In this document: positions 1 through 62,994 of the stretch, piece after piece
How the letters are laid out: each line of letters opens with the position of its first letter
Position numbering within the stretch: position 1 is the first letter of the stretch
IMG/VR virus record: IMGVR_UViG_3300048839_001305
Location: 1-62,994 of that record
Source of the DNA: a virus
DNA: 62,994 nucleotides
Reading direction: 5' to 3' (one strand)
The notes under the pieces: generated by a model
The model's database searches: none
What the model was told of the DNA's origin: nothing
Seen by the model: only the letters and a program-made list of their open reading frames with translations
Position numbers and translations under genes: made by a program

Positions 1-2
1 TG

Positions 3-56
3 GACGTGACGACCGAGGCGGCCGTGGCCGATGGTGAGGTGACCGATGGCGAGTAA
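3..56 (+). CDS. C-terminal fragment of an upstream gene (partial)
   Basis: An open frame enters from the left edge and stops at TAA 54-56. It encodes only 17 visible residues, acidic and alanine-rich. It overlaps the start of the next gene by 11 bases, the spacing seen at many junctions in this window, which is the main reason to believe it. No function can be inferred. Confidence 0.4.
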   Translation, partial: DVTTEAAVADGEVTDGE

Positions 57-414
57 CCCGTTTGGCGAGTACGTCTGGGGCCGCGCGGCGGCCGAGGTCT
101 TCGGCGTGGCCGACGCCCCCGGCGTGTGGCGGGCCATCGCCCGCCACGGCGCGGAGTACCCCGGCAAGCTGGAGGTGGTCGAGATGGGCCGTCGCAAGAT
201 GGTGCCGCGCGACCAGCTGGAGCGCTTCACCGCCTGGTACAACGCCGGGCCGGGTCAGTACGGTGGCAAGCGCAAGCCGGCGGGCGAGGTGGGCGACGGG
301 CAGACCGAGACGGCCGCGCCCCTCGCGCCGGCCACGACGAAGGAGAAGGCGGCCGTCACCGACGCGCGGCGGGCCAGCCTGGCCCGGCAGATCGCGCGGT
401 TGACGGGGATGTAA
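46..414 (+). CDS. Small hypothetical protein, possible winged-helix DNA-binding fold
   Basis: 122 residues. ATG 46 is preceded by a good ribosome binding site (GAGGTGA). The N-terminal half (about 10-65) has a pattern of small helices followed by GRRKMVPRDQLERF, reminiscent of excisionase/MerR-type DNA-binding proteins in which a helix-turn-helix is followed by a short wing. The C-terminal half is low-complexity, rich in Ala, Thr and Arg, and probably disordered. No catalytic motif is visible. The DNA-binding reading is an inference. Confidence 0.6.
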   Translation: MASNPFGEYVWGRAAAEVFGVADAPGVWRAIARHGAEYPGKLEVVEMGRRKMVPRDQLERFTAWYNAGPGQYGGKRKPAGEVGDGQTETAAPLAPATTKEKAAVTDARRASLARQIARLTGM

Positions 415-420
415 GCAGGC

Positions 421-443
421 GACCGCCCGTGGTTGCGGCGGCC
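421..443 (+). repeat. Intergenic hairpin repeat, copy 1
   Basis: A 7-base stem (one mismatch) closes a 9-base loop CGTGGTTGC. The same 23-base element recurs at 1080-1102 with one base different. It lies 27 bases before ATG 471 and just upstream of its AGGAG ribosome binding site. Confidence 0.7.
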
Positions 444-470
444 GGAGTCAGTTGGTTCAGGAGTGTACCC

Positions 471-1073
471 ATGACAAAGAAGGACAGAGTAACCCCTCTC
501 CAGGCCGCCCGGCAGTATGCGGTCGAGCACCCGGAGTACGAAGGGCGCATCGAGGTGGCGGTGCTGCGACCGAAGGGCCGGGGCGGCTGGGGCGTGATGA
601 AGCAAAGCGTCACCGCCTGGGCGCGGGACGGCCAGGCGGTGCTGGCCAGGCGCGCGCGCATCTACGACGAACAGGCGCGCCGCAAGGTCTGGGGGCCGTG
701 GAACGGTCACTGCGTGGTCTGCGGCCGTGTGTATCTGGTTTCGTCCGTGGATTACGTTTACCGCGCCGACGAGCGGGCCGGGCAGCCGCTTGGCCCGGAG
801 AACGTCGCGGAGCGCGAGCGTTTCGTGCGCCAGTGGGGCAGCTATCTGCCCACGCTCAAGGAGCAGGGGCAGGGGGAGCCGGTGTACGCCCAACTGTGCT
901 CCATCGACAACGTCTGCGCCACGTGCGCCGAGGCGCTGGGCATGAGCGCCCGGACGTGTTGGCCGCGGGGGCAGGAAGTAAACGAGATCGAGTGCCGGCC
1001 GGCCGGGTTCGCCCCGAAGCCCGCGCCGCCCGTGGTCTACATCGACTTGACCAAGAACGAGACGAACGAGTAG
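471..1073 (+). CDS. Hypothetical protein with two CxxC pairs (possible zinc-binding)
   Basis: 200 residues from ATG 471, chosen over an upstream in-frame GTG because AGGAG lies about 9 bases before it and the extension would overlap the previous gene. The N-terminus (about 5-60) is basic and helical. Cysteine pairs HCVVC (about 83-87) and CATC (about 145-148) with nearby Cys and His suggest a zinc site. The C-terminus is Pro-rich. It belongs to a run of phage accessory genes and has no recognised family. Confidence 0.7.
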   Translation: MTKKDRVTPLQAARQYAVEHPEYEGRIEVAVLRPKGRGGWGVMKQSVTAWARDGQAVLARRARIYDEQARRKVWGPWNGHCVVCGRVYLVSSVDYVYRADERAGQPLGPENVAERERFVRQWGSYLPTLKEQGQGEPVYAQLCSIDNVCATCAEALGMSARTCWPRGQEVNEIECRPAGFAPKPAPPVVYIDLTKNETNE

Positions 1074-1079
1074 AGACAC

Positions 1080-1102
1080 GGCCGCCCGTGGTTGCGGCGG
1101 CC
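1080..1102 (+). repeat. Intergenic hairpin repeat, copy 2
   Basis: Perfect 7-base inverted repeat GGCCGCC/GGCGGCC around the loop CGTGGTTGC; 22 of 23 bases match 421-443. It sits 22 bases before ATG 1125. Neither copy has a T-tract, so a role as a classical rho-independent terminator is doubtful. Confidence 0.75.
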
Positions 1103-1124
1103 GAAAGGACGAAAGGGAACTGCG

Positions 1125-2009
1125 ATGACGACAGAGACGATGACCAACGAGACAACCAGGCTGGAAGAGTTGCTGGCGAAGGCCCGCGCGACGCGCGAAG
1201 CCCGGCGGCAACAGCAGGAGGCCGAGAAAGCGGCCGAGCAGGCCGAGTGGCAGCAGCCATTTGGCGAGGCCGTGGCCCGGGCGCGGGCCATCGTGGAACC
1301 GGCGCTGGGCGAGTGCGCCACCGAAGAGTACGACGGCAGCTACAGGCGCCTCCTCGTCATCCCCCGCGTCTGGAAGGGGCTGGTGACGTTCTACATGGAG
1401 ACGGGAAACGGCGGCATGTGGAAGCTTGCCGGCGCGAAAGCGACCTGCTACCTCGCCGGGCCGGATGAGTGGGAGTTGAGCGGCCCGCTGGCGTGGCTGG
1501 CGGCGATGGACGACCTGTTCCAGGAGCGGCGCAAAACTGCCCTGGAGTGTCGTACCGCGATCATGGACGCGACGCGCCACGAGACGGTCGCCCGCGAAAC
1601 CCACGCTCAACTGCTCGCGCTGGACGAGACACGGGCCGAAGAGTGGGACGCGCTACTCGCCGCGGCCCATGACCGCATCGCCGCCCGCGCGGCGGCCATG
1701 GACGCCTACGTCCAGGCGCTGGGCGAGTGGCGGTACAAGTACGAAGAGACCCTGGCGGACGACATCGAGCCGACCATCACCGATGGGGAGTACGAGTGGC
1801 ACAAGGTCTGGGCCGGACCGGAGCCGAAGCCGGGCTTGAACCTGGCGACGATCATGGAGTGGCGCTCGTCGCCGCTCCTGGTCGAGAGCAACTGGCGCGA
1901 GGAGCGCGGCCGTCCGGTGGCCTGCGCGATGGTCGAGGCGCTGGCCGACGAGCTGGCCGAGTATGCCGAGATGCTGACGGTCGGGAGGGGACATGAACAA
2001 CCGGGCTAA
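1125..2009 (+). CDS. Hypothetical protein, paralogue of 2202-3302
   Basis: 294 residues from ATG 1125. The start was chosen because the hairpin repeat at 1080-1102 lies just upstream and an in-frame start at 1092 lacks a ribosome binding site. The N-terminal 50 residues are charged and coiled-coil-like. Segments ARAIVEPALGEC, VWKGLVTFYM and RAEEWDALL...MDAYVQALGEW correspond to AREIVESALGPC, VWRGVVEFSI and RADEWNALA...VDAYIAALGDW in the gene at 2202, so the two are paralogues. No enzymatic motif is visible. The 3' end overlaps the next gene by 17 bases. Confidence 0.75.
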   Translation: MTTETMTNETTRLEELLAKARATREARRQQQEAEKAAEQAEWQQPFGEAVARARAIVEPALGECATEEYDGSYRRLLVIPRVWKGLVTFYMETGNGGMWKLAGAKATCYLAGPDEWELSGPLAWLAAMDDLFQERRKTALECRTAIMDATRHETVARETHAQLLALDETRAEEWDALLAAAHDRIAARAAAMDAYVQALGEWRYKYEETLADDIEPTITDGEYEWHKVWAGPEPKPGLNLATIMEWRSSPLLVESNWREERGRPVACAMVEALADELAEYAEMLTVGRGHEQPG

Positions 2010-2175
2010 CTGGTATCTGTATGGCCTGTCCGGCGGCATGGCCCTGATGCTGGTGGCGATAGTGGCGACGCGCTACCCGGCGGCGTGGGCGGCGTTTGCC
2101 CCGCTGAGCTTCGCGCTCAGCCTGGCCGCCGGCCGCGCGGCGCGCGAGGATGGCGTCGCCGCATTGCCGAGTTGA
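1993..2175 (+). CDS. Small membrane protein, two predicted transmembrane helices
   Basis: 60 residues. GGAGGG lies just before ATG 1993, inside the end of the previous gene. Two hydrophobic stretches, about 13-25 and 31-48, are separated by a short polar turn, which predicts a small double-pass membrane protein. One of about eleven tiny membrane proteins in the window; role unknown. Confidence 0.6.
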   Translation: MNNRANWYLYGLSGGMALMLVAIVATRYPAAWAAFAPLSFALSLAAGRAAREDGVAALPS

Positions 2176-2201
2176 GTCAATAGGTCAACAGGAGTAACCC
2201 C

Positions 2202-3302
2202 ATGTCAACAGCAACATTACCTGACAAGTTCGACGAGCTGGCCGCCCGCGTGGCGGCCGATGATGCCGAGCGGGAGCGAGCGCGGCGCGCGGAGTTGGCC
2301 GTCGAGCAGGTGCAGCAGGATGCGCTGCTCGCCACCGCCCGCGAGATTGTCGAGTCTGCCCTTGGCCCATGCGACGTCGTGCGCGAGTGGGGGTGGACTA
2401 ACCGTTTCCTCGTCAAACCCGTGGTTTGGCGAGGGGTGGTCGAGTTCTCTATCTGGGCGTATGACGGCCGGTGGTATTGTGGCAGGCACGGCCAGGATTC
2501 CGTGCCTGCTGACTGGGAAAATCTTGACGCGGCTCGGTTTCTAGTCCGGTTGCAGCGGAGCTTTGAAACTCGGTTGGCGCAGGACATCGGTTACGGAGTC
2601 GACCGTCTGACCGCGGCCCGCAGCCACGCCGCGGCGGCCGAGGCGCTGGCGGCACTCCTCAAGCTCGCCCCGGAGCGGGCGGACGAGTGGAACGCGCTGG
2701 CCGAGGAAGTCCGCGCCGGCATCGCCCAGCGCGAAGCGGCCGTGGACGCCTACATCGCCGCGCTGGGCGATTGGCGCGCAAAACGCCAGGGGTCACAAGA
2801 GTTCAATAAGGAGTTGCTGGCCGAGGCCCAGGCGCGGCTGGACAGGGAGTTTGAGCGCTGCGAGGCCAGCGTCTTCTACCGCGCCGTGGATGAGGATGGC
2901 GTCAACTGCATCCATGATAGCCGCATCTGGCTGCTCGACGCCGAAGATGCCCACGGCTATGCCGAACTCGGCGACGGCTACTACCGCGTGTTCGACAGCG
3001 GCCGCATCGAGGTGCGAAAGCTCTTCAACGTGGCCTGGATCGGCGCGCCTGTTCGCCAGCGGCTGATGGAGGCGGGCTATGGGCCGTGGCGGGCCACTGT
3101 CTACTTCGATGACATTGGCGAGAAGCTCTACGCCCTGCCGTGGGATGTAGAAGAAGCCCATCGCCTGCTGGACGACCGGCTGGAGCCGCTGGCGGAGGAG
3201 CCAGACCCCTACGACTTCGGCCTTGACGGCAACTGGACGGCCGCCGAGCGCGACCGCATCGAGGCCGCCGGACACACGGTTCGTTCCGACGAGCCGTTCT
3301 AG
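2202..3302 (+). CDS. Hypothetical protein, longer paralogue of 1125-2009
   Basis: 366 residues, ATG 2202 preceded by AGGAG. The first roughly 195 residues are related to the gene at 1125 (see there). The extra C-terminal portion (about 200-366) is mixed alpha/beta and acidic, with WLLDAEDAHGYAELGDGYYR and RVFDSGRIEVRKLF segments. Tandem duplication followed by divergence or C-terminal gain is the simplest explanation. No known domain recognised. Confidence 0.75.
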   Translation: MSTATLPDKFDELAARVAADDAERERARRAELAVEQVQQDALLATAREIVESALGPCDVVREWGWTNRFLVKPVVWRGVVEFSIWAYDGRWYCGRHGQDSVPADWENLDAARFLVRLQRSFETRLAQDIGYGVDRLTAARSHAAAAEALAALLKLAPERADEWNALAEEVRAGIAQREAAVDAYIAALGDWRAKRQGSQEFNKELLAEAQARLDREFERCEASVFYRAVDEDGVNCIHDSRIWLLDAEDAHGYAELGDGYYRVFDSGRIEVRKLFNVAWIGAPVRQRLMEAGYGPWRATVYFDDIGEKLYALPWDVEEAHRLLDDRLEPLAEEPDPYDFGLDGNWTAAERDRIEAAGHTVRSDEPF

Positions 3303-3319
3303 CGGAGAGGGAAGCATTA

Positions 3320-3348
3320 GCCCCCGGCCGTCGGAAGCGACCGGGGGC
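3320..3348 (+). terminator. GC hairpin after the paralogue pair
   Basis: Arms GCCCCCG and CGGGGGC with an inner GTCG/CGAC stem capped by GAAG form a strong extended hairpin just after stop 3302. A second inverted repeat, GGCGGG (3351-3356) and CCCGCC (3367-3372), follows. There is no U-tract, so it may be a terminator assisted by other factors or an RNA-processing signal. Confidence 0.45.
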
Positions 3349-3406
3349 CGGGCGGGGGTAGAGCCTCCCGCCTGTGTCGCAGTATACAACAAGTTGAGGT
3401 AGAGCA

Positions 3407-3589
3407 ATGAATCCGTATGTGGTGTGGTTCTTGATTCTGATCGCCGTCTTCCCCCTGACCGGCTTCCTGCTGGTGACGGTGGGCCAGCCGGTACGGCCGT
3501 TGGGCCATCTACTCAAGGCATCGGGTTTTTGGACGCTGGTGGTGTGGGTCGTGCTGGCGGCCGTCTTCGTCTGGGGGGCCGCGCAATGA
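3407..3589 (+). CDS. Small membrane protein, two transmembrane helices
   Basis: 60 residues. Hydrophobic segments at about 5-25 and 40-57 flank a short polar loop, predicting a double-pass inner-membrane protein. TGA 3587-3589 overlaps ATG 3586 of the next gene (ATGA junction), so the two are probably translationally coupled. No family recognised. Confidence 0.6.
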   Translation: MNPYVVWFLILIAVFPLTGFLLVTVGQPVRPLGHLLKASGFWTLVVWVVLAAVFVWGAAQ

Positions 3590-3807
3590 CGCAACAGACC
3601 GAGCGCGTCCGCAACGCCATCAACGGCCTTCTGAGGCGCAACCGCCGCACGGAGGGTGTCGAGGTCGAGGAAATGTACATGAGCCGGGAACTGTTCGTCG
3701 CCCGGCTGCGGCAGCCCAAGATCATCGAGGGCCGGTACATCGACGTAGACAAGACGGTGGACATGGCCGACCTGTTTGAGATGCATGACGCGGAGGCGGG
3801 GCGTTAG
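3586..3807 (+). CDS. Small hypothetical protein
   Basis: 73 residues beginning at the ATGA junction with the preceding membrane protein. Basic N-terminal half and acidic C-terminal half, with no recognised motif. The start was chosen over upstream in-frame codons because of the overlap typical of this genome. Confidence 0.6.
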   Translation: MTQQTERVRNAINGLLRRNRRTEGVEVEEMYMSRELFVARLRQPKIIEGRYIDVDKTVDMADLFEMHDAEAGR

Positions 3808-3938
3808 GCCCCACGCCACTTGCCGGGGAAGGCCCGCTGCCCGGCCCGTGACGGGGGCAACGATGGAACCGACCTCTACGCCGGGATAGGCCCCGGCACC
3901 GTCGGCCGGGCCGCACAGGTCGAGCGAGGGAACGAGCA
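3808..3938 (+). other. Intergenic spacer with a hairpin
   Basis: 131 bases without a convincing gene. GCCGGG (3880-3885) can pair with CCCGGC (3892-3897). The spacer is GC-rich and no promoter boxes are evident. Confidence 0.4.
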
Positions 3939-4151
3939 ATGGACAACGTGAAGCAACTAAGAAAGTCACTATCGAAGGCCGAGGCCACCTTGCGCCGGGC
4001 GCAGGCGGCGTACTCGACGTGCCTCCTGGCGAGCGACCACGCCGGCTGCGCGGCCGAGCAGGACACGCTGGCCCGCGCCGAGCGCGAGGTCAATGCCCTG
4101 CGGCACAAGATGGCCGAGGCCGAACGCCAGGCCGGGCGGAGGATGGCCTGA
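3939..4151 (+). CDS. Small coiled-coil protein
   Basis: 70 residues, almost entirely amphipathic helix with heptad-like spacing of Leu/Ala and many Arg/Glu; two Cys in the middle. GAGGGA precedes ATG 3939. The stop overlaps the next start (TGATG), indicating translational coupling. Function unknown. Confidence 0.6.
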   Translation: MDNVKQLRKSLSKAEATLRRAQAAYSTCLLASDHAGCAAEQDTLARAEREVNALRHKMAEAERQAGRRMA

Positions 4152-4543
4152 TGGACACGAGCAACGTCTGCGCCCGCTGCGCCGGGCCGGGGGCCAACAC
4201 CTACTCCGGCGACGAGTGGACGCACTATTACATGGGTGACTGCATCGAGCATCTACGCCGCCGCGCCGAGGCGGCCGAGCTTTCGGCAAGCCGCAACCGG
4301 GGAGCGCTGTGGGACGAGCACCAAAGACTCCAGGCGGCCGAGGCGAAGGTGGCCGAGTTGGAAGACAAGCTCGCCCGGCAAACGTTTGTGACGGACCGAC
4401 GGCCGCCGGAGGGCGAGCCGGTCGAGGTGCTGCTCGTCGCCCAATGGGAGCCGCGAATTGTGCCGGAGGCTCGCGGCCGTTGGCGCGACCGGCGATACGA
4501 GACGCTGAGCGGCGTACTGGGCTGGCGGCCCAAACAGGAGTAA
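4151..4543 (+). CDS. Hypothetical protein with CxxC motif and DUF551-like C-terminus
   Basis: 130 residues from ATG 4151. An N-terminal CARC and a later Cys may form a small zinc site. Residues about 40-80 are coiled-coil. The C-terminal RRPPEGEPVEVLLV followed by a terminal GWRP resembles the DUF551 pattern common in phage accessory genes (a PPEGxxVLV strand and a C-terminal W-x-P). The family call is from memory and tentative. Confidence 0.6.
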   Translation: MDTSNVCARCAGPGANTYSGDEWTHYYMGDCIEHLRRRAEAAELSASRNRGALWDEHQRLQAAEAKVAELEDKLARQTFVTDRRPPEGEPVEVLLVAQWEPRIVPEARGRWRDRRYETLSGVLGWRPKQE

Positions 4544-4550
4544 TGACGCC

Positions 4551-4970
4551 ATGACCAAGAAAATCTACGATGAATTGACGGAAGACCAGTTATCTGTTCT
4601 CTACAAAGCGCGTTTTATGCAGGACTACCCTGACAGGTCTCTTCTGTTCCGGCGAATATTCAAGCTCGACGACGCGCTGAAAGAGGCCCGCACCTGGCAT
4701 CCCATGACGGAACCCCCACCCTCCAGCGAGCCGGCTTACCTTGTGGCCGCCTGGAGCGGCGACGAGTGGTATTACACCACGGCCTATTGGCACAAGTACC
4801 ACGACCTGATCGACGATGAGGAAAGCGTCGGCCGGTTTATGACCGGCGAGTATGAGTGGTTCCAATTCGAGGGCCAAGAACCCTATCCGTTCGACGCATC
4901 CAGATACTCGCTCTGGCGCGCGATCCACAACGAACCGCCGCCGCCCAACCCGACCGAGTACGTGCGATGA
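4551..4970 (+). CDS. DUF551-like hypothetical phage protein
   Basis: 139 residues, ATG 4551 with AGGAG upstream. TWHPMTEPPPSSEPAYLVAA, then WYYTTAYWHK and a C-terminal LWRAIHNEPPPP, follow the DUF551-like layout: a W-x-P strand, a variable core and a closing W...PP. It lies beside another such protein (4151-4543). It ends in an ATGA overlap with the next gene. The molecular role of this family is unknown. Confidence 0.6.
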   Translation: MTKKIYDELTEDQLSVLYKARFMQDYPDRSLLFRRIFKLDDALKEARTWHPMTEPPPSSEPAYLVAAWSGDEWYYTTAYWHKYHDLIDDEESVGRFMTGEYEWFQFEGQEPYPFDASRYSLWRAIHNEPPPPNPTEYVR

Positions 4971-5182
4971 CCCGCCAAACCCGCCCTTCGTACACACGGT
5001 CGCGGCCAAAGGCCGAACGTTGCGGGAAATGCGGCAAGATGACGCCGTTGGACAAGCTCTATTGCCAGAAAAGCGCCGATGACCTCTTTCTCGTAACCGA
5101 ACCGGCGGTTTGCGTGGAGTGCCTTCAGGTGATAGAGGCCGCGCAGCGGGTGGCCACGGCGGAGGAGACGGAGACACCATGA
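4967..5182 (+). CDS. Small zinc-finger-like protein
   Basis: 71 residues starting at the ATGA junction. RCGKCGK (about 18-24) and AVCVECL (about 46-52) give two CxxC knuckles with spacing compatible with one treble-clef or zinc-ribbon zinc site. The N-terminus is basic, so nucleic-acid binding is possible. The stop overlaps ATG 5179. Confidence 0.6.
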   Translation: MTRQTRPSYTRSRPKAERCGKCGKMTPLDKLYCQKSADDLFLVTEPAVCVECLQVIEAAQRVATAEETETP

Positions 5183-6195
5183 GATGGTATGACGTGAATA
5201 TCGCTGGTCGCTATGAGGGTAAGCCGCGCGAGGTCAACGAGACCGTGCAGGCCCGCAACGAGGAGCTGGCGGTGAAGAAGGCCGTGGCGGCCGAGCTTGA
5301 CCGCCCTGACTGGAGCGAAATTGTGTGGGACTTCTCCGACGGCGGGCGGATGGTTATCACCGTTCAGGATGACGAGGATGGTTATAAGACGCTCAAGACC
5401 AAGCACACCTCGCTGTACGATCTGGTCACCGAAGTGACCGACGGAGCGCGACTGTCGCGGCTGGCCGGCGCGCCGGAGTTGCCGGGCCTGTCGGATGGCT
5501 CCGCGGCCGAAGGCAACGCCGCCTCGCCCCGGCGTCTACCATCCCGCTTCTTCCGGGTGACGTTGCGCGGCGAGACGCCCGACGGCTACCAAGTGTCACA
5601 CGCCTCGACGTACCGGGCGTGGACGCATGATGGAGCATTGGTCAGGGCGATGGAAGCGGCGCTCGACGTTCGGCCCGGCGACGGCCGTTGGGTCAAGGGC
5701 TTCGCCGGCCCGGCGCTTAGCCCGCGCCTGAAGCACGGCCAGTTGTTTCTGGAGCTTATCGGCCCACCCGGCCCGAAGCGCGGCCTGACGGTGAAGGGCA
5801 GCACGCTATGGGACATCGTGGAGGAGGTCAGCCCGCCGTCATGGGCCACGCCGGACGCCGCACCTGACGCCTACCAGCGGCAAGTGCTGGCGACGTGGGG
5901 CGCGGCCGGCGGCTCCTTCACCGCGCAGCTCCTTCCCGCCGTGCTGGGCCTGGTTGGCGAGGCAGGCGAGGTGGCCGACCTTATCAAGAAGCAACTTTTC
6001 AAGCCGGGCACGGTGCGCGACAACGCGGCCGTCATTGATGAACTGGCCGACGTGGCCTACTACCTGGCCGTCTTGGCGTCGCTCTACGGGGTGACGTTCG
6101 ACGGGCTGTTCGCTCATCTGGCCGGGAAGCTGGCCGGTGGGCACGGCTGGGTAAACCCGTCGAATTCGACGGGTTTGGAGGTGGGTCATGAGTGA
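5179..6195 (+). CDS. MazG-like nucleotide pyrophosphohydrolase with N-terminal extension
   Basis: 338 residues. The C-terminal part (about 230-325) carries the MazG signature: LGLVGEAGEVADLIKK followed by DELADVAYYLAVL, supplying the paired acidic residues (ExxE and ExxD) that bind magnesium in all-alpha NTP pyrophosphatases. Such enzymes hydrolyse (d)NTPs to NMP and PPi, and phage versions may adjust nucleotide or alarmone pools. The first roughly 220 residues contain two similar segments (VxDxxDGGRMVITV-like and RVTLRGETPDGYQV-like) of unknown function. The last codons contain a perfect 24-base palindrome. Confidence 0.75.
   Translation: MRWYDVNIAGRYEGKPREVNETVQARNEELAVKKAVAAELDRPDWSEIVWDFSDGGRMVITVQDDEDGYKTLKTKHTSLYDLVTEVTDGARLSRLAGAPELPGLSDGSAAEGNAASPRRLPSRFFRVTLRGETPDGYQVSHASTYRAWTHDGALVRAMEAALDVRPGDGRWVKGFAGPALSPRLKHGQLFLELIGPPGPKRGLTVKGSTLWDIVEEVSPPSWATPDAAPDAYQRQVLATWGAAGGSFTAQLLPAVLGLVGEAGEVADLIKKQLFKPGTVRDNAAVIDELADVAYYLAVLASLYGVTFDGLFAHLAGKLAGGHGWVNPSNSTGLEVGHE
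6153..6176. promoter_or_regulatory. Perfect 24-base palindrome inside the MazG-like gene
   Basis: AAACCCGTCGAA is followed directly by its exact reverse complement TTCGACGGGTTT. It spans codons near the 3' end of the MazG-like gene, 11 bases before ATG 6188. As DNA it could be an operator for a dimeric repressor; as RNA a hairpin next to the following ribosome binding site (GGAGG at 6177). Confidence 0.5.
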
Positions 6196-6520
6196 GTTGA
6201 AAAAGCCCCGGCCCAAAACCAGACGGGCTTACGACTACAACGAGTGCCGGGACTGGCTCGAAGTCAAGTACGGCTATGACGAGCGTGACTATGCCCGCAG
6301 GTATGACGATGGCGGCCATGACGCAACCGCTCCCTACCGGGACTTCTGGCACTTTGTCCTCGACATGGAGCAGGTTCATAACGGTTGCTACATCACCATA
6401 AAGGAGGATTGGCTGGAGGATGCGGAGCCGTGGCAACAGGAGATCGTCAACCACTACCTCAGGCACTTCGGGCGCGTTGTTGACGGTATCCGTCAGGCCG
6501 CGTTCTGGGTAGAGTGGTAA
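6188..6520 (+). CDS. Hypothetical protein
   Basis: 110 residues, overlapping the MazG-like gene by 8 bases, with GGAGG 6177-6181 as ribosome binding site. Highly charged and rich in Tyr, Trp and Asp. No recognised domain. Less GC-rich than its neighbours. Confidence 0.6.
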   Translation: MSELKKPRPKTRRAYDYNECRDWLEVKYGYDERDYARRYDDGGHDATAPYRDFWHFVLDMEQVHNGCYITIKEDWLEDAEPWQQEIVNHYLRHFGRVVDGIRQAAFWVEW

Positions 6521-6556
6521 CAGTCACAAGGCCGACAACCGACAACGGAGAAATCA

Positions 6557-7168
6557 ATGACTAGTGACAATTTCAAACATCCCTACATGGCCGTCGCTTG
6601 CCCCTCCTGCGGGGCAAAGGCCGGCGGCTGGTGCAAGCGGCCGTCGGGCCACAGCGGGCCGTTCGTGGCCTTCCACGCGGCGCGGCGGAAGGCGGCCGAG
6701 GAGGCCGCAACTCAGGCCGAGGGGCAGGGGGAGAGCGTCGCCCTCGTCACCCAGACCGTGCCCGGTACGCTGTCCTGGGCAGTGGAAACCCATATCCGCG
6801 TCAAGGCGGAGCAGCGCGAGGCGCTGTGCTTCGTCCGGTTAGGCGACTTCTACGAGACGTTCAACGACGACGCCATCCTGACGGCCGCGGCGCTAGACGT
6901 GGTATTGACCAGCCGGCCGTTGGGGCAGGGGCAGCGTATGCCCATGACCGGCTTTCCCGCGCACGCCGGCGAGAACTACTTCGCCCGGCTGCTGGCTGCG
7001 GGTCACAAACTGGCGGTGATCGAGCCGGACGGGGCGGCGCGGACGCTGACGGCGGCCGTGGCGACTGTATCCGAGACGGTTGAAGCCGAGCCACTGGTGC
7101 TGTTCCTGTCTGTGCCGAAAGAAGCCATTGCCGGCCGCGGCGTGCCGGTGCAACTGGCGTTGTTTTAG
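6557..7168 (+). CDS. Zinc finger plus stand-alone MutS domain I protein
   Basis: 203 residues, ATG 6557 with GGAG upstream. Residues 15-40 (CPSCGAKAGGWC...H...H) form a small zinc-binding module seen in many phage proteins. Residues 85-157 match the mismatch-recognition domain I of MutS: FVRLGDFYETFNDDA, LDVVLTSRP, MPMTGFPAHAGENYFARLL and LAVIEP. The Phe-x-Glu pair that contacts mismatched DNA in MutS is kept (Phe98-Tyr99-Glu100). The connector, lever, clamp and ATPase domains are all missing, so it cannot act as a normal MutS. A role in recognising distorted DNA is inferred. Confidence 0.75.
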   Translation: MTSDNFKHPYMAVACPSCGAKAGGWCKRPSGHSGPFVAFHAARRKAAEEAATQAEGQGESVALVTQTVPGTLSWAVETHIRVKAEQREALCFVRLGDFYETFNDDAILTAAALDVVLTSRPLGQGQRMPMTGFPAHAGENYFARLLAAGHKLAVIEPDGAARTLTAAVATVSETVEAEPLVLFLSVPKEAIAGRGVPVQLALF

Positions 7169-7193
7169 GAATTTAGAGAGACGCGAGGGAATG

Positions 7194-7880
7194 ATGGCAC
7201 GCCAAAGCGACATAGCGTTGCAGCGCCAACTGAGAGAACGGTTGGTCGCAGCAGGGTACGAGAGACCATTGGATATTCGATATATCCGGCACGAGAACGG
7301 TAAACACCTTGATGCCGCTGTGTTCTATCGCGGCACTGCCCCGGTAGCCATTTTCACTACTGACGGCGAAACCTGGAGCCGGCAGAGCGATTCGGCCGCC
7401 GGACTGGAGCTTAGCGCAGGAGAACAGCCGGCACCATCGCGAGGTGAGAGTCGGGCGCCCCATGAACCCATCGAGCGCGTAGCCGATGCGTTCATGGGCA
7501 TCCATGCGCTAATTGGCGATCTGATTAAGAGGCTGACACACCTCGATGAGCAGAGTGAGGGCGCGGCGCTTTCGGCCTCACTCACCGTCACACGCTTCGG
7601 AGGCGTTCCGGTGCTGGTGGATAAGAGCTTTACCCCGGAGCGCGATTTGGCGTGGCGCAGCACCGAACACACTCCGCTGTGGAGTCTGTATTGGCGCGAG
7701 CCAGTAGCCGCCGGATGCGACTCAGTGTCCTGGTTCGTCTCGCTTGACAAGGGCGCGGACGGCCCACTGCACCTGCACGTGCGCCGGGTGCGCGACCGTG
7801 GGCGAAGGGCAGTCACGGACTGGATGATCGAGGTGGACGGGCTAGAAGAAGTCGCGGCCGACCAGGGACAAACATCATGA
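7194..7880 (+). CDS. Hypothetical protein
   Basis: 228 residues. Two ATGs lie in tandem (7191, 7194); 7194 gives better spacing from GAGGG. The C-terminal half reads as beta-rich (LTVTRFGGVPVLVDKSF, LYWREPVAAG, SWFVSLDKG). The middle is low-complexity. It overlaps the ParB-like gene by 4 bases (ATGA) and may be co-translated with it. No family recognised. Confidence 0.65.
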   Translation: MARQSDIALQRQLRERLVAAGYERPLDIRYIRHENGKHLDAAVFYRGTAPVAIFTTDGETWSRQSDSAAGLELSAGEQPAPSRGESRAPHEPIERVADAFMGIHALIGDLIKRLTHLDEQSEGAALSASLTVTRFGGVPVLVDKSFTPERDLAWRSTEHTPLWSLYWREPVAAGCDSVSWFVSLDKGADGPLHLHVRRVRDRGRRAVTDWMIEVDGLEEVAADQGQTS

Positions 7881-8932
7881 GTAACACACAACCAATTCAG
7901 CCGCAGGCCATCGAGGCCGAAGGGGCCATTGAGGCCCTCCATATCCCCGTCGCGCTCATCGACCGCGACCCGGCCCAGCCGCGCACCCACTTCGATGAGG
8001 CGGCGCTGGCGGCGTTGGCCGAGAGCATCCGGCAGCACGGCGTCATCCAGCCCATCGAGGTTGAAGAGACGCCCGACGGCCGCTACCGCATTCACCACGG
8101 CGAGCGGCGCTGGCGGGCGTCGAAGTTGGCCGGGCGGGAAACCATCCCGGCCGTCGTCGCCCCGGCGCGCGCGGCCGATGAACGGCTGGTGCGCCAGGCG
8201 CTGGAGAACCTCCACCGCGAAGACCTCAACCCCATCGACGAGGCCCGCGTCTACCAGGGTCTCATCGACCACGGCTGGGCGCGGCTGCGCATCGCCCGCG
8301 AGACGGGCAAGTCGCTACCGACCATCAACGGCCGGCTGGCGTGGCTGAAGCTGGAGCCGGAGGTTCAGCGCCTCGTGGCCCTGGGCCATCTGTCCAAGGA
8401 CGGCCGCCTGGCCGAGAAGCTCTACGTCCTCCCGCCGGAGGCCCGCGTGCCGCTGGCCGGGAAGCTGGCACGGCACGGGCTGGGGTTGCAGGCGTCCCTG
8501 CGGGCGTGCGACCGGGCGGCCGAGGAGATCGCCCGCAAGGCCGAGGCGCTGGAGGAGGGCCGCCGGCACCACGCCGACCGCGCCGCTGGCGTGCCCAGAG
8601 CCAATGGGGCGTTGGGGACGGGCGACCCGCCCGGCCGCAACGGTATGGCCCATCCTGTGCCGCTGGTGGCCTACGGGGCGGGCGGCCGTCGGGCGGTGAC
8701 GGCGACCATCGGCGCGGCGGCCGAGGCCATGTGCCGGCAGTGCGCGGTGCGCCCGGCCGGGGCCGACGTCATCCCGGCGTGGGAGATCGTCGAGCGGGCG
8801 GCGGCCGAGACGTGCGCCGCCTGCGTCAGGCGCGACGGCCCGCCCATCCCCAGGGTGTGCGAACTGTGCCAGGGGGCGGCGCTGTTGGGGCGGCTGGTGG
8901 GGGCGGTGAAGGCGCAGGAGGCGGCGGAGTAA
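7877..8932 (+). CDS. ParB/Spo0J-family DNA-binding protein
   Basis: 351 residues. The ParB N-terminal (sulfiredoxin-like) domain spans about 22-125: IPVALIDRDPAQPR, the conserved GERRWRA (75-81) that forms the CTP-binding core in chromosomal ParB, and ENLHREDLNPIDEA (110-123). A helix-turn-helix follows at about 140-165. The C-terminus is not the usual ParB dimer domain; it carries three cysteine pairs (CRQC, CAAC, CELC), suggesting zinc sites. It lies 3 bases upstream of a PAPS-reductase-like gene, an arrangement like the IbrB/IbrA pair, which favours a DNA-modification or regulatory role over plasmid partition. Confidence 0.85.
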   Translation: MSNTQPIQPQAIEAEGAIEALHIPVALIDRDPAQPRTHFDEAALAALAESIRQHGVIQPIEVEETPDGRYRIHHGERRWRASKLAGRETIPAVVAPARAADERLVRQALENLHREDLNPIDEARVYQGLIDHGWARLRIARETGKSLPTINGRLAWLKLEPEVQRLVALGHLSKDGRLAEKLYVLPPEARVPLAGKLARHGLGLQASLRACDRAAEEIARKAEALEEGRRHHADRAAGVPRANGALGTGDPPGRNGMAHPVPLVAYGAGGRRAVTATIGAAAEAMCRQCAVRPAGADVIPAWEIVERAAAETCAACVRRDGPPIPRVCELCQGAALLGRLVGAVKAQEAAE

Positions 8933-8935
8933 CAC

Positions 8936-10090
8936 ATGAAACAGGTGTCCCTCTTCGACGACCAGCGCCTGACTTTGAACGGCGCGATTGAACTCAGTCT
9001 GGCGAGTCTGGAAGAGTACGGCCGCCGCTACCGGCATTGGGCCGTGGCCTACTCCGGCGGCAAAGACTCCTCAGCCACGGTTGCGTTTGTGGCCTGGGCT
9101 ATTAAGTCCGACAAGGTTGAGCGGCCGGACTCACTCACCATCCTCTACGCCGACACGCGCCAGGAGTACCCGCCGCTGCACGCCACGGCCGTGCAGGTGT
9201 TGGCCGCCCTGCGGCGCGACGGATTCGACAGCCGCGTCGTGCAGCCGGCGCTGGACGACCGCTTCTACGTCTACATGCTTGGCTACGGCGTGCCGCCGCC
9301 GTCGAACCGCTTCCGCTGGTGTACACCAAAGCTGAAGATCGAGCCGATGGAGCAGGCGTTGGAAGCGCGTCGCGCCGAGACGGGCGAGAAGTTCCTGATG
9401 ATCAACGGCGTGCGGCTGGGCGAGAGCGCGGCCCGCGACCAGCGCATCGCCCTCTCCTGTTCCAAGGACTCAGGCGAGTGCGGCCAGGGCTGGTTTCAGG
9501 TTCGGCCGCCGGACGCGGCCGGGGACACGCTCGCGCCGCTCCTCCACTGGCGTCTGTGCCACGTCTACGACTGGCTCTACTTCGAGAACGGCCGTCACGG
9601 CTACCCGGAAGTGGCCGGGATTGCCGACGTGTACGGCGACGACGAGGTGCGCACCGGCTGCATCGGTTGCCCGCTGGCCAGCCGTGACACCGCGCTGGAG
9701 AACCTCGTCCGCCGGCCGGAGTGGGCGCACCTGCGCCCGCTCCTAGAACTCAAGGGCATGTTCCGCGAGATGAAGCGGGCCGAGTGGCGCAAGCGCAAGG
9801 CCGAGCCGGAGCGCCGCCAGGATGGGGGATGGTCCAAGAACGGCCAGCGCAAGGGGCCGCTGACGATGGCCGCCCGCGCCCACTGGCTGGACAAGGTGCT
9901 CGACGTGCAGCGCCGCTCCGGCGTCGATCTTATCAACGCTGAGGAGGAGGCGCGCATCCGCGAGATGTGGGCACTGGACATGTGGCCGCGCAAGTGGTCG
10001 GCGGCCGACATCGACGCCGACGAGCTGATCGACCGCATCTCGTCCGTCGGCGGCGACCTGGTGGTGCAGCCGGTGATGGTGAAGCCGTGA
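8936..10090 (+). CDS. PAPS reductase/DndC-like ATP pyrophosphatase
   Basis: 384 residues. The PP-loop SGGKDS (40-45) binds ATP in the N-type ATP pyrophosphatase fold. RFRWCTPKLKI (C129) and RTGCIGC (241-245) provide conserved cysteines as in DndC-like proteins, where they hold an iron-sulfur cluster used for sulfur transfer to the DNA backbone. Arg/Lys-rich segments in the last third suit nucleic-acid contact. No dndB, dndD or dndE partner was found nearby; the only obvious partner is the ParB-like gene 3 bases upstream. Possible roles are DNA modification, sulfate metabolism or an IbrA-like function. Confidence 0.8.
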   Translation: MKQVSLFDDQRLTLNGAIELSLASLEEYGRRYRHWAVAYSGGKDSSATVAFVAWAIKSDKVERPDSLTILYADTRQEYPPLHATAVQVLAALRRDGFDSRVVQPALDDRFYVYMLGYGVPPPSNRFRWCTPKLKIEPMEQALEARRAETGEKFLMINGVRLGESAARDQRIALSCSKDSGECGQGWFQVRPPDAAGDTLAPLLHWRLCHVYDWLYFENGRHGYPEVAGIADVYGDDEVRTGCIGCPLASRDTALENLVRRPEWAHLRPLLELKGMFREMKRAEWRKRKAEPERRQDGGWSKNGQRKGPLTMAARAHWLDKVLDVQRRSGVDLINAEEEARIREMWALDMWPRKWSAADIDADELIDRISSVGGDLVVQPVMVKP

Positions 10091-10114
10091 GTGACTTCGA
10101 CTGGGAGGCCACCG

Positions 10115-10396
10115 ATGACCGAGAGTGAGATGGCGGCCGTCATCGACCGGGCCGTGCGCTACGCCGTGCGCGGCGAGGCCAACCGGCGGCCGTATCTTTT
10201 GGACGACGAGACGGTCGCCCGCGCCCACGCGAGCCACATGGCCGGGCTGAACCTGCAATGCCTGGGGCGGCACTACGGCGTGCGGGCGGGCTACCTGGGA
10301 AGACGGTTCCGCGAGCTGGGCCTGCCGGTGCGCAACTATACGAGCAAGCGGGCGCGGGCCGCGGCGCTGGCGGCCGAGGAGGAAGGTGAGAGATGA
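10115..10396 (+). CDS. Small helix-turn-helix DNA-binding protein
   Basis: 93 residues. ATG 10115 has GGGAGG at good spacing; an upstream GTG (10091) is less likely. Residues about 38-75 (ARAHASHMAGLNLQCLGRHY then a GRRFRELGLPVR segment) look like a helix-turn-helix that reads DNA with a basic C-terminal extension. It overlaps the next gene by 4 bases. Confidence 0.6.
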   Translation: MTESEMAAVIDRAVRYAVRGEANRRPYLLDDETVARAHASHMAGLNLQCLGRHYGVRAGYLGRRFRELGLPVRNYTSKRARAAALAAEEEGER

Positions 10397-10818
10397 CCGA
10401 CATTATCAGCCGCGCGGTTGGCCGGCTGCGGCCGGCGCGCATCATTCGGGCCGAGAGGATGCTCGACCTGCGGTTCTTCGTGGGGCTGGCGCTGCTGCTG
10501 GCGGCCAAGGGGCTGGCCACGCTGGTGGGCACGCTCGGCCCGGTCGCGCTGGTGGCGTGCGGCGTACTGGCGCTGGCGGCCGTCCTGCTCTGGTTCTACC
10601 GGCCGGCGGTTATCACCGCCTACATCCCCTTCGAGCACTACCCGTGGGATGAGGAGATCGTCATGGCGCGAGTGGCCGAGACGTTGACCTGCCTGTGCTG
10701 CCTGCGCCGGCTCGACCGCCCCGGCCATCTGGAGGTGACGCGCTGCCGCTGCGGCACGGTCTACGGCACGGCCGGCGCGGCGCTGTACGTGAAGTGGGCC
10801 GGCGGCCGGGAGGGTTAG
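10393..10818 (+). CDS. Membrane protein with zinc-ribbon-like C-terminus
   Basis: 141 residues. Hydrophobic helices at about 27-48 and 48-67 predict a double-pass membrane anchor. The soluble C-terminal part has CLCCL (about 100-104) and CRCG (about 118-121), a four-cysteine zinc ribbon. The start overlaps the previous gene (ATGA). Role unknown. Confidence 0.6.
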   Translation: MTDIISRAVGRLRPARIIRAERMLDLRFFVGLALLLAAKGLATLVGTLGPVALVACGVLALAAVLLWFYRPAVITAYIPFEHYPWDEEIVMARVAETLTCLCCLRRLDRPGHLEVTRCRCGTVYGTAGAALYVKWAGGREG

Positions 10819-10831
10819 ACCATGTGCAAAG

Positions 10832-10847
10832 TGGCGCATCTGCGCCA
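10832..10847 (+). promoter_or_regulatory. Hairpin directly in front of a ribosome binding site
   Basis: TGGCGCA, TC, TGCGCCA forms a perfect 7-base stem ending at the first base of AGGAGGA (10847-10853), which serves GTG 10859. A 14-codon ORF (10822-10866) runs through the hairpin and ends just inside the next gene, so translational control is conceivable. Confidence 0.5.
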
Positions 10848-10858
10848 GGAGGACAGGC

Positions 10859-11431
10859 GTGAGTAGTGTATATGCTATCTGGAACTATCAGACGAAAGAG
10901 GTCGATTTCCTGCATGAGTTGCCATCGGACTATGTGGATTACATTTCGCCCGACTCTGTGATCCGCCACGAAAAATACGTCGCCCAGGGCGACTCGCCTA
11001 TCGAGGCAGCGGCGAAGGTGTGGAGCGCGGGCAACGCGGCCCACGAGCAAGACCAGGCGATACTCGCTCAGATCGAAGCCGGCCGGAGGATGGGCGAAGC
11101 GCTGGGGGTGCTCAAGCCAGACGTGCCGCCGCAACCGCGGCCGAACGTCACGAACGACGCAGCGATGAACGACACCGGTTGCCTGTGGGTGGCGCTGATG
11201 ATTATCGGGTTGAGCGCCCTCTTCCTCGCCGCAATACTGTCCCTGAACGCCGCCTGGCCGTGGCTGGAGCGCGTGGGGTCGCTGGTCTACGGCTGGGTAG
11301 TGGGCCACGCCGCGGCCGGCGCCGTCGCCGCGGCCGGCGCCGTCGCCGCGGCCGGCGCCGTCGCCGCGACCACGACGGCGACGGCCGCCTTTGGGCTGGC
11401 GTGGTGGTTGGACGAACGGGACCGGCGATGA
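10859..11431 (+). CDS. Membrane protein with Ala/Gly/Val tandem repeat
   Basis: 190 residues from GTG 10859 with a strong ribosome binding site (AGGAGGA). The N-terminal 100 residues are soluble and charged. A hydrophobic helix at about 109-127 is followed by a second hydrophobic region that includes three tandem AAAGAV repeats (18-base units, 11309-11362). The topology suggests a cytoplasmic domain anchored by two or more membrane spans. No family recognised. Confidence 0.6.
   Translation: MSSVYAIWNYQTKEVDFLHELPSDYVDYISPDSVIRHEKYVAQGDSPIEAAAKVWSAGNAAHEQDQAILAQIEAGRRMGEALGVLKPDVPPQPRPNVTNDAAMNDTGCLWVALMIIGLSALFLAAILSLNAAWPWLERVGSLVYGWVVGHAAAGAVAAAGAVAAAGAVAATTTATAAFGLAWWLDERDRR
11309..11362 (+). 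repeat. Three tandem 18-base repeats
   Basis: The unit GCCGCGGCCGGCGCCGTC is repeated three times without mismatch inside a membrane-protein gene, encoding (AAAGAV)3. Exact identity suggests recent slippage; the copy number may vary between isolates. Confidence 0.85.
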
Positions 11432-11604
11432 GCGCCACCGGCTACCCCTATGTCTACGTCTGGGGCAATAACGAGAAGCGCGTCACGCTGCGCGGCCGTC
11501 GTTGCCGGGTGGTGACCCGTGGGACGCTCAACAGCGCCCTAGTGGAGTTTGAGGGCGGGCAGCGGGAGATCATCTCGCGCAATGCCCTGCGGAGGGTTAG
11601 ATGA
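11428..11604 (+). CDS. Small basic hypothetical protein
   Basis: 58 residues, starting at an ATGA overlap with the preceding gene. Beta-rich and basic (RVTLRGRRCRVV, ALVEFEGGQREII), compatible with a small SH3-like or OB-like barrel binding nucleic acid, but no family could be named. It overlaps the next gene by 4 bases. Confidence 0.55.
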   Translation: MSATGYPYVYVWGNNEKRVTLRGRRCRVVTRGTLNSALVEFEGGQREIISRNALRRVR

Positions 11605-11885
11605 ACATCATTCAGATCATCCGACAGCGCATCGAGCGTCGTCGTCGTCGTCTGGCGGCGCTGGACATGCTCATGCGTGTGATCGAACGAGAGGCGCTCA
11701 ACGCGCTGCGGGAGGACAATCCGTCCCTAGCCCGGCTCATCGAGCAGGCATCCGGCAGCGGCGCGAGTTATCGAGAGATCATCGGCATGGTGGGGGCCAC
11801 GCGGCACGCATCCACTATGAGCGTCGAGACGCGCGCCGCCATCCGCGCCGCCATGCGGCAGACGAGGGAGGCGGCCGGTGAGTGA
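11601..11885 (+). CDS. Small helical hypothetical protein
   Basis: 94 residues, helical, with an arginine run (RRRRR, encoded by a CGT repeat) near the N-terminus. Residues 50-94 could contain a helix-turn-helix (ASYREIIGMVGATRHASTMS). It overlaps the next gene by 8 bases. Confidence 0.6.
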   Translation: MNIIQIIRQRIERRRRRLAALDMLMRVIEREALNALREDNPSLARLIEQASGSGASYREIIGMVGATRHASTMSVETRAAIRAAMRQTREAAGE

Positions 11886-13125
11886 CACGACGTTCGACCT
11901 GGACGCGCTGCTGGATGAGGTCGTGCTGCACGCGGCCGTCGCCGGTGGGCGCGATCCGGCGCTGGTGGCTGCCGGGTTCGGCGCGTCGCGGACGGTGGCC
12001 GCCGCGGCCGTCGCCGGTGGCCCTCCTGCGCGGCGCGGGCCGTCCAGCGCCAACCGCTGGACGGCCGCGGAGCGGGCGTTCCTGGAGGCGTGGGCCGGGG
12101 AGCTGGGCGACAGGGAGATCGCCCGGCGGCTGGGGCGGTCGGAGGCGGCCGTGCGCGTCCGACGCGTCCGCCGGGGCCTGCGCGGGCCGATGGTCTACGC
12201 CGACTACCTGACGGCCCAGGACATGGCCCGCGCCCTGGGGGTGGACGTGAAGTCGATCTGCACCCTCATCGAGCGGGGGCTTCTGCCGGCCGAGATCGCT
12301 CCGCTGCCGCAGCGCAAGGTGTGGCGCATGAGGCGGTCGGCGTTCGTGGCCTGGGCGGTGAACCCGCTGCACTGGCCCTACTTCTACCGCGTGGTGCGCG
12401 CCCCGGAGCGCATCCGCGACGAAGCCCTGCGACGGCTCATCGTGCGCCGCGCGGCGGCGTGGGGCGACGCGTGGTGGACGACGGGCGAGGTCGCCGCCTA
12501 CCACGGCGTGAGCGACCGCGTGGTCAACCGCCGCATCCTCGCCGGGCGGCTGGCGGCCGTGCGCTGGAGCAACTGGATGGTGCGCCGCTCGGACGCCACG
12601 TCGCCGGCGACGCGCTTTTTCGGCGGCAAGGGCGGCGCGATGCTGGACCTGTACGGCACGCCGCGCGGCGATGCCTTCCTGGTGCTGGCCGCGGCGGTGG
12701 GGATACCCGACGCCCAGATCGGCCGCATGGCCGGGCGCGAGGGCAACAGCGCGATGCGTATCCGGCTCGACGCCCTCCACCGCGCCGGGTACATCCCCTG
12801 GCTCATCCACGCCTACGAACTGCCGGTGGCGTACCGGCCGACCGACGGCGCGCTGTGGGCTGACTGGCGGCCGCTGGCCCACCGCTTCCCGCGGCTGGCG
12901 CGGGCGTGGGCGCGGTGGGAGGCGGGTGAGCTGCGGCGGCGCGACGAGCGGAGCGAGCGCAACCTGGTCAACGGCGTGCTGCGGGCGGCCGTGGCCTGGC
13001 ACATGGGCGAGGCGGGCGCGGCGCTGGTCGGCCGGCTGGTGCGTTGCGATAGGGCGGCCGAGGCCGAGGCGTGGGGGTTGTGGGAAGGGTGGGCGGCGGC
13101 CGAGTTACCGCCGCCGGGAGGGTGA
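11878..13125 (+). CDS. Multi-helix-turn-helix DNA-binding protein
   Basis: 415 residues from GTG 11878. Three putative DNA-binding modules are visible: a SANT/Myb-like helix-turn-helix at about 60-101 (WTAAERAFLEAWAGEL, then DREIARRLGRSEAAVRVRR), a MerR/excisionase-like motif at about 108-160 (LTAQDMARALGVDVKSI...RMRRSAFVAW) and a second such motif at about 195-240 (WTTGEVAAYHGVSDRVVNRR). The rest is helical and basic. It could be a large regulator or a DNA-organising protein; no nuclease or recombinase residues are evident. Confidence 0.7.
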   Translation: MSDTTFDLDALLDEVVLHAAVAGGRDPALVAAGFGASRTVAAAAVAGGPPARRGPSSANRWTAAERAFLEAWAGELGDREIARRLGRSEAAVRVRRVRRGLRGPMVYADYLTAQDMARALGVDVKSICTLIERGLLPAEIAPLPQRKVWRMRRSAFVAWAVNPLHWPYFYRVVRAPERIRDEALRRLIVRRAAAWGDAWWTTGEVAAYHGVSDRVVNRRILAGRLAAVRWSNWMVRRSDATSPATRFFGGKGGAMLDLYGTPRGDAFLVLAAAVGIPDAQIGRMAGREGNSAMRIRLDALHRAGYIPWLIHAYELPVAYRPTDGALWADWRPLAHRFPRLARAWARWEAGELRRRDERSERNLVNGVLRAAVAWHMGEAGAALVGRLVRCDRAAEAEAWGLWEGWAAAELPPPGG

Positions 13126-13126
13126 C

Positions 13127-13234
13127 ATGATTGAAAGCGAGTTTGTGCTTCTCTTGGGCGGGTTAGTGGTTATCCTATTTCTGGCCGTCGTCGTGCTGGA
13201 AAGCATCGCCGAGCGGCCGCCGGGCAAGAGGTGA
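13127..13234 (+). CDS. Single-pass membrane micropeptide
   Basis: 35 residues, one base after the previous stop, with GGAGGGTG before ATG 13127. One hydrophobic helix (about 6-24) and a basic, Pro-containing tail. Its size and context fit the other tiny membrane proteins here. Reality is supported by the ribosome binding site only. Confidence 0.45.
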   Translation: MIESEFVLLLGGLVVILFLAVVVLESIAERPPGKR

Positions 13235-13323
13235 GGGCAGAAGTGGCCGTCGCCCTACTAGACCCGCCGGTTCCCCCTTCGTCTTTCCCCGGTCAAAATC
13301 CCGACAAAATCCATAAGACATAA

Positions 13324-13350
13324 ACCGGCGGCCGTCTACCGGCCGCCGGT
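13324..13350 (+). terminator. Perfect 11-base inverted repeat
   Basis: ACCGGCGGCCG and its exact complement CGGCCGCCGGT enclose the 5-base loop TCTAC. It lies in the 238-base gap between two gene clusters, where a transcript end is expected. A T-rich stretch (TAAAATTTATG) begins 10 bases later and might be a -10-like region for the next cluster. Confidence 0.6.
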
Positions 13351-13425
13351 CGCCTGTGGTAAAATTTATGTCAATCGGCGGCCCTGGCGGCGGCCGATGG
13401 CGGCGGGGTGTCCGTCGCCGAAGCA

Positions 13426-13449
13426 GTCGCGGGAGTGGTTCCCCGCGAC
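13426..13449 (+). promoter_or_regulatory. Leader hairpin before gene 13473
   Basis: GTCGCGGG and CCCGCGAC form an 8-base stem with an 8-base loop. It ends 23 bases before ATG 13473 and just upstream of GGAG (13461-13464). Confidence 0.5.
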
Positions 13450-13472
13450 GGTAGACAGACGGAGTGTATGCC

Positions 13473-14093
13473 ATGTCAGCAACGCGAATTGGTTCTATCC
13501 GCGTCCCCATTGCGGTCAGCGTCGGCCTGCGCGACGGCGAGTACCGCTGGTGGGCGGTCATGCCCCGGTGGGGCGCGCCCCCGGATACCCCCTGGGCCAC
13601 GGCCGCGCCGGCCCTGCCGCCGGGCGGCCGCATCTACCGCGAGGCGTCGGGGTATCTGGCAGATTCACCCTGCTTTCTGGTGGGCGACCGCTCGCGTGGC
13701 CGGGAGACGCCGGAGGCGGCGGCGGCCGAGGCGCTGCGGCGCGAGCTGGTCATCGGCCCCATCGCCGACGGCATCGCCCGCGCCCACCCCGGCCGGGCGG
13801 CGGTGTTCTTTATGGACGGCAACCGCCCGGAACTCCACTGGGTGTGGCGGCCCGACCCGACGACCCGCCCGGAGAACCTGAACCCGTGGGAGCGGCAGGC
13901 CGTCGCCGCGACGGCCGTCTACCGGCGCTTCTCGGTCATCCTGAAGGATTTGGACGACTGCCGCACCTGGATTGTCGAGGCCGTGACCGGTGGGGTGGGG
14001 ATCGTGCGGCTGGCCCGCGAGCCGGAGGGGGCGTCCACCCGCTGGCTGGCCCGCGCCGGCGGCAAGCAACTCCTGATGGGGAGGGTTCTGTGA
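13473..14093 (+). CDS. Hypothetical protein
   Basis: 206 residues from ATG 13473; GGAG lies about 9 bases upstream. A GTG three codons earlier would also work. Alternating hydrophobic strands and many Trp/Arg residues suggest a soluble alpha/beta protein. It overlaps the next gene, which has a similar size and composition. No family recognised. Confidence 0.65.
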   Translation: MSATRIGSIRVPIAVSVGLRDGEYRWWAVMPRWGAPPDTPWATAAPALPPGGRIYREASGYLADSPCFLVGDRSRGRETPEAAAAEALRRELVIGPIADGIARAHPGRAAVFFMDGNRPELHWVWRPDPTTRPENLNPWERQAVAATAVYRRFSVILKDLDDCRTWIVEAVTGGVGIVRLAREPEGASTRWLARAGGKQLLMGRVL

Positions 14094-14704
14094 GCGCCGT
14101 TGACCTCATCCCCCAGCCGAGCGGCCCCGGTTACTGGTGGGTCGCCGCCGACCGCGATCCCGGCCTGGGACAGCGCCTGAGCGGTCACGTCTTCGCCGCC
14201 GGTTCCCTGTGGGTCGCTTCCGGGCCGCAGGTGCGCCTGGTGGAAGCGGCGCTGGCCACGCCCTACGCCACACCGCGCGAGGCGGCCGAGGCGGCGTGGC
14301 TGCGCGAGGGACTGGTGCGCCCGGCGCTGGCTCCCCTCGTCTACGGTCTGCCCGGCCGGTCGCTGCGCGTCATCGACGGCAACGCCTACACCGCCGCGCC
14401 GGAGCGCTGGAACGGCGAGTGGGCCGACGCCCTCGACCGCGGCCGGCGCGTCATGCTGGGCGCGGAGGCGACGGAGGCGGCGTACCTGGCCCGCTACGAG
14501 ACCGGGGCCGCGCCGTGGCAGTCGGCGGCCGTGGCCTTCTGCCGCGCCTTCCCGCGCCTGTGGCTGGTGGTGGGCGAAGGGCCGGAGGGCTGCCACGTCC
14601 GCCTGCGCGGGGAGTACGTCGAGTACCTGCACCACGTCGGGGTGCGCGAGTATACCTACCTGTCGCGCGACGGCGCGACGGTCGTGCTGGTCGAGATTGA
14701 CTGA
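14090..14704 (+). CDS. Hypothetical protein
   Basis: 204 residues from GTG 14090 (GTGA overlap; GGGGAGG upstream). Beta-rich N-terminus (GYWWVAADRD) and a helical middle with a LVEAALATPYATPREAAEAA segment. No recognisable active-site motif. It ends the cluster before the promoter at 14721. Confidence 0.65.
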   Translation: MSAVDLIPQPSGPGYWWVAADRDPGLGQRLSGHVFAAGSLWVASGPQVRLVEAALATPYATPREAAEAAWLREGLVRPALAPLVYGLPGRSLRVIDGNAYTAAPERWNGEWADALDRGRRVMLGAEATEAAYLARYETGAAPWQSAAVAFCRAFPRLWLVVGEGPEGCHVRLRGEYVEYLHHVGVREYTYLSRDGATVVLVEID

Positions 14705-14720
14705 GCCTTTGCCCGTTGTC

Positions 14721-14748
14721 GTTGAGATTCGTCCCAAGATGGTACAAT
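14721..14748 (+). promoter_or_regulatory. Promoter overlapping the recurring GTTGAGATTCGTCCC motif
   Basis: TTGAGA (14722-14727) and TACAAT (14743-14748) are 15 bases apart. The same arrangement occurs on the minus strand at 25013-25041 with over 70 percent base identity across 35 positions. The -10 box ends only 13 bases before ATG 14762, so the transcript leader would be very short. Confidence 0.6.
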
Positions 14749-14761
14749 ACGGAGGTATCCC

Positions 14762-15208
14762 ATGTCACAACCACACCTGACAACGCTGACCCTTTCCCAG
14801 ACGGTGGCCCGGCTGGATGAATGCCACGCCCGGCTGTCGGCCGCCCGCGCGGCGCTGCTGACGGCCGAGACGGCTGCACTCGCGGCGCGGTTCAACGTCG
14901 AGACGGCCGAGGGCCGGTTGGCCGCGGCCCTGCTTCTGGCCCAGGCCGACGCGCCGGGCACAAACGAGACGCAGCGCAAGGCCGCCGCCCACGCCGCCAC
15001 GGCCGCCCAGCGCGAGACGGTGGCCGAGCAGCGAACGGCGCTGCTGGCGGCCGAGGTCGAACTGGCGCGGGCCAAGACCAGCCTGCGGCTGGCCGACGAC
15101 GAGCGCCGGGGGGTCGAGACCATCCTCGCCCTGTGGCGGGATGGCCTGCTACCGGCCGGCGGCCCGGAGCGCGTGGCGCTGACGACCGACGAGGACATCC
15201 CCTTCTAG
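14762..15208 (+). CDS. Coiled-coil protein
   Basis: 148 residues, ATG 14762 with GGAGGT upstream. Nearly all helical and Ala/Leu/Glu-rich with heptad periodicity from about 10 to 120, predicting a long coiled coil. The C-terminal acidic tail ends in DEDIPF, which resembles the acidic hydrophobic tails used by single-stranded-DNA-binding proteins to recruit partners, though no OB fold is present. First gene after a promoter. Confidence 0.65.
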   Translation: MSQPHLTTLTLSQTVARLDECHARLSAARAALLTAETAALAARFNVETAEGRLAAALLLAQADAPGTNETQRKAAAHAATAAQRETVAEQRTALLAAEVELARAKTSLRLADDERRGVETILALWRDGLLPAGGPERVALTTDEDIPF

Positions 15209-15226
15209 GGCGTGTATCGGCGGGGT

Positions 15227-15244
15227 GGGGCGGACGGCCGCCCC
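15227..15244 (+). promoter_or_regulatory. Intergenic hairpin before gene 15268
   Basis: GGGGCGG, loop ACGG, CCGCCCC. Flanking bases can extend the stem. It ends 23 bases before ATG 15268 and upstream of GAGGAG. Confidence 0.55.
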
Positions 15245-15267
15245 CTCCGCCGCAGAGGAGTATCACC

Positions 15268-15591
15268 ATGCCCCGCGAGATAGTCCCCATCCCCCTGGCC
15301 GAGGGCCAGACCGACGAGCGTCCCGGACACTACTACGTCAGCGCCATTGACGGCCGCCGCTGGGCGCTCTTGTACGGCCCCCTCGAGCGCCACGCCGACG
15401 CGGTGGCGGCCGTGGAGACGGCGCGGCGGGTGGCCGTGGACGCCGACGCCCGCGCCTGGTTCTATGCCTTCGGGACGGCCCGCGTCGCGCCCGAAGACCC
15501 AGCGCCCACCGGCGTGCTCAACCACCTGCTGCCGCCCATCGGGGCGGAACCGCCGGACGCGGAGGAAACAACCTATGTCCCTCTTGACTGA
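15268..15591 (+). CDS. Small hypothetical protein
   Basis: 107 residues, ATG 15268 with AGAGGAG upstream. Residues 20-75 read as a single alpha/beta domain (HYYVSAIDGRRWALLYGP, then a helix AVAAVETARRVAVD and WFYAFGTARV). The C-terminus is Pro-rich. It overlaps the DUF2958 gene by 17 bases. Confidence 0.6.
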   Translation: MPREIVPIPLAEGQTDERPGHYYVSAIDGRRWALLYGPLERHADAVAAVETARRVAVDADARAWFYAFGTARVAPEDPAPTGVLNHLLPPIGAEPPDAEETTYVPLD

Positions 15592-15880
15592 CGAAGACCG
15601 GGCGGCGCTGCCCGCCTTCTACGCCACCGAGAACGACGGCGACGCGGTCGTGGTGCGCGCCCGTCTGTGGTTGCCGGGCACGTACTGGGAGTGGTTCATC
15701 ATCGAGTACGACGGCGCGGACGTGGCGTTCGGCCTGGTTAGCGGCCACGACATCGAAATGGGCTACATCTGGCTGCCGGAGTTGGAGGAGCTGGGCCGGG
15801 TTGTGCGCGATCCGGGCTGGCGGCCGACGCCCCTGGGCGTCGTGCGGGCCAGCGTGGAAGCCCGGCGCAACCCCGACTAG
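15575..15880 (+). CDS. DUF2958 family protein
   Basis: 101 residues from ATG 15575, with GGAGG upstream. The conserved DUF2958 layout is clear: LLTDEDRAALPAFYATEN, a WLPGTYWEWFIIEYDG strand pair, FGLVSGHDIEMGYIWLPELE and a closing WRPTPL. The family is widespread on phages, plasmids and integrative elements; its biochemical role is not established. This copy has the usual length. Confidence 0.8.
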   Translation: MSLLTDEDRAALPAFYATENDGDAVVVRARLWLPGTYWEWFIIEYDGADVAFGLVSGHDIEMGYIWLPELEELGRVVRDPGWRPTPLGVVRASVEARRNPD

Positions 15881-15918
15881 CCCCGCCCTTCTTCACCACC
15901 AGTTCACGCGAGTTTCGG

Positions 15919-15944
15919 CCGCCCCCCTAGACAACGGGGGGCGG
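15919..15944 (+). terminator. Perfect 9-base hairpin after the DUF2958 gene
   Basis: CCGCCCCCC, loop TAGACAAC, GGGGGGCGG, followed by TCTGTGTT. A moderately U-containing tail makes this the better terminator candidate of the region. Its loop overlaps a possible -35 box for the TACAAT at 15952. Confidence 0.55.
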
Positions 15945-15967
15945 TCTGTGTTACAATGCAGGAAATC

Positions 15968-15983
15968 GGGACGAGTCTCAACC
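15968..15983 (-). promoter_or_regulatory. Recurring operator-like motif, site b
   Basis: On the minus strand this reads GGTTGAGACTCGTCCC, one base from the consensus GGTTGAGATTCGTCCC found at six intergenic sites. It lies just downstream of a TACAAT box, where a bound protein could block transcription. Confidence 0.5.
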
Positions 15984-16127
15984 ATTGACCGGCAAAAGCC
16001 ACTAAAGTGGCCATCCGGCGGCAGACCGTCGCAACGAGTATCAACAGGAAACGTACTGGTAGGGGCCACGGCCCCGCGAGAAGGCGGCCGGACTGGTTAT
16101 CCGGCTGGGCGTCAGGAGTGTATTTCA

Positions 16128-16370
16128 GTGTCATTCTCTCTCTTTGCCGTCGAATCCACAGCGTGTGGCGCGGACGCCGTTTTCACCGACGGCCGTCGCG
16201 TGGCCCTGTCATGGCAGGAGGCGGCGCGGATTTTAGTGGCGGCCATGCGCTGCTCGGCGCGGGTACTGCCCGCGGCGCGGCCGGCGTGGTACTTCCTGGA
16301 GCCGAACGACTACGGGCGGCTGCTGGAGGTGGGCGCGGACACCGGCGAGTTCTTAAGAGGAGGCGCGTGA
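16128..16370 (+). CDS. Small hypothetical protein
   Basis: 80 residues from GTG 16128; AGGAG lies 9 bases upstream, after a hairpin at 16085-16107. Residues 20-50 look helical (ALSWQEAARILVAAMRCSAR). The stop overlaps ATG 16370 of the next gene. First gene of a new run downstream of a structured leader. Confidence 0.55.
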   Translation: MSFSLFAVESTACGADAVFTDGRRVALSWQEAARILVAAMRCSARVLPAARPAWYFLEPNDYGRLLEVGADTGEFLRGGA

Positions 16371-16597
16371 TGCAAGGCGTTCTGTGGCAGGTAGACAAGT
16401 CCGACGCGGCGCTGCCGGCGGCCGAGCAGGTGCGCCGGGCCATCGCCGCCGTCGCCGCGCGGCACGGCCGGCGGCCGTCGTTCGTGCAGGTGCGTCCCGG
16501 CGCGTGGCCGGAGGAGATCGACGGCGCGCGCGTCATCCCCACGCCGCGCATGAGTTACCCCGGCCTGATGCTGGTGGGGTGGGGAGAGGCGTCGTGA
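16370..16597 (+). CDS. Small hypothetical protein
   Basis: 75 residues starting at a TGATG overlap, with AGAGGAGG upstream. One helix (EQVRRAIAAVAARHG) followed by strands (SFVQVRPG, ARVIPTPR, LMLVGWGE). It resembles a small alpha/beta domain of unknown family. Confidence 0.55.
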   Translation: MQGVLWQVDKSDAALPAAEQVRRAIAAVAARHGRRPSFVQVRPGAWPEEIDGARVIPTPRMSYPGLMLVGWGEAS

Positions 16598-16737
16598 GCG
16601 ATTACGAGTACGACTATCCCCCGCCGCCGCGTGGTTCGCGCGGGGCATTGACGGCGGCCGTGGCCCTGGGCGCGGCCTTACTGGTGGCCGGGCTGGGCTG
16701 CGCCGTGGCGCGGCTCATCGCCCTGGCGGTGTGGTGA
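16594..16737 (+). CDS. Single-pass membrane protein
   Basis: 47 residues from GTG 16594 (GTGA overlap, GGGGAGAGG upstream). A Tyr/Pro-rich N-terminus (DYEYDYPPPPR) precedes one long hydrophobic helix at about 19-45. Function unknown. Confidence 0.5.
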   Translation: MSDYEYDYPPPPRGSRGALTAAVALGAALLVAGLGCAVARLIALAVW

Positions 16738-16742
16738 AACCC

Positions 16743-17228
16743 ATGAGACAGGTACTTGCGGACGTAACGCCGCGCACCATTATTCTCTTGCCCGACGGCC
16801 GCGTCGGCTTCTACGCCTATCGCTACGTGGCCGACGACGGCCGGGCGCTCGGTCACGTGCTGGTGCAGACGACGCCCGGCGCGATCGAGGAAGTAGACGT
16901 GGACGCACTGGCGACGGTGGATGTCGTCTGGTGCGACCGCCAGGCCCAGGAGGCCCTATGGCAGCGGCTCGTGGCCGAGGGGTGCGAGACGCTGACCCGG
17001 CTGGGCGGCCGTTACCAGATCGCCCCGGATACGTGCGTGTGGCTGGACGCGGGGCCGCTGGCGCTGCGTATCGAGCGTCACGCGGTGGGCGTGGACGTAG
17101 CCGCCTTTGGCGGCAACGTGAGCGTAGCCGCTTTCAGCGACAGCGTGGACGTAGCCGTCTTCAACCGCGACGAGACGGCCGCCGGGCAACCCCTGCGGGC
17201 GCTGCACGTCTTGTACGAGGAGGTGTAG
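16743..17228 (+). CDS. Hypothetical protein with three 9-residue repeats
   Basis: 161 residues from ATG 16743; GTG 16731 or 16734 would also fit and overlap the previous stop. Near the C-terminus three consecutive 9-residue units (VDVAAFGGN, VSVAAFSDS, VDVAVFNRD) suggest a short beta-solenoid or stacked-strand element. No catalytic residues recognised. Confidence 0.6.
   Translation: MRQVLADVTPRTIILLPDGRVGFYAYRYVADDGRALGHVLVQTTPGAIEEVDVDALATVDVVWCDRQAQEALWQRLVAEGCETLTRLGGRYQIAPDTCVWLDAGPLALRIERHAVGVDVAAFGGNVSVAAFSDSVDVAVFNRDETAAGQPLRALHVLYEEV
17091..17171 (+). repeat. Three degenerate 27-base tandem repeats
   Basis: Each unit begins GTGGACGTAGCC or GTGAGCGTAGCC and encodes 9 residues with the pattern V-x-V-A-x-F. 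Divergence between units implies an older duplication than the exact repeat at 11309. Confidence 0.7.
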
Positions 17229-17229
17229 G

Positions 17230-18192
17230 GTGGCGCGCCAACACAGCAACGGCGACGCCGCGTTTCATGGGATGCAGGTGGCAACCGATGCGCCGGCCCG
17301 CCCGGCCCTTAGATATCACGGGAGCAAGCACCTGCTCATGCCGTGGACGCTGGCCCATCTGCCGGCCGACCACGACGTGTACGTATCCGGCTTCTCCGGG
17401 TCGTTTGCCGACATTTTGCGGAAGCCGAAGTCGCTCATCGAGGTGGCCAACGATCTGGACGAGGACGTGATGAACTATTTCCAGGTCTTGCGTTCGCGCA
17501 AGGCGGAGCTGGTCGAGCAGATCAAATACACTCCTTTCCACGTGGGGGAGTATCGCCGGGCGCAGGAACCGGCGATTGATCCCCTGGAGCGGGCGCGTCG
17601 TTTCTACGTCCGGTCGTACATGGCGATTGCCGGGCCGACGGCTCAATGGAACACCGGTTGGCGTCGCCAGAAGGTCTTCAGCCGCGGCCGGACGGGTCGG
17701 AAGATGATGGTTCCGGCGTCGGTAACGTTTTACAACCTGGCCCATTTCGACGCCATTGCCGAACGTCTTCAGGGCGTGACGTTCGAGATGATGCCCGCCC
17801 TCGATCTGGTCAAGCTTTACGACAACCCGCGGACACTTTTCTACCTCGACCCACCGTACCACCCCGACACGCGCTCCAAGTGGGCGACGAAGGCGTACCG
17901 GCACGAGATGACGGCCGCCGACCACGAAACGATGCTGGAACAGCTTAACCGTTGCGTCGGGATGGTGGCCCTGGCCGGCTACCGTTGCCCGCTGTACGAC
18001 GAGGCGTTGACCCGCTGGGCGCGCTATGACCGCCGCTCGCGGGTCAACAGCAACGGTCATCGTACTGAATCGCTGTGGCTCAACCCGGCGGCCGAGTGGT
18101 CGCTGCGCCATCGCGGGCTACCCCTGTTCCGGTCTCTTTTTGCCGCCGATGGTTGCGATCCGTTGCCATTGGGCACGGACGAGGAGGAGTGA
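17230..18192 (+). CDS. D12-class N6-adenine DNA methyltransferase
   Basis: 320 residues from GTG 17230 with GGAGGTG upstream. RYHGSK (28-33) corresponds to the AdoMet-binding YxGGK segment of Dam-like enzymes, here with HGSK in place of GGK. YVSGFSGSFADILRKP is motif I-like, and DPPY (207-210) is the catalytic motif IV that positions the target adenine. Length and order fit the class alpha D12 family. It probably methylates phage DNA to evade restriction. The target sequence cannot be read from the gene. Confidence 0.85.
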   Translation: MARQHSNGDAAFHGMQVATDAPARPALRYHGSKHLLMPWTLAHLPADHDVYVSGFSGSFADILRKPKSLIEVANDLDEDVMNYFQVLRSRKAELVEQIKYTPFHVGEYRRAQEPAIDPLERARRFYVRSYMAIAGPTAQWNTGWRRQKVFSRGRTGRKMMVPASVTFYNLAHFDAIAERLQGVTFEMMPALDLVKLYDNPRTLFYLDPPYHPDTRSKWATKAYRHEMTAADHETMLEQLNRCVGMVALAGYRCPLYDEALTRWARYDRRSRVNSNGHRTESLWLNPAAEWSLRHRGLPLFRSLFAADGCDPLPLGTDEEE

Positions 18193-18545
18193 TGCACGCG
18201 CAAGCCCAGACAACCGCTACCCAACTATCGCTGTTCGCGGCCGTGGTCGAGCCGGAGTACGCCCGCGAGATGACCATCACGGAGCGCTTCGAGGCGTTCC
18301 ACGCCGCCAACCCCCACGTGGCCGCGCTTCTGGCGGATATGGCCCTGGCCCTGCGGCACGGCGGCCGTACCCACTACGGCATCAAGGCGCTGGTGGAGGT
18401 GCTGCGCTTTCAGTACGCCGTCCAGACGCGGGGGGATGCGTTCAAGATCAACAACGACTTCACCGCCCACTACGCCCGCCTGCTCATGCGTGAGCACCCG
18501 GAGCTGGAAGGGTTCTTCGAGACGCGGGAAATCCGCGCTTCGTGA
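18192..18545 (+). CDS. Hypothetical protein
   Basis: 117 residues from ATG 18192, overlapping the methyltransferase stop (GGAGGAG upstream). TITERFEAFHAANPHV followed by HYGIKALVEVLRFQYAV and FKINNDFTAHYARLLM is a conserved layout I have seen in small phage genes beside methyltransferases, but no named function is known to me. All-helical. Confidence 0.65.
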   Translation: MHAQAQTTATQLSLFAAVVEPEYAREMTITERFEAFHAANPHVAALLADMALALRHGGRTHYGIKALVEVLRFQYAVQTRGDAFKINNDFTAHYARLLMREHPELEGFFETREIRAS

Positions 18546-18556
18546 CGGAGGTAGGT

Positions 18557-18829
18557 ATGAACTTCAAGGACTTAGCGGCCCACATCCCCTTAGTCAGGCC
18601 CCGCCCGGCGGCGACGGCGGCCGAGCAGGCCGAGTTGCGCCGGCGCATCCTGCGCGGTCAGTTGCGGGGCGACACGGCTGCGGCGGCGACCGTCGCCGGT
18701 GACTTGGTGGCCCGGTGTATGGCCCTGCGCGACCGGGATGAGGAGCTGGACGATGTGGCCCTGGTGGCCGCCGCGCGCGAGGCCCACGAGTTGCGCTGCA
18801 AGCTGGAAGGGCTGGAGGCCGCGCTGTGA
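18557..18829 (+). CDS. Small helical hypothetical protein
   Basis: 90 residues from ATG 18557, chosen over GTG 18542 because GGAGG lies 5 bases upstream. Mostly charged helices (AEQAELRRRILRGQL, ELDDVALVAAAREA). It overlaps the next gene by 4 bases. Role unknown. Confidence 0.6.
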   Translation: MNFKDLAAHIPLVRPRPAATAAEQAELRRRILRGQLRGDTAAAATVAGDLVARCMALRDRDEELDDVALVAAAREAHELRCKLEGLEAAL

Positions 18830-19488
18830 ATCCCGCCCAGTTCATTCAGCAGGACAGCGGCGAGTTTGAGTGGTACACGCCGCTGGACATCATCGAGGTC
18901 GTGCAAGCGGTTCTGTATCCGGGGATCGACCTCGACCCGGCCTCCTCGACCGTTGCCAACGCGGTAGTGAAGGCCAAGAAGTACTACACCTATGAGGATG
19001 ACGGATTGACCCTGCCGTGGGAGGGCCGGGTATGGCTCAACCCGCCGTTTTCCGAGGTGGCCCGCTTTGTTGACAAGCTGCTGCTGGAGTACGAGATCGG
19101 CCGCGTGACCGAGGCGTGCGTCATCACCTTCGCCTCGCTGGACACGGCCTGGGCGCGACGCCTGGCGGCCTTCCCGCGCTGGTATCCCAAAGGGCGCGTG
19201 AACTACAGCCCCCTGTGGGAGGAGCGCCGGACGCCCATCCAGGCCCTGCCGGGCATGGCCGACCAGGTCAACACCGGCGACCGCAACGACCGCAACCGCC
19301 CGTCCTCGCCACCCAAAGGATCGATGGTCACTTACATCGGCCCGAATGAGCGCGTGGCCCACTTTGCCCAAACCTTCACCAGTCGTCTGGGTGGGTGGGT
19401 GGACGTGCCCTGGGAGTGGCACAAGCGCCGCATGACCTCCGAGGGGCTGACGGCGGCCGTCACGGGAATGTGGGGGCTGGGTCGATGA
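18826..19488 (+). CDS. Phage-type N6-adenine DNA methyltransferase (DNA N-6-adenine-methyltransferase family)
   Basis: 220 residues from GTG 18826 (GTGA overlap). EWYTP (15-19), IDLDPAS (34-40) with STVAN after it, and VWLNPPF (69-75) are the hallmarks of this small methyltransferase family common in tailed phages; NPPF is the catalytic motif IV. The length is typical. Together with the D12 enzyme it makes a second adenine methyltransferase within 1 kb, which would protect phage DNA against more than one restriction specificity. Confidence 0.9.
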   Translation: MNPAQFIQQDSGEFEWYTPLDIIEVVQAVLYPGIDLDPASSTVANAVVKAKKYYTYEDDGLTLPWEGRVWLNPPFSEVARFVDKLLLEYEIGRVTEACVITFASLDTAWARRLAAFPRWYPKGRVNYSPLWEERRTPIQALPGMADQVNTGDRNDRNRPSSPPKGSMVTYIGPNERVAHFAQTFTSRLGGWVDVPWEWHKRRMTSEGLTAAVTGMWGLGR

Positions 19489-19949
19489 GAACGTGGACGA
19501 CGGCCGACGGCGTGCGGCATTGGGCCGACGAAGGGTATCAGGCGGCGCTCATCCCGATGGCCGCCCACGGCAAGGCCCGGCCGCGGGTGACGGTCAAAGG
19601 CACTTACATGCCGCAGTCCTATACCGAGGCCCGCGAATCGCTGATGCAGTTCTTCGGTTCGGTGACGCTGCGCCTCCCCGTATCCGTCAAGGTGACGGTT
19701 GCCCGGCGCACCCCGTCGTCGTGGCCGAAGGCCAGGCGCGCGGCGGCCGTGTGGACGCCGTGCCCGGTCAAGCCCGACGCCGACAACATCGCCGGCTGGG
19801 TGCTGGACAGTTTGTTTGCCGAGGACTCGGCCGTCGTCTGGGTCGAGTGTCTGAAAGTCTGGGGGCCGCGCGATCTCCTCAAGGTTGAGGTCTGGGAGGT
19901 CTGCGCCGACGAGGCGGCCGTGGGGCCGCATGAGATGGCGTTTGAGTAG
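19485..19949 (+). CDS. rusA: RusA-like Holliday junction resolvase
   Basis: 154 residues from ATG 19485. KPDADNIAGWVLDSLF (95-111), with Asp98, Asp100 and Asp108 followed by an acidic pair at 113-114, matches the RusA metal-binding core that cleaves four-way DNA junctions. Phage RusA enzymes resolve recombination and replication intermediates before packaging. Slightly longer than E. coli RusA (about 120) owing to an N-terminal extension. Co-transcribed with the adenine methyltransferase (4-base overlap). Confidence 0.8.
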   Translation: MRTWTTADGVRHWADEGYQAALIPMAAHGKARPRVTVKGTYMPQSYTEARESLMQFFGSVTLRLPVSVKVTVARRTPSSWPKARRAAAVWTPCPVKPDADNIAGWVLDSLFAEDSAVVWVECLKVWGPRDLLKVEVWEVCADEAAVGPHEMAFE

Positions 19950-19970
19950 TAGGTAGTGTGGAGGATTGCC

Positions 19971-20357
19971 ATGTGCATCAGTTCGACGTTCCAAGCGCTC
20001 AATGACCTGGTGAAGCCGGGCGGCCGCATCGTCTACAACGGTACGACCAACCGCTACGAGCTGCACCCGGTCGAGCGGACGGTGGGGAAGGGCGTGTTCG
20101 CCGTTCTCTTTGACCGCGAGTGCATCGCCCGCGCACCGGGTGAGGCGGCCGTCTACGTCATCACCGACAAGGGGCGGGCGCAGTGGGAGCGCGCGCCGGA
20201 GGCTGTCAGCATCTCCGGGGTATGCGACAACTGCGACGTCAACACCCAGGTGCGCCCCAAGCGGCTGGGGCCGGAGTGCCTGTACCTGTGCGGCCGTTGC
20301 GTCGCGAAACTGGCGGAGGAAGTCAGTGGCCTCAAAGCGTCACCAGCGGCGGCGTAG
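19971..20357 (+). CDS. Hypothetical protein with C-terminal zinc ribbon
   Basis: 128 residues, ATG 19971 with GGAGG 6 bases upstream. The N-terminal 70 residues are beta-rich. CDNC (about 88-91) and CGRC (about 109-112) form a four-cysteine zinc ribbon. The gene overlaps the next by 32 bases in another frame. Confidence 0.6.
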   Translation: MCISSTFQALNDLVKPGGRIVYNGTTNRYELHPVERTVGKGVFAVLFDRECIARAPGEAAVYVITDKGRAQWERAPEAVSISGVCDNCDVNTQVRPKRLGPECLYLCGRCVAKLAEEVSGLKASPAAA

Positions 20358-20547
20358 TTGCGAGGGCAAGGCCGCCCACGCCACCCGCGAGGGAGCCATT
20401 ATCGCCGTGGGCAAGCTCCGCAAGTCCCACTTCGGCGGGACGTGGGCGGCCTACCACTGCCGGTGGTGCGGCCGGTGGCACGTCGGGCGGCCGACGGCGC
20501 GACAGCGCCAGGCCACGCGCGACCGCCGGGCGGCGGCGGCCGAGTGA
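20326..20547 (+). CDS. Small zinc-binding phage protein
   Basis: 73 residues from GTG 20326, which has GGCGGAGGA upstream. Pattern CEGK...HATREGA...YHCRWCGRWHVGR: a Cys, a helix and a CxxC...H knuckle, typical of small basic phage zinc proteins that carry a conserved C-x-W-C-x-x-W-H core. The function is unestablished. An upstream in-frame start would overlap the previous gene further. Confidence 0.6.
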   Translation: MASKRHQRRRSCEGKAAHATREGAIIAVGKLRKSHFGGTWAAYHCRWCGRWHVGRPTARQRQATRDRRAAAAE

Positions 20548-20554
20548 GAGGAGT

Positions 20555-21004
20555 ATGACCGAATTACTGAGCATCAAGGAGGTCGCCGCCGCGGCCGGTC
20601 TGAGCCGGCAGGCGGTGGAGAAGGCCATCCGCGCCGGTCGCCTGACACCCTCGGCGCGGGAAGGCGCACGCTTGCGCTTCACGCAAGCCGACGTGGACGA
20701 GTGGCTGGCGCGGCGGTGCGCGGGAGCCGACCGCAAGCCGCGCCGCGCCCGGCCGCGCGCCACCCAGACCGACGCGCTCTACGCCTGCATCGTGGCCTAC
20801 AAGCGCGAGACGGGCGGCCGCTCGCCGACCCAGGCCGAGCTGGTCGCCCGGTCGGGACTGGGGTCGAAAACGGCTATCCAGCGCTGGTTGGAGCAGCTGG
20901 CGGAGGACGGCCGCGTCGTTCTGGATGACGGCGCGCGGAGCATCGGCATCCCCGGCGAGCGCTGGCTTGCGCCGGGGGAGTGTGTGGAGGGATGCAGTGG
21001 GTAA
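20555..21004 (+). CDS. Regulator with excisionase-type and LexA-type DNA-binding domains
   Basis: 149 residues, ATG 20555 with GAGAGGAG upstream. Residues 1-53 form an excisionase-family helix-turn-helix (LLSIKEVAAAAGLSRQAVEK, then RLRFTQADVDEWLARR). Residues about 70-135 resemble the LexA N-terminal winged helix (ALYACIVAYKRETGGRSPTQ, GLGSKTAIQRWLEQLAEDGR). The LexA peptidase with its Ser/Lys dyad is absent, so it would not self-cleave in an SOS response. A transcription regulator binding compound sites is the likely role. Confidence 0.75.
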   Translation: MTELLSIKEVAAAAGLSRQAVEKAIRAGRLTPSAREGARLRFTQADVDEWLARRCAGADRKPRRARPRATQTDALYACIVAYKRETGGRSPTQAELVARSGLGSKTAIQRWLEQLAEDGRVVLDDGARSIGIPGERWLAPGECVEGCSG

Positions 21005-21251
21005 GAAACAGCAACACGCGGATCAGGAAATATTCATCGGCCCGCTGCCCAGGGGGGCCGCGCGGCAGGAAGTCCACGTCAACCCGCCCGGTGGGCGGCC
21101 GCCGTCCTCAACGCCCCACTACGCCGCGGGCACGGAACGGATGGGCGTCTTTGGCCTGCTGCTGCTGCTCATTGTGCTGGCGGTCTGCGCCTTTCTGGTC
21201 ATCTCCGCCTGCGGGATGGCCTCGGCGCTTACGGCCGGGTCGATCTGGTAG
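20997..21251 (+). CDS. Small single-pass membrane protein
   Basis: 84 residues from GTG 20997 with GGAGGG upstream, overlapping the regulator gene. A polar, Pro/Gly-rich N-terminal half precedes one strongly hydrophobic helix at about 49-72. An ATG 20992 ORF in another frame is less convincing. Role unknown. Confidence 0.5.
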   Translation: MGKKQQHADQEIFIGPLPRGAARQEVHVNPPGGRPPSSTPHYAAGTERMGVFGLLLLLIVLAVCAFLVISACGMASALTAGSIW

Positions 21252-21260
21252 GGAGGAGCC

Positions 21261-21938
21261 ATGCCCATCAATGTGACTGCGATCACGCACGATGAGGAGC
21301 AGGCGACCTGGGCGGCCCTGCTGACCGGCGCGAGCGAAGATGTTGACCAGTTGCGGCGGCAGGTGACGGCGCTAACCGAGACGCTGGCCAAGATGAAACG
21401 CTATGTCGTGCAGCTACACCGCGCCGCGGAAGAAGTAGATGACGGCCAATGCCAGTGCGCGACCTGCAAGGCGTCGCGGGCGCTAAGGAGGCTGTACGCC
21501 CTGCCGGGCTTGCCCGACGCCAGCCGGGCCGATCTGGACGCGCTCAGCGCCGCCCTGGACGTTCTGATTGAAGACGGCTTTGCCGCGTGGGACAGAGCGA
21601 ACGACATTGCCACGGCCCTCGGCCTGGACTGGCAAACGGCAACGCGACAGAGCATCCTCGACGCGATCAGGGAAAACCGCGACCGTGTGGCCGAACTGCA
21701 AGCGGCGGCCGAGGTACTGCCGCCTAGTGCGCCGGGCGACCGCCGCTTCCGGCCAATGGCGGAGCGACCGACGGAGAACGGCCAGGCGTGCGAGGTCATT
21801 CTTAACGCCAGTTACGTTCACAGCAACCACCCGGACGACGAGGACGCGCCGGGCTACTGGATCGGGGAGCGCCTGTCGGTCTACGACGATCTGGTTCTGG
21901 CGTGGCGTCCTAAGTCCCTGCCGGCGGTGGAGCCATGA
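21261..21938 (+). CDS. Coiled-coil protein with DUF551-like C-terminus
   Basis: 225 residues, ATG 21261 with GGGAGGAG upstream. Coiled coil at about 25-60, then CQCATCK as a possible metal knuckle, a helical middle, and a C-terminus FRPMAERPTENGQ...LAWRPKSLP that follows the DUF551 layout seen at 4151 and 4551. Third member of that theme in the window. It overlaps the acetyltransferase by 4 bases. Confidence 0.65.
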   Translation: MPINVTAITHDEEQATWAALLTGASEDVDQLRRQVTALTETLAKMKRYVVQLHRAAEEVDDGQCQCATCKASRALRRLYALPGLPDASRADLDALSAALDVLIEDGFAAWDRANDIATALGLDWQTATRQSILDAIRENRDRVAELQAAAEVLPPSAPGDRRFRPMAERPTENGQACEVILNASYVHSNHPDDEDAPGYWIGERLSVYDDLVLAWRPKSLPAVEP

Positions 21939-22300
21939 TCTTCGAGACCCTGAACGAGTCTAACGAGCGCGGCGAACTGCTGCTGGTCGAGCACGGCATG
22001 TGCCACTACCACGTGCGCCGCGACGGGCAGTTGACCATCCGGGAGATCATCGTCCAGCGCGACCACCAGGGACAGGGCGTCGGCCGCCTGCTGCTGAACC
22101 TGCTCAAGAAGAAAGCGCGGGCGGCCGGGGCGACGAGTCTCTTCGCCAAGTGCCCGGCGGAACTGCCGGCCAACGGCTGGTACGCGGCAATGGGCTTTGC
22201 GCTGGATGGTACGGAGACGACGCGCTCCGGGCGAACACTCAATCTGTGGCGGTTGCAGCTATCCGGGCCGGCGGCCGTCACGCCAACAACAGGAGAGTAA
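21935..22300 (+). CDS. GNAT-family N-acetyltransferase
   Basis: 121 residues. The acetyl-CoA binding motif A is clear: LTIREIIVQRDHQGQGVGRL (the Q-x-x-G-x-G/A signature at about 46-52), followed by the long helix LLNLLKKKARAAGA and the GWYAAMGF strand of motif B. It is compact, near the minimum GNAT size. It transfers an acetyl group to an unknown amine; phage GNATs may modify host proteins or toxins. Confidence 0.85.
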   Translation: MIFETLNESNERGELLLVEHGMCHYHVRRDGQLTIREIIVQRDHQGQGVGRLLLNLLKKKARAAGATSLFAKCPAELPANGWYAAMGFALDGTETTRSGRTLNLWRLQLSGPAAVTPTTGE

Positions 22301-22302
22301 TG

Positions 22303-22434
22303 ATGTTTGGTGAAGCAAGTTTCTTGGTCGAGTTCTTTTTCTGCCTGGCCCCCGGCACGCTGGCCGTTCTGGCCGCGGGGGTGTGGGGCGCGCGGCGCGT
22401 CGCGAACGGCCGCCGGGCGGGCCGGGGCCGGTAG
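22303..22434 (+). CDS. Tiny membrane protein
   Basis: 43 residues; ATG 22300 and 22303 are adjacent, with AGGAGAG upstream. One hydrophobic helix at about 6-29 and a basic Arg/Gly tail, so N-out/C-in insertion is likely. Unknown role. Confidence 0.45.
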   Translation: MFGEASFLVEFFFCLAPGTLAVLAAGVWGARRVANGRRAGRGR

Positions 22435-22472
22435 ACGGTCGCGACGAGAACGATAACGAACGGAGGATAACA

Positions 22473-22775
22473 GTGGAACCTTTGTCAGATGAACGAGCGG
22501 CCGAGTTGGAGCAGACGGATCGTGCGCAGTGGGCGGAGCAAGCGCCGTACATTGCCGACTTTTTCACCGCGCGCGAGTTGCGCCTCGTTCGCAACTGCGT
22601 CGAGTATCGAGACGGCGACCCGGCCGGCCTGCCGGGTCACAACCTGATGCTGCTGGTAGCGAAGCTGGCGACGAACGACGGCTGGACGCAGGGCGAGCGC
22701 CTGGACGAGCTGATCGAGATGGCCGAGCGCAATGAGGCTGAGCAAGCCGTCAGGGTAGAGGCACGCTATGGGTAG
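22473..22775 (+). CDS. Small acidic hypothetical protein
   Basis: 100 residues from GTG 22473 with GGAGG 6 bases upstream. All-helical and acidic (pattern FTARELRLVRNCVEYRDGD). It overlaps the next gene by 8 bases. No domain recognised. Confidence 0.6.
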   Translation: MEPLSDERAAELEQTDRAQWAEQAPYIADFFTARELRLVRNCVEYRDGDPAGLPGHNLMLLVAKLATNDGWTQGERLDELIEMAERNEAEQAVRVEARYG

Positions 22776-23340
22776 TCAGACAGTCACCATCCGTCGTGCC
22801 GACGGAACCGAGATCGTGGTAGACGCCGAGGACGCGCTCATCACCGCCGGGCTGACGGCGGCCGACTACTACCTGATGCAGGCCGAGAATGAGGCGCTGC
22901 GCGGCCGGGTGGAGAAGCTGAAGGACGAGCTGGCCGAGTTGAAGCACCCGGCCGACGAGCCGGAGACAGGTGCGCCGCCGGACGAGCTGTGGCTCCAGTG
23001 GTACGGCGACGACGAGGACAACTACCTGTGGCCGGCCGACGCCGACCGGGCGGGCGTGACGTGGTGCCGCCACCGGGTCTGGCCCCTCGACGTGCGCTAC
23101 ATCCGGGCCGAGGCCGGCAAGATGACCGACCACCCCGACGACGCGAATGGTCGCGCTTTTCTGATCGACGGCGTGATGGGGCGCATCATGACCTTTCGGT
23201 CGCGCCTGGCTCAGCTGGAGTGGCTATGTGGTCAGGAGGATGTAACGGCCGAGAGACTGGAGGAAGCCGGGGCGCTGCTGCGCAGACAGATAACGGAGTT
23301 CGACAGTTTGGGTGACGCCTACCGGGCGGCGAGCGACTAG
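22768..23340 (+). CDS. Hypothetical protein with coiled coil
   Basis: 190 residues, overlapping the previous gene. ATG 22768 is the natural start. A short beta hairpin (VTIRRADGTEIVVDAED) precedes a coiled coil (AENEALRGRVEKLKDELAEL), then a Trp-rich domain (WLQWYGDDEDNYLWP...GVTWCRHRVWPLDVRYIRAE) and a helical C-terminus. No family named. Confidence 0.65.
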   Translation: MGSQTVTIRRADGTEIVVDAEDALITAGLTAADYYLMQAENEALRGRVEKLKDELAELKHPADEPETGAPPDELWLQWYGDDEDNYLWPADADRAGVTWCRHRVWPLDVRYIRAEAGKMTDHPDDANGRAFLIDGVMGRIMTFRSRLAQLEWLCGQEDVTAERLEEAGALLRRQITEFDSLGDAYRAASD

Positions 23341-23380
23341 ACGACCGCCCGCCCGACGGCCACGTAAGAGAGAGTGAACG

Positions 23381-23671
23381 ATGACCTACATCACCAGCCG
23401 CGGGCACGTCAGCGTGCCTGAAGACCTGTGGAGCGACATTCTGGCTTCGCTAGGCCGACTCGCTTCCGCGAACAAGTTTCTCATCGAGAGCGAGGGGCCG
23501 CGCTGCACGCCAGACGAGGCGATGCTTCTCTTGACGGTGCAGGCATTGGACGGCCAGACACTTCAGCGCGCCCGCGAGTTGGACGCCCGTCACCGCGAGG
23601 CTCTGTACGAAGCTGGGCGCTCGACCCGCGAGCAGATCGAGCGCGGTGGCGGCGGGCAGCCCTACAACTAG
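23381..23671 (+). CDS. Small hypothetical protein, end of the left plus-strand run
   Basis: 96 residues, ATG 23381. Helical throughout. Its stop overlaps the stop of the minus-strand gene that follows by 4 bases (23668-23671), a tail-to-tail junction. Role unknown. Confidence 0.6.
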   Translation: MTYITSRGHVSVPEDLWSDILASLGRLASANKFLIESEGPRCTPDEAMLLLTVQALDGQTLQRARELDARHREALYEAGRSTREQIERGGGGQPYN

Positions 23672-24303
23672 GTCGCGGCCGTCTCGCGCTCCAGCACGGC
23701 CAGCATATGCACCATCTTCAGCTCGCGCCCGGTCGGATAGGACTCGAACAGGCGCACGGTGTAGCCGCCCAGGGCGGCCGTGGCGTCCATGAGTTCGCGA
23801 CAGATGCGCGTCGGGTACTCGCGCCACACGGCGTGGTTGCCGTAGCGGGCAACGAACGGCTCCAGCCGCTCGGTCTGCCAGGCGGAGCCGCCCTGGGCCT
23901 TGAAGCGCAGGCCGTCATTGACCACCACCACCATCCGCGCCGCGAAGGGCCGGGTCGAGCCGAAGTAGGCGTCGAGGGTGTCCCAGGCCGAGCCGTAGGG
24001 ATCAACGTCCAGGTAGTTGAAGGTCAGGTGACGCCCGGCCCCGGCGGCCAGGGCCATCTCCACGTCGGCTTCGTAGACGCTCCACGTCGGCCGCTGCGCC
24101 GCCAGCAGCACCGCCTTGTCCGGGTCGGTCTCAAAGACCGCGCCGTCCTCCACGTGGGTGTACACCGAGGCGAAGACGTCACCCCGGCCGCCGTGGGTTT
24201 CGCAGATGATCGGCGTCTCGCCGAGGGCGGCCAGGGCCGTCTGGCGGAGCATCACCTTCTGGCTCAGGGTCAGGTTGTCCAGCTTGGGCGGTCTGTCGCT
24301 CAT
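23668..24303 (-). CDS. Class I SAM-dependent methyltransferase-like protein
   Basis: 211 residues, minus strand, start at 24303 with AGGAG upstream on that strand. ETHGGRGDVFASVY (about 35-48) looks like motif I, FETDPDKA places an acidic residue where AdoMet ribose binds, and NYLDVDPYG (about 96-104) resembles a motif IV DxDPYG as in Trm1-type RNA methyltransferases. The substrate is unknown: RNA and DNA are both possible. It lies 3 bases downstream of the ParB-like gene and is co-transcribed with it. Confidence 0.65.
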   Translation of the reverse strand: MSDRPPKLDNLTLSQKVMLRQTALAALGETPIICETHGGRGDVFASVYTHVEDGAVFETDPDKAVLLAAQRPTWSVYEADVEMALAAGAGRHLTFNYLDVDPYGSAWDTLDAYFGSTRPFAARMVVVVNDGLRFKAQGGSAWQTERLEPFVARYGNHAVWREYPTRICRELMDATAALGGYTVRLFESYPTGRELKMVHMLAVLERETAAT

Positions 24304-24306
24304 AGC

Positions 24307-25005
24307 TTACTCCTCTTCCCCGGCGGTCGCCGCGGACTTGGCCGCGGCCGTCTCGCCCTGCGTCCGAAGGTAGTGGGAGCAGATCGCCCCCAGGGCGGCG
24401 GCGCGGTTCTTCAGCCCGGTGGCCTTCAGCGCCCGCTCAACGGCGTCCAGGTCGTCGCCGATGGCAATCGTCACCTTGACCGAGGGGGCCAGGCGGAAGC
24501 CGTCATAGACGCCCTCACGGGCCGGTTTGGCCGACGGGTCGCCCAGGGCGCGCTTGGCGATCTCCACCTGGGCGTCGATCTGCCCGCGCAATCGCTCGCG
24601 CGCCGACTGCACCTTCTCGTTTTCGACCTTCATCTGTTCCAGCAGGGCGTTCAGGGCCAGGGCGTTGGTCTCGGCCCATCCCCCGATGGCGTCGTGGAAG
24701 GCCAGTTCCTCGTCGGCTTCCTCGTCGGTGAGGTCGAGGATGACGCAGGGCCAGAACAAATCCGGGTCGGTCGCCTTGCGCAGGTGGCCGTCGATGATGA
24801 CCAGTCGCCCGTCGGCGCGGGCCGAGGGGTAGACCTTCAGCACGTCGGTGATGCCAACCGTCTCCAGGCGGCCGTCGAGCGCCTCGCGTTGGTAGAGCGG
24901 GTGAATGCGCCAGTTGCCGTCATGGTCCAGCAGATCGCCGGCGCGGATGAGCCGCATCTCCACGACGCGGTTGCGAACGGTCTTGGGGTTGAGTCGTGTG
25001 TCCAT
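24307..25005 (-). CDS. ParB-like N-terminal domain protein
   Basis: 232 residues, minus strand. The start at 25005 was chosen over 25029 because AAGGGG lies just upstream of it. Residues 14-100 follow a ParB-like layout (MRLIRAGDLLDHDGNWR, LYQREALDGRLETVGITDVL, LVIIDGHLRKA), where IDGHLR replaces the usual GERR box, as in phage ParB/methylase-associated proteins. The helical middle (about 105-160) is coiled-coil. It forms a two-gene minus-strand operon with the methyltransferase-like gene and has a promoter with a possible very short leader. Confidence 0.7.
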   Translation of the reverse strand: MDTRLNPKTVRNRVVEMRLIRAGDLLDHDGNWRIHPLYQREALDGRLETVGITDVLKVYPSARADGRLVIIDGHLRKATDPDLFWPCVILDLTDEEADEELAFHDAIGGWAETNALALNALLEQMKVENEKVQSARERLRGQIDAQVEIAKRALGDPSAKPAREGVYDGFRLAPSVKVTIAIGDDLDAVERALKATGLKNRAAALGAICSHYLRTQGETAAAKSAATAGEEE

Positions 25006-25012
25006 GCCCCTT

Positions 25013-25053
25013 ATTCTAGCATATTGCAACGAATCTCAACCATGTGCTACAAT
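25013..25053. promoter_or_regulatory. Divergent promoters sharing the recurring motif (site c)
   Basis: Minus strand: TTGAGA, 15 bases, TAGAAT (25018-25013) driving the ParB-like gene, with the -10 box ending 7 bases before its ATG. Plus strand: TTGCAA (25024-25029), 18 bases, TACAAT (25048-25053) driving genes to the right. Both span the motif GGTTGAGATTCGTTGC (minus, 25041-25026). One bound protein could control both directions. Confidence 0.65.
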
Positions 25054-25119
25054 AACGGCTATTGTTGTCAAGTGCAGGCGGCATAGCGCGGATACACGTT
25101 CCGCCAGGGTGAGTGCATC

Positions 25120-25506
25120 GTGGATGAATCCCAACCAGACCGGGAAGCATCGACCGGCGCGTTACCTGACGCGACCGGGGATGGGCTGGGCGTGCTGGGC
25201 ACGCTCATGGAAATTGCCCACCGGCAGGGGGCGCAGGCCGAGCGCCAGGCGCAGGCCGAGCGCCAGATGACCGCCCAGGAGGCGCGTCTGGCGCAGCTGG
25301 AAGAGACGGCCGTGCGCCGCGTCGAGGCGTTGGGCCAGGAGAACGCCACCCTGCGCGAGACGCTGATGCTGGCCAACGGCGTTCTGGGGGAGATTCTGGC
25401 GGCGTGCCGGCGGCACGGCTGGTCGGAAGCGGCCGGCCCGGGCGCGCTGGAGTGGCTGGATCACGTCCTGGCCTACGGCGCGGCGGGATGGCCGTCGGTA
25501 AACTAG
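25120..25506 (+). CDS. Coiled-coil hypothetical protein
   Basis: 128 residues from GTG 25120. Residues 28-85 form a strong coiled coil with a QAQAERQ repeat. The C-terminus is a short helical domain. First plus-strand gene after the divergent promoter, so it may be controlled together with the ParB/methyltransferase pair. Confidence 0.6.
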   Translation: MDESQPDREASTGALPDATGDGLGVLGTLMEIAHRQGAQAERQAQAERQMTAQEARLAQLEETAVRRVEALGQENATLRETLMLANGVLGEILAACRRHGWSEAAGPGALEWLDHVLAYGAAGWPSVN

Positions 25507-25508
25507 CA

Positions 25509-25952
25509 ATGCCGCCCCACACCACCCAAGCCAGTGTCAAATCGTGGAAGACCTGCCCGCGCTGCGGGCTGATGGTCTACAAGTCATCCCGCGCCGATCA
25601 CGACCGGCGCTGCCTGCTGGTTGCCGCCCACTACGGGTCGGCGGCCCGGATGGTGGCCCTGTTCCGGGACAGCGAGACGTTGACCGCCGCGGCCCTGGCC
25701 CGCCGCGCCGTGGGGGTGGGGATGCACTTCGTCACCGATCTGCTCGTGGCCGGCGGCGTGAGTTATGAGGAGATCGACGCCCGCGCCGCGGTCAAGACGC
25801 CGCGCGAGCCGCACCCCCACTGCCGTCGCTGCGAAGTGGCTCTCGACGCCCGTGGGGTACGGCCGTCACCGGATGACCCGACGCTGTGCGCCTGGTGCGC
25901 GGCTGAACTGGCGGTCGAGGACAGGGCAGGGAGGGCGACTTGCGCGCGATAG
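25509..25952 (+). CDS. Hypothetical protein with two zinc-finger-like motifs
   Basis: 147 residues from ATG 25509; ATG 25488 is an alternative. CPRCGLMVYKSSRADHDRRC (about 16-35) is a C2HC-type finger. CRRC (about 105-108) and CAWC (about 127-130) form a second zinc site. A helical linker of about 50 residues separates them. Nucleic-acid binding is plausible. Confidence 0.6.
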   Translation: MPPHTTQASVKSWKTCPRCGLMVYKSSRADHDRRCLLVAAHYGSAARMVALFRDSETLTAAALARRAVGVGMHFVTDLLVAGGVSYEEIDARAAVKTPREPHPHCRRCEVALDARGVRPSPDDPTLCAWCAAELAVEDRAGRATCAR

Positions 25953-26131
25953 AACATTTATGCGATACTGCCGGTGCAGTTCCCTCCAGAGGGGCGGCCG
26001 TGTTCTTCCCTCACACCGGTTCACAGACAGACCGGCGGCCGCCCCTATCCTCCTTCACCCGTCGCCCACCGGCCGCGCCCGCCGACCACGCGCCCCGTGG
26101 GCACTCCGGTACTGGTTCGCATAGACAACGC
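25953..26131 (+). other. Intergenic region with no clear signals
   Basis: 179 bases, or 324 up to 26276 if the weak gene at 26132 is not real. GC-rich and Pro/Arg-coding in all frames. I see no promoter, strong hairpin or tRNA in it. Confidence 0.4.
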
Positions 26132-26280
26132 ATGAAACATATCCCACACTTTTATCTTCCTCAAGCACAATTCAACCTCACCGGCGGATCACCGGCGACA
26201 CCGGAGCGCACGGCCGCGACATCACGCTGCGCGGGGATGACATCGACCGCGCCGCCGGAGAGGGGAGAGTGACACGATGA
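26132..26280 (+). CDS. Small gene apparently frameshifted by an 11-base duplication
   Basis: ATG 26132 opens a frame of 46 codons ending at TGA 26272. After codon 18 (FNLTG) the composition becomes unlike coding sequence. The frame that ends at TGA 26280 then looks better, encoding TGDTGAHGRDITLRGDDIDR. The junction holds TCACCGGCG twice (26178-26186 and 26189-26197). Deleting one 11-base unit joins the two halves into a 45-codon gene. It could be a broken gene, a variable one, or chance. Confidence 0.3.
26178..26197 (+). repeat. 11-base near-tandem duplication
   Basis: TCACCGGCG occurs twice with a 2-base spacer. The 11-base period is not a multiple of three, so gain or loss of a copy changes the reading frame of the small gene at 26132. 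Confidence 0.6.
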
Positions 26281-26495
26281 ACGCCGCGCAGCGTGTATGT
26301 GTAATGGCCTGGGGCAGCGTCCTGGCCGCGCCCTGGGCGGCCGTGGCCACGGCCGTACTGGTGGGCACGCTGGCCGGTTTCTATCATCAGGGGCAGGTAG
26401 TGGTTGCCCGCCGCGAGGCGCTGGCGGCCGTGGAACGGGAGATGGCCCGGCGGCGCGCCAACGTGCGCGGGCCGTTCATCCGGCGGAACGAGTAG
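26277..26495 (+). CDS. Small membrane protein
   Basis: 72 residues; GGGGAGAG precedes ATG 26277. A hydrophobic segment spans about 9-37 (probably one long or two short helices), followed by a basic helix (ARREALAAVEREMARRRA). The basic C-terminus is predicted to be cytoplasmic. Unknown role. Confidence 0.55.
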   Translation: MNAAQRVCVMAWGSVLAAPWAAVATAVLVGTLAGFYHQGQVVVARREALAAVEREMARRRANVRGPFIRRNE

Positions 26496-26507
26496 GGGGT
26501 AGGGGAG

Positions 26508-27242
26508 ATGTTGACCGGGGAGCAGGTAGAGGCAATCGAGCGCCGCGCGGAGGCGTGGGTAGCCGGGCTGACGCTGGCCGACGACGACGCCTTTCACACG
26601 GCCGTCGAGGTGCAGTTAAACCGGCTGACGCTGCCGCCGCTGGACAAGCGACGGACAACGGCGCTGGCGCTGGCCGAGGTGGGGCTGACCGAGGCGTCGC
26701 GGGAGGGGGTCTTCCGGCGCAAGGACACCATCTCGCGCCGCATCTTCTACGGTGGGGACAGGAACTGGTATCACGGCGAGGAGTTCCGGGACGTACTGGA
26801 ACACCTCATTGCCCTGCACAGGCGCTGGTCGGCCGGCGCCACGGCGCGGAAAGCGGCGGCCGAGTTCAACGACAAGGTAGACAAGCTGCGGGCGGCCGAG
26901 CACGACATCGGCCGGCAGATGTTCATGATGGCGCTCCAGATGGTCGGCTCGCCGCTGTGGGAGGTGGAGGTCACCGACGCCGAGGGGCGCGAGGTGACGT
27001 GGAAGCCGGCGCGGTGGACGATGGCCGACCTGCCGCGCATTGCCGACGCGGCGTCGAAGCTGACGCGCCTGTCGCTGGGCATGGCCCCCGGCGGCCGTCA
27101 GGAAGTGGCCGTCATGGACTGGACGCAGCATCTACCCGACGGCATCACCCCGGCGCAGGCCGAGGCGGCGATGGAGAGCTGGGCGCGGACACTGGCGGCC
27201 GGGACGGCGGCGGCCGAAGGGGATGAGGACGATGACGAGTAA
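26508..27242 (+). CDS. Helical phage protein, candidate small terminase or DNA-binding factor
   Basis: 244 residues; GGGGAG precedes ATG 26508. LAEVGLTEASREGVFRRKDT looks like a helix-turn-helix in which target sites are read by short helices, as in small terminases. A long helical region follows (ARKAAAEFNDKVDKLRAAEH), then a beta-rich segment and an acidic tail ending in EDDDE. The large terminase lies 7 kb away, so the assignment is uncertain. Confidence 0.55.
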   Translation: MLTGEQVEAIERRAEAWVAGLTLADDDAFHTAVEVQLNRLTLPPLDKRRTTALALAEVGLTEASREGVFRRKDTISRRIFYGGDRNWYHGEEFRDVLEHLIALHRRWSAGATARKAAAEFNDKVDKLRAAEHDIGRQMFMMALQMVGSPLWEVEVTDAEGREVTWKPARWTMADLPRIADAASKLTRLSLGMAPGGRQEVAVMDWTQHLPDGITPAQAEAAMESWARTLAAGTAAAEGDEDDDE

Positions 27243-27648
27243 GCGTTGGTGCGACAAGTGCAAGATCGAGATACCGCCGTGGGAACCGGCGACCCACCAT
27301 CGCTGGTCGGAGTATTACGACACGTGGGAGCACGCAGACTGCGTCGCGTCACTCAAGACGTATCTCCAGGACGCCCAAAACGCCAAGACTGACGCGGATG
27401 CCCGCAACGCCCGGCTCGTGCAGCAGGTGGAAGCGTTGACCGACGACCTGGCCGACGCCCGCGCCATCCTTGACCTGGCCGAGAAGGCCGCGGCCGTCTG
27501 GGAGCCGGTGGCCGAGATAATGACGGAGTACCACAAGGCGGCGGCCGTCTACGAACGGGCAGCCAAGATTGTTGAGGCGTGTCGCCCATTCGCTGGTGCC
27601 GAGGCGGAGAAGGGCTGGGTGACCACCAGCACGGCCGACGGCGGATGA
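27232..27648 (+). CDS. Zinc-knuckle coiled-coil protein
   Basis: 138 residues. ATG 27232 was preferred; ATG 27223 is possible. WCDKCKIEI with a later His and Cys (WEHADCV) makes an N-terminal zinc knuckle of about 30 residues. Residues 40-85 form a coiled coil. It overlaps the genes on both sides. Confidence 0.6.
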   Translation: MTSKRWCDKCKIEIPPWEPATHHRWSEYYDTWEHADCVASLKTYLQDAQNAKTDADARNARLVQQVEALTDDLADARAILDLAEKAAAVWEPVAEIMTEYHKAAAVYERAAKIVEACRPFAGAEAEKGWVTTSTADGG

Positions 27649-28190
27649 CACGCACGCGGGACTGGCGACGACACCAACGGGAACGCATCCGACGCAGGCG
27701 GGCGCACTATTTCACGGTGCGCTGGGCGCATGAGTTGGGCGACCCTCGGCTCATCGACATTGCCTCCGAACATCCGCAGATATGTTCGTGTGACTTCTGT
27801 CAGAACCACTACCCGCGCGGTAAGTCGCCGGTGGAGTTGCGAGCACCGGGCGCGCCCGCACCACCGTCCGCCTCCGCTCTATCCGAGGAGGCAGCCTTTT
27901 TGGATTCGCCCGACGTGGATACGGACATTGATTGGGACGATGAGGAAGAAGACCTGCTTTATGACGAGATGATGCCGCGCGTCGTCTACGGCCGGAAGAC
28001 CATCAGCGCGTCGGTAGTATACGTGGAGCCGCGCTTCGCATTCCGCGACGAGGAAGAGGTAGACCTGCTGGACGACGAGAGGTTGCCACGGGTTGCCTAC
28101 GGCCGAGAAACATTGAACCTGCCTGTGGTGTACGTGGAGCCACGCTTCGCATTATTCCGCGACGAGGAAGAGGAGATAGACCCAACATGA
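27645..28190 (+). CDS. Basic/acidic hypothetical protein with duplicated 36-residue unit
   Basis: 181 residues starting at an ATGA overlap. The N-terminus is very basic (RDWRRHQRERIRRRRAHYF) and followed by CSCDFC, a pattern seen in small phage proteins with an Arg-rich helix and a cysteine knuckle. The C-terminal half contains two copies of a 36-38-residue unit (DEEE...PRV-YGR...VVYVEPRFA). Opposite charge at the two ends suggests a flexible linker or nucleic-acid binder. Function unknown. Confidence 0.65.
   Translation: MTRTRDWRRHQRERIRRRRAHYFTVRWAHELGDPRLIDIASEHPQICSCDFCQNHYPRGKSPVELRAPGAPAPPSASALSEEAAFLDSPDVDTDIDWDDEEEDLLYDEMMPRVVYGRKTISASVVYVEPRFAFRDEEEVDLLDDERLPRVAYGRETLNLPVVYVEPRFALFRDEEEEIDPT
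27939..28160 (+). repeat. Internal coding duplication
   Basis: Units 27939-28046 and 28047-28160 encode 36 and 38 residues sharing YGR, VVYVEPRFA and DEEE blocks. The stretch GTGGAGCCGCGCTTCGCATT recurs almost exactly, so the duplication is fairly recent. Confidence 0.75.
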
Positions 28191-28906
28191 GACAGCAATG
28201 GAATAGGGAGAAGGCCACGGAGGTCATCGTCTACCTGGTCGAACGGGTAAAGCCGCGGTCGGGCCATACCAAGTCGCGGGCCGTCCTGGAGATCGTCTAC
28301 CAGGCGGACAAGCTGCACCTAGAGCGGTACAGCCGCACGATTACCGGCGATAGCTACGCCGCTGCCCGGAGCGGGATGTACCCGGTTCACACCAACGATC
28401 TGCTCTACGCCGACGACAGCGACGCCTTCCAGTTCGGTGAGAAAGGCGAGCTTGCGGCACGACGGGCGGCCGATCTGATGGAACTGAGCAAGACAGATGT
28501 CGAGTGTCTGGATGAGACGCTGGATCACTACCGCCGCACGAACCACCGCCAGTGGCGGGCCGGAGTGATGGACTGGACGTGGCGCGATGCCACTTACCAC
28601 GGCGCGCTGTTCCGGGATGGGCACCGTCATGATGTCCATCGGGTCCCGCTGCTCGGCGTTATCCTGGGGCTGCCCAATGCCGAGAATATCATTCGGAATA
28701 TCTACGTTACGGGCACTGGGTCGTTGGATGATCCGCCAGAGCCGGCGACATTGGGCGAGGCGCTGAAGCAGATCGGCCGCTGGGGCGAGATCATAGGTGG
28801 CTGCATCGAGCGAGGGGAGCCGATACCGCCGGAAGCTCTTTTTGTATCTCTCCGTGAGCTGACGGCCGCGGCGGTTGGTGGCGCGGGCGGTGGGGGAGTT
28901 GGTTAG
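28187..28906 (+). CDS. Panacea-domain protein (PanA/SocA-like)
   Basis: 239 residues from ATG 28187 (ATGA overlap). The N-terminal region matches the Panacea fold: VIVYLVERVK, KSRAVLEIVYQADKLHLERY and RTITGDSYAAARSGMYPVH, where a helix carrying DKLHLERYG-type residues is characteristic. Panacea domains act as antitoxins in PanAT modules and as the adaptor SocA. No obvious toxin gene is adjacent; the next gene (28935) is a short unknown. The C-terminal 100 residues include a helical segment and a Gly-rich tail. Confidence 0.75.
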   Translation: MRQQWNREKATEVIVYLVERVKPRSGHTKSRAVLEIVYQADKLHLERYSRTITGDSYAAARSGMYPVHTNDLLYADDSDAFQFGEKGELAARRAADLMELSKTDVECLDETLDHYRRTNHRQWRAGVMDWTWRDATYHGALFRDGHRHDVHRVPLLGVILGLPNAENIIRNIYVTGTGSLDDPPEPATLGEALKQIGRWGEIIGGCIERGEPIPPEALFVSLRELTAAAVGGAGGGGVG

Positions 28907-28934
28907 AGAGCTTAGTGGGCAATGGAGGACGGGC

Positions 28935-29183
28935 ATGCGTGAGATGAATCGTTACGAGGGCGAGGTCTACATTACAAAGCCAGGCTACCTGACAGAAAGC
29001 GAGGTTCGCCTCAGCGCGATTGACGATTATCGGCTGACGGACGGGGGAGACCTTATTGTCACGTCGGTCAACGATGACGAATCCATTCGTCAGGTGTGGT
29101 TATTTGCGCGGGGGGCGTGGATTCGCGCGAAGATGGTGGATGTTGGCGCGCAAACGGGGGATGAGCCGTTGGAGGCAGTATGA
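28935..29183 (+). CDS. Small hypothetical protein downstream of the Panacea gene
   Basis: 82 residues from ATG 28935 with GGAGG 6 bases upstream; an earlier in-frame start overlaps the previous gene. Beta-rich (EVYITKPGYL, DLIVTSVNDD, QVWLFARGAWI). Position alone makes it a candidate partner of the Panacea protein; nothing in the sequence proves it. Confidence 0.6.
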   Translation: MREMNRYEGEVYITKPGYLTESEVRLSAIDDYRLTDGGDLIVTSVNDDESIRQVWLFARGAWIRAKMVDVGAQTGDEPLEAV

Positions 29184-29476
29184 GCTACCTTACCGACTTA
29201 CCAGGCCCCGGTTATCCGGCCAGTTCAGCGACCTGGCCTTCTTCGGTCACATACGTGGCCCTCATTTGCCCGCGCTGCGGGGCCAACCACCGGCTGGAGC
29301 AGTGCCCGCAGGTCAAGGCCATCGAGTACCACGAGGACGGCCGCACCATCCGGCGTGTCGAGTTTTTCGACGGGACGGGCGCGCGGCCGTTGGAGATGAC
29401 AATTAGCGTCGGCCCTACGTTGTCAGAAGGAGCCGTGGTTGTGCACCAGGCGTGGCGTATTGGCCGGAATTGTTGA
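29180..29476 (+). CDS. Small zinc-knuckle protein
   Basis: 98 residues from the ATGA overlap. CPRCGANHRLEQC (about 30-42) is a short zinc knuckle. The remainder is beta-rich. It ends 22 bases before the RNA ligase. Confidence 0.55.
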   Translation: MSYLTDLPGPGYPASSATWPSSVTYVALICPRCGANHRLEQCPQVKAIEYHEDGRTIRRVEFFDGTGARPLEMTISVGPTLSEGAVVVHQAWRIGRNC

Positions 29477-29498
29477 CCGAGGAAGAGGAACGGAAAGA

Positions 29499-30140
29499 GT
29501 GATTACCTATCCCAAGATCGAGACCCTGTACGACCGCGATCCGCGCACCTTCAAGGTGCTGCCGGACACGTTGCGCCACCCGGAGTTTGCGCTGATCGCC
29601 CGCTGGCGACTGACCGAGAAGATCGACGGCACGAACATCCGCGTAGGGCTGTCGCCCGACGGCCGCGTGACGTTCGGCGGGCGCACGGACAAGGCCGAGA
29701 TTCCACCCCACCTGCTGACCTACCTGACCGCGACCTTCCCGTCCGAGCGCGTGGCCGCCGCCTTCGACCCCGGCGCGGAGGTGGTGCTGTTCGGCGAGGG
29801 GTACGGCGAGAAGATACAAAGCGGCGGCGACTACCGAACGGGCGTGAGCTTCCGGCTGTTCGACGTGCGCGTGGGCGACTGGTGGCTGAACGCGGCCGAC
29901 GTTGACGACGTGGCCGCCAAGCTAGGCATCCAGACAGCCCCCTGTCTTCAGCGGGACATCATGTTCGTGCGCTATCCCGCGTCGGCCGAGGAACTGCGCG
30001 ATCTGTTGCCGGAGAGCATCGTCGCCGGGGAAGAGGGTCGCGGCCGGCCGGCCGAGGGCATCATCGCCCGCACCGACCCACTGCTGTTCATGCGCGACGG
30101 CCGCCGGGTGATGTGGAAGTTGAAGTTCAAGGACTTCTAG
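29499..30140 (+). CDS. RNA ligase (nucleotidyltransferase superfamily)
   Basis: 213 residues from GTG 29499. All core motifs are present: EKIDGTN (40-46) with Lys41 as the adenylated nucleophile, FGEGYG (98-103, motif IIIa region), FRLFDVRV (118-125, motif III), AEGIIAR (185-191, motif IV) and WKLKFKDF (206-213, motif V). It uses ATP to join RNA ends. Phage RNA ligases repair tRNAs cut by host anticodon nucleases. No polynucleotide kinase partner was seen. The protein ends right after motif V, so it is a minimal catalytic domain. Confidence 0.85.
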   Translation: MITYPKIETLYDRDPRTFKVLPDTLRHPEFALIARWRLTEKIDGTNIRVGLSPDGRVTFGGRTDKAEIPPHLLTYLTATFPSERVAAAFDPGAEVVLFGEGYGEKIQSGGDYRTGVSFRLFDVRVGDWWLNAADVDDVAAKLGIQTAPCLQRDIMFVRYPASAEELRDLLPESIVAGEEGRGRPAEGIIARTDPLLFMRDGRRVMWKLKFKDF

Positions 30141-30141
30141 T

Positions 30142-30615
30142 ATGGACAGTTCAGTCTTCTTCCGTAGCGACTTCTACCGGCAGGCCGATGAGCTGTCGGC
30201 CGCGCTGGTGCGCGTTGAGGCGGCGTGGGCTGACCGCTTCCAGCCGAGTTGGATGATCTTCATCGCCTCGCCGTCGCTGGTGTGGGCGGAGATCGGACAA
30301 AGGTTTTACAAAGATTTCGCCGAAGGGTACGCGGCTGGGATAGAGGGGGGCCACCGCGATTATGCCTACTGGCTCCAGATCACACAGAAGTGGCAGGCGC
30401 GGCCGTGGTTCAACCGTCTGCCGCGGGTGGCGCAGCACGTGATCCTGACCGGGCAGCAGGTGGCCGACGGCCGCTTGAGCGCCGGCGCGGGCCTGTGGCG
30501 CGAGGTTAGTCGGCCGTGGTGGGCGGTGCGCCGGCGGTGGCTCGTTTGGCGGTTCGAGGTGCGCCTAGGGTGGTACATGCGAGAGATCGACGCGGAGGAC
30601 GACGAAGATGTTTGA
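30142..30615 (+). CDS. Hypothetical protein
   Basis: 157 residues, one base after the RNA ligase stop. Trp-rich and helical with an amphipathic C-terminus (WWAVRRRWLVWRFEVRLGWY) that may contact membranes or nucleic acid. It overlaps the next gene by 8 bases. No family recognised. Confidence 0.6.
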   Translation: MDSSVFFRSDFYRQADELSAALVRVEAAWADRFQPSWMIFIASPSLVWAEIGQRFYKDFAEGYAAGIEGGHRDYAYWLQITQKWQARPWFNRLPRVAQHVILTGQQVADGRLSAGAGLWREVSRPWWAVRRRWLVWRFEVRLGWYMREIDAEDDEDV

Positions 30616-31129
30616 GTATTATCGGAACGTGCTGAAGGCCGCCCTGGGTATGGAGACGCGCGCGGCCGACATCTCCGGCCTGGTGGGCGAGGTCGTGCAG
30701 GGCATTGAGCAGGCGTTTGATAGTGGGGAGGTGACGGCCGTCTACTTCATCACCGACCGGGCCATCTGGCGGATGTACCACGACCAGGCGTGCAGCGAGT
30801 CGGTTTATCTGGAAGACGTGAACGGCGATCTGGCCGGGCTAATTGGGCAGCGCATCGTGGCCGCCGAGGAGTCGAGCAGCGACAACCACGACGACCCCCG
30901 CGCCCGTTCGTCGGAGACATGGACATTCTACAAGTTGGCGGCCGAGAACGGGGTCTACGTCACCCTGCGCTGGTGGGGTTCCAGCAACGGCTACTACTCC
31001 GAAGACGTGGACGTGGAGCGATACCCCCCAGAGTGCATCCGCGCCCCGATCAAGGCGAACGACGGCCCCAGCAACCACCGGAAGTTGAAGCGGTTGTGGC
31101 GGCAGTATGGGGGAGGGAAGGCGGCGTGA
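30608..31129 (+). CDS. DUF7448-like phage protein
   Basis: 173 residues from ATG 30608. IWRMYHDQACSESVYLEDVN, a DLIGQRIVAAEE strand, SETWTFYKLAAENGVYVTLR and WGSSNGYYSEDVDV are the conserved blocks of a small phage domain (DUF7448). Its function is unknown to me. Found across unrelated tailed phages, usually among accessory genes as here. Confidence 0.75.
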   Translation: MFEYYRNVLKAALGMETRAADISGLVGEVVQGIEQAFDSGEVTAVYFITDRAIWRMYHDQACSESVYLEDVNGDLAGLIGQRIVAAEESSSDNHDDPRARSSETWTFYKLAAENGVYVTLRWWGSSNGYYSEDVDVERYPPECIRAPIKANDGPSNHRKLKRLWRQYGGGKAA

Positions 31130-31407
31130 AACGACTTACCCTGCGGGACATCACTTTCATCACCGAAGACGACCGCGAAGTGCGCCTGGCCGACACGGCC
31201 GACGTGACCCTGGGCGCGGGCGACGCGCCAAACACGGTGCTAACCATCGAGGCGCTAATACAGGGCTTCAGCGTCGGCTTCACCCTGCCGCCCTGCGCCT
31301 GGGCCTGGGTGGAGTACGTGGCGAAAAGCATCATGGCCGATGCGGAGGCTGCGAGAGAAGCCCGCGCCGCGGCCGAGGAGGATACCTGTGGCCAGAATGA
31401 GATTTGA
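31126..31407 (+). CDS. Small hypothetical protein
   Basis: 93 residues from GTG 31126 (GTGA overlap; GGGAGGG upstream). An N-terminal beta region (LRDITFITEDDREVRL) is followed by an Ala/Glu-rich helix. It overlaps the next gene by 20 bases. Confidence 0.55.
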   Translation: MKRLTLRDITFITEDDREVRLADTADVTLGAGDAPNTVLTIEALIQGFSVGFTLPPCAWAWVEYVAKSIMADAEAAREARAAAEEDTCGQNEI

Positions 31408-31870
31408 TCCCCCCGTCATCCGCGAGATTGCCGTCACGGCCGCCGGGGACGAGGGACTGGAGATCGGCCGCGTGTACCGGGCCCACGCCGAACTGGACGG
31501 GCGGCGCTACACGCTCGACGCCCGTCTGACGGCCGAGCCGCCCGGCGATCCGGTCGAGCCGGACGACGAGTTAACCCGGACGGCCGACGAGGAAGGCGTG
31601 AGCCTGCTGTTGCGCGTTATCGAATACCTGATGGACGAGTTGAAGGAAATGGGTGAGCTGCACCGGCGTGTGGCGCGTCTGGAGGGCCAACAGGCGGCCG
31701 AGCGGGCGCGGCGCGAAATAACGATCAGGCCGCCCGTAGAGACGATGGGGCCGTGGGGCGCGGCCGATCTTCAGCCGACCCCGGCGCGGCCGGGTTTCTA
31801 CACCGAACACTGGCCGGGTGACGTCACCATCTCCGGCGCGGCCGTGAGCGGCAACGACGAAGAAGAGTAG
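31388..31870 (+). CDS. Hypothetical protein with coiled coil
   Basis: 160 residues from GTG 31388, chosen because AGGAGG lies 6-7 bases upstream; ATG 31397 is the alternative. Beta-rich N-terminus; helical coiled-coil at about 70-110 (LKEMGELHRRVARLEGQQAA); Pro-rich C-terminus. Unknown. Confidence 0.6.
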   Translation: MARMRFDPPVIREIAVTAAGDEGLEIGRVYRAHAELDGRRYTLDARLTAEPPGDPVEPDDELTRTADEEGVSLLLRVIEYLMDELKEMGELHRRVARLEGQQAAERARREITIRPPVETMGPWGAADLQPTPARPGFYTEHWPGDVTISGAAVSGNDEEE

Positions 31871-31905
31871 GTAGCAGCGGAGAAGCGCTTGAGGGTGGGT
31901 GAAAA

Positions 31906-32115
31906 ATGAAAATCGGATTGCGACAAGACGGGATTGACACCTACTTGATGGTCGAGACGGCCGACGGACATCAGTACGAAGCGAGTCTGTTCGGTCTGCT
32001 GATAGGTTCCCTTCTCACTACATTGGGATTATTGGTGCTGATGATGGTACCACTGCTGGTGGTGGCGGTATATGGGGCAATCCGGGAAGCACTGTTTCTC
32101 CCCAGTTGCTACTGA
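31906..32115 (+). CDS. Small membrane protein of lower GC content
   Basis: 69 residues from ATG 31906. A soluble beta-like N-terminus (about 1-25) precedes one long hydrophobic segment at about 28-58 that could make one or two passes. Base composition is clearly lower in GC than neighbours, hinting at a different origin. Confidence 0.5.
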   Translation: MKIGLRQDGIDTYLMVETADGHQYEASLFGLLIGSLLTTLGLLVLMMVPLLVVAVYGAIREALFLPSCY

Positions 32116-32178
32116 TACCGATCGCTTGCTGTGGCGGTCAAGCCTGATGTAGAAGTCGAAAAGGAGTAGACGTAGACG

Positions 32179-32198
32179 GTCGCGCCATGCGGCGCGAC
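32179..32198 (+). promoter_or_regulatory. Perfect 8-base hairpin before gene 32210
   Basis: GTCGCGCC, loop ATGC, GGCGCGAC. It ends 11 bases before ATG 32210, immediately upstream of AAGGAG. Confidence 0.6.
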
Positions 32199-32209
32199 GA
32201 AGGAGCAGT

Positions 32210-33118
32210 ATGAGCAAAGAACAGATCGATGTGGCGGCCGACTCGACCCAGGCCGAGAGATTGACCGAGTGGCGACAGACGCGGGTCGAGCCGCCCGTTA
32301 CTCATATGGCGTACGACTTGCGCACGAGCAGGCGGCCGGACAACCGCTTTATCACCGACGCCGTGGACAGCGACGCGGCGGCCGGGGTCGGCCCGGCGTC
32401 GGACGACGCGCCACGCGCGGCGTCGGGCACGATTCGGGTTCTCGTGGCGGCCGTGCAGCGGCTCTCCGAGGAGAACATGGCCCTGGCCGATGAGGTGGCC
32501 CACCTCCGCCGGCAGGGGCAGGGCGTCACCATCTTCGGCGGCTTCAACCCGGAAGGGCTGGAGACGTTGAGCAGGGCGGAGTACAAGAGGCTGCTGTATG
32601 GCTACTTCCCGGATGTTGCTTCGAGCGCGCGGGAAAATGATGGCAGCCGCGGGCTGGAGTCGATTGCCGACCCGGAGGCATGGGGCAACCCGGAGGCGTT
32701 CGAGGCGTTCCGGGCCGAGATGAAGACGCGGGCGGAAGCCCACCGCGCCGAGGTGGAGGCCGAGTATCAGGCGGCCGTGGATGGACACGTGGCGGTTCCC
32801 GTCACGGCGGAGAACGAGATAGACGTCTATTTTGACGAGGACGTAAGGCGGTGGGGCGCGCAGGCCGCGGGTGTCTCGCCGCTCATGGCGTTTGGCCTGG
32901 GCGATAGTGACCGGGAAGCGGCGGCCGGGCTCTTCACGTTGTTGCGCACCATCGCTAAGCTGCGCCAGGTGTATCTGGATGAAGGCTATCCCACGCGAGT
33001 GCTTGACCGCGTGGCCGATCTGGTGGCGCGGGAAGACGAGCTGATGACCACGCTATTCTTGCGTCTCGACGCGGACGACACGGCGGCCGACTACCGGCCG
33101 GGGGTGGGCGCGGGATGA
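32210..33118 (+). CDS. Hypothetical protein
   Basis: 302 residues, ATG 32210 with AAGGAG upstream. The N-terminus is acidic and probably disordered. A coiled coil at about 77-103 is followed by a mainly helical domain with aromatic residues (YKRLLYGYFPDVAS) and a C-terminal helical bundle. No motif recognised. The size suggests more than an accessory peptide; it is the largest unassigned gene just before the head module. Confidence 0.65.
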   Translation: MSKEQIDVAADSTQAERLTEWRQTRVEPPVTHMAYDLRTSRRPDNRFITDAVDSDAAAGVGPASDDAPRAASGTIRVLVAAVQRLSEENMALADEVAHLRRQGQGVTIFGGFNPEGLETLSRAEYKRLLYGYFPDVASSARENDGSRGLESIADPEAWGNPEAFEAFRAEMKTRAEAHRAEVEAEYQAAVDGHVAVPVTAENEIDVYFDEDVRRWGAQAAGVSPLMAFGLGDSDREAAAGLFTLLRTIAKLRQVYLDEGYPTRVLDRVADLVAREDELMTTLFLRLDADDTAADYRPGVGAG

Positions 33119-33366
33119 CGACCGGAGCCAAGCGTCAATTTCACCCCAAGAAGGCCAAGCGCGTCACCGCCGCCCAGCACCAGCTGGCCCAGTCGGTGGC
33201 CTCGCTGGTGGCCGCGGCGGCGGGCAAGCTCCTGCGCGACCGCTACGGCTGGACGACCGAGGACGCGGCGACCTTCATAGACGAACTGCCGGCGGCCGTG
33301 ACCGAGATGAGCACCACCATCAACGGCGTCTTCGATGAGGCGCGGGCCACGGGGCGGAGCAGATAG
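33115..33366 (+). CDS. Small helical protein, related to 36237-36440
   Basis: 83 residues from the ATGA overlap. Basic N-terminus (KRQFHPKKAKR). Its C-terminal LLRDRYGWTTEDAATFIDEL resembles VLMTRYRWSAETAARAADDI in the gene at 36237, so both probably share a small helical domain. They flank the terminase gene. Confidence 0.6.
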   Translation: MTTGAKRQFHPKKAKRVTAAQHQLAQSVASLVAAAAGKLLRDRYGWTTEDAATFIDELPAAVTEMSTTINGVFDEARATGRSR

Positions 33367-33370
33367 CCGA

Positions 33371-33619
33371 ATGCCCAGACAGATGACCATCGTCCAATGG
33401 TTGCGTCGCGCGACCACAACGGCCGCGAAGTTGGCTGTGGGGTGCTGGTTGTGGGTAGCGCTTGTGATGGCCTGGGGAGTGCTGATGGCCCTGTGCGAAC
33501 GAATTGGCGTAGACCCAGGCGCATTGGTTGTTCTTTGGCTACCGGCCGGGTTGATCGTCCTGGCGTTCGTGCTGTCCGGGCTGTCGGTGGTGATGGAGCG
33601 TCGGGCGACACGAAAATAG
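33371..33619 (+). CDS. Small double-pass membrane protein
   Basis: 82 residues from ATG 33371. Hydrophobic helices at about 18-39 and 50-70 are separated by a short loop; both ends carry Arg/Lys, so both termini are likely cytoplasmic. Its position just before packaging genes would fit a holin or antiholin only weakly. Confidence 0.5.
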   Translation: MPRQMTIVQWLRRATTTAAKLAVGCWLWVALVMAWGVLMALCERIGVDPGALVVLWLPAGLIVLAFVLSGLSVVMERRATRK

Positions 33620-33638
33620 ACGTGAATGTAACGGTAGA

Positions 33639-33654
33639 CGGCCGCCACCGGCCG
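33639..33654 (+). promoter_or_regulatory. Hairpin before gene 33666
   Basis: CGGCCG, loop CCAC, CGGCCG, ending 11 bases before ATG 33666. Each arm is itself palindromic, and this hexamer is common in the window, so this site is weaker than the others. Confidence 0.35.
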
Positions 33655-33665
33655 GGGAGTATCGG

Positions 33666-34139
33666 ATGAACGACAACGGGCCGGCCCTGACCGGCGAGCA
33701 GATGGAAGAAGTCCTGCAAGTGGCGATGGCCCCGTGGGACGCCCGCTCGTGGGACAACCTGAGCGAGATGTACCCGCACACGGCCGACGCGCTGGCTTTC
33801 GCGGTGCGCCACGGCGGGCTGACGGCCAAAGGCGTGCGCGACTACTGCGACCAGTGGGGGTATCTGCCGGAGACGGCCAACTGGCTGCGCCAGTGCGTGC
33901 TGCACCTCCACAGGGTGCAGGCGGCGGACGAAGAGGCCGAGGAAGCGGCGGCCGAAGCGCCGCGCCGGGGCCGCCCCATCGCCGACGAGCCGGGGCAGGG
34001 GGGCCGACGCGTCGTCGACGGTCTGAGCGCGGCCAGGGTAGCCACCTCGCGCCACCGGCTTGAGGAGGCGGCCGACAGCCGCGTGGCCGTCGGTGTGGGC
34101 TTCATCAACTACCTCGCGCCCGACAACCCCGCGGAGTAA
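33666..34139 (+). CDS. Hypothetical protein upstream of the large terminase, candidate small terminase
   Basis: 157 residues, ATG 33666 with GGGGAG upstream, ending 8 bases before the large terminase, the usual place of the small subunit. LTAKGVRDYCDQWGYLPETA and WLRQCVLHLH suggest a helix-turn-helix in the first 80 residues. The C-terminus is Pro/Arg-rich. The position supports a packaging role; the sequence does not prove it. Confidence 0.65.
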   Translation: MNDNGPALTGEQMEEVLQVAMAPWDARSWDNLSEMYPHTADALAFAVRHGGLTAKGVRDYCDQWGYLPETANWLRQCVLHLHRVQAADEEAEEAAAEAPRRGRPIADEPGQGGRRVVDGLSAARVATSRHRLEEAADSRVAVGVGFINYLAPDNPAE

Positions 34140-34147
34140 GGGCCACC

Positions 34148-35734
34148 GTGGGAGGAGGATTGGAGCGGCTGGCCGACCCGACGGCGTGGCGCGACCGGGC
34201 GGCCTTCGAGCAGTTCCGCGTGGCCATGGCGCTGCGCGCGGCCGAGTTGCAGCGGACGACCGGGCGGCGCGACATGCCGGCCTTCGGCCGCTGGCTGAAG
34301 CAGGCCAGCCCGGAGTGGCCGTGGCACTACCGCCACCTGAAGGTTATTCGCAAGTACCTCAATCGGGTGGAGGCCGGGGAGATACAGCGCCTCATGATCT
34401 CCCTGCACCCGCGCTCCTTCAAGTCCCAGATGGTCACGGTGCGCTATCCGGCCTACGTGCTGGAGCGCGACCCGCTGACGCGCATCATCGTCGGCAGTTA
34501 CAACCAGGAGCTGGCCGAGTCCTTCTCCCTGGAGACGCGGCGCATCGTGGCCGAGCGCGGCGTGGCCCTCAATCCCAAGCGACAGAAGGTCAATGAGTGG
34601 CTGACGGCCGCCGGCGGCGGGCTGAAGGCGGTCGGCGTAGGTTCCGGCGTGACCGGGCGCGGCGGAAATCTCATTTTGATAGATGATCCGGTGCAGTCCT
34701 ATGAGCAGGCCCACAGTCGCGCCTACCGCGAACGGGTGTGGAACTGGTGGCGGACTGACCTCTTCTCGCGTCTGGAGCCGCACCCGCGTGACGGCCGCCC
34801 GCCGGCGGTCATCCTGATCATGACCCGCTGGGCGGAAGACGACCTCGCCGGGCGCATCCTGGCCGGTGAGGATGGCGAGCAGTGGCACGTGCTGCGCATT
34901 CCGGCCCTGGCCGAGACCCAGGCCGAGCGCGACGACTACAACGCCGGGATCGGACGGCCGCCGGGCGAGGCCGACCCGCTGGGCCGGGCACCGGGCGAGG
35001 CGATGAACCCGGAGCGGTTCGATGTCAAGCAGCTGGAGGCGATCCGGGTCGGCGGCGGGCTTATGTCGTTCATGGCCCTCTACCAGCAGCGGCCGAGCGC
35101 CCCGGAGGGGGACATGTTCCGCCGCGAGTGGTTCGAGGTGGTCAGCGCCGAGGCGTTCGCCGCGCTCACCGCGCCGGGCACGTCGCGGGCGGCCGTGCGT
35201 TACTGGGACAAGGCCGGGTCCAAGTCGGCCGGCAGCGCCTACACCGCTGGGGTGCTCATGGCCCGCGTCGGCGGGGACACCTACGTCGCGCACCTGGTCA
35301 TGGGCAAGTGGACGGCCCCGGAGCGCGAGCGCGTCATCCGGCAGACGGCCGCCGCCGACTTCGCCGCGTGGGGGTATGACGTGGAGACGGTGGTCGAACA
35401 GGAACCCGGCTCAGGCGGCAAGGAGTCGGCCGACAACACCGTGGACGCGCTGTCGGGCATGGGCTACCGCGTCGCCGCCGACCGGCCCACCGGCGACAAG
35501 ACGCTGCGCGCCGAACCGCTGGCCGCGGCCGCCTCGGTCGGCCGGGTGAAGCTGGTCGAGGGGCCGTGGAACCGGGACTACCTGGATATTCTGGCGGCCT
35601 TCCCCGGTGGCGCGGTCAAGGACGCCGTGGACGCCTCGTCGGGCGCGTTCATCCGGTTGACCCAGGTCGAGCGCGGCCGGCCGGCGGCGGGGCAGGCCAC
35701 GGTCACGAGCGCCAGTGACATCTTCGATGACTAG
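34148..35734 (+). CDS. terL: Terminase large subunit
   Basis: 528 residues from GTG 34148; TTG 34160, after GGAGGAGG, is an alternative. The packaging ATPase has a Walker A of the HPRSFKS type (87-93), Walker B LILIDD (175-180) and coupling motif MTRW (225-228). The C-terminal RNase H-like nuclease has YWDKAGSK (Asp354), an acidic segment near Glu417 (VEQEPGSGGKES) and KDAVD (Asp492/Asp495). It cuts concatemeric phage DNA and drives it into the prohead through the portal. Length and order are normal for the family. Confidence 0.95.
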   Translation: MGGGLERLADPTAWRDRAAFEQFRVAMALRAAELQRTTGRRDMPAFGRWLKQASPEWPWHYRHLKVIRKYLNRVEAGEIQRLMISLHPRSFKSQMVTVRYPAYVLERDPLTRIIVGSYNQELAESFSLETRRIVAERGVALNPKRQKVNEWLTAAGGGLKAVGVGSGVTGRGGNLILIDDPVQSYEQAHSRAYRERVWNWWRTDLFSRLEPHPRDGRPPAVILIMTRWAEDDLAGRILAGEDGEQWHVLRIPALAETQAERDDYNAGIGRPPGEADPLGRAPGEAMNPERFDVKQLEAIRVGGGLMSFMALYQQRPSAPEGDMFRREWFEVVSAEAFAALTAPGTSRAAVRYWDKAGSKSAGSAYTAGVLMARVGGDTYVAHLVMGKWTAPERERVIRQTAAADFAAWGYDVETVVEQEPGSGGKESADNTVDALSGMGYRVAADRPTGDKTLRAEPLAAAASVGRVKLVEGPWNRDYLDILAAFPGGAVKDAVDASSGAFIRLTQVERGRPAAGQATVTSASDIFDD

Positions 35735-35757
35735 CCGAGGAGCAGGTTAGGGGAGCT

Positions 35758-35979
35758 ATGACACGCAAGAAGACGGCCGCCGAGCAACCGCCCGCCGAGC
35801 GACGGGCCGCGGCCCTCCGGGCGGCGCGGGAGGAGCTGGCCGCGCTGGCGGTGGAGCTGGAGGCGCGTTACGGCGCGACCGAGGGCCGCGGCGACCCGGC
35901 GGCCGAGGCCGAGGCGCTGGCCTTGCAGGGGCTGGTCGATGCCCTGCGGGCGCTGCGGGCCGGGCCGGGGTTGCTGTAG
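35758..35979 (+). CDS. Small helical protein
   Basis: 73 residues, ATG 35758 with GGGGAG upstream. Ala/Glu/Arg-rich helices (RAAREELAALAVELEARYG), probably a short coiled coil. Lies between terminase and capsid genes. Confidence 0.6.
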   Translation: MTRKKTAAEQPPAERRAAALRAAREELAALAVELEARYGATEGRGDPAAEAEALALQGLVDALRALRAGPGLL

Positions 35980-35981
35980 GG

Positions 35982-36203
35982 ATGCTGGACGATGACTTGT
36001 CCCGCCAGGCCGTGCCGGTCAGCCGGCCGGTCGACCGACCCACGGCCGCCGCGCCGCGCCCGGAAGGGCGGGCCGAACGGGCGGAGAAGTTCAAGCGGCG
36101 CGTGATGGGTCTGGCCGCCGGGCGGTGGGAGGTCATCCTCACCGTGGACGAGCATGGGGTCATTGACTGGTCGTTCCGGCCCTTCGGCAAGGTGGAGAGG
36201 TAA
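35982..36203 (+). CDS. Small hypothetical protein
   Basis: 73 residues from ATG 35982, two bases after the previous stop. A disordered N-terminus is followed by a basic helix (GRAERAEKFKRRVMGLAAGR) and a beta strand region (WEVILTVDEHGVIDWSFRP). Possibly a small nucleic-acid or protein binder. Confidence 0.6.
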   Translation: MLDDDLSRQAVPVSRPVDRPTAAAPRPEGRAERAEKFKRRVMGLAAGRWEVILTVDEHGVIDWSFRPFGKVER

Positions 36204-36220
36204 CGGCCGCCGCGCGGCCG
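36204..36220 (+). promoter_or_regulatory. Hairpin before gene 36237
   Basis: CGGCCG, CCGCG, CGGCCG begins right at the stop of the previous gene and ends 16 bases before GTG 36237, upstream of GGGGAG. Confidence 0.35.
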
Positions 36221-36236
36221 GGGGAAAGGGGAGACA

Positions 36237-36440
36237 GTGACGCAGATGCACACACAGAAGAGTGATCCGGCCCGCGCCGCGCTGGTGCGCGGGCTGGCGG
36301 TGCTGTACCGGGCGGCCGTGCTGGAAGTCCTCATGACCCGTTACCGCTGGTCGGCCGAGACGGCCGCCCGCGCCGCCGACGACATCGAGCGGGCGGTCAT
36401 CCGTGCCCGCGCCGCCCCGCCTCCCCAGACCCCGCCCTAG
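36237..36440 (+). CDS. Small helical protein, related to 33115-33366
   Basis: 67 residues from GTG 36237 with AAAGGGGAG upstream. RYRWSAETAARAADDIERAV resembles the C-terminal part of the gene at 33115. The C-terminus is Pro-rich. Last gene before the promoter at 36505. Confidence 0.55.
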   Translation: MTQMHTQKSDPARAALVRGLAVLYRAAVLEVLMTRYRWSAETAARAADDIERAVIRARAAPPPQTPP

Positions 36441-36469
36441 ACCCCGCGCCGGACGGCCGTCGCCCGCTG

Positions 36470-36485
36470 GCAACCAATCTCAACG
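36470..36485 (-). promoter_or_regulatory. Recurring operator-like motif, site d
   Basis: Reads CGTTGAGATTGGTTGC on the minus strand, close to the consensus GGTTGAGATTCGTCCC. It is centred about 30 bases upstream of the -35 box at 36505, the position expected for an activator or an upstream operator. Confidence 0.5.
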
Positions 36486-36504
36486 AATTGAGTATATCTA
36501 CCTA

Positions 36505-36533
36505 TTTACATCTGTTACGCAATCGCTTATACT
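36505..36533 (+). promoter_or_regulatory. Sigma70-type promoter for gene 36600
   Basis: TTTACA (36505-36510), 17 bases, TATACT (36528-36533). It lies in an AT-rich island in an otherwise very GC-rich window. Predicted start near 36540, giving a leader of about 60 bases before ATG 36600. Confidence 0.7.
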
Positions 36534-36599
36534 ATCCTTGTGATTGGCGGCGGGGATAACCCAAAGCAACCGGTTAAAAACCACATAGGAGTGATACCC

Positions 36600-37037
36600 A
36601 TGTCTAACACGCCATTCCAGACTGTTATCGGGATGCTGCGGCGGGCGGCGGCTTTTGACAAGCTCCCCCCACAGCAGCAGGCGGCCCTGCGGGCGCAGGT
36701 GAGCCGTCTGAGCAAGACGACCACTGACCCGCAGATCGCTGAGGTGCTGACCCAGATTCGGGCCACCATCGGTGAGGCCGAACGCAAGGACACCGGCGGG
36801 ATGACCGTCGAGGACTTGTTGGACGAGCACCGCGCCGGGTACGCCCACTACGATCCGCGCCGCCGGGCCGCTTTCAAGAGCCGCATGACCCGGCTGGCGA
36901 AAGCCGCCGAAGAAGACGGCGACGCGGACGCGGTGGCAACGTTGACGGCGCTGGCGGACGAAATCCGGGCCTCTGAGGAATCGGAGGCGCGGGAAGAAAT
37001 CCGCAAGCTGGCTGAGGCGCTGCGGAGCGCCAACTAA
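36600..37037 (+). CDS. Helical protein between terminase and capsid, possible head-assembly factor
   Basis: 145 residues, ATG 36600 with AGGAG upstream; GTG 36540 is unlikely because it coincides with the predicted transcript start. Almost all helical (PPQQQAALRAQVSRLSKTTT, then ARSEESEAREEIRKL-type segments). It is transcribed from its own good promoter and followed by a strong terminator, so it is a single-gene unit and may be expressed at a high level. Scaffold-like or regulatory roles are both possible. Confidence 0.7.
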   Translation: MSNTPFQTVIGMLRRAAAFDKLPPQQQAALRAQVSRLSKTTTDPQIAEVLTQIRATIGEAERKDTGGMTVEDLLDEHRAGYAHYDPRRRAAFKSRMTRLAKAAEEDGDADAVATLTALADEIRASEESEAREEIRKLAEALRSAN

Positions 37038-37066
37038 GTAGGGTATCACCGCCGCCAATCACAGCC

Positions 37067-37090
37067 GGGGCCGCCGCAGGGCGGCCCCTT
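37067..37090 (+). terminator. Terminator after gene 36600
   Basis: GGGGCCGCC, loop GCAG, GGCGGCCCC: a perfect 9-base stem followed by TTTGG. It lies 30 bases after stop 37037 and would end the transcript of the promoter at 36505. Confidence 0.7.
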
Positions 37091-37297
37091 TGGTGGGCCG
37101 GATAGATAGCTGGTGGGGCGGGCGCGGGCCGACGCGGGCGGCGCGGCAGACGAGTGACAGACGGCCGTCAGGTGGGGACGAACGGCCGCCGGCCGGATGC
37201 CGGATTGCGCCCCGGGCCGGACGCTGGCCGACGCGGCCGTGGCCGGTCGACGTGGGTGGGACTTTTTACCCGCCTCGCCGACGGCCGCCGGGCCTTC

Positions 37298-37318
37298 TCT
37301 CAACCAGTCTCAACGAAT
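37298..37318 (-). promoter_or_regulatory. Recurring operator-like motif, site e
   Basis: The plus strand carries CTCAACCAGTCTCAACGAAT, with CAACC and CAACG 10 bases apart, so the half-sites face the same side of the helix. It directly abuts the -35 box of the capsid promoter. Confidence 0.55.
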
Positions 37319-37320
37319 AT

Positions 37321-37348
37321 TTGACGCCGATAGCGGAATTCCTATAAT
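37321..37348 (+). promoter_or_regulatory. Sigma70-type promoter upstream of the capsid gene
   Basis: TTGACG (37321-37326), 16 bases, TATAAT (37343-37348): the best -35/-10 match in the window. Predicted start near 37355. Confidence 0.8.
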
Positions 37349-37354
37349 CCGGGG

Positions 37355-37464
37355 CAGACAAACGAATAACACGCGGCCGGGCCACCATACCCGGTGACGC
37401 GCCAGGAACCGGATAACGACCACGCGGCGCACCCTTCACACGAGGGGTGCGCCGCTTTTCGTTT
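37355..37464 (+). ncRNA. Candidate short transcript or attenuated leader
   Basis: The unit bounded by the promoter (start near 37355) and the terminator (to 37464) would give an RNA of about 110 nucleotides. It has no convincing ORF. A small stem CCGGG/CCCGG (about 37377-37394) lies before the terminator. It could be a stable small RNA or the attenuated leader of the capsid mRNA. Inferred only from flanking signals. Confidence 0.4.
37424..37464 (+). terminator. Classical rho-independent terminator in the capsid leader
   Basis: GCGGCGCACCC (37424-37434) and GGGTGCGCCGC (37445-37455) form a perfect 11-base stem, followed by TTTTCGTTT. This is the most canonical terminator here, yet it stands between the promoter and the capsid start codon. 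Confidence 0.8.
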
Positions 37465-37478
37465 GGGGCAGGGGCAGT

Positions 37479-39800
37479 ATGAGCAAGACGAACAAGCAGA
37501 CCCGATTCAGGGAAGTGCAGGGCGAAGTCGCCCTGCTGGAGCAGGCCGGTGAGGCGGCCGCCGGGCCGCGCCGCATCCGTGGCGTGGGGGCGGTGGCCGA
37601 CGCGGTCAACCAGAATCGCCGTTTGTACCCGGCCGACGTGCTCCGCGAGGCAGTCCGCATGGCGCAAGCCAAGCTCACTCGCTCGCTCAGCCAGGGCAAC
37701 ATCCTCGGAGAAGCCGACCATCCGCCGTATGGGCCGCGCGTACTGGAAACGGTCGTCAAGTGGGAGGCCATCACCTTCAACGAGACGACCCGCGCCGTGG
37801 AGGTGGAGGGGACCATTATCCCCACCGACGCGGGCCGGAACGTGCTGACGCTCATGGAGGCCGGTGTCTTCCCCGGACTGTCGCTCAGAGGGCATGGCGA
37901 TAGCCAGTACGACATCGAGAAAGATATTGAGACCGTGACGCGCCTTGAGTTGATCGGGTTCGACCTGGTCTTTGAGCCGTCCTTCGAGGACGCCGGGGTC
38001 ACGGCGCTGGAACACAAACAACATCAGGAGAGGGGAGAGCCAACGATGGAACCGAAGAACGAAGATAAGGGCGTCGTGGACGCCAAGCTGGCGGCCGAGG
38101 TGCAAGAGCAGAGCCGCCGGCGCGAGGACGCCGAGAAGGCGCTGGCCGAAGCCAAGCGCCGCGAGGAAGAGCAGGCGGCCGAGGTCAAGCGGCTGGCCGA
38201 TGAGAAGGGCAAGCTGGAAGAGGCCGCCCGCGCCCGCGCCGTGGCCGACGCCATCGCCGTTGAGACGGCCGCGCTGCCCTACGACGCCGTTGTGGTCGCC
38301 CGCATCCGCGAGGCGGCCGAGGGCGCGGGTCTGGCCGACGCCGACGCCGTCCGCAAGTTCGTGGCCGGCGAGCGGGCGCGTGTGGACGCGCTGGCCGAGG
38401 CGCTCAAGCGCGAGGCCGAGAAGGCGGCCGAGGCCAAGCGGATCGAGGAAGAGAAGGCCGAGGCTGACCGCCGCGCCGAGGCGCGGGGCTTCAAGGTCAA
38501 CGGCCCGGTCATCGAGACGGCCGCCGGTGTGCCGGAGTACGCCACCTACAGCCACGAGCTGCGCGAGCAGTTGCGCGTGCGCGGTCTGGGCACCGAGTAC
38601 GACGCCGCCAAGGGCCAGAGCCGCGCCGAGACGCTGGCGCGCAAGATGCTGGAGGCGTTCGACAAGCAGTATCAGCGCCAGCTCATCGCCGAGCAGGCCG
38701 CCCTGCGCGAGGCTACGGCCACGTCCGACCTGAACCTGCCGACGCAGATCAGCCGGGCCATCATCGCCGAAGCCGTGCCGGAGATCGTCGCCGCCAACGT
38801 CTTTGACTTTGGTCTGATCGACGGCTCGCCGACGCGGGTGTGGTTCGAGGCGTATGCCGGTGAGTCCGGCTCCGCGCCGGCCGTCACCGATGAGGTCGTC
38901 GCCGCCGACCACGATGCGTGGGTCGCCCTGGCCAACAAGCACCTGCGCCGCAGCCCGGCCCCGGTCGTCACCAACTCGGCCGGCTCCACGACCTACACGG
39001 AGTGGACGGACTACATGATCGACCACGCCGACGGCCGTCTGTACGCCTTCTCGACCGGCACGATCACCGACGCCCAGTCCCTCAAGATCGACTACACCTA
39101 CGACAAGGTCGCCGTGGGCGAGGGTGGGGCCATCCAGCGCGGCAAGGGCACGCTGGCCTACCAGGACGTGTCGGTCGCCGCCAAGCGCCTGGCCGGCCTG
39201 GTCAACGACGAGGCCGTCGCCTTCGGCCAGTCGCAGCTCGGTTGGGACCCGGTGACGCGGGTCGTCTCGATGCTCATCCGTGAGCTGCGCGAGATGATCG
39301 ACAACGCCGTCTTCTCCAAGGCCATCGCCGCATCGGTGCAGTCGGGTAACTTCGGCGGCTTGTGGATGGCCGCCTCCGACACCGAGTCCGACCTGGTGAA
39401 GCAGATGGGCATCGCCAAGGTAGCCGTCGAGAACGACTACTACATGCCGCGCTACTTCGTCATGTCCAAGACCAACGCCGACCGTCTGTCCAACTGGACG
39501 GGTCTGACGCGCGAGGGCTTCCCCGATGCGCTGCTGGGCGCGGCCGGGTTCGCCAATATGCAGGTCAAGGGTCTGCCCATCTTCTCGACCACGGCCATGC
39601 CCGACACCCACATCCTGGTTGTCCACCCCGAACTGGTGCAGCACCGGGTGCTGTCCTCGCGGCCGATGTCGCTCAAGGGGCCGTTCCAGTACCGCGACAC
39701 CAACGGCAACCTGGTGGCGGCTCAGGAGTGGTACATCGAAGAGTACAACGGGCAGTGGGCATTCATCAACAACAAGGGCGGCTACGTCCGCGTCGCCTAG
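37479..39800 (+). CDS. Fused prohead protease, scaffold and major capsid protein
   Basis: 773 residues, ATG 37479. Residues about 1-185 resemble a prohead protease of the T4 gp21 class (GVGAVADAVNQNRRLYP, GNILGEADHPPYG with a conserved His, GLSLRGHGDSQYD with the Ser region). Residues about 195-340 are a long Glu/Lys/Ala coiled coil, as expected of an internal scaffold. Residues about 345-773 look like an HK97-fold capsid protein (LPTQISRAIIAEAVPEIVAA, then GLWMAAS, YFVMSKTNADRL, a C-terminal EEYNGQWAFINNKG). Cleavage after assembly would release the capsid subunit. All three parts are in one uninterrupted ORF. Confidence 0.85.
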   Translation: MSKTNKQTRFREVQGEVALLEQAGEAAAGPRRIRGVGAVADAVNQNRRLYPADVLREAVRMAQAKLTRSLSQGNILGEADHPPYGPRVLETVVKWEAITFNETTRAVEVEGTIIPTDAGRNVLTLMEAGVFPGLSLRGHGDSQYDIEKDIETVTRLELIGFDLVFEPSFEDAGVTALEHKQHQERGEPTMEPKNEDKGVVDAKLAAEVQEQSRRREDAEKALAEAKRREEEQAAEVKRLADEKGKLEEAARARAVADAIAVETAALPYDAVVVARIREAAEGAGLADADAVRKFVAGERARVDALAEALKREAEKAAEAKRIEEEKAEADRRAEARGFKVNGPVIETAAGVPEYATYSHELREQLRVRGLGTEYDAAKGQSRAETLARKMLEAFDKQYQRQLIAEQAALREATATSDLNLPTQISRAIIAEAVPEIVAANVFDFGLIDGSPTRVWFEAYAGESGSAPAVTDEVVAADHDAWVALANKHLRRSPAPVVTNSAGSTTYTEWTDYMIDHADGRLYAFSTGTITDAQSLKIDYTYDKVAVGEGGAIQRGKGTLAYQDVSVAAKRLAGLVNDEAVAFGQSQLGWDPVTRVVSMLIRELREMIDNAVFSKAIAASVQSGNFGGLWMAASDTESDLVKQMGIAKVAVENDYYMPRYFVMSKTNADRLSNWTGLTREGFPDALLGAAGFANMQVKGLPIFSTTAMPDTHILVVHPELVQHRVLSSRPMSLKGPFQYRDTNGNLVAAQEWYIEEYNGQWAFINNKGGYVRVA

Positions 39801-39823
39801 TCCGGTTCTGAGGATGTAAGTCA

Positions 39824-39860
39824 GGGGCGGGTAGTCGCGCGGGCGGCCGCCCGCCCCTTT
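39824..39860 (+). terminator. Terminator-like hairpin after the capsid gene
   Basis: GGGGCGGG (39824-39831) pairs with CCCGCCCC (39850-39857), with a second GC stem inside, then TTTAAGG. It could set the level of capsid mRNA relative to downstream head genes. It ends 17 bases before ATG 39875. Confidence 0.6.
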
Positions 39861-39874
39861 AAGGGATAACCACC

Positions 39875-40225
39875 ATGAGTAACGCAGTTGTGGAACTAAT
39901 CAGCCCCTTCGAGGGTCGCCTGAACGAGGGCAAGGTCGCCACGGCGGCCCTGGCCGACGCGGCCGTGACCAAGCCCAAGCTGGGGACGGGCTTCCTGAAG
40001 ATGGCCCTGGTCAACGGGGCCGCGGCCGGTAACGTCACCGTGACGGGCATCGCCACGGCCGACGCGCTCATCGGCGTCCTGCACCTGCCGGACGCGGGCG
40101 CAATCGACGCCATGGCCGACCTGACGAGCGAGTTTTCCATCACCGCCGCCAACACCATCAACAACACCGGCGGTACGGCTTCGACCAACGGCAAGCTGCT
40201 GATCTTCTACCAGGATCGCGCCTAG
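39875..40225 (+). CDS. Putative head decoration or stabilisation protein
   Basis: 116 residues, ATG 39875. Beta-rich and small, directly after the capsid gene, where decoration proteins are usually found. Its C-terminal half (ADALIGVLHLPDAG, FSITAANTINNTGGT, KLLIFYQDRA) aligns with the next gene, so the two are tandem paralogues. The role is inferred from position and size. Confidence 0.7.
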   Translation: MSNAVVELISPFEGRLNEGKVATAALADAAVTKPKLGTGFLKMALVNGAAAGNVTVTGIATADALIGVLHLPDAGAIDAMADLTSEFSITAANTINNTGGTASTNGKLLIFYQDRA

Positions 40226-40258
40226 CGATCCGCCCAGCCAGAACACAGGGAGAGATAC

Positions 40259-40543
40259 ATGAGCGTGGAACGTACATCTTTCACCCGGCCGATCACCGCC
40301 CCCGGTTACACCCGGGTGGCCGTTGTGCCCGGTGGCCCGCCCGGCCCCGTCCCCGTCCCCGGCATCAAGCTGACCGAGGCGCTGGTGGGCGTCGTCTACT
40401 ACCCCGGCGCGGGCACGATGGTGACGGACGTCATCGACCTGACGGGACAGTTCACCATCTCGGCCGACGGGACCATCAGCAACAACGGCGGGGCGGACAC
40501 CTCGGCCGGCAAGCTGCTGCTGGTGATCCAGGATCGTTCCTAG
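40259..40543 (+). CDS. Putative head decoration protein, paralogue of 39875-40225
   Basis: 94 residues, ATG 40259 with GGGAGAG upstream. TEALVGVVYYPGAG, FTISADGTISNNGGA and KLLLVIQDRS match the preceding gene. The N-terminus differs and is Pro/Gly-rich. Two related surface proteins could occupy different sites of the capsid lattice. Confidence 0.7.
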   Translation: MSVERTSFTRPITAPGYTRVAVVPGGPPGPVPVPGIKLTEALVGVVYYPGAGTMVTDVIDLTGQFTISADGTISNNGGADTSAGKLLLVIQDRS

Positions 40544-40553
40544 CGGATACGCC

Positions 40554-40931
40554 ATGCTCGTCACGGCCGTCAACCGGACAAACGAACCCGTGCTGGTGGG
40601 AGCGTACTTCCTTCTGCCGGGGGAGGGGCGGCGCGTCACCCTTGGCGACTACATCCAGGCCCGCGCCGTGCATGGCGCGGGCCTGGATTCGGCCGACGCC
40701 CCGGCGGCGGCCGTGGTGCTGGCCGAGCCGGAACTGGACGCCGACCTGGAGACGGCGGCCGATGAGCCGGATGAGTACTCGCTCGACGTACTGGACGGCG
40801 ACGTGGGCGAGCGCGATCTGTGGGCCATGACGCGGGCGGAGCTGGCCGAACTGGCCCGAACGCACGGGCTTGTGCCCGGCCGCCGCACCAAGCGGGAGCT
40901 AATCGAGGCGCTGCATGAGTACGCTGACTGA
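40554..40931 (+). CDS. Head-module protein with C-terminal SAP/Rho-N-like domain
   Basis: 125 residues from ATG 40554. The N-terminal strand region (about 1-35) is followed by an acidic linker. The C-terminal LWAMTRAELAELARTHGLVP then TKRELIEALHEYAD is a helix-extension-helix of the SAP or Rho-N type that binds nucleic acid. It overlaps the next gene by 17 bases. Confidence 0.65.
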   Translation: MLVTAVNRTNEPVLVGAYFLLPGEGRRVTLGDYIQARAVHGAGLDSADAPAAAVVLAEPELDADLETAADEPDEYSLDVLDGDVGERDLWAMTRAELAELARTHGLVPGRRTKRELIEALHEYAD

Positions 40932-41577
40932 ACTGGTCGCCCAACTGGCCGCGCTTGTGCCCGCCCAATCCGGCGCGCCGTCCACAGCTCAGTACCAGCA
41001 GGCGGTGCGCGCGGCGGTGGGTGACTTCGGCTATCGCGTGCCGCGTACGCTCTATGGGTCGCTGGCGGTGGTGGCCGGGACGGCCGCCTACGCCCTGCCC
41101 GACGGGTTCCAGCGCCTCATTCAACTGGAAGCACTCGGCGGCGAGACCACCCGCGACGCGGGCGGCTTTCTGGTGGCCTTCGACACGGCCGCCGCGCTCG
41201 CCGAGCGCCACGTCATCTCCGGGGGCACTATCACCTTCTACCCCACGCCGGTCTACACGCTGGCCCGCGCCCTGTGGTATGCCGCCGGGTATCCCTACGT
41301 CGCCCTGTCGGACACCTTCGACGGTCTGACGGTCGCGACCGAACAGGTGGTCATGCTCCGCGCCCAGGCCAACGCCCTGCGGGTGCTGTCGAGCGCCACG
41401 GCCGCCGGGCGAGGCATGAGCTACCGCATCGGCGACGTGGCGGTGGACCGCGCCGTGACCCAGCCCCACGCCCAGGCGGCGGAGGAGCTGGACGCGGCCT
41501 ACGCCGACGCCTGCCGGTCGCTGGTCGGGTTCATCGGCGCGCGCGGCGCGCCGGCCGGCTGGGAGGCGCTGCGATGA
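40915..41577 (+). CDS. Putative head-tail connector (adaptor) protein
   Basis: 220 residues. Helical with a central beta-rich part (SLAVVAGTAAYALPDGFQRL, a phrase frequent in phage connector proteins, and GTITFYPTPVYTL). Position between capsid and portal genes and size support a neck-adaptor role. It overlaps the next gene by 4 bases. Confidence 0.65.
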   Translation: MSTLTELVAQLAALVPAQSGAPSTAQYQQAVRAAVGDFGYRVPRTLYGSLAVVAGTAAYALPDGFQRLIQLEALGGETTRDAGGFLVAFDTAAALAERHVISGGTITFYPTPVYTLARALWYAAGYPYVALSDTFDGLTVATEQVVMLRAQANALRVLSSATAAGRGMSYRIGDVAVDRAVTQPHAQAAEELDAAYADACRSLVGFIGARGAPAGWEALR

Positions 41578-41900
41578 TCCTGAGCGCGGCCGACCTGGAC
41601 ATCATCGCCACCGACATTCAGGCCATCATTGCCGAACGGCCGCTCGCGGTCGCCTTCCGGCGGGGCGGGCTGGCGCTCGCGGCCCAGACGGTGCGCGTGG
41701 TGGCTGCGCGCGGGGCGACCACGGCGCGGGGCGAGGCCACGGCCGCGGCCCGCTGGCCGCTGGTTGTGCTGGGGCCGCCGGCGCTGGACATTGAGATCGG
41801 CGACCGCTTCAACGGCTACAACGGGGAGCTTATCGAGGTGAAGAGCGTCCACAACGACCGACGCGCCTTCACCCAGGCCGGAGCCGACCTGGCGCAGTAG
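41574..41900 (+). CDS. Putative head closure protein
   Basis: 108 residues from the ATGA overlap. A short N-terminal helix, then a beta-barrel-like region (RPLAVAFRRGGLALAAQTVR, DIEIGDRFNGYNGELIEV) resembling the small stopper proteins that close the head. Assigned by size, fold pattern and position. Confidence 0.6.
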   Translation: MILSAADLDIIATDIQAIIAERPLAVAFRRGGLALAAQTVRVVAARGATTARGEATAAARWPLVVLGPPALDIEIGDRFNGYNGELIEVKSVHNDRRAFTQAGADLAQ

Positions 41901-41907
41901 GGGAGCT

Positions 41908-43356
41908 ATGGGACTTCTGGATCGCTTCCGCCGTAACCCGACCGCCGTGGCCGAGACGCCGCACAACACGTCGCGCGAGACGGTTCCCCCGGCGCGGCCG
42001 TCGGAACTGGTCGAGCGCTTCGGCGTTGAGCGCGGGCGGCACGAGACCGTGCGCAAGGCGCGGGAGATGTACGGCCGCGACCCGCGCATCCAGGGGATGA
42101 TCCGCACGCTGGCCCGTGACGCGGCCAAGAACGGATTCACCGTCACCGTCGCCGAGGGGCCGCGGGCCGAGGAGGCTCAGGCGGCCATCGACGCCCTGGT
42201 GCGCCGGCTGCACCTGAAGCGCAAGCTCGACGACTACGGCCGCATGGCGATGCGTGACGGCGATCTCTTCCTGGAGCCGGGCGTGTCGGCGGCGCGGGAG
42301 ATTGTGGAGTTGACGCGCAAGCCGACCTTGCAGATGGTGCGCCTCTCCGATGAGTTCGACCGCTTTCCCGACCCGGTGCAGGCGTTCGCCTGGACGGACG
42401 CGGCCTCGGCCGCCGCCGGTTCCGTCGGCCGCGACGCGGTCACGTTCCCGGAGTTCCTGATGATCCACGCCCGCTGGAACCACGACTCCGAGAGTCGCTA
42501 CGGCAGCCCGGAATTCGCCGCCGCCGTGGGGGCCTGGAAGCGGGCCAGTGAGGGCGAACTTGACGTGGCTATCGGCCGCAAGACGCGCTCCGGCGTGAGC
42601 TACGTCCACAACCTGGTGGGGGCGTCGGAAGCCGACATCGCCGCCTACAAGAACGCCAACCAGGCGGCGCTGGACAAGCCCTTCGCCGCCCGCGCCGACT
42701 ACTTCATCAACTTCGACGGGGGCATCTCCCAACTCCAGGGGGACAGCAACCTGGGCGAGATTCGGGACGTGGAACACCACATCCAGACGATGACGGCCGC
42801 CAGCCCCGTACCGCTGGAACTGGTGGCCTACGGGGCCAACCTCAACCGCGACGTGCTGCAAGAGAAGAAGCGCCAGTACGACGAGGGTATCGCCGCCGCG
42901 CAGGGCTGGATGGCCGACCAGATCATCGAGCCGCTTATCGAGCGGCAACTGTTGCTGGCGGGCATCCTGCCGGAGAACGTCGAATACGCCATCGGCTGGC
43001 CGGCCAAGCGCGTCCTGACCCCCGCCGACATGCAGGCCCTGGCCGTGGCCGTGGCCCAGATGCGCGCCGGCGGCTGGTCGGACGCGGCCGTCTGGGCGCT
43101 CGTCGAGCGCTATCTGCCGGAGGACGTGACATTGGAGACGCTGTTCAGCGGCCCGCCCGTCGCGCCGCCGGCCGCCCCGGACAATGAAGCCGACGAGGAG
43201 GACGCGGACGACGACGAGGGGGACGACGACGGCGTAGATGACGCCACGACCGAGGCGACCGTGCCGGCGCGGCTGTATGCCGAGACGATGGGCGCGGTCA
43301 ACCGGCTCGTCGGCCGTCTGGACATGGTGATGTGGGAGGACGACGATGGCGCTTAG
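41908..43356 (+). CDS. Portal protein
   Basis: 482 residues, ATG 41908 with GGGGAG upstream. ARDAAKNGFTVTVAEGP, DGDLFLEPGVSAAREIVEL, MMIHARWN-type strands, and HIQTMTAASPVPLELVAYGA followed by EEKKRQYDEGIAAAQGWM-like helices are typical of dodecameric portals. It forms the ring through which DNA enters and leaves the head. The C-terminal 60 residues are very acidic (runs of Asp/Glu). It overlaps the next gene by 11 bases. Confidence 0.85.
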   Translation: MGLLDRFRRNPTAVAETPHNTSRETVPPARPSELVERFGVERGRHETVRKAREMYGRDPRIQGMIRTLARDAAKNGFTVTVAEGPRAEEAQAAIDALVRRLHLKRKLDDYGRMAMRDGDLFLEPGVSAAREIVELTRKPTLQMVRLSDEFDRFPDPVQAFAWTDAASAAAGSVGRDAVTFPEFLMIHARWNHDSESRYGSPEFAAAVGAWKRASEGELDVAIGRKTRSGVSYVHNLVGASEADIAAYKNANQAALDKPFAARADYFINFDGGISQLQGDSNLGEIRDVEHHIQTMTAASPVPLELVAYGANLNRDVLQEKKRQYDEGIAAAQGWMADQIIEPLIERQLLLAGILPENVEYAIGWPAKRVLTPADMQALAVAVAQMRAGGWSDAAVWALVERYLPEDVTLETLFSGPPVAPPAAPDNEADEEDADDDEGDDDGVDDATTEATVPARLYAETMGAVNRLVGRLDMVMWEDDDGA

Positions 43357-45184
43357 CCTGGCGCTGCCCACCGTCACGCAGGCCACCCACCCGACCCGCG
43401 CCGCGCGGGTGCGCCGGGCGCTGCGACTCTTTGTCGAAGAGACGGCCGCGCCGCGCCGCGCGGCGGCCGTGGACGCGCTGGAGCGCGAGACGGCCGGGCG
43501 CGTGGCCAAGTGGTTCGTCTTTCAGGGCCAGGTCGCGGTGCGCGTGCTGGGGGCGGAGATGGGGCCGCGACTGGACGCCTCCGCCCGGCGCGAGAGCCGT
43601 CTGCGCGAGGACATCTCCTGGGAGGAGTGGGACTACCTCTTGAACGGCGTGTTCATGGGCAACCACCCCGGCGGGATGCTGGCCCTGCGCGACATCATCA
43701 GCGACGGCCGCGCGACCGCCTACGCGCGCGGGGCGGAAGAGACGCTGGCCGGGACGGGGCTGGGGGTGCGCTTCGCCGTGGGTAGCCCCGCGGCCGTGGC
43801 CCACGCCCGCGCCGTCGCCGCCGCCCAGGTAACGCGCATCAACGACACCACCCGTGACCAGTTGCGGACGCTCATCACCCAGGCGGTCGAGAACGGCTGG
43901 TCGTGGAACCGCACGGCCGAGGCCATCACCGAGCGCTACAAGGACTTCGCCGGCGCGCCCCTCTTCCCGTCGCGCACCTTCCGCAGCCGGGCGGAGATGG
44001 TCGCCGCTTACGAGATTGGCGACGCCTACGAGGCCGGAAGCGAGGCCCAGGCGCTGGCGCTGGCGGCCGAGGGCGTGACGATGGAGAAGTCGTGGCTCGA
44101 CGCCGGGGACGCGCGGGTGCGTCCGGCCCACCGGGCCAACGCCGCCGCGGGCTGGATTCCCCTGGACGCCACTTTCCCCGACGGGTCGCGGCGCTCGCCG
44201 ACCGACGCCGGTTGCCGCTGCGCCGTCGCCTACCGCGCGCGCGAGGCCGTCCCCGGCGACGACGCGACCGGCGCGGGCGGCCCGGATGCGGCGGCCGTGG
44301 CCCTGGCCCCCATTGATTCGTTGTCGATGCGACCGGAGTACATCGGCCGCGGTGTGGCCGAGTCGGTCTTCCAATCCGACGCCTCGGAACGGGCGCGGCA
44401 ACGGGCGATGAAGCTGTCGGCCCGCTGGGACCGCTACACGCGGCTGGGGGACGCGGCGCTCGATCTGGACTTGCAGATCGCGCTGGCCATTGAGGGCAAA
44501 CAGCCGGAAGAGCGGATCGTGGCGCTGGAGAAGCAGTTGAAGCGGACGGCAATTTTGCGGCGCAAGGCGTATGACCACTACCACGCCGGGGCGCGCGCGG
44601 CGCTGGCCCTGCCGGAGGCGCGACGTTCGACCTTCACCGCCACCGTGACCCTCGCCGGTCGCTCACAGACGGCCGCGCGCGAGGTGCTGGACGAGGTGCG
44701 GCAGATGGTGTCGGCCACGACGCTGCCCGGCGACGTGCGCGTGCGCGTGGCCAGGACGCTGGACAGTGAACGCGCCTACGCCACCGGCAGCAACGTCTTC
44801 CTGACCGGCAGCCCCTATGAACACATGGGGTCGTCCCTGTTCCACGAGATGGGGCACGTCATCGAGGACAACAACGAGATGGTGTCGGAACTGGCCTGGG
44901 CCTTCCACCGCCGCCGCACGCGCGGCGAATCGCCGGTGGCCCTCAACGAACTGGCCGAGTACCCCACCTACGACGCGGCCGAGTTGACCTGGCGGGACGA
45001 ATTCATCGACCCCTACATGGGCAAGGTCTACACGACCGGCGCGACGGAGATCGTCTCGACCGGCCTCCAGTACATGCGCCACAGCCCGGAGGATTTGGCC
45101 GCGCGCGACCCGGACTACTTCCATTTCATGTACCACCTGCTGCGCGGCGATCTGGACTATCTGGCCGAGAGGATGAGCCAGTGA
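43346..45184 (+). CDS. MuF-like head morphogenesis protein with C-terminal metallopeptidase domain
   Basis: 612 residues. The N-terminal 300 residues contain the SPP1 gp7/Mu gpF domain: FRSRAEMVAAYEIGDAYEAG, WLDAGDARVRPAHRANA, PLDATFPDG and TDAGCRCAVAYR. The C-terminal domain (about 440-612) is separate and carries HEMGH (500-504), a zincin HExxH site, with ATEIVSTGLQYM downstream as a possible third-ligand region. MuF proteins are packaged in the head and often carry C-terminal effector domains, so this peptidase may be injected with the DNA or act in head maturation. Confidence 0.85.
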   Translation: MALSLALPTVTQATHPTRAARVRRALRLFVEETAAPRRAAAVDALERETAGRVAKWFVFQGQVAVRVLGAEMGPRLDASARRESRLREDISWEEWDYLLNGVFMGNHPGGMLALRDIISDGRATAYARGAEETLAGTGLGVRFAVGSPAAVAHARAVAAAQVTRINDTTRDQLRTLITQAVENGWSWNRTAEAITERYKDFAGAPLFPSRTFRSRAEMVAAYEIGDAYEAGSEAQALALAAEGVTMEKSWLDAGDARVRPAHRANAAAGWIPLDATFPDGSRRSPTDAGCRCAVAYRAREAVPGDDATGAGGPDAAAVALAPIDSLSMRPEYIGRGVAESVFQSDASERARQRAMKLSARWDRYTRLGDAALDLDLQIALAIEGKQPEERIVALEKQLKRTAILRRKAYDHYHAGARAALALPEARRSTFTATVTLAGRSQTAAREVLDEVRQMVSATTLPGDVRVRVARTLDSERAYATGSNVFLTGSPYEHMGSSLFHEMGHVIEDNNEMVSELAWAFHRRRTRGESPVALNELAEYPTYDAAELTWRDEFIDPYMGKVYTTGATEIVSTGLQYMRHSPEDLAARDPDYFHFMYHLLRGDLDYLAERMSQ

Positions 45185-45441
45185 GCGCCGACATCTACCT
45201 GAACGGCCGCCGGGCCACCGTCGAGCACGGCGTCTGGTCGGTCGAGGGCGACGACGCGGCGGCGCGGGCCTGGACGCGACTGCTGGGCGACATGACCCCG
45301 CCGGCGGGCGTTTCGCCCACGGTGGGGCGGCCGGACGTGTGGCTGGCCCGCCGGGCGGTCGATTGGCTGGGCCGCGCGGGCCAGCGGGCGGCGCTGGTTT
45401 ACGTCAGCGCCGAACAGTACGAGCCGGGGAGGGTCTACTGA
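45181..45441 (+). CDS. Small hypothetical head-tail module protein
   Basis: 86 residues from GTG 45181 (GTGA overlap with the MuF gene). Trp-rich, with strands and one helix (RRAVDWLGRAGQRAALVYVS). The stop overlaps ATG 45441. Position suggests a neck component; not otherwise recognised. Confidence 0.6.
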   Translation: MSADIYLNGRRATVEHGVWSVEGDDAAARAWTRLLGDMTPPAGVSPTVGRPDVWLARRAVDWLGRAGQRAALVYVSAEQYEPGRVY

Positions 45442-45800
45442 TGGGTGACGTCAGCTTCACCTGGGACAAGTCGCCGGCCGACATCGGCCGCGCCGTCGAG
45501 CGCTTCAGCCACCTGGCGGGGACGCGCGTCGAGCAGGCGGCGCGGGCCGAGGCGGCCTCGTCGGCGGCCGACATGAAGCGCGAGCGGCCGTGGCGGGACA
45601 TCACCGGCAACGCCCGGCGCGGTCTGCGCGGTGAGGTCGAGACGAGCGGCTGGCGCATCTCGCTCTACCTCATCCACTCGGCCGAGTACGGGCGCAATCT
45701 TGAACTGGGCCACGCCGGGCGCTACGCGGTCATCGTGCCGACGCTGCACGGCAAGACCATCCCGCGCCTGCGGCGACGGCTCCAGGGGGTGATGAAGTGA
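45441..45800 (+). CDS. HK97 gp10-like neck/tail completion protein
   Basis: 119 residues. WRISLYLIHSAEYGRNLELG, then HAGRYAVIVPTL, is the conserved core of HK97-gp10-like proteins that sit at the head-tail junction. The preceding basic segment (MKRERPWRDITGNARRGLRG) is also typical. Overlaps by 1 and 4 bases with its neighbours. Confidence 0.75.
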   Translation: MGDVSFTWDKSPADIGRAVERFSHLAGTRVEQAARAEAASSAADMKRERPWRDITGNARRGLRGEVETSGWRISLYLIHSAEYGRNLELGHAGRYAVIVPTLHGKTIPRLRRRLQGVMK

Positions 45801-46213
45801 CGCCGACGGCCGCCGTTCACGCCGTTCTGTCGGCCGACGCGACGCTGGTCGCGCTTCTGCCGGGCGGGGTGTGGTCGGGTCTGCCGGAGATAACCCGGCA
45901 ACTCGCGCCGGGGGCGTTTGACGCCAACGGCGAGTTACAGACCTGCGCCCTGGTCAAGTCGGACGGGGAGCGTGACGCCGGGCCGCGTCGCATCGCCGGG
46001 GCGCAACTGGTCAACGTGTGGGTCTACGACCGCGCGAGCGACGGGCGGGTCGAGGAAGTGCTGACCCGCGTTCACGAACTGCTGCACCGGCGGCCGCTGG
46101 GCAACCAGATGTGGGAGGCGTCGCGCTTCGCTGCCACCTGGGGCTGGCGCGAAGAGGCGCTCTCGGCGCGCGGCGGGGTCGGCCGCTATGAGGTTCACGT
46201 CTACCGGGGGTAG
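45797..46213 (+). CDS. Tail completion protein (DUF3168/gp17-like)
   Basis: 138 residues from the ATGA overlap. Start AAVHAVLSADATLVALLPGG, then a VWVYDRASDG segment, a helix EEVLTRVHELLHRRPL and a closing beta strand match the tail-terminator layout. It would cap the tail tube where it meets the head. Confidence 0.7.
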   Translation: MTPTAAVHAVLSADATLVALLPGGVWSGLPEITRQLAPGAFDANGELQTCALVKSDGERDAGPRRIAGAQLVNVWVYDRASDGRVEEVLTRVHELLHRRPLGNQMWEASRFAATWGWREEALSARGGVGRYEVHVYRG

Positions 46214-46228
46214 CGGTTTACCCGGTGC

Positions 46229-46245
46229 GGTTGAAATTCGTCCCA
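46229..46245 (+). promoter_or_regulatory. Recurring operator-like motif, site f
   Basis: GGTTGAAATTCGTCCCA, one base from the consensus in its first 16 bases, in the 52-base gap before gene 46266. No good -10 box follows, so a regulatory rather than core-promoter function is likely here. Confidence 0.5.
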
Positions 46246-46265
46246 CTGGGACAAGGGAGTGAGAG

Positions 46266-46601
46266 ATGGCACGACAGACAAAGACGGTTGAGAAGACAGT
46301 CAACACCGGGCTTGTCGCTACCTACGCCGCGGCCCACGCCGACGGCCATGCGGCCACGTGGCACCGGGACATGGTCTACCACGTGAAGCAGGGGGTCGGC
46401 GCGCGGGTGGCGACCATCGCCGTGGGCAAGACCTTCGAGGGGCGGGCCATTACCGCCCTGACGGTCAACATCGCCCAGAACACGGAAGTGTTTATCGGCC
46501 CGTTCCACCCGGACTACGTGCAGGCCGACGGCACGGTGTGGATCACCTTCGACGCCACGACCAACACCACGCTGGCGGCGCTGCGGACGGGGGTGGCCTG
46601 A
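46266..46601 (+). CDS. Small structural-module protein
   Basis: 111 residues, ATG 46266 with GGGAGTGAG upstream. Beta-rich (ARVATIAVGKTFEGRAITAL, VWITFDATTNTTLAAL). Probably a virion protein by position. No family named. Confidence 0.6.
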   Translation: MARQTKTVEKTVNTGLVATYAAAHADGHAATWHRDMVYHVKQGVGARVATIAVGKTFEGRAITALTVNIAQNTEVFIGPFHPDYVQADGTVWITFDATTNTTLAALRTGVA

Positions 46602-47029
46602 TGAACGAGACGGTCAAGATCGCCATGCGGCCGGGGATGTACCGGCGCGTGCTGGGCGAGTACGTGTGGGCAGAGGCCAACGGCTTCAAGGCGGACGTGG
46701 ACATCCCCACGGCGGCCGAACTGCTGACCTATCCCGGCGGCGGTTACTGGCTGGGCGAACGGCCGCGGCCGGCGGCGCTCAAGGCGCTGGCCGAGGCCAT
46801 GAACATCGACCCCAGGAACCTGGTGCTGCCGGCCGAGGAGAAGGCGGCCGAGCGCACGCTCGACCAGGTGACGGGCGGCAAGTGGGCCATGCAGCTGTCG
46901 GAGCATGGCATCCGGCGGCCGGAGCAGCTGGCGGCGCTGGACGCGGCCGGACAAGAACAGCTGGCCACGGTGTCGGGCGCAAGCCTTGACGAGGTGCGGG
47001 CCTGGGTGCAGCAGGCCAAACAGGAGTAG
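46601..47029 (+). CDS. Hypothetical protein with helix-hairpin-helix-like C-terminus
   Basis: 142 residues from ATG 46601 (TGATG overlap). The C-terminal GIRRPEQLAALDAAGQEQLA then VSGASLDEVRAWVQQA has helix-hairpin-helix character, normally a DNA-binding element. The N-terminal half is mixed. Lies just before the tail tube gene. Confidence 0.6.
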   Translation: MNETVKIAMRPGMYRRVLGEYVWAEANGFKADVDIPTAAELLTYPGGGYWLGERPRPAALKALAEAMNIDPRNLVLPAEEKAAERTLDQVTGGKWAMQLSEHGIRRPEQLAALDAAGQEQLATVSGASLDEVRAWVQQAKQE

Positions 47030-47046
47030 TGGGACTTTAGCCCGCA

Positions 47047-47075
47047 GGGGCTTCAGCCACAAGGGGTAAAGCCCC
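47047..47075 (+). repeat. Palindromic element before the tail tube gene
   Basis: GGGGCTT (47047-47053) pairs with AAGCCCC (47069-47075). The surrounding GGACTTTAGCCC...GGGGCTTCAGCC resembles the short palindromic TTTAGCCC/GGGGCTT elements that are dispersed in some bacterial chromosomes. Whether it is host-derived cannot be decided here. Confidence 0.5.
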
Positions 47076-47089
47076 AAGGGGAGCAAGAG

Positions 47090-47620
47090 ATGGCAAACAA
47101 GACCTATGGCAAGTTCACCCGCGGCCTGCGTGATATCAAGATCACCAACGCCGCGGGCACGGTGCAGGAAGACCTGGACGCGGCGGTGACGTTCACCTTC
47201 AAGCCGACCGTTTCGACGGCCGTCCTGCGCGGCGATGACGTGGAAAAGGTGCGCTACACCTCGGTTTCCGGTGGTGAAGGCACGCTGTCGGCCGGCGGTT
47301 ACTCGTCGGCCGCCCTGGCGATCATGCTGGGCGTCACCCTGACGGTGGCCGGTTCTTCGCCCAATGAGACGACGACGATGGACATCCCGGAAGGGCTGGT
47401 CTTGCCGTCGTTCAAGATTTACGGCATGGCCTACGACAAGAGCGGTGGGGCCAAGCAGGTGCTTCTGGGCAACTGCACCCTGACCGAGCTGCCGGAAATC
47501 TCCTTCCAGGACGAGGAGTTCTACGTCACCAACCTCAACGTGGGGGTGTCGGCCGATTCCAACGGCCGCATCGCCCGCTACATCCAGCAGGAGACGGCCG
47601 CGGCGCTGCCGACGAGCTAG
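47090..47620 (+). CDS. Major tail tube protein
   Basis: 176 residues, ATG 47090 with GGGGAG upstream. Beta-rich (VQEDLDAAVTFTFKPTVSTA, SGGEGTLSAGGYSSAALAIM, YDKSGGAKQVLLGNCTLTEL, EEFYVTNLNVGVSA), with the usual length for tube proteins of siphoviruses. It lies directly upstream of the chaperone and tape measure genes, the conserved order in this morphotype. Lower arginine and higher threonine content than accessory genes fit a structural protein. Confidence 0.8.
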   Translation: MANKTYGKFTRGLRDIKITNAAGTVQEDLDAAVTFTFKPTVSTAVLRGDDVEKVRYTSVSGGEGTLSAGGYSSAALAIMLGVTLTVAGSSPNETTTMDIPEGLVLPSFKIYGMAYDKSGGAKQVLLGNCTLTELPEISFQDEEFYVTNLNVGVSADSNGRIARYIQQETAAALPTS

Positions 47621-47637
47621 GCCGCTGAACCGGGCCA

Positions 47638-47667
47638 GGGGAGGGGGCGGACGGCCGCCCTCTCCCC
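47638..47667 (+). terminator. 13-base hairpin after the tail tube gene
   Basis: GGGGAGGGGGCGG, loop ACGG, CCGCCCTCTCCCC: all positions pair, with one G-U. It lies 21 bases before ATG 47689. Partial termination here would make tube protein more abundant than chaperones. Confidence 0.6.
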
Positions 47668-47688
47668 ACCGGACGCGAGGGAGAACAC

Positions 47689-48111
47689 ATGAGCAAGCGC
47701 AGCACGAGCAAGTATCTGGCCCAGTGGCAGGCGCGCCGCGCGCCGCGCACGCTGGAGTTGAGCGACGGCCTGATGGTCGATCTCCGGCCGGTGGACATCA
47801 CGACCCTGATGTTCAGCGGCTCCATCCCCATGCCGCTGATGCGCGAGGTGATGGAGATGAAGCCGGCGGCCGACGGGGAGTACGACCCCAACGACGTGGC
47901 CGTGATGATGCCGCTCATCGACGCGGTGGTGCTGGCGACCGTCATCGACCCGCCGCTTTCGCCCGATGGGGCCGAGGGGACGCTACCGCTGGATGCGATC
48001 TGGTTCGTGGACAAGATGTCCATCTACCGGGAGGTGAGCAAACCGGCAACGGCGCTCCAGCCTTTTCGTCAACAACCGGACGGAGATGAGGCTCCTGTAT
48101 CTGGTGGCTAA
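47689..48111 (+). CDS. Tail assembly chaperone, first frame (gpG-like)
   Basis: 140 residues, ATG 47689 with GAGGGAG upstream. Small and helical, between tail tube and tape measure genes, where the G/GT chaperones lie. The last codons run over a CCT TTT C sequence (48061-48067) from which a +1 shift continues in the downstream frame. The unshifted product ends at 48111. Confidence 0.75.
   Translation: MSKRSTSKYLAQWQARRAPRTLELSDGLMVDLRPVDITTLMFSGSIPMPLMREVMEMKPAADGEYDPNDVAVMMPLIDAVVLATVIDPPLSPDGAEGTLPLDAIWFVDKMSIYREVSKPATALQPFRQQPDGDEAPVSGG
48061..48067 (+). other. Candidate +1 programmed frameshift site
   Basis: Frame 0 reads CCT TTT CGT. A Phe tRNA on TTT can move one base to TTC and continue as GTC AAC AAC CGG ACG GAG ATG, entering the second chaperone frame. 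That frame is closed by TGA at about 48034 and frame 0 ends at 48111, so the shift must occur in this 75-base window. A -2 shift would give the same frame. Confidence 0.55.
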
Positions 48112-48265
48112 GACCTTCGGCGGGCGGCCGAGCGACTACGTCGGCGTGCGCGACAAGTGGGCCGCCTACCAACTGGACGCGGCCGTGCTGATGGCGTCGC
48201 TGGGCGATGAGGACGAGGACGGGGCCGGGCCGGTCAGCTCTAACTGGGACGATATAGCAGGGTAG
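48086..48265 (+). CDS. Tail assembly chaperone, second frame (gpT-like)
   Basis: Shown from ATG 48086 (59 residues), but no good ribosome binding site precedes that codon. Expression as an extension of the previous gene (47689-48265) is more likely. TEMRLLYLVAKTFGGRPSDY then VRDKWAAYQLDAAVLMASLG resembles T-type domains that link the chaperone to the tape measure. Confidence 0.65.
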   Translation: MRLLYLVAKTFGGRPSDYVGVRDKWAAYQLDAAVLMASLGDEDEDGAGPVSSNWDDIAG

Positions 48266-48292
48266 CAGAGTAGCGAACGGGAGCCGTAACGG

Positions 48293-51200
48293 ATGACCTC
48301 AATCTCGCTCGGCAGCGCGTCGGCAAAAGTCGATCTGGACGTCAGTGGCCTCCGGCGGGGTGTCACCGAAGCCCAGAAGGCTTTAGGCACGCTCCAGAAC
48401 ACGGCCAAGATGGCCTTCGGCGCGGTGGGGCTGGGGGCGGGGGCCGGGTTCGCCCTGGCCGTTAAGTCGGCCGTGGACATGAACGCCACGCTGGAGACCA
48501 CGCGCCTCCAGTTCGAGACGCTCATGGGGTCGGCCGATGAGGCGCGCGAACACGTCGCGGACTTGTTCGACTTCGCCAAGCGCACCCCTTTTGAGACAGG
48601 GCCGATCATCCAGGCGTCGCGGCAGATGCGGGTCTTCGGCGGTGACGCCCTGGACACCGAAGAGAACCTGACGCGCGTCGGCGACACGGCCGCGGCCATC
48701 GGCGCGCCGATTGAGGACATCTCCTTCTGGGTCGGCCGGGCCTACGCCGCCATTCAGGGCGGGCAGCCGTTCGGCGAGGCGGCCCAGAACCTCATGCAGC
48801 TGGGCGCGGTCAGCCCCCAGGTCGTGGCCGAGATGAACCGCCTGCGCGACGCGGGCGCGTCGGCCGACGAGATTTTCGCCGTCTTCCAGACCCACATGGA
48901 CGGCTTCTCCGGGGCGATGGAGAAGCAGTCGCGCACCTGGTCGGGCCTGATGGCCACCATCTCCGACTCGGTGAAGATGGCCCTGGCCGACGCGCTGCTA
49001 CCCTTCTTCGAGGGGGCCAAGTCCGGGCTGGAGCAGATCGTCGCCATTCTGGACGACCCGGACACGCAAGCCGCGATTGCCGACTTCGCCGCGCGGCTAT
49101 CGGAGATGATGGCCGTCATCATCCCCCTGGCGATTGAGCATGGCCCGGCGCTCGTCAAGGTCATGGGGGCGCTGATGGCCGTCCTGGGCGCGGTCACGGT
49201 CGTCAACAAGGCCGTCAAGGGCTACCTGGCCCTGAAGGCGGTCATTTCGGGCGTGGCGGCCTTCTTCGGCCTGACGGCCACGGCCGGCACGGCCGCCGCC
49301 GCGGGCACGGCCGCCGCCGGAGCCGCGGCCACCGGGGCCACGGCCGCCGTGGGCGGTCTGAGCGGCGTGCTGGCGGCCCTGACCGGCCCCATCGGCCTGG
49401 TCATCGCCGCCGTGGGCCTGCTGGCGGTGGCCTGGAACAAGAACTGGTTCGGCATCCGCGACCGGACGGCCGAGGCCGTAGCCAAGGTGCGGGAGATCAT
49501 CGACAGGGGGATGGCCCTGCTGCGCGGCCTGTGGGACAAGCACGGCGCGGGGATTCTGGCCGCCTGGCAGAAGATTTGGGCGGCCGTCACCCTCTACTTC
49601 CGCACGACCTGGGAGAACATCCAGTCGATCTTCAAGATTTTCGCCGCCATCTTCCGGGGGGATTGGGAAGAGGTCGGCCGCCAGGTGCGCCAGATTTGGG
49701 AGCGCACACTCCACATGCTGGTGACGGTCTTTACCAACCTGTGGGACGCGCTACGCCCGGCGCTGGCCTCGCTGGCGGCCAAGATCGTCGCCTGGTGGCT
49801 CGGCATTGACTGGGGCGACCTGGGACGCAAGGCGGCGCGGGGCATTGCCGAGGGGCTGGCCTCAAGCGACTTCGAGCGCGGCTTCGGCGGGTATGAGTCG
49901 GGGCAGCGGGTGCGCGAGGCGTTCCTGTCCGGCTGGCGTGACGCGGCCGAGGATGACAGCTGGGCCGATTGGGCGGCCAAGGAGGCCGAACAGGTCGCCG
50001 AGCGACAGGCCGCCGCCATCCAGCAGGGGGCGGAGACGGCCGATAGGGCCATGCTGGCCTACGCCGAAGGTTACGGCGAGGTGACCCAGGCGGCGGGGTT
50101 GACCGTGTCCCAACTGGCCCGCGTTCGCTCGGAGATAGGCCAGACCGGCGACGGCATGAAGCTGGCGGCCGACCGGTCGGACAAGTTCGCCGCGGGCATG
50201 GACTCGCTGACGGCCGCCGCGACGCGCAACAAGACGGCCATTGATGAGGCCGCCGCCGCCGCCCAGCGGTACGCCGCCGCCTTTGCCGGGGTGCAGGCCG
50301 ACTACGTGACCGAGCGGCCCAAAGCCGAAGACCCCCTCGTAACCCCGGAGCGCACCGTCACGGTGACGACGCAAATCAGCGGGCCGACCGAGGAGCAGCG
50401 GGCGCTGGCCGAACGGTACACGGCCGAGTTGGACAAGCTACGCGAGAGCTACGTTGAGCTGACCAGCGGCGTCGGCACGTTCGGCATGGAGCAGGAGAAG
50501 CTCGACGAGAAGATCGCCGAGACGGCCGGGGAGATCGCCCACTACGAAGGGCTGCTGGCCGGACTGCCGGCGGCGGTCAATGAGGTATCGACTAGCCAGC
50601 AGGGGCTTAAGGTCAACGTAGACGCGGTGCATCAGGGCATCTACGACCAGCTGGTGCAGATGAACGCCGCGCCGGAGGTCATTACCGCCTACGCCGTAGC
50701 CACGGGCATCATGACCACGGCCCAGGCCGAGGCCGCTCTACAGGCGGCGGCGGTCAAGGTCAAGATCGAGGAGCTGGGCACCAAGATCGCCGAGGGCATG
50801 CCCATCGACAAGGCCCTGGCCGACCTCGACGCCTTTATCTCCAAGATCGAGGGGGGCGCGGTTCCGGCGGCCCAGACGATGGCCAACGACGTGCCCCTGG
50901 CGCTGGCTCCCATGTCGGAGGAGATGTCCACCCAGGCCACGGCCGCCGGTGAGGCCGTGCCGGACAACATCGCCGGCGGCATTACCGACAACCTGGAGAC
51001 GGCGACAGAGGCAGCGACAGAGGCGGCCGACGCCGTGACCCAGGCCGTGCGCGACGCCCACGGCATCGAAGGGGAGTCGTCTTCGGTCTTCGCCGACATC
51101 GGCGCGCAGGACATCACCGGCCTCATCGAAGGCGCCGAAGGGCTGGAGGGCGACGCGGTGGACACGATGGAGGGCATCGGCCAGTCCACGGTCGACGCCT

Positions 51201-52300
51201 GGGACCCGACCATCAGCGCGGCCGAGGGCATCGGCGTGGCCATCATGGACGGCATCATCGCCGGGATCGAATCGCGGCGCGGGGCGCTGAATTCCACAAT
51301 GGAATCCGTGTCAGCCGAGGCCATCCGCGTAACCGAAGGGGCCAACGAGATCGCCTCTCCCTCGCGGCTGTATATGAACATCGGCCAGGAGATCATCGCC
51401 GGTATCGTGGCCGGGCTGGACGCCGAGCAGGACACCCTCTACGGCAAGCTGACCGACATAGCCAACACCCTCTACGGCATCGGCAACCGCGTCTTCGGGC
51501 TGCAAGCCGACGCCCTGGGGGCCGACATCGACGCGACCATCGACCGGATGACGGCCGCCTTCGACGCGTTGCGGCAGACGTTCGGCGACACGGTGGTGGA
51601 CAACCTGCTGAACATGTCGGAGAGCAACCGGGCCTTCTTCGTCGCCTGGCTGCGCGGGTCGTCGGCTTACCAGAACAACGTCGAGGTGCAGCGGAATCTG
51701 GACGAGGTCATCCGGCTGGCGAACGAGCGCAACGCGCTGGAGCAGGAGTACATCCGGCAACAGGATGAGCTGGCGGCGCTGGAAGCGGAGCGGTCGCGGC
51801 TCGACTTCCTCCAGACGCAGGTCGAGCTACTTGACCTCATCCGCGAGAACAACCTGGGCGCGGACATTCTCGACGGCCTGACGCTGGGGCTGGACGCCTC
51901 CATGACCGACATTCTGGCGGCCATGACCGAGGCCACGCGGCAACTGGTGGAGCGGGCCAACGACGAACTTGAGATCGCCTCGCCGTCGGCCGTCTTCCGG
52001 CGCATCGGCGAGCGGGTGATGGAAGGGCTGGCCGGTGGCTTGTCCCAGACCCGCGACGTGCAGGCGCAGATCGCCGAGACGACGCGGCACATGACCGCGC
52101 TGGGCCTGGCCGACACGCGGGCGCTGGAAGGGCGCTTGCAGGCCGGGCTGAACCGGACGATCCGGGTCGAGGCGCAGGGGTTGAACCCCACACAGCACGT
52201 CGCCATCTACGGCGGCTACAACGTCGAGGTGCAGGGGCGGCCGACCACCGACCCGCTGCGCGATCTGTGGCAGGCCAATCTGCCTTATCAGCGGGGGTAA
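48293..52300 (+). CDS. Tape measure protein
   Basis: 1335 residues, ATG 48293. N-terminal coiled-coil domain with the TP901-type core (TTRLQFETLMGSADEAREHV, FDFAKRTPFETGPIIQASRQ). A hydrophobic stretch follows at about 285-385 (LMAVLGAVTVV, LTGPIGLVIAAVGLLAVAWN), as in most tape measures, where it may form the DNA ejection channel. The remainder is long alternating helices ending in ASPSAVFRRIGERVMEGLAG. Its length sets tail length; at roughly 1.5 angstrom per residue the tail would be about 200 nm. It was the largest single-domain ORF until the tailspike gene. Confidence 0.95.
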   Translation: MTSISLGSASAKVDLDVSGLRRGVTEAQKALGTLQNTAKMAFGAVGLGAGAGFALAVKSAVDMNATLETTRLQFETLMGSADEAREHVADLFDFAKRTPFETGPIIQASRQMRVFGGDALDTEENLTRVGDTAAAIGAPIEDISFWVGRAYAAIQGGQPFGEAAQNLMQLGAVSPQVVAEMNRLRDAGASADEIFAVFQTHMDGFSGAMEKQSRTWSGLMATISDSVKMALADALLPFFEGAKSGLEQIVAILDDPDTQAAIADFAARLSEMMAVIIPLAIEHGPALVKVMGALMAVLGAVTVVNKAVKGYLALKAVISGVAAFFGLTATAGTAAAAGTAAAGAAATGATAAVGGLSGVLAALTGPIGLVIAAVGLLAVAWNKNWFGIRDRTAEAVAKVREIIDRGMALLRGLWDKHGAGILAAWQKIWAAVTLYFRTTWENIQSIFKIFAAIFRGDWEEVGRQVRQIWERTLHMLVTVFTNLWDALRPALASLAAKIVAWWLGIDWGDLGRKAARGIAEGLASSDFERGFGGYESGQRVREAFLSGWRDAAEDDSWADWAAKEAEQVAERQAAAIQQGAETADRAMLAYAEGYGEVTQAAGLTVSQLARVRSEIGQTGDGMKLAADRSDKFAAGMDSLTAAATRNKTAIDEAAAAAQRYAAAFAGVQADYVTERPKAEDPLVTPERTVTVTTQISGPTEEQRALAERYTAELDKLRESYVELTSGVGTFGMEQEKLDEKIAETAGEIAHYEGLLAGLPAAVNEVSTSQQGLKVNVDAVHQGIYDQLVQMNAAPEVITAYAVATGIMTTAQAEAALQAAAVKVKIEELGTKIAEGMPIDKALADLDAFISKIEGGAVPAAQTMANDVPLALAPMSEEMSTQATAAGEAVPDNIAGGITDNLETATEAATEAADAVTQAVRDAHGIEGESSSVFADIGAQDITGLIEGAEGLEGDAVDTMEGIGQSTVDAWDPTISAAEGIGVAIMDGIIAGIESRRGALNSTMESVSAEAIRVTEGANEIASPSRLYMNIGQEIIAGIVAGLDAEQDTLYGKLTDIANTLYGIGNRVFGLQADALGADIDATIDRMTAAFDALRQTFGDTVVDNLLNMSESNRAFFVAWLRGSSAYQNNVEVQRNLDEVIRLANERNALEQEYIRQQDELAALEAERSRLDFLQTQVELLDLIRENNLGADILDGLTLGLDASMTDILAAMTEATRQLVERANDELEIASPSAVFRRIGERVMEGLAGGLSQTRDVQAQIAETTRHMTALGLADTRALEGRLQAGLNRTIRVEAQGLNPTQHVAIYGGYNVEVQGRPTTDPLRDLWQANLPYQRG

Positions 52301-52303
52301 GGG

Positions 52304-54244
52304 ATGTCGCATACGACGAAGGTCATCTCCATCGGGCAATTGAATGTGGCGGCGGGCGGCTACTCGGCGACGCTGGACAGATCGTTCCGGCAACCGGAAT
52401 CGACCGTCTCGCGGGTGGCGCGAGACACCGACGCGCCCATCGTCACCAACGTCGCCCTGGGGCTGCACGCGCTCTACCTTGAGGTGCTGGTGTTGAGCGC
52501 CGGGGTGCCGGCCGATGACGTGGACGCCCGGCGGCGGGCGCTCCTGCGCGAGTTGGATACGACGCGCGGGCCGGTGACGCTGGTTGTCGAGAACGCCACG
52601 GGCACACCCCGGACGCGCTACATGCAGTGCATCGTCCGCGCCATCGACCCGAGAGAAGGGCAGGGCGGCGTGGGGTTTACCGTCGCGCTGGAGGCGTATG
52701 ACCAGGTGCGCTGGCAATCCACGTCCGAGACGATTGAGACGTGGACGATGAGCGAATCCGGCACGCACACCGTCACCGTGGCCGGGGATTTGGACGTGTA
52801 TCCGGTCTACACCCTGACGCCCGTTGACGGCAAGACCGCGCCCAACTGGCCTTACCAGCGTCGGGTGTTCGTGGAGTGGCGCTCGCCCTATGGCGGGGCG
52901 CATCCCATCGACGTGACCGGCGGCGGACTGGACACCAATACCCTGCTGGCGAATGGGCAGATCAACGACGAAACCAACATCGCCGTCATGATGAACGGCC
53001 GCATTCACCGCCACTGGACGCCGGGCGGCAACACGACCTACCCCGACGCCTTCGGCACGACCCAGACGCGCATCTGGATCAACATGGAGTTCCAGCCGGC
53101 CGTCTACCCGGTCTTGGCTCAGTACGTCAGCGCCACGGCCACGGCCTGGCCGGTGTGGGACGACGAGGGGCTGCCGCCTTCGGGCACGCTCCAGGTCGGG
53201 GCGGAGATTGTGACCTACGCCAGCCGCGCCCCCGGCTTTCTCTATGGGGTCAAGCGCGGGCGGTGGGGCACGGCGGCCGAGGCCCACAACGGTTTCTCCA
53301 ACATTACCCACTACCAGGGCGTCGGCTGGATTCTCTACGGGCCGACGGCCGTCACGCCGGAGGGGATGAAGGACAGCGCCTACCACGCCGCCCAGCCGCC
53401 GATGTTCCTCAACTACGGTTCCAGTAACGCGGTGTGGTTCTACGACGAGTTCGCCGCGCCGGGGCGGGCCGGAAGCTGGGTGTTCAACTCCTTCCTCAAC
53501 AACATCGGCTACGTCACGAAATCGTCCACGACCGGGACGTTCGATTCCACCTGGACGTATCCGTGGCAGGCGTTGGGGCTAAAGGCGGGCTGGACTTCGC
53601 TCTCGGTCTTCGCCCTGCGGCTGGCCGTGCCGGTCAAGTCGCTGCGGGTGCAGGGGCGGCGCGTCGTGCGCGGGTCGCCGCTGACCTCACCCAACTCACC
53701 GCTTCTGTCGGCGCTATCCGACGACCAGCAGCAGCGGCGGCCCATCTGGCGGGCGACGGAAGGGGCGACGACAACGCCGGCCTGGTTCGATGAGGCGTCG
53801 GGCGACATTCGCCCGGCCGCCTTCGACCCCAACCCGGCCGACTATAACCGGCTGTGGTGGGCGGTCAACCACGCCAACCACTTGCAGGCCGACATCCAGC
53901 AGATGTGGATCACCCTCGACGACAACTACACGCCCATCGTCACCGTCGGTGCGCAGCAGACGGACTACGACCTCGACGTGACGCTGACCAACCAGACGAC
54001 GGGGGAGAGCCTGGCGGTGCAGTTCCCCAACCTGGTGGAGGGGGAGAGCCTGGTGATTGACAGCCAATGGCAGACGGTGACCTACACGCTCGACGGCTCC
54101 AACCAGTACCACGCCGTGCAGCGGGACGCGGCGCGGCCGAAGTTCCTGCGCCTCGCGCCGGGGGCCAACGAGCTACAGGTGACGGAAACGGGCATGGGCG
54201 AGTTGGAGATCAGCGTCGCCTACCGGGCGCGGTGGTACGCCTAA
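52304..54244 (+). CDS. Distal tail-like protein
   Basis: 646 residues, ATG 52304 three bases after the tape measure stop. This position is that of distal tail (Dit) proteins. Beta-rich throughout: an N-terminal roughly 180-residue domain (LYLEVLVLSAGVPADDVDAR, VRAIDPREGQGGVGFTVALE), then an extended middle region and C-terminal jelly-roll-like strands (LTNQTTGESLAVQFPNLVEG). Longer than simple Dit proteins, so it probably carries extra domains, perhaps carbohydrate-binding. Confidence 0.75.
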   Translation: MSHTTKVISIGQLNVAAGGYSATLDRSFRQPESTVSRVARDTDAPIVTNVALGLHALYLEVLVLSAGVPADDVDARRRALLRELDTTRGPVTLVVENATGTPRTRYMQCIVRAIDPREGQGGVGFTVALEAYDQVRWQSTSETIETWTMSESGTHTVTVAGDLDVYPVYTLTPVDGKTAPNWPYQRRVFVEWRSPYGGAHPIDVTGGGLDTNTLLANGQINDETNIAVMMNGRIHRHWTPGGNTTYPDAFGTTQTRIWINMEFQPAVYPVLAQYVSATATAWPVWDDEGLPPSGTLQVGAEIVTYASRAPGFLYGVKRGRWGTAAEAHNGFSNITHYQGVGWILYGPTAVTPEGMKDSAYHAAQPPMFLNYGSSNAVWFYDEFAAPGRAGSWVFNSFLNNIGYVTKSSTTGTFDSTWTYPWQALGLKAGWTSLSVFALRLAVPVKSLRVQGRRVVRGSPLTSPNSPLLSALSDDQQQRRPIWRATEGATTTPAWFDEASGDIRPAAFDPNPADYNRLWWAVNHANHLQADIQQMWITLDDNYTPIVTVGAQQTDYDLDVTLTNQTTGESLAVQFPNLVEGESLVIDSQWQTVTYTLDGSNQYHAVQRDAARPKFLRLAPGANELQVTETGMGELEISVAYRARWYA

Positions 54245-54253
54245 AGGAGCGCC

Positions 54254-54841
54254 ATGACGACATTCACGGCAACGGTGGCCGCTTCGGCCGACGACGCGCA
54301 GGAAAGCGACCACGTAAACACCATCAACGGGACGACGCTCAACGCCAACTTTGCGCACCAGATTATCGGGTTGCGCTTCACCGGCGTGACCGTGCCGCCC
54401 GGCTCGACCATCAACAGCGCCAAGCTGACGCTCAACCTGCCTAACGCCACCTACGACGACCCGGACGTGACGATTCGCGGGGCGGGTGAGGCCAACCCGG
54501 CGGCCTTCACGACCGACACCGACCACCTGTCCGGCCGCCTGAAGACGGGCGCGGCCGTGACGTGGACGGCGACGGCCATCGGTACGGGGGCGCGGGACAC
54601 GCCCGACCTCAAGACGCTGGTCGAGGAGACGATTGCCATTTCCGGCTGGGCGTCGGGCAACGCGATGGCCTTCTACATCACCGGGTCGGCCGCCAGCCTG
54701 CTTCGCATCTACAGCTATGACAACGGCAGCGGCGCGCCGCAACTGACCATCGACTACACCGCGCCGGCGGGCGGGGCCGGGTCGAAGGTTCGCCGCGGCC
54801 GTCTGTCTACGAAAGTTGGAGGACTACTATGCAGTATTTAG
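54254..54841 (+). CDS. Tail protein with DNRLRE-like beta-sandwich
   Basis: 195 residues, ATG 54254 with AAGGAG upstream. IIGLRFTGVTVPPGSTINSA then KLTLNLPNATYDDP, and a C-terminal LRIYSYDNGSGAPQLTIDYT, match the beta-sandwich found in DNRLRE-type and related adhesion modules. The family is common in surface proteins and phage tails. It overlaps the next gene by 13 bases. Confidence 0.65.
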   Translation: MTTFTATVAASADDAQESDHVNTINGTTLNANFAHQIIGLRFTGVTVPPGSTINSAKLTLNLPNATYDDPDVTIRGAGEANPAAFTTDTDHLSGRLKTGAAVTWTATAIGTGARDTPDLKTLVEETIAISGWASGNAMAFYITGSAASLLRIYSYDNGSGAPQLTIDYTAPAGGAGSKVRRGRLSTKVGGLLCSI

Positions 54842-55965
54842 GCGATTTTGCCGCTTCGGCCACCGTCGATTTCATGTGGTCATCGAACGGCGCGGACGGC
54901 GCATCCATCACCCGCAACACGAACGGAACCATCTCGGTCTACAAGGGCAACTCCACGACGCAGACGACGACCGGGGTGACGGATACGGAGGACTTCGATT
55001 CCCTGACCGGCGTCCACCACTGCCGCATCGCCACGACCGACGCCTTCTACGCCACGGGCAACAACTACATGGTGGTGCTGTCGGGCGCGACCATCGACGG
55101 CAAGACGGTCAACGCGGTGCTGGCTCATTTTTCCATTCAGAACCGCTACGCCCCCACGCCGCCGACGGCCGCGGCCATCTCCGACCAGGTGTGGGACGAG
55201 GCTAGAAGCGGGCACGTGACGCCCGGCAGCTTCGGTGAGGGGGTGGTGGTCAACAGCATCGCCAACAATGCCATCACCGCCGCGGCCATTGCCGACAACG
55301 CCATTGACGCCGGGGCGCTGGCGACTAGCGCCATTGATGAGCTTGTGGATGGGGTGTGGGACGAGGCTCTGAGCGGCCACGCCACGACCGGGTCGGCGGG
55401 CGAGGCGCTCTCCGACGCGGGCACGGGCGGCGGCGGTGGAGCGACGGCGGACGAAATTGCCGACGCGGTATGGGATGAGGTTGTCTGGCTTGACCATCAC
55501 CTGCCCAACTCGGCGGGACTGTGGCTGACCTACGCCAAACAGGGGACGTACCTCTATAGCTCGGACACGGCGGCCGAGAACCTGAAGAAGGTTGTCGATG
55601 GGACGGGCTTAGCCATGCCCAACGTCTCTATCGGCGCGGTCGGCGCGGTGACGGGCACGGTCAACGCCAACATGGTCAACCTGGGCTCGTCTCCGGCCAC
55701 GTTCGACAAGCTGGTGGCGCTGGCCAAGGCGGCCGTCATCGGCATCGTCAACACCGGCACGAACACGACCACGGTTGTAACCGGGCTGGGGCTGTCGGCG
55801 GTCAACGGGTTCTACGTGGGCAAGACGTTCGTCGCCACGAGTGGGGCGAACGCCGGCCAGGGCGGCAAGCTGGTGACGGCCTACGACGGGGCGACCAAGC
55901 GACTGACAATCGAGGCGCTGACCTCGGCTATGGCGGTCGGGGACACGTTCGTTTTGGTGGGCTAG
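54829..55965 (+). CDS. Tail fibre-like protein with VWDEA repeats
   Basis: 378 residues, ATG 54829 with GGAGG upstream. The N-terminal 105 residues are a beta-sandwich (FAASATVDFMWSSNGADGAS), resembling baseplate upper-protein-like attachment domains. Repeats of the type QVWDEARSGHVTPGSFGE and GVWDEALSGHATTGSAGE follow, separated by AIxxNAI blocks, a pattern of phage fibre shafts. The C-terminal 100 residues are a separate beta-rich domain. Likely a host-recognition or baseplate component. Confidence 0.75.
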   Translation: MQYLGDFAASATVDFMWSSNGADGASITRNTNGTISVYKGNSTTQTTTGVTDTEDFDSLTGVHHCRIATTDAFYATGNNYMVVLSGATIDGKTVNAVLAHFSIQNRYAPTPPTAAAISDQVWDEARSGHVTPGSFGEGVVVNSIANNAITAAAIADNAIDAGALATSAIDELVDGVWDEALSGHATTGSAGEALSDAGTGGGGGATADEIADAVWDEVVWLDHHLPNSAGLWLTYAKQGTYLYSSDTAAENLKKVVDGTGLAMPNVSIGAVGAVTGTVNANMVNLGSSPATFDKLVALAKAAVIGIVNTGTNTTTVVTGLGLSAVNGFYVGKTFVATSGANAGQGGKLVTAYDGATKRLTIEALTSAMAVGDTFVLVG

Positions 55966-55969
55966 GGCT

Positions 55970-57148
55970 ATGGCGTATTCATCCGGCTTCTGGACGTATC
56001 GGCGGGGGACAGGGGGAGGCACGCCGCCTCCCCCGCCTCCCCCGCCGCCGCCCATCTTCATTGCCCCGCCGTCGTTGTCGCCTACGGCCTACATCCTGTA
56101 CGTGGCGAACGCACGCGGCCAGGTCATCGGGGAGATGGCGGGGATGCTGGAGGCGGTCAGTTGGACAACCGACGGCTACGGCATGGCGACGCTCGTCCTG
56201 CCGCTGTCGGCGGCGCTGACCTACGGGCCGCTGCTGGAGTTCGGCAACCGGGTGGTGATCGAGTTCTCCAACGGCCTGCCGCCGTGGGGCGGGGTCATCG
56301 ACGTGCCGCGCGAGACGACGTTGGGCCAACTGCGGGTGCAGATGTACGAGGCGGCCTACACGTTCAACTGGCGGCTGACGCAGCGCAACGCGCTCTACCT
56401 GGAGAGCGACGCCCGGCCGGCGGCGGCCGTGCTGGTTGACCTGGTGCGCTGGGCCGGGCTGGACGTGGCTATCTATGAGGCGGCCGGTCAGGGCGACGGC
56501 GCGGCGGTGGAGGTGGAGTTTCACTACGAGACGCTGAGCGCGGCGGCCGACAAGCTGCGCGGGCTGGACGGGGCGTTCCACTACTTCCTGCGCCCGCGGC
56601 CGTCGGGCGGGCGGCGCATTGACTTCGAGTTAGTCACCTTCCGCGACATGCTGACCGATGACAGTGACCGGGCCATCTTCATTCAGGGGCATAACCTGGT
56701 GGACTGGGCGGTTTTGGAGCAGGGGCCGATCTACAACGAAGTGTTGGTGGGCGTGGGGGACTTCCTGGGCGAGAGCGAGGCGGGCGAAACCGACGCCTAC
56801 GCCGAACTGTACACGGCCACCGACGCGGCCTCGGTGCGGCGCTACGGGCTGCGGCAGCACATGGCGGCCCTGCCGGACGTGGCCGGCGAGAGCGGGCCGG
56901 GGCGGGCCGGGGCGCACGCGCGGGCGCAACTGGCGGCGACCTCCAAGCCGCGGCTGCGGGTGCGCGGGGCGTCTTTGAACCTGCCGCCGGGATTGTATCG
57001 GGACTTCGGCATCGGGTCGCGGGTGCGGATCGACGCCTCCACGCCGATGGCAACAAGTGAGTACCTCACAGTTATTGGCATGGAGTTTCAGCCGAGCACG
57101 GGCACGCTGTCGCTCACGTTCGACGACGGCGGCAGCATCGAGGGGTAA
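55970..57148 (+). CDS. Siphovirus Gp37-like tail hub protein
   Basis: 392 residues, ATG 55970. A Pro-rich stretch (about ten prolines at 21-30) precedes the conserved domain: LEFGNRVVIEFSNGLPPWGG, VPRETTLGQLRVQMYEAAYT, and LYTATDAASVRRYGLRQH near the C-terminus. This is the layout of the ReqiPepy6 Gp37-like family, tail hub proteins of siphoviruses infecting many Gram-positive and Chloroflexota-like hosts. It would form the tip where fibres or enzymes attach. Confidence 0.8.
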   Translation: MAYSSGFWTYRRGTGGGTPPPPPPPPPPIFIAPPSLSPTAYILYVANARGQVIGEMAGMLEAVSWTTDGYGMATLVLPLSAALTYGPLLEFGNRVVIEFSNGLPPWGGVIDVPRETTLGQLRVQMYEAAYTFNWRLTQRNALYLESDARPAAAVLVDLVRWAGLDVAIYEAAGQGDGAAVEVEFHYETLSAAADKLRGLDGAFHYFLRPRPSGGRRIDFELVTFRDMLTDDSDRAIFIQGHNLVDWAVLEQGPIYNEVLVGVGDFLGESEAGETDAYAELYTATDAASVRRYGLRQHMAALPDVAGESGPGRAGAHARAQLAATSKPRLRVRGASLNLPPGLYRDFGIGSRVRIDASTPMATSEYLTVIGMEFQPSTGTLSLTFDDGGSIEG

Positions 57149-57153
57149 AGGAC

Positions 57154-57462
57154 ATGGGAAGAGAGCAGTACTACCAGAACAACCCGCTGGCCGAACTGGC
57201 GGCGTTGAAGGCCCGAGTGGCAACGCTGGAGAAGGCGGTGCTGGCCGGGCGCGGCGGGGCCACGGCGGCGGCGGCGGCCGGGATGGCGGGCATCTCATCT
57301 GACACGCCGACGGCCGCCTTGCCGCCGGCGGGCGAGATTCCGCCGGTCTACTTCGTGGACTATGAGACGATGATCGCCTATCAGGGCGTGGTGCGAACGG
57401 TGGAGGGCAAGGTGCGGCTCTACTTGCAGCCGGTCGGCCGCGTGCGGGCGGCGGGGAGTTAG
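57154..57462 (+). CDS. Small tail-tip protein with coiled coil
   Basis: 102 residues, ATG 57154. A short trimeric-looking coiled coil (ELAALKARVATLEKAV) precedes an Ala/Gly-rich linker and a small beta domain (PVYFVDYETMIAYQGVVRTV). It lies between hub and tailspike genes; probably a connector or chaperone. No family recognised. Confidence 0.65.
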   Translation: MGREQYYQNNPLAELAALKARVATLEKAVLAGRGGATAAAAAGMAGISSDTPTAALPPAGEIPPVYFVDYETMIAYQGVVRTVEGKVRLYLQPVGRVRAAGS

Positions 57463-57470
57463 GGGGAGAG

Positions 57471-60400
57471 ATGACGACTTACTACGTGCATAAGGGAGTG
57501 GGTTCGGACTCCAACAACGGGCTGAGTTGGGCCAATGCGTTTAGCTCGCTGACGAAGGCCAAGAACACGGCCGGCAACAACGACACGATCTACGTTCGCG
57601 CCGGGTCAACGCCTTACCAGGAACAACTCATTCTGAACAAGAACGGCCAGCGGTGGTTAGCCGATGACGGGCATCAGCCGATCATCGACGGCAAGTACCA
57701 CGACCAACTGACTGACTTCAACCTCGTCAACAAGCCGCTGGGCACGTATGTCGTCCAGAAGGACAGCAAGGGATCGCAGCCTTCCCTCACTGGCATCGGT
57801 GGTGACGACAACGAGTTCGCCGGTTTCTTCATTCGGAACGGGGCGGGGAATGCCCTATCCATCACCGGCGCGAACAATCACGTTCACCACATGAAAATCG
57901 ACTTCCATTATGGCGCGAACATTCTGATTAACCCCACAGGCGACCCGAATGACTGTCACGATAACGTCGTGGAGGACACTGAAACCTCTCGTGGCAGCAT
58001 CATGATTTTTGCGCCCAAAGACCGAGAGGAGTGGGGCAAGAAAGAGGACGGTTCGCTTGCAGGCTACATTCAGGTCTGCAACGCCATGAAGAACTGCCAT
58101 CACAACACCTTCCGCCGGATCATCTGCCACCACCAGAACGGCGAGGCGTTGGTATTGGGCAAGAACAGCGAGTACTGCGTCATCGAGTTGTGTACCGTGT
58201 GGAATAACTTCCACATGAATCTGTACATGAACAACACCCGCTCAAGCATTATGCGCTGGAACACCTCCTGGGTGTCCTGGAATGATGACTTCCTGCGCGG
58301 TGACAAGCCGGGCAAAGACCCCTGGCCGACGGAGTGCATCGTCATTGGCGACGAGAAGGAAGGCGGAACTTACTCGCGCTACAACCAGGTCTATGGCAAC
58401 CTATTCGTAGGCGGCAAGGCGGTCATCGGACAGCGCAACGGCAGCAATTACGACACGGTTTTGCGCGACTTCTACTTCGGCTACAACACCTGTGTCGGCG
58501 GGGCGGGCGTCACCAAGAACATAAGCTCCTTCGGGCCGTCGGAACTGGGGGATAACCACACCAACGCCATTATCGAGAACAACATCCTCTACCACAGCGG
58601 GCCGTTTGAACTGAGCGGCCGATTCTTCCTCAGTAATACGGCTCCCAACGTCAGCGGGCGCGGAAACCTCGTATTTTGGGAGGGCCACTCCGATCTTAAC
58701 GTGCCCGGCTTCATCGGCTCAGCTATCAAGGCCGATCCGAAGCTCGTCAATCCCAAAGCGCCCATCGTGGACTACGCCGGGAACGGCGACAACCCCAAGT
58801 TGGGCACGACGGGCAAGGGGCCGTTCGAGGGGAACAACTTCAACGCCAACAACTACAAGCTGACCGGCTCATCGCCGGCCATCGGCGCGGCGGCCGGCGG
58901 CTATCCGTTTGGTGGACATCCCGGCGTCCCGCTGGCCGCGCAACGGGACATTCTGGGCGCGACACGTTCCGACCCCGACATCGGCTGCTACGAATTCGGC
59001 GGCCAGGTGACCAACTCGGTCACGGCCGCCTTCAACGCCTCGCCCGCCGCGACCACGCTGGTCGAGGGTACGCAGGTGAACTTCACCGACGCCTCGTTCA
59101 CGACCGGCTCGGCCTCCATCACCGGGCGGACGTGGACGGTGAAGAAGGCAGGGACGACCGTCCACACGGCCACCAGCCAGAACCTCGCCTACACCTTTGC
59201 CACCGACGGCAGCTACACGGTGCAACTGGCGGTGACGGCCTCCGGCGGTCTGTCGGATGACCACATTGTGACCTACACCATCACCAACGACGCGCCGGGT
59301 GTGACGGTGACGGCCGCCTTCAGCGCCGCGCCGCCGCAGACGACGGTCGAGCAGGGTACGGTGGTGACGTTCACCGACCAGTCCACCGTGCAGAACGGCA
59401 CACTGGCCTCGCGGGCCTGGGCCGTCCTGGAGTTGCCGGGCGCGACGGTGCAGGTGGCATCGGGCACGGGCACGACCTTCACCCACACGTTTAACACGCC
59501 CGGCAGCTTCCGCGTGCGCCTGACGGCCACGGCCGCGACCGGCCAGAGCGACACCGAGACGCGGGACTACACCGTCAACGCCGTGACCGCGCCGACGGTC
59601 AACGCCGCCTTTACCTCGTCCGACGGGGACGGGGTGATTAACGAAGGGGAGAGCATCACCTTCACCAACACCTCGACGGTGGCGAACACGACCATTTCGG
59701 GCTACCTGTGGACGGTGACGCGCTCAGGCGGCGCCCCGGCGACCTACACCAGTGCCAACGTCACGCACGTTTTCTCGCAGCCGGGCATTTACACGGTGAC
59801 GCTGCGGGCCGACACGGCCGCGGGCATCTCCGACACCGAGACGATGACCGTGACCGTGCTGGGGCAGACCACGGCGGGCATGGACGCCATGATCGTCCCC
59901 CACTCGTTCGCCCTGGCGACTTCGACCGGCACGCAGACGGTGACGGCCGCGGCCCTGGGCACGAAGATTCCGAAGGGGGTTCACCTGAAGGTGGTCGGGG
60001 CGACCGTGGCGGGCACGGCGGCGGCCGGGGCGCTGCTGAGTGAGGGCGCGGCCGACGGGCAGGCGCAGTGGGTACACTGCCGGTTTTCGTCCGACAATGA
60101 GGCAGTCCAGACGGCCGCCTGGCGGCGCTTCTCCACAGCGAAGATCGCCATGACCATTGACGCCACCGGGGCCAAGACAGGCGAGGCGGCGTTCGTGAAG
60201 TTCGTGCCCGGCGGCATGGAGTTGAACGTCACCGACGCCTTCCCGGCGGGCTACCTGGCTGAGGCGGTGTTCTACGCCGGGGATGCAATGGAGTTCTGGG
60301 CCGGGACGATTCCCAGCATCGGCGCGGCCGGCCAGACGCGCACGGTGACGACCGGCATCGACCAGGAGGCGGTTTACCTGTGCTCCACCTGGGCGGCGGT

Positions 60401-61655
60401 CGAGGACGTAGCCGAGGCCCACGCCGACATCTCGCGCGGCTGGGCGGTACGCAACACGACGCAGTACCACATCCGCAACCGCGACACCTCCGGCGCGGCC
60501 GAAGGGACGCTTATCTCGCGGCTGCAACCGCGCATCGCCTCGTCGGGCGACGGCACGCCGGGCTACTGCTCGATTGAGGCGGTAGCGTTCACCGCCGCCG
60601 GGTCGTTCGGGTTGCTGCCCTACGCCTCGACCATGAACCGGCCCTGCTCCATGTTCGCCTTCAAGGCGGGCGGGGCGGCCGTGTGGCTGGGCATGGTCGA
60701 GCTTGCGCCGGCCACGCCGCTGGCCGTGGCCCTGCCGTTCGAGGCCCAGACGGTGCAGGCGATCACCTCGTCCTACGGGCAGGTGACGGTTGACCCGGCC
60801 GGGCAGTTGGGCGGGACGGACGCGGAGGGCATCGGCTGGGCGACCCACTCGACCCACGGGCCGTATGCCTACTCCGGCAGTATCACCGGCGACCAGGGGG
60901 CAATACCGACCGACACCCACTCGCTGGCCGGGAGCGGCTTCCGGGCCGTGGCCGCGGGCGGCGGCGACCTGTTCAGCGGCACGCCGGCGCTGGACGCCGA
61001 TTCGTTCGACGTGACCTGGACGACGGGGCCGACCGGGCGGCCGCGGCTCATCCTGCTGGCGGTGGAGGCGGGCGAGGAGGTGGTAGACCCCGGCGACGCG
61101 CCGACGGCCGACTTCACCGTGACGACCGAGGTAGACCCGGCCGGCGGGCGGCTGGTGGCCACCTTCGACGGCTCTATCTCCAATGGCAACGGCGAGACGA
61201 TCACGGCCTGGGCGTGGGAGTTTGGCGACGGGACGACCTCGACCGGGCCGACAACGAGCCACCTGTACGAAGGGGCCGGGTCGTACACGGTGACGCTGAC
61301 CGTGACAACGGCGGCGGGGACGGACAGCAAGTCGGTGACACTGGTCGTGCCGGCCGCGCCGCCGCTGCAAGCGCCTACCCTGGTGGGGCCGATTGACCCG
61401 GCGACGAGCGGCGGCGATACGCCGAACGAGATTGACGAAGAGACGGCCAGCCACACGCACGAGATTGCGGGCAAGTGGATGAAGTTCAAGCCGCTGACGG
61501 ACGAGGAGTTCTGGGATTTCCAGTTCTCCGAACCCGACCCGGATCATGTGCTGCTGGCGTTCTGGAATGACAGGTTTGTGGTCAAGCGGCTGGATGGTGT
61601 CATCCGCCACCTCTATCCGACGACGCTGCCGCCGCCGGGATCGGAGGGGGAGTAG
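57471..61655 (+). CDS. Large tailspike/adhesin: parallel beta-helix plus PKD domains
   Basis: 1394 residues, ATG 57471 with GGGGGAGAG upstream. Residues about 1-505 are a right-handed parallel beta-helix (TYYVHKGVGSDSNNGLSWAN start, then repeated N-x-V/I turns such as NHVHHMKIDFHYGANILINP and HNTFRRIICHHQNGEALVLG), the fold of glycan-cleaving or glycan-binding spikes. PKD-type beta domains follow at about 512-607, 610-703 and 706-797. A beta-rich insert spans about 800-1205; a fourth PKD domain (WAWEFGDGTTSTGPTTSHLY) at about 1209-1292 is the most canonical. The C-terminus is acidic. It probably recognises or degrades a surface polysaccharide. Base composition in the helix part is lower in GC than neighbours. 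Confidence 0.85.
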   Translation: MTTYYVHKGVGSDSNNGLSWANAFSSLTKAKNTAGNNDTIYVRAGSTPYQEQLILNKNGQRWLADDGHQPIIDGKYHDQLTDFNLVNKPLGTYVVQKDSKGSQPSLTGIGGDDNEFAGFFIRNGAGNALSITGANNHVHHMKIDFHYGANILINPTGDPNDCHDNVVEDTETSRGSIMIFAPKDREEWGKKEDGSLAGYIQVCNAMKNCHHNTFRRIICHHQNGEALVLGKNSEYCVIELCTVWNNFHMNLYMNNTRSSIMRWNTSWVSWNDDFLRGDKPGKDPWPTECIVIGDEKEGGTYSRYNQVYGNLFVGGKAVIGQRNGSNYDTVLRDFYFGYNTCVGGAGVTKNISSFGPSELGDNHTNAIIENNILYHSGPFELSGRFFLSNTAPNVSGRGNLVFWEGHSDLNVPGFIGSAIKADPKLVNPKAPIVDYAGNGDNPKLGTTGKGPFEGNNFNANNYKLTGSSPAIGAAAGGYPFGGHPGVPLAAQRDILGATRSDPDIGCYEFGGQVTNSVTAAFNASPAATTLVEGTQVNFTDASFTTGSASITGRTWTVKKAGTTVHTATSQNLAYTFATDGSYTVQLAVTASGGLSDDHIVTYTITNDAPGVTVTAAFSAAPPQTTVEQGTVVTFTDQSTVQNGTLASRAWAVLELPGATVQVASGTGTTFTHTFNTPGSFRVRLTATAATGQSDTETRDYTVNAVTAPTVNAAFTSSDGDGVINEGESITFTNTSTVANTTISGYLWTVTRSGGAPATYTSANVTHVFSQPGIYTVTLRADTAAGISDTETMTVTVLGQTTAGMDAMIVPHSFALATSTGTQTVTAAALGTKIPKGVHLKVVGATVAGTAAAGALLSEGAADGQAQWVHCRFSSDNEAVQTAAWRRFSTAKIAMTIDATGAKTGEAAFVKFVPGGMELNVTDAFPAGYLAEAVFYAGDAMEFWAGTIPSIGAAGQTRTVTTGIDQEAVYLCSTWAAVEDVAEAHADISRGWAVRNTTQYHIRNRDTSGAAEGTLISRLQPRIASSGDGTPGYCSIEAVAFTAAGSFGLLPYASTMNRPCSMFAFKAGGAAVWLGMVELAPATPLAVALPFEAQTVQAITSSYGQVTVDPAGQLGGTDAEGIGWATHSTHGPYAYSGSITGDQGAIPTDTHSLAGSGFRAVAAGGGDLFSGTPALDADSFDVTWTTGPTGRPRLILLAVEAGEEVVDPGDAPTADFTVTTEVDPAGGRLVATFDGSISNGNGETITAWAWEFGDGTTSTGPTTSHLYEGAGSYTVTLTVTTAAGTDSKSVTLVVPAAPPLQAPTLVGPIDPATSGGDTPNEIDEETASHTHEIAGKWMKFKPLTDEEFWDFQFSEPDPDHVLLAFWNDRFVVKRLDGVIRHLYPTTLPPPGSEGE

Positions 61656-62006
61656 ATGGGCATTGTGGCGGCGTTCCTGACGGCCGCGGGCGAGCGATAC
61701 TCGCCCATGCTGGTGGGGCTGTGGCTGGCCCTGGGCGGTTTGTCGTTTCTGGCCCGGCACTGGGCGCAGACGCGCCACGGCCGCATCCGCGAGTATGGCG
61801 CCGCGGCCGTGGGGCTGGCCGCGGCCTTCGGCGGGCTGGCCCTGTTCTACGCCATACTGTATCTGGCGGACATGCCCTATCCGGCGCGGCAGGGCGCGGG
61901 GCGCATCCTGCTGACGCTGCTGGCCGGGGCGGCCGTCGGTTTCAATTGGGGCGGCGTGGTCGCCGCGGGGCGAGACCTGCGCGACGCAATCACGAGGCGC
62001 GTATGA
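61656..62006 (+). CDS. Multi-pass membrane protein
   Basis: 116 residues, ATG 61656 directly after the tailspike stop; GGAGGGGGAG upstream. About three hydrophobic helices (roughly 18-35, 47-70, 78-105) with short loops. Size, topology and position after the tail genes would fit a holin-like lysis protein, but no conserved family was recognised. Confidence 0.6.
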   Translation: MGIVAAFLTAAGERYSPMLVGLWLALGGLSFLARHWAQTRHGRIREYGAAAVGLAAAFGGLALFYAILYLADMPYPARQGAGRILLTLLAGAAVGFNWGGVVAAGRDLRDAITRRV

Positions 62007-62566
62007 GTCCTGAACTGGCGCTGACCGCGCTGCTGCTGGCGGCCGTGGCGGTCATCGTTCTGCACTCGGCCTGGCGCGGGCGGCGGTCATCGACCATCTT
62101 CACCCAGATGGATCACCTGACCGACCAACTGGAAGAGCTGACCCTGCGCGTCGTCGGGCTGGAGTTGAACCTGTCCGGCTACCGCGTGTGGTCGGCGCAG
62201 CTGCGCGGCCAGGTCGTGGAGCTGGGTGGGACGCCCATCCCGCCGCCGCCGTGGCTGGTCGTGACCGGGCCGGCGGCGGCCGACGGCGGGACGGATAACC
62301 CGCTGGTCGCCATCTACCACCGGATCGGCGACCACTTCTCGGTAGAGGAGATCGACAACCTGGCGCGGGACATCGGCCTGGACGCCGAGGAGCTGGGCGG
62401 TGAATCGAAGTCGGCCCGCGCCCGGCATCTGGTGGAGAGCGCCTACCGGAGCCACCTGTTGCCCGATCTGTTGCGCGTGGCGCAGCAGCGGCGGGCGACG
62501 GCCGACTGGCCGTCGCTGGCTTCGGTCAAGGCGTATCAGTCATCTATTGGTAAGAGCAAGAAGTGA
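62003..62566 (+). CDS. Membrane-anchored protein with effector-associated (death-like) domain
   Basis: 187 residues from the ATGA overlap. One transmembrane helix at about 4-21, a short coiled coil at 30-58, a Pro-rich linker at 77-85 (GGTPIPPPPW), and a C-terminal domain at 97-168: LVAIYHRIGDHFSVEEIDNL, ARDIGLDAEELGGESKSARA, RHLVESAYRSHLLPDLLRV. This matches the bacterial effector-associated/death-like domain pattern (hydrophobic helix, FxxEEL, then GLDxxxLGGExKxxRARxLV). In bacteria these small helical domains link sensors to effectors in immune and cell-death proteins. Here one is tethered to a membrane next to putative lysis genes in a phage. A canonical spanin or holin reading seems less likely. 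Confidence 0.7.
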   Translation: MSPELALTALLLAAVAVIVLHSAWRGRRSSTIFTQMDHLTDQLEELTLRVVGLELNLSGYRVWSAQLRGQVVELGGTPIPPPPWLVVTGPAAADGGTDNPLVAIYHRIGDHFSVEEIDNLARDIGLDAEELGGESKSARARHLVESAYRSHLLPDLLRVAQQRRATADWPSLASVKAYQSSIGKSKK

Positions 62567-62576
62567 AAGGAGAGCT

Positions 62577-62873
62577 ATGGAGAACAATCTGTTGACGATG
62601 GGCGCGGGTATGCTGTTGTCGCTGGCCTTCGGCTACCTGCCCGGGCTGCGCGGCTGGTATGAGCGCCAGGACAGCCAGCGCAAGGCGCTGGTCATGCTGG
62701 CGGCGCTGGCGGCGACGGTCGTGGTCATTCTGGTCGGGTCGTGCTACCTGCGCTACGCCTGGATTACCTGTGACGAGGCCGGGTGGAAGCTCCTGGCGTC
62801 GATGTTCCTGTACGCGCTGCTGGCCAACCAGGGCACGTACCAGATCACCAGGCATTTCAAGCAGGCGGCTTAA
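62577..62873 (+). CDS. Small membrane protein, holin-like
   Basis: 98 residues, ATG 62577 with AAAGGAGAG upstream. Hydrophobic helices at about 7-22, 38-58 and 68-85, the middle one strongest; basic C-terminus (QITRHFKQAA). Size and topology resemble phage holins, which open the inner membrane at lysis. The gene ends 120 bases before the window end. Confidence 0.65.
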   Translation: MENNLLTMGAGMLLSLAFGYLPGLRGWYERQDSQRKALVMLAALAATVVVILVGSCYLRYAWITCDEAGWKLLASMFLYALLANQGTYQITRHFKQAA

Positions 62874-62898
62874 CGCGCCCTGGGGTAGCGGGGTTCGG

Positions 62899-62994
62899 GT
62901 GAACGGACTGGGCGCGGAGTACTGGCACAACCCGGCGGGGGGGGGGGGGGGGGTGCCGGCCCGGCCGCCCCCGACCCGTCCCAATATAACAAAC
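62899..62994 (+). CDS. Partial gene, PA14-like N-terminus
   Basis: An open frame from GTG 62899 runs off the right edge. Its first residues, NGLGAEYWHNP, and later an RPPPTRPNI phrase, resemble the start of PA14 domains (GLxAEYF...NP...RxDPxI), which bind carbohydrate. A run of 17 G lies between these segments, so the frame and sequence may be corrupted there. No good ribosome binding site was seen. Confidence 0.3.
   Translation, partial: MNGLGAEYWHNPAGGGGGVPARPPPTRPNITN
62937..62953 (+). repeat. Homopolymer run of 17 G
   Basis: Seventeen consecutive G residues 41 bases before the end of the window. Such a run is more likely an assembly or sequencing artefact near a contig end than a real feature, because no similar homopolymer occurs elsewhere in the 63 kb. 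Confidence 0.7.

Follow-up and report, generated by a model that had tools for sequence, protein, structure and literature searches.

How is a phage capsid gene transcribed when the best promoter of its contig is followed, still ahead of the gene, by the contig's best terminator? The question arises in an entire IMG/VR record of 62,994 bases, referred to here as the window. The original prediction had named TTGACG-16-TATAAT and a downstream hairpin as the window's best promoter and best terminator, placed them 70–80 bases apart with a capsid ATG 14 bases beyond, and proposed either that capsid expression needs antitermination or that the unit makes a small RNA of about 110 nucleotides. Consensus-based scans over the full window agree with this layout (Table 1): promoter and terminator each rank first, 75 bp separate the -10 element from the terminator stem, and the capsid ATG lies 23 bp beyond the stem and about 14–16 bp beyond the T-run. 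The downstream gene is indeed a capsid gene, and a relative of its product carries the annotation 'putative phage capsid protein and protease'.

Table 1. Features at the capsid locus (window coordinates; L005 is the 100-kb contig of a near relative)
Feature	Coordinates	Strand	Details
Intrinsic terminator ending upstream gene 36600–37037	37067..37088	+	9-bp GC stem + TTT; d-score 30.6
Operator-like 10-bp direct repeat, abutting the -35	37301..37318	+	TCTCAACCAG TCTCAACGAA; 89% identical in L005
Sigma70-type promoter	37321..37348	+	TTGACG-16-TATAAT; 11/12 matches; best in window
Predicted leader RNA, about 108 nt	37356..37463	+	Start placed from promoter, end from terminator position
Conserved RNA motif, 41 nt	37370..37410	+	Hairpin 37372–37401, loop CCACCAUA (37382–37389), flanking box CGCCAGGA (37400–37407)
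Predicted intrinsic terminator hairpin of leader	37424..37455	+	GCGGCGCACCCTTC-ACAC-GAGGGGTGCGCCGC then TTTTCGTTTG; 14 pairs; dG -30.2; d-score 41
Shine-Dalgarno-like AGGGG of capsid gene, immediately 3' of leader terminator	37470..37474	+	Sequence
Prohead protease–major capsid fusion gene, 773 aa	37479..39800	+	PF03420 and phrog_207
Terminator-like hairpin 3' of capsid gene, abutting the next gene's ribosome-binding site	39824..39857	+	d-score 13.8

The scan found no further forward sigma70-like promoter between 37349 and the contig end (62994). Upstream, gene 36600–37037 ends in an intrinsic terminator, and the capsid unit is therefore largely insulated from transcription arriving from that side; the region around this terminator (37060–37095) is 92% identical in L005. 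The gene itself encodes a 145-amino-acid all-helical protein and has its own promoter, operator and terminator. Its product is 92% identical in L005, gave no hit that passed the cut-off in Pfam, PHROGs or PDB, and has homologues seen only in the window phage and its relative. Elsewhere, the window carries genes for a phosphoadenosine phosphosulfate reductase and an RNA ligase (8936–10090 and 29439–30140) and a ParB-like gene (7877–8932). Another contig, IMGVR_UViG_3300048592_000798 (G001), starts at window position 39452, is 100% identical over the 1,548 bp compared and apparently extends beyond the right end of the window, so that the window probably represents part of a larger genome.

The pattern of the operator-like repeat next to the capsid promoter occurs twice in the window against 0 expected in shuffles. 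In both the window phage and its relative, the repeat also adjoins -10 elements elsewhere, and its position there varies. Repeats of this 10-bp CAACCA-N4-CAACGA type lie at 36471–36488, 37301–37318 and 25027–25042, placed upstream of the -35, within the spacer or downstream of the -10. They probably represent a repressor operator, and the copy at the capsid promoter would be a putative regulator binding site common to other promoters of the phage. A search of viral contigs for the operator together with TATAAT returned two matches in AT-rich coding DNA, attributed to chance. Another promoter of the window (15915–15957) has its -35 within the loop of a GC-rich hairpin and two operator-like repeats downstream, and a homologous arrangement is present in contig G002 near 57664.

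Comparison with relatives shows which parts of the locus are maintained. L005 and a short contig, L004, are about 78% identical to the window at the DNA level; for L005, the value at fourfold sites of the capsid gene is 79%. The first 55 nt of the leader, its 5' domain, are 96% identical, and the stretch from the stem end to the ATG (37456–37478) is 92% identical; intergenic DNA at 37095–37295 reaches 44%. Both promoter hexamers are kept, with the spacer (37327–37342) only 56% identical and the DNA just upstream 39%. Judged by this conservation, the promoter–leader–terminator arrangement is not a product of chance, because the repeat, the -35, the -10, the leader start and the terminator are conserved in L005 and the surrounding intergenic DNA is not.

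The terminator stem keeps its pairing through sequence changes in three species: the window phage, L005 and L132, a 73-kb contig whose capsid protein is 50% identical to the window's. In L132, stem pairs 1 and 6 are A-U instead of G-C. A GC-rich hairpin, a T-run behind it and conserved pairing identify 37424–37455 as a predicted intrinsic terminator. Its d-score is the highest on the + strand of the window (41; runners-up 30.6 at 37067–37088 and 13.8 at 39824–39857), on a scale that was developed on E. coli terminators, may not transfer and underrates the weak tR' hairpin of lambda, taken as a yardstick. In 37.5 kb of capsid coding DNA, 0 terminators scored above 0. Termination in the leader may be partial, since the T-run is interrupted (TTTTCGTTTG). 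The hairpin behind the capsid gene is also retained in L005 despite sequence changes, and L132 has a similar one behind its capsid gene. Both this hairpin and one at 47638–47667, after gene 47090–47620, are very stable, and each occupies the gap that separates the stop of one gene from the ribosome-binding site of the following one.

Capsid searches of viral contigs and genomes yielded 94 distinct loci, 87 of them with at least 150 nt upstream. A terminator was found upstream of the capsid gene in 12 of the 87, a promoter in 12 and both in 7, a co-occurrence with a Fisher p of 8e-5 when related loci are treated as independent. In all seven carriers of both (the window, L015, which is the L005 locus, L132, L078, L160, L082 and L024), the promoter precedes the terminator, giving leaders of 68–251 nt. 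The capsid tree places the window, L015, L132, L160 and L078 in one clade (SH-aLRT 96) and L082 and L024 elsewhere, so the same order is observed in distant relatives. About 80 of the 87 relatives are without the pair, which we count against an attenuation reading. Coding-like sequence extends up to the capsid gene in several nearby non-carriers, and in the distant relative Rctr41k the capsid gene directly follows the terminase gene, without a leader. An initial strict scan limited to short loops had found 0 terminators before the capsid gene in 57 relatives and was superseded by the broader scans. Related capsid loci of the same order occur in genomes of the Chloroflexota class that holds an Anaerolineales MAG; to our knowledge, the control of phage genes has been little explored in this class.

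The predicted leader RNA folds with -52.9 kcal/mol (z -5.5) and contains a conserved motif. This reads GCCGGG-CCACCAUA-CCCGGU with box CGCCAGGA in the window and GCCGGG-CCAUCAUA-CCCGGC with the same box in L132, where it also stands ahead of the terminator; the consensus across the phages is a GCCGGG-CCAYCAUA-CCCGG hairpin plus the CGCCAGGA box. A covariance model of the motif scores 65, 64 and 53 bits at three leaders, values that are no independent proof because the model was built from the same three sequences, one from each of three species. Each phage has one strong copy, and other matches are weak (at most 25 bits); second matches of 25 and 20 bits in G002 and G001 fall in non-homologous places and were taken as chance. 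The motif core pattern was found nowhere beyond these phages in 2.9 million viral contigs and had 0 matches in 396 genomes from the class to which G148, an Anaerolineales MAG, belongs. A model of the whole leader retrieved the window phage and its near relative only among the collected loci, and nothing from 298 genomes of the class holding an Anaerolineales MAG.

In all three leaders the motif lies 10–16 nt ahead of the terminator, and its distance from the start site ranges from about 16 to 66 nt. Because the terminator distance is kept within this narrow range while the start-site distance varies, its placement suggests that the motif acts on termination. Four carriers (L078, L160, L082 and L024) are without the hairpin motif, so it may not be what relieves termination. 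As to the covarying structure that the original prediction proposed to seek in relatives, terminator pairs are preserved in L005 and L132, and covariation in the lower stem of the motif is weak, as the L132 pairing differs and leaves mismatches in the model.

We propose, at a probability of about 0.5, that the window phage has an attenuated capsid promoter, terminated promoter-proximally and relieved by antitermination, most likely via a factor acting on the motif. Polymerase would start near 37356 at the strong sigma70-type promoter, probably also under operator control, transcribe the hairpin motif and stop by default at 37456–37464, releasing the leader RNA of about 108 nt. Antitermination would most likely come from a factor, encoded by phage or host, that works through the CCAYCAUA hairpin and the CGCCAGGA box; under it, polymerase would continue into the capsid gene and the downstream structural genes. 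Capsid production would then probably be gated by polymerase passing the terminator. We infer from the DNA where transcription starts and stops, what kind of factor is involved and that it targets the motif. Between the two options of the original prediction, antitermination is favoured because the order recurs in distant relatives and the motif holds its distance to the terminator; a function in trans found no convincing phage target. No antiterminator gene was identified in the contig, where the upstream gene 36600–37037 is all-helical without a Q-like or HTH match; such a gene could be absent from the contig, which may be incomplete. More tentatively, and on balance unlikely, the hairpin and box could form a new class of antitermination RNA, one that works in cis, by recruiting a factor from phage or host or by direct action on polymerase, and so licenses capsid synthesis. 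The terminator-linked conserved RNA motif is a directly testable candidate for an antitermination signal gating the most abundant virion protein.

The main rival dispenses with regulated antitermination: with a very strong promoter and a leaky terminator, a set share of transcripts would run on into the capsid gene, and the hairpins would mainly stabilise or insulate the capsid mRNA. We regard this as a genuine minority possibility, consistent with the interrupted T-run and with stable hairpins on both sides of the capsid gene and another behind gene 47090–47620. The 5' end of the RNA can also pair with the terminator tail over 8 bp, although this was reached in 2.3% of shuffle trials and was dropped for insufficient significance. 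Such a set-point leaves the near-invariant CCAYCAUA loop and CGCCAGGA box unexplained, as a mere stability hairpin needs neither. The terminated leader could instead be the abundant product of a small RNA gene that targets mRNAs of phage or host in trans, and read-through into the capsid gene would then be a by-product. Both this and the antitermination reading predict a terminated RNA of about 108 nt, and the spacing of strong promoter and terminator, the conserved unpaired loop and 5' tail and the precedent of prophage IsrK (see below) fit a small RNA. We consider it doubtful, however: within the window the conserved 8-nt loop has its reverse complement only at the leader itself, the single 9-nt seed match at a gene start is a weak one, and the motif position follows the terminator, not the RNA 5' end. 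Rfam had no match in the window at the gathering threshold, and the best weak match of the leader, at 18.3 bits, fell short of its cut-off of 45. A second role of the leader as a small RNA is possible, and is unsupported within the sequenced part of the phage.

Switching by RNA alone, with the motif sensing a ligand or the ribosome and forming an antiterminator with the 5' arm of the terminator, appears quite improbable. In the window, the box contains GCGCC, which could pair with a GGCGC in that arm, and L079 has the same complementarity, but this is down to 3 bp in L132. With the terminator 3' arm blocked, the best alternative fold has -22.1 versus -48.6 kcal/mol, and a folding switch is thermodynamically weak by these predictions; neither a conserved leader peptide nor a known riboswitch family was found in the leader. 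Least probable, in our judgement, is a chance juxtaposition or a DNA element, such as a packaging site or operator, that mimics an RNA leader. The motif is indeed an inverted repeat in DNA, between the terminase and capsid genes; yet the promoter-then-terminator order recurs in distant lineages, changes in the terminator preserve pairs, and the orientation is consistently toward the capsid gene.

The best-known cases of late-gene control by promoter-proximal termination are the lambdoid phages that infect enterobacteria. Their late promoter pR' is followed by a leader with terminator tR', and termination there is relieved by the Q protein (PMC6606751). Both systems have a strong promoter, a short leader, an intrinsic terminator and late genes, with read-through as the gate (predicted here), and in the window phage this gate stands directly before the capsid gene. 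Binding elements of Q lie in the -35/-10 spacer, whereas the spacer at the window's capsid promoter is unconserved (56% versus L005), the direct repeats sit upstream of the -35 and are common to other promoters, and conservation falls on an element of the transcribed leader. A conserved AGACAAACGAATA near +1 to +13 does not, by inspection, fit NANNNT, the -10-like pause element looked for in the first transcribed bases. No Q homologue was found among the scanned genes of the contig, which may be incomplete, and gene 36600–37037 has no family or PDB fold match; identity with a Q site was rejected because the spacer is not conserved and a Q homologue was not found. The AlpA-controlled alpB promoter has terminator tB in its 5' leader, beginning 54 nt after the start site (PMC7969949). 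It shares with the window the placement of a terminator between promoter and first gene, but the putative AlpA binding element lies between -10 and -35, the region that is unconserved here.

Two further systems resemble the locus at the RNA level. At IsrK of prophage Gifsy-1, one promoter gives rise both to a short RNA that ends at a terminator and to a longer mRNA made by read-through (PMC4825925), the same two-product layout that we predict from one phage promoter here; IsrK controls an antirepressor gene, whereas no trans target was found for the window leader within the phage contig. The put RNAs of phage HK022 are antiterminators located near early promoters; each is about 70 nt long and comprises two stem-loops (PMC9378689). 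Like them, the window motif is a structured, putatively cis-acting RNA shortly downstream of a phage promoter and ahead of a terminator. Compared by shape, it has one hairpin and a box immediately before the terminator rather than two stem-loops, and put-like RNA control of the capsid gene is possible in principle.

Follow-up and report, generated by a model that had tools for sequence, protein, structure and literature searches.

An EAD7 domain on a phage-encoded membrane protein: possible bait for a host death-fold network

Why would a phage encode, among its late genes, a small membrane protein that ends in a domain of the bacterial effector-associated type (EAD)? The question is raised by an ORF found in a linear virus record, IMGVR_UViG_3300048839_001305, considered here over its whole length of 62,994 bases (referred to as the window). 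EADs have been proposed, from domain architecture and gene context, to join the components of bacterial immune networks in the manner of death domains, with one of them, EAD7, being proposed to recruit effectors via homotypic interaction (PMC7159879, as put forward in section 30). The reading favored here, to which a probability of about 0.42 is assigned, is that the ORF belongs to a late phage module in which a membrane-tethered EAD7 bait docks on the host EAD7 network and restrains it until lysis.

The gene, its neighbors and the predicted protein

Judging from its gene content, the window virus is a tailed phage, since it includes a terminase large subunit gene (Table 1). Given the presence of a ParB-like gene (ParB_N and HTH_ParB; 7877-8932) and of kin in a phage-plasmid of Candidatus Promineifilum breve (P. 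breve), a plasmid-like prophage lifestyle is possible. At 8936-10090, a phosphoadenosine phosphosulfate reductase-like gene is found (PHROG 12882, E 9e-124). The last approximately 58 bases of the window (62937-62994), where a 17-base poly-G run occurs and where departure from the sequence of the related contig L002 begins, seem to be an artefact of sequencing or assembly.

As had been claimed in the original prediction, the ORF at 62003-62566 is a real protein-encoding gene. Its codon usage scores as coding in a model trained on the long genes of the window, and purifying selection is seen relative to an 89% identical homologue on contig L003, with dN/dS being 0.24 overall. Residues 26-75 differ by eight synonymous and no non-synonymous changes, while dN/dS is 0.043 for residues 98-150 and 0.82 for residues 151-187. 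These values indicate that the gene is maintained but that divergence is faster in its last helices; the fast-diverging residues 151-187 (window 62453-62563) are perhaps a binding face under change.

Table 1. Features of the window and the loci taken as phage or prophage in which EAD7 was detected.
Feature	Position	Strand	Description or basis
Terminase large subunit	34160..35734	+	marks the virus as a tailed phage
Portal-like gene	41947-43356		window structural gene
Major tail protein	47090-47620		window structural gene
Tape measure	48293-52300		window structural gene
Large tail-fibre-like protein with PKD domains	57471..61655	+	N-terminal part homologous to the L071 gene after EAD7
Upstream partner	61656..62006	+	116 aa, 3 predicted transmembrane (TM) segments; 4-bp overlap with EAD7 gene
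EAD7 protein gene	62003..62566	+	187 aa; N-terminal TM, long helix, Pro-rich linker, C-terminal EAD7
Single TM segment	62015..62071	+	residues 5-23; hydropathy and positive-inside rule
Long helix, likely coiled coil	62090..62221	+	residues 30-73; AlphaFold2 (AF2) model
Pro-rich linker	62228..62293	+	residues about 76-97; pLDDT <50 at 82-95
EAD7 domain, predicted death-like fold	62315..62497	+	residues 105-165; Pfam profile and AF2
Downstream small membrane protein	62577..62873	+	98 aa; related to a protein encoded on L117, a fragment of G347
Locus 1: window and 89% homologue L003
Locus 2: P. breve plasmid III			phage-plasmid annotated with capsid and terminase genes
Locus 3: L071			prophage, P. 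breve chromosome
Loci 4-6: L117, L119, L120			three contigs of related genome G347
Locus 7: L118			G341 prophage with minor-tail/tape-measure gene
Locus 8: L045			flanked by a portal-like and a MuF-like gene, each scoring below cut-off
Locus 9: L021			near C39-like peptidase and terminase
Locus 10: L022			viral by IMG/VR; flanking proteins examined gave no phage profile
Locus 11: L095			upstream of M23 peptidase gene
Locus 12: L093/L094	L093:3-959; L094:776-2542		EAD7 inside terminase large subunit ORF (L094, about 2069-2260; 43.6 bits, cut-off 32); two ~4-kb viral contigs of nearly identical sequence

The EAD7 gene starts within an ATGA sequence that also holds the stop of the upstream 116-aa gene, an overlap that suggests translational coupling to this multi-TM gene. 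Whereas the original prediction had placed the ORF beside holin-like genes, what stands is that both flanking genes encode small membrane proteins; both score below the holin cut-off (best, 11.1 bits against 32). The downstream 98-aa protein and its L117 homologue share 45.7% identity over 92 aa (E 8.7e-16), and the N-terminal part of the large protein encoded at 57471 resembles the L071 protein encoded downstream of EAD7 (27%, E 3e-23). On contig L002, where the EAD7 protein is 100% identical to that of the window, the EAD7 region is followed by a calcineurin-like phosphoesterase and then by a protein of 1128 aa that contains a GH25 lysin domain. PHROGs yielded no family for the EAD7 gene or for either of the small genes flanking it, PADLOC matched no defence family and a PDB sequence search gave no match. 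Scanning the window neighbors for a core NTPase or effector domain revealed none, but only the tail protein and small membrane proteins, such that the window module lacks the NTPase or effector, be it fused or in the same operon, by which an EAD-coupled conflict component is recognized.

At the level of the protein, the N-terminal TM helix (a single segment by hydropathy) and the Pro-rich linker originally described were both recovered. The effector-associated/death-like module previously placed at residues 97-168 corresponds to EAD7 (PF19960; E 2.6e-13; 50 bits against a Pfam cut-off of 32), with the profile search returning no phage lysis family. A chance match is excluded by the profile score, by the independent homologues and by the lack of any EAD7 match in 14 control genomes (0/14). 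As for the claimed coiled coil, the AF2 model contains a long helix at residues 30-73 that is consistent with, and likely corresponds to, such a structure.

The EAD7 part is predicted to adopt a death-like fold. The AF2 model (pLDDT 89.9, pTM 0.81) is all-helical and comprises five long helices and one 3-residue helix, in keeping with the six-helix death-like fold originally expected. Foldseek alone returned nothing at E <= 0.001, with 8srz at rank 3 (TM 0.57-0.59). When 179 of the Foldseek chains were given a second look by VIA-align, the top 13 rows were all death-fold domains (Z 8.4-5.7), the first other fold appearing at rank 14. The leaders were bacterial CARDs, namely, 9cs8, 9cs7 and 8ss1 (Z 8.4-8.2), and 8srz and 9frr (Z 7.9), followed by the CARDs of CARD8, Apaf-1, RIP2, NOD1 and BinCARD, and the death domains of ankyrin-1 and FADD. 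A Z of about 8 is modest for helical folds; the ranking is, however, a consistent one and in line with the profile match. A comparison with predicted viral structures (BFVD) gave no match reaching E 0.001.

With no lysine or arginine before the TM segment and three within the 15 residues after it, the window protein is predicted to be oriented N-out, with the C-terminal domain in the cytoplasm. The same charge distribution (N flank/C flank) was seen in the window and L003 proteins (0/3), the P. breve plasmid protein (0/3), the L071 protein (0/5) and the L045 protein (0/1, resting on a single charge). In L021, the order is reversed, with an N-terminal EAD7 and a C-terminal TM segment preceded by three lysines or arginines. 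As such, EAD7 is predicted to be cytoplasmic in all five TM-anchored types in this set, to which L117, L119 and L120 do not belong, even where the order is reversed. The EAD7 proteins of L022, L095 and L118 contain no predicted TM segment, and the segment predicted in L094 falls within the terminase portion. The phage EAD7 proteins scanned gave no match to an effector domain above cut-off, the sole enzyme fusion being to terminase.

Two other assignments were considered. An i-spanin (Rz) or periplasmic spanin would be N-in with a periplasmic coiled-coil C-terminus, whereas the hydropathy-based charge pattern predicts C-in. Membership of an unrelated phage lysis family is disfavored by the EAD7 profile match and the predicted topology.

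Recurrence in phage loci and pairing with small membrane genes

EAD7 was detected above the Pfam cut-off in at least 12 loci taken as phage or prophage (Table 1). L119 and L120 have tail genes in common with the window, as does L071. In L071, the gene pair also recurs: the upstream partners share 33.7% identity over 92 aa (E 1.3e-7; hhalign probability 69) and the second genes share 32.8% over 67 aa (E 2.4e-6), these E-values being for single pairs and without composition correction. The upstream 116-aa partner is thus probably homologous to that of L071. Homology among upstream multi-TM partners is supported for this pair of loci only, with those of P. breve plasmid III, L045, L021 and L022 appearing from their sequences to be alike only in kind.

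One gene order is common to L071, P. breve plasmid III and L117, namely, a 3-TM gene, the EAD7 gene, a beta-helix-type gene (in L071 so read by eye and from kinship to the window gene at 57471) and a small TM gene; the window differs in that the 57471 gene comes before the pair. The small TM gene that ends this order, distinct from the pair itself, matches Phage_holin_9 in L071 (36.1 bits, cut-off 27) and falls just below the cut-off in the P. breve plasmid (25.4 bits), while that of L117 is kin of the 98-aa gene of the window.

To quantify the pairing, an ORF of 70-220 aa, predicted to contain two or more TM segments and directly adjoining the EAD7 gene, was sought. Such a gene adjoins EAD7 in 8 of the 12 phage loci (window/L003, P. 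breve plasmid, L071, L117, L118, L045, L021 and L022), as compared to 2 of the 49 host EAD7 ORFs with enough flanking sequence (16 of 65 near contig ends being left out; Fisher p 6.6e-6), it being noted that the phage loci are partly related and hence not fully independent in this test, and that prophage copies may be hidden among the host loci, the neighborhoods read by eye in that genome search being those of L066, L071 and L045. The four phage loci without an adjoining multi-TM gene are L119, where the scripted match is a fragment, lacking the start, of a 266-aa protein and was counted as negative, L120, L094 and L095, where two ORFs separate the EAD7 gene from a 2-TM gene on its upstream side. 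One of the two positive host cases, L066, itself encodes a TM-EAD7 protein; proteins of this kind are encoded by 14 of 58 host ORFs (7 of 65 near a contig end being left out). At L066:5309-6378, a 3-TM gene is followed by the TM-EAD7 gene in a phage-pair-like arrangement beside a large surface-type protein.

Beyond these loci, a search of five records found EAD7 neither in L012, a 6.3-kb fragment, nor in L013 (47.7 kb), the two kin of the window by terminase among them, with L013 being the nearest kin outside the window's own group. The 50,697 INPHARED records gave no EAD7 match with E <1, but only two weak rows (E 10 and E 3). Some scans of collections returned only the L002 and L003 contigs again, and no further relative was obtained from genome contigs with the P. 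breve protein or from viral contigs with the P. breve and L117 proteins; as these scans employed short exact or degenerate peptides, the number of loci is not a prevalence in viruses.

A tree of the EAD7 domain (74 rows, nine of them from phages, and only 63 columns) places phage EAD7s in several positions, with seven label changes being needed for the phage rows, although many forks are unresolved and the bootstrap had not settled. This placement fits repeated capture; a single phage origin is disfavored yet still statistically allowed (p-AU 0.066, lnL 38.6 lower, not rejected at 5%), and a clade of the window, L003, L071 and P. breve is likewise not rejected (p-AU 0.353). A closest relation of the phage EAD7s to one particular host EAD7 was not found in this tree.

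The host EAD7 repertoire and possible roles of the phage protein

EAD7 is present in at least 10 of 301 evenly drawn Chloroflexota genomes with up to 20 candidates per genome being scored. In the family of P. breve, it is found in 51 of 52 genomes, at up to 41 places per genome, and in P. breve (G343) itself at 23 places, phage copies included. The 17 further P. breve EAD7 ORFs examined combine the domain with nSTAND1 (four), TIR (three), trypsin plus EAD8, EAD8, AAA/TPR or HHH (one each), with the remaining six bearing no other domain above cut-off. Host fusions overall include STAND, TIR, trypsin, CHAT and caspase domains, the counts from host loci L053-L092 being biased as these were picked for short ORFs. 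EAD7-TIR-FGE-sulfatase fusions occur in three copies in the single genome of P. breve (L125, L128 and L130). By its sequence, then, the P. breve cell that holds two of the phage modules is one that also holds the proposed EAD7-linked network. The LCFDLG motif, usual in host copies, is absent from the window-type EAD7s, such that homotypic binding may have changed.

According to the favored reading, the late module would pair a small multi-TM protein with a coiled-coil protein anchored in the membrane, the latter displaying its EAD7 death-fold domain from the membrane to the cytoplasm. There, the phage EAD7 would bind or cap host EAD7 proteins by homotypic contact, acting as a dominant-negative bait that keeps EAD7-wired death and immune proteins of the host inactive before lysis, with the phage's own lysis genes then releasing the progeny. 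Such restraint is ranked first because an effector domain is lacking from the phage EAD7 proteins, and is the most likely of the roles considered given also the identity of the domain as EAD7 in 12 of 12 loci, the pairing with membrane genes, the predicted cytoplasmic location and the repertoire of P. breve. At the same time, expression from a late-gene position could come too late for a decoy, and a role in lysis, as considered next, accounts at least equally well for the presence of membrane and lysis genes beside EAD7. Moreover, the terminase kin L013 has no EAD7, and hosts make TM-bearing EAD7 proteins too.

Decoy, lysis trigger and superinfection exclusion, as originally put forward, may each still apply. 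Ranked after decoy or restraint is a possible, if on balance unlikely, role as a trigger, whereby the phage EAD7 would recruit host EAD7-linked TIR, peptidase and STAND proteins to the membrane, with host suicide assisting bursting. The presence near EAD7 of a GH25 lysin (L002), Phage_holin_9 (L071), an M23 peptidase (L095) and a C39-like peptidase (L021) would suit such hijacking, and a precedent exists in the CARD-NLR-like LypABC system, described as being needed for lysis by Caulobacter gene transfer agents (PMC13236601). Several of these phages, however, already have lysins or a likely holin; in L118 and L045, moreover, the module is surrounded by tail or head genes, and in L094, EAD7 is placed inside terminase. 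A host partner would be unnecessary were EAD7 and the coiled coil to oligomerize and so cluster or time membrane lysis proteins of the phage. Death folds polymerize, residues 26-75 show no non-synonymous change relative to L003 and the gene overlap suggests translational coupling to the multi-TM gene, all in keeping with self-assembly. Against this distinctly improbable explanation are the occurrence of EAD7 in viruses with no host link or in prophages whose hosts themselves bear EAD7, its going undetected at E <1 in INPHARED and its insertion in a terminase. Least probable of all, it would seem, is prophage-borne defence, in which the pair would be a membrane effector recruited by host EAD7 sensors so as to kill cells invaded by other phages. 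While P. breve carries two modules, as prophage and as phage-plasmid, and while TM-EAD7 proteins exist in hosts, the overlapping genes of the window and L071 lie downstream of tail genes and share their orientation, an arrangement like that of a late operon, which would be expected to be silent in lysogens.

A broader and rather doubtful proposal is that phages of EAD7-rich Chloroflexota have wired their lysis module into the death-fold network, with the late, membrane-bound EAD7 adaptor docking STAND, TIR and peptidase proteins of the host where the holin is located, such that suicide and lysis would become one controlled event. Were this true, death-fold adaptors would be shared by bacterial immunity and phage lysis, having been captured several times, even inside a terminase.

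Comparison with known systems

The EAD7 domain is already known; what appears to be new is its occurrence in phage late or lysis modules, for which no report was found. In the open-licence literature, outside of which most subscription papers lie, neither a phage-borne EAD nor work joining EAD with holin, or Promineifilum with phage or prophage, was found, and the available portions of PMC7159879 and PMC8195603 gave no mention of a phage-borne EAD. This compact membrane module suggests that viruses interact with the bacterial EAD immune network, and the phage EAD7 offers a testable reagent for binding, blocking or triggering host EAD7 proteins.

The module resembles the vWA-MoxR/STAND conflict systems, as described by Kaur et al. 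(2020; PMC7159879), in that EAD7 is recognized by profile, is helical and occurs in many host copies. It differs in that membrane proteins bear the phage EAD7 and in that neither these proteins nor the neighbors examined contain a core NTPase or effector domain. The closest solved folds are the bacterial CARD/death-like domains 8srz, 8ss1 and 9cs7/9cs8 (Z 7.9-8.4, rmsd 2.0-2.6 over 71-73 residues), although identity is 8-16% and these CARDs belong to host proteins. Virus-encoded death folds are found in animal viruses, as in vFLIP, the EHV2 E10 CARD and an iridovirus CARD, where such proteins play an inhibitory role. E10 and the cod iridovirus CARD protein appeared as weak rows in BFVD (E 4-5), which does not imply kinship. 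With decoys of the vFLIP/E10 kind, the phage protein shares, according to the model, a death fold without an effector domain, its inhibitory action being a prediction. Like Rz i-spanin and holin-accessory cassettes, the module combines a small TM protein and a helical protein near lysis genes, yet the C-terminus of the phage protein is predicted to be cytoplasmic and EAD7 is added. Finally, LypABC offers a death-fold network tied to the release of phage-like particles, being, in the part of its description available, a host tripartite peptidase-NLR system without a phage-encoded EAD7 (PMC13236601). The phage module can accordingly be set beside two parallels, namely, animal viruses that carry death-fold proteins and LypABC, which links a CARD-NLR-like complex to particle release.
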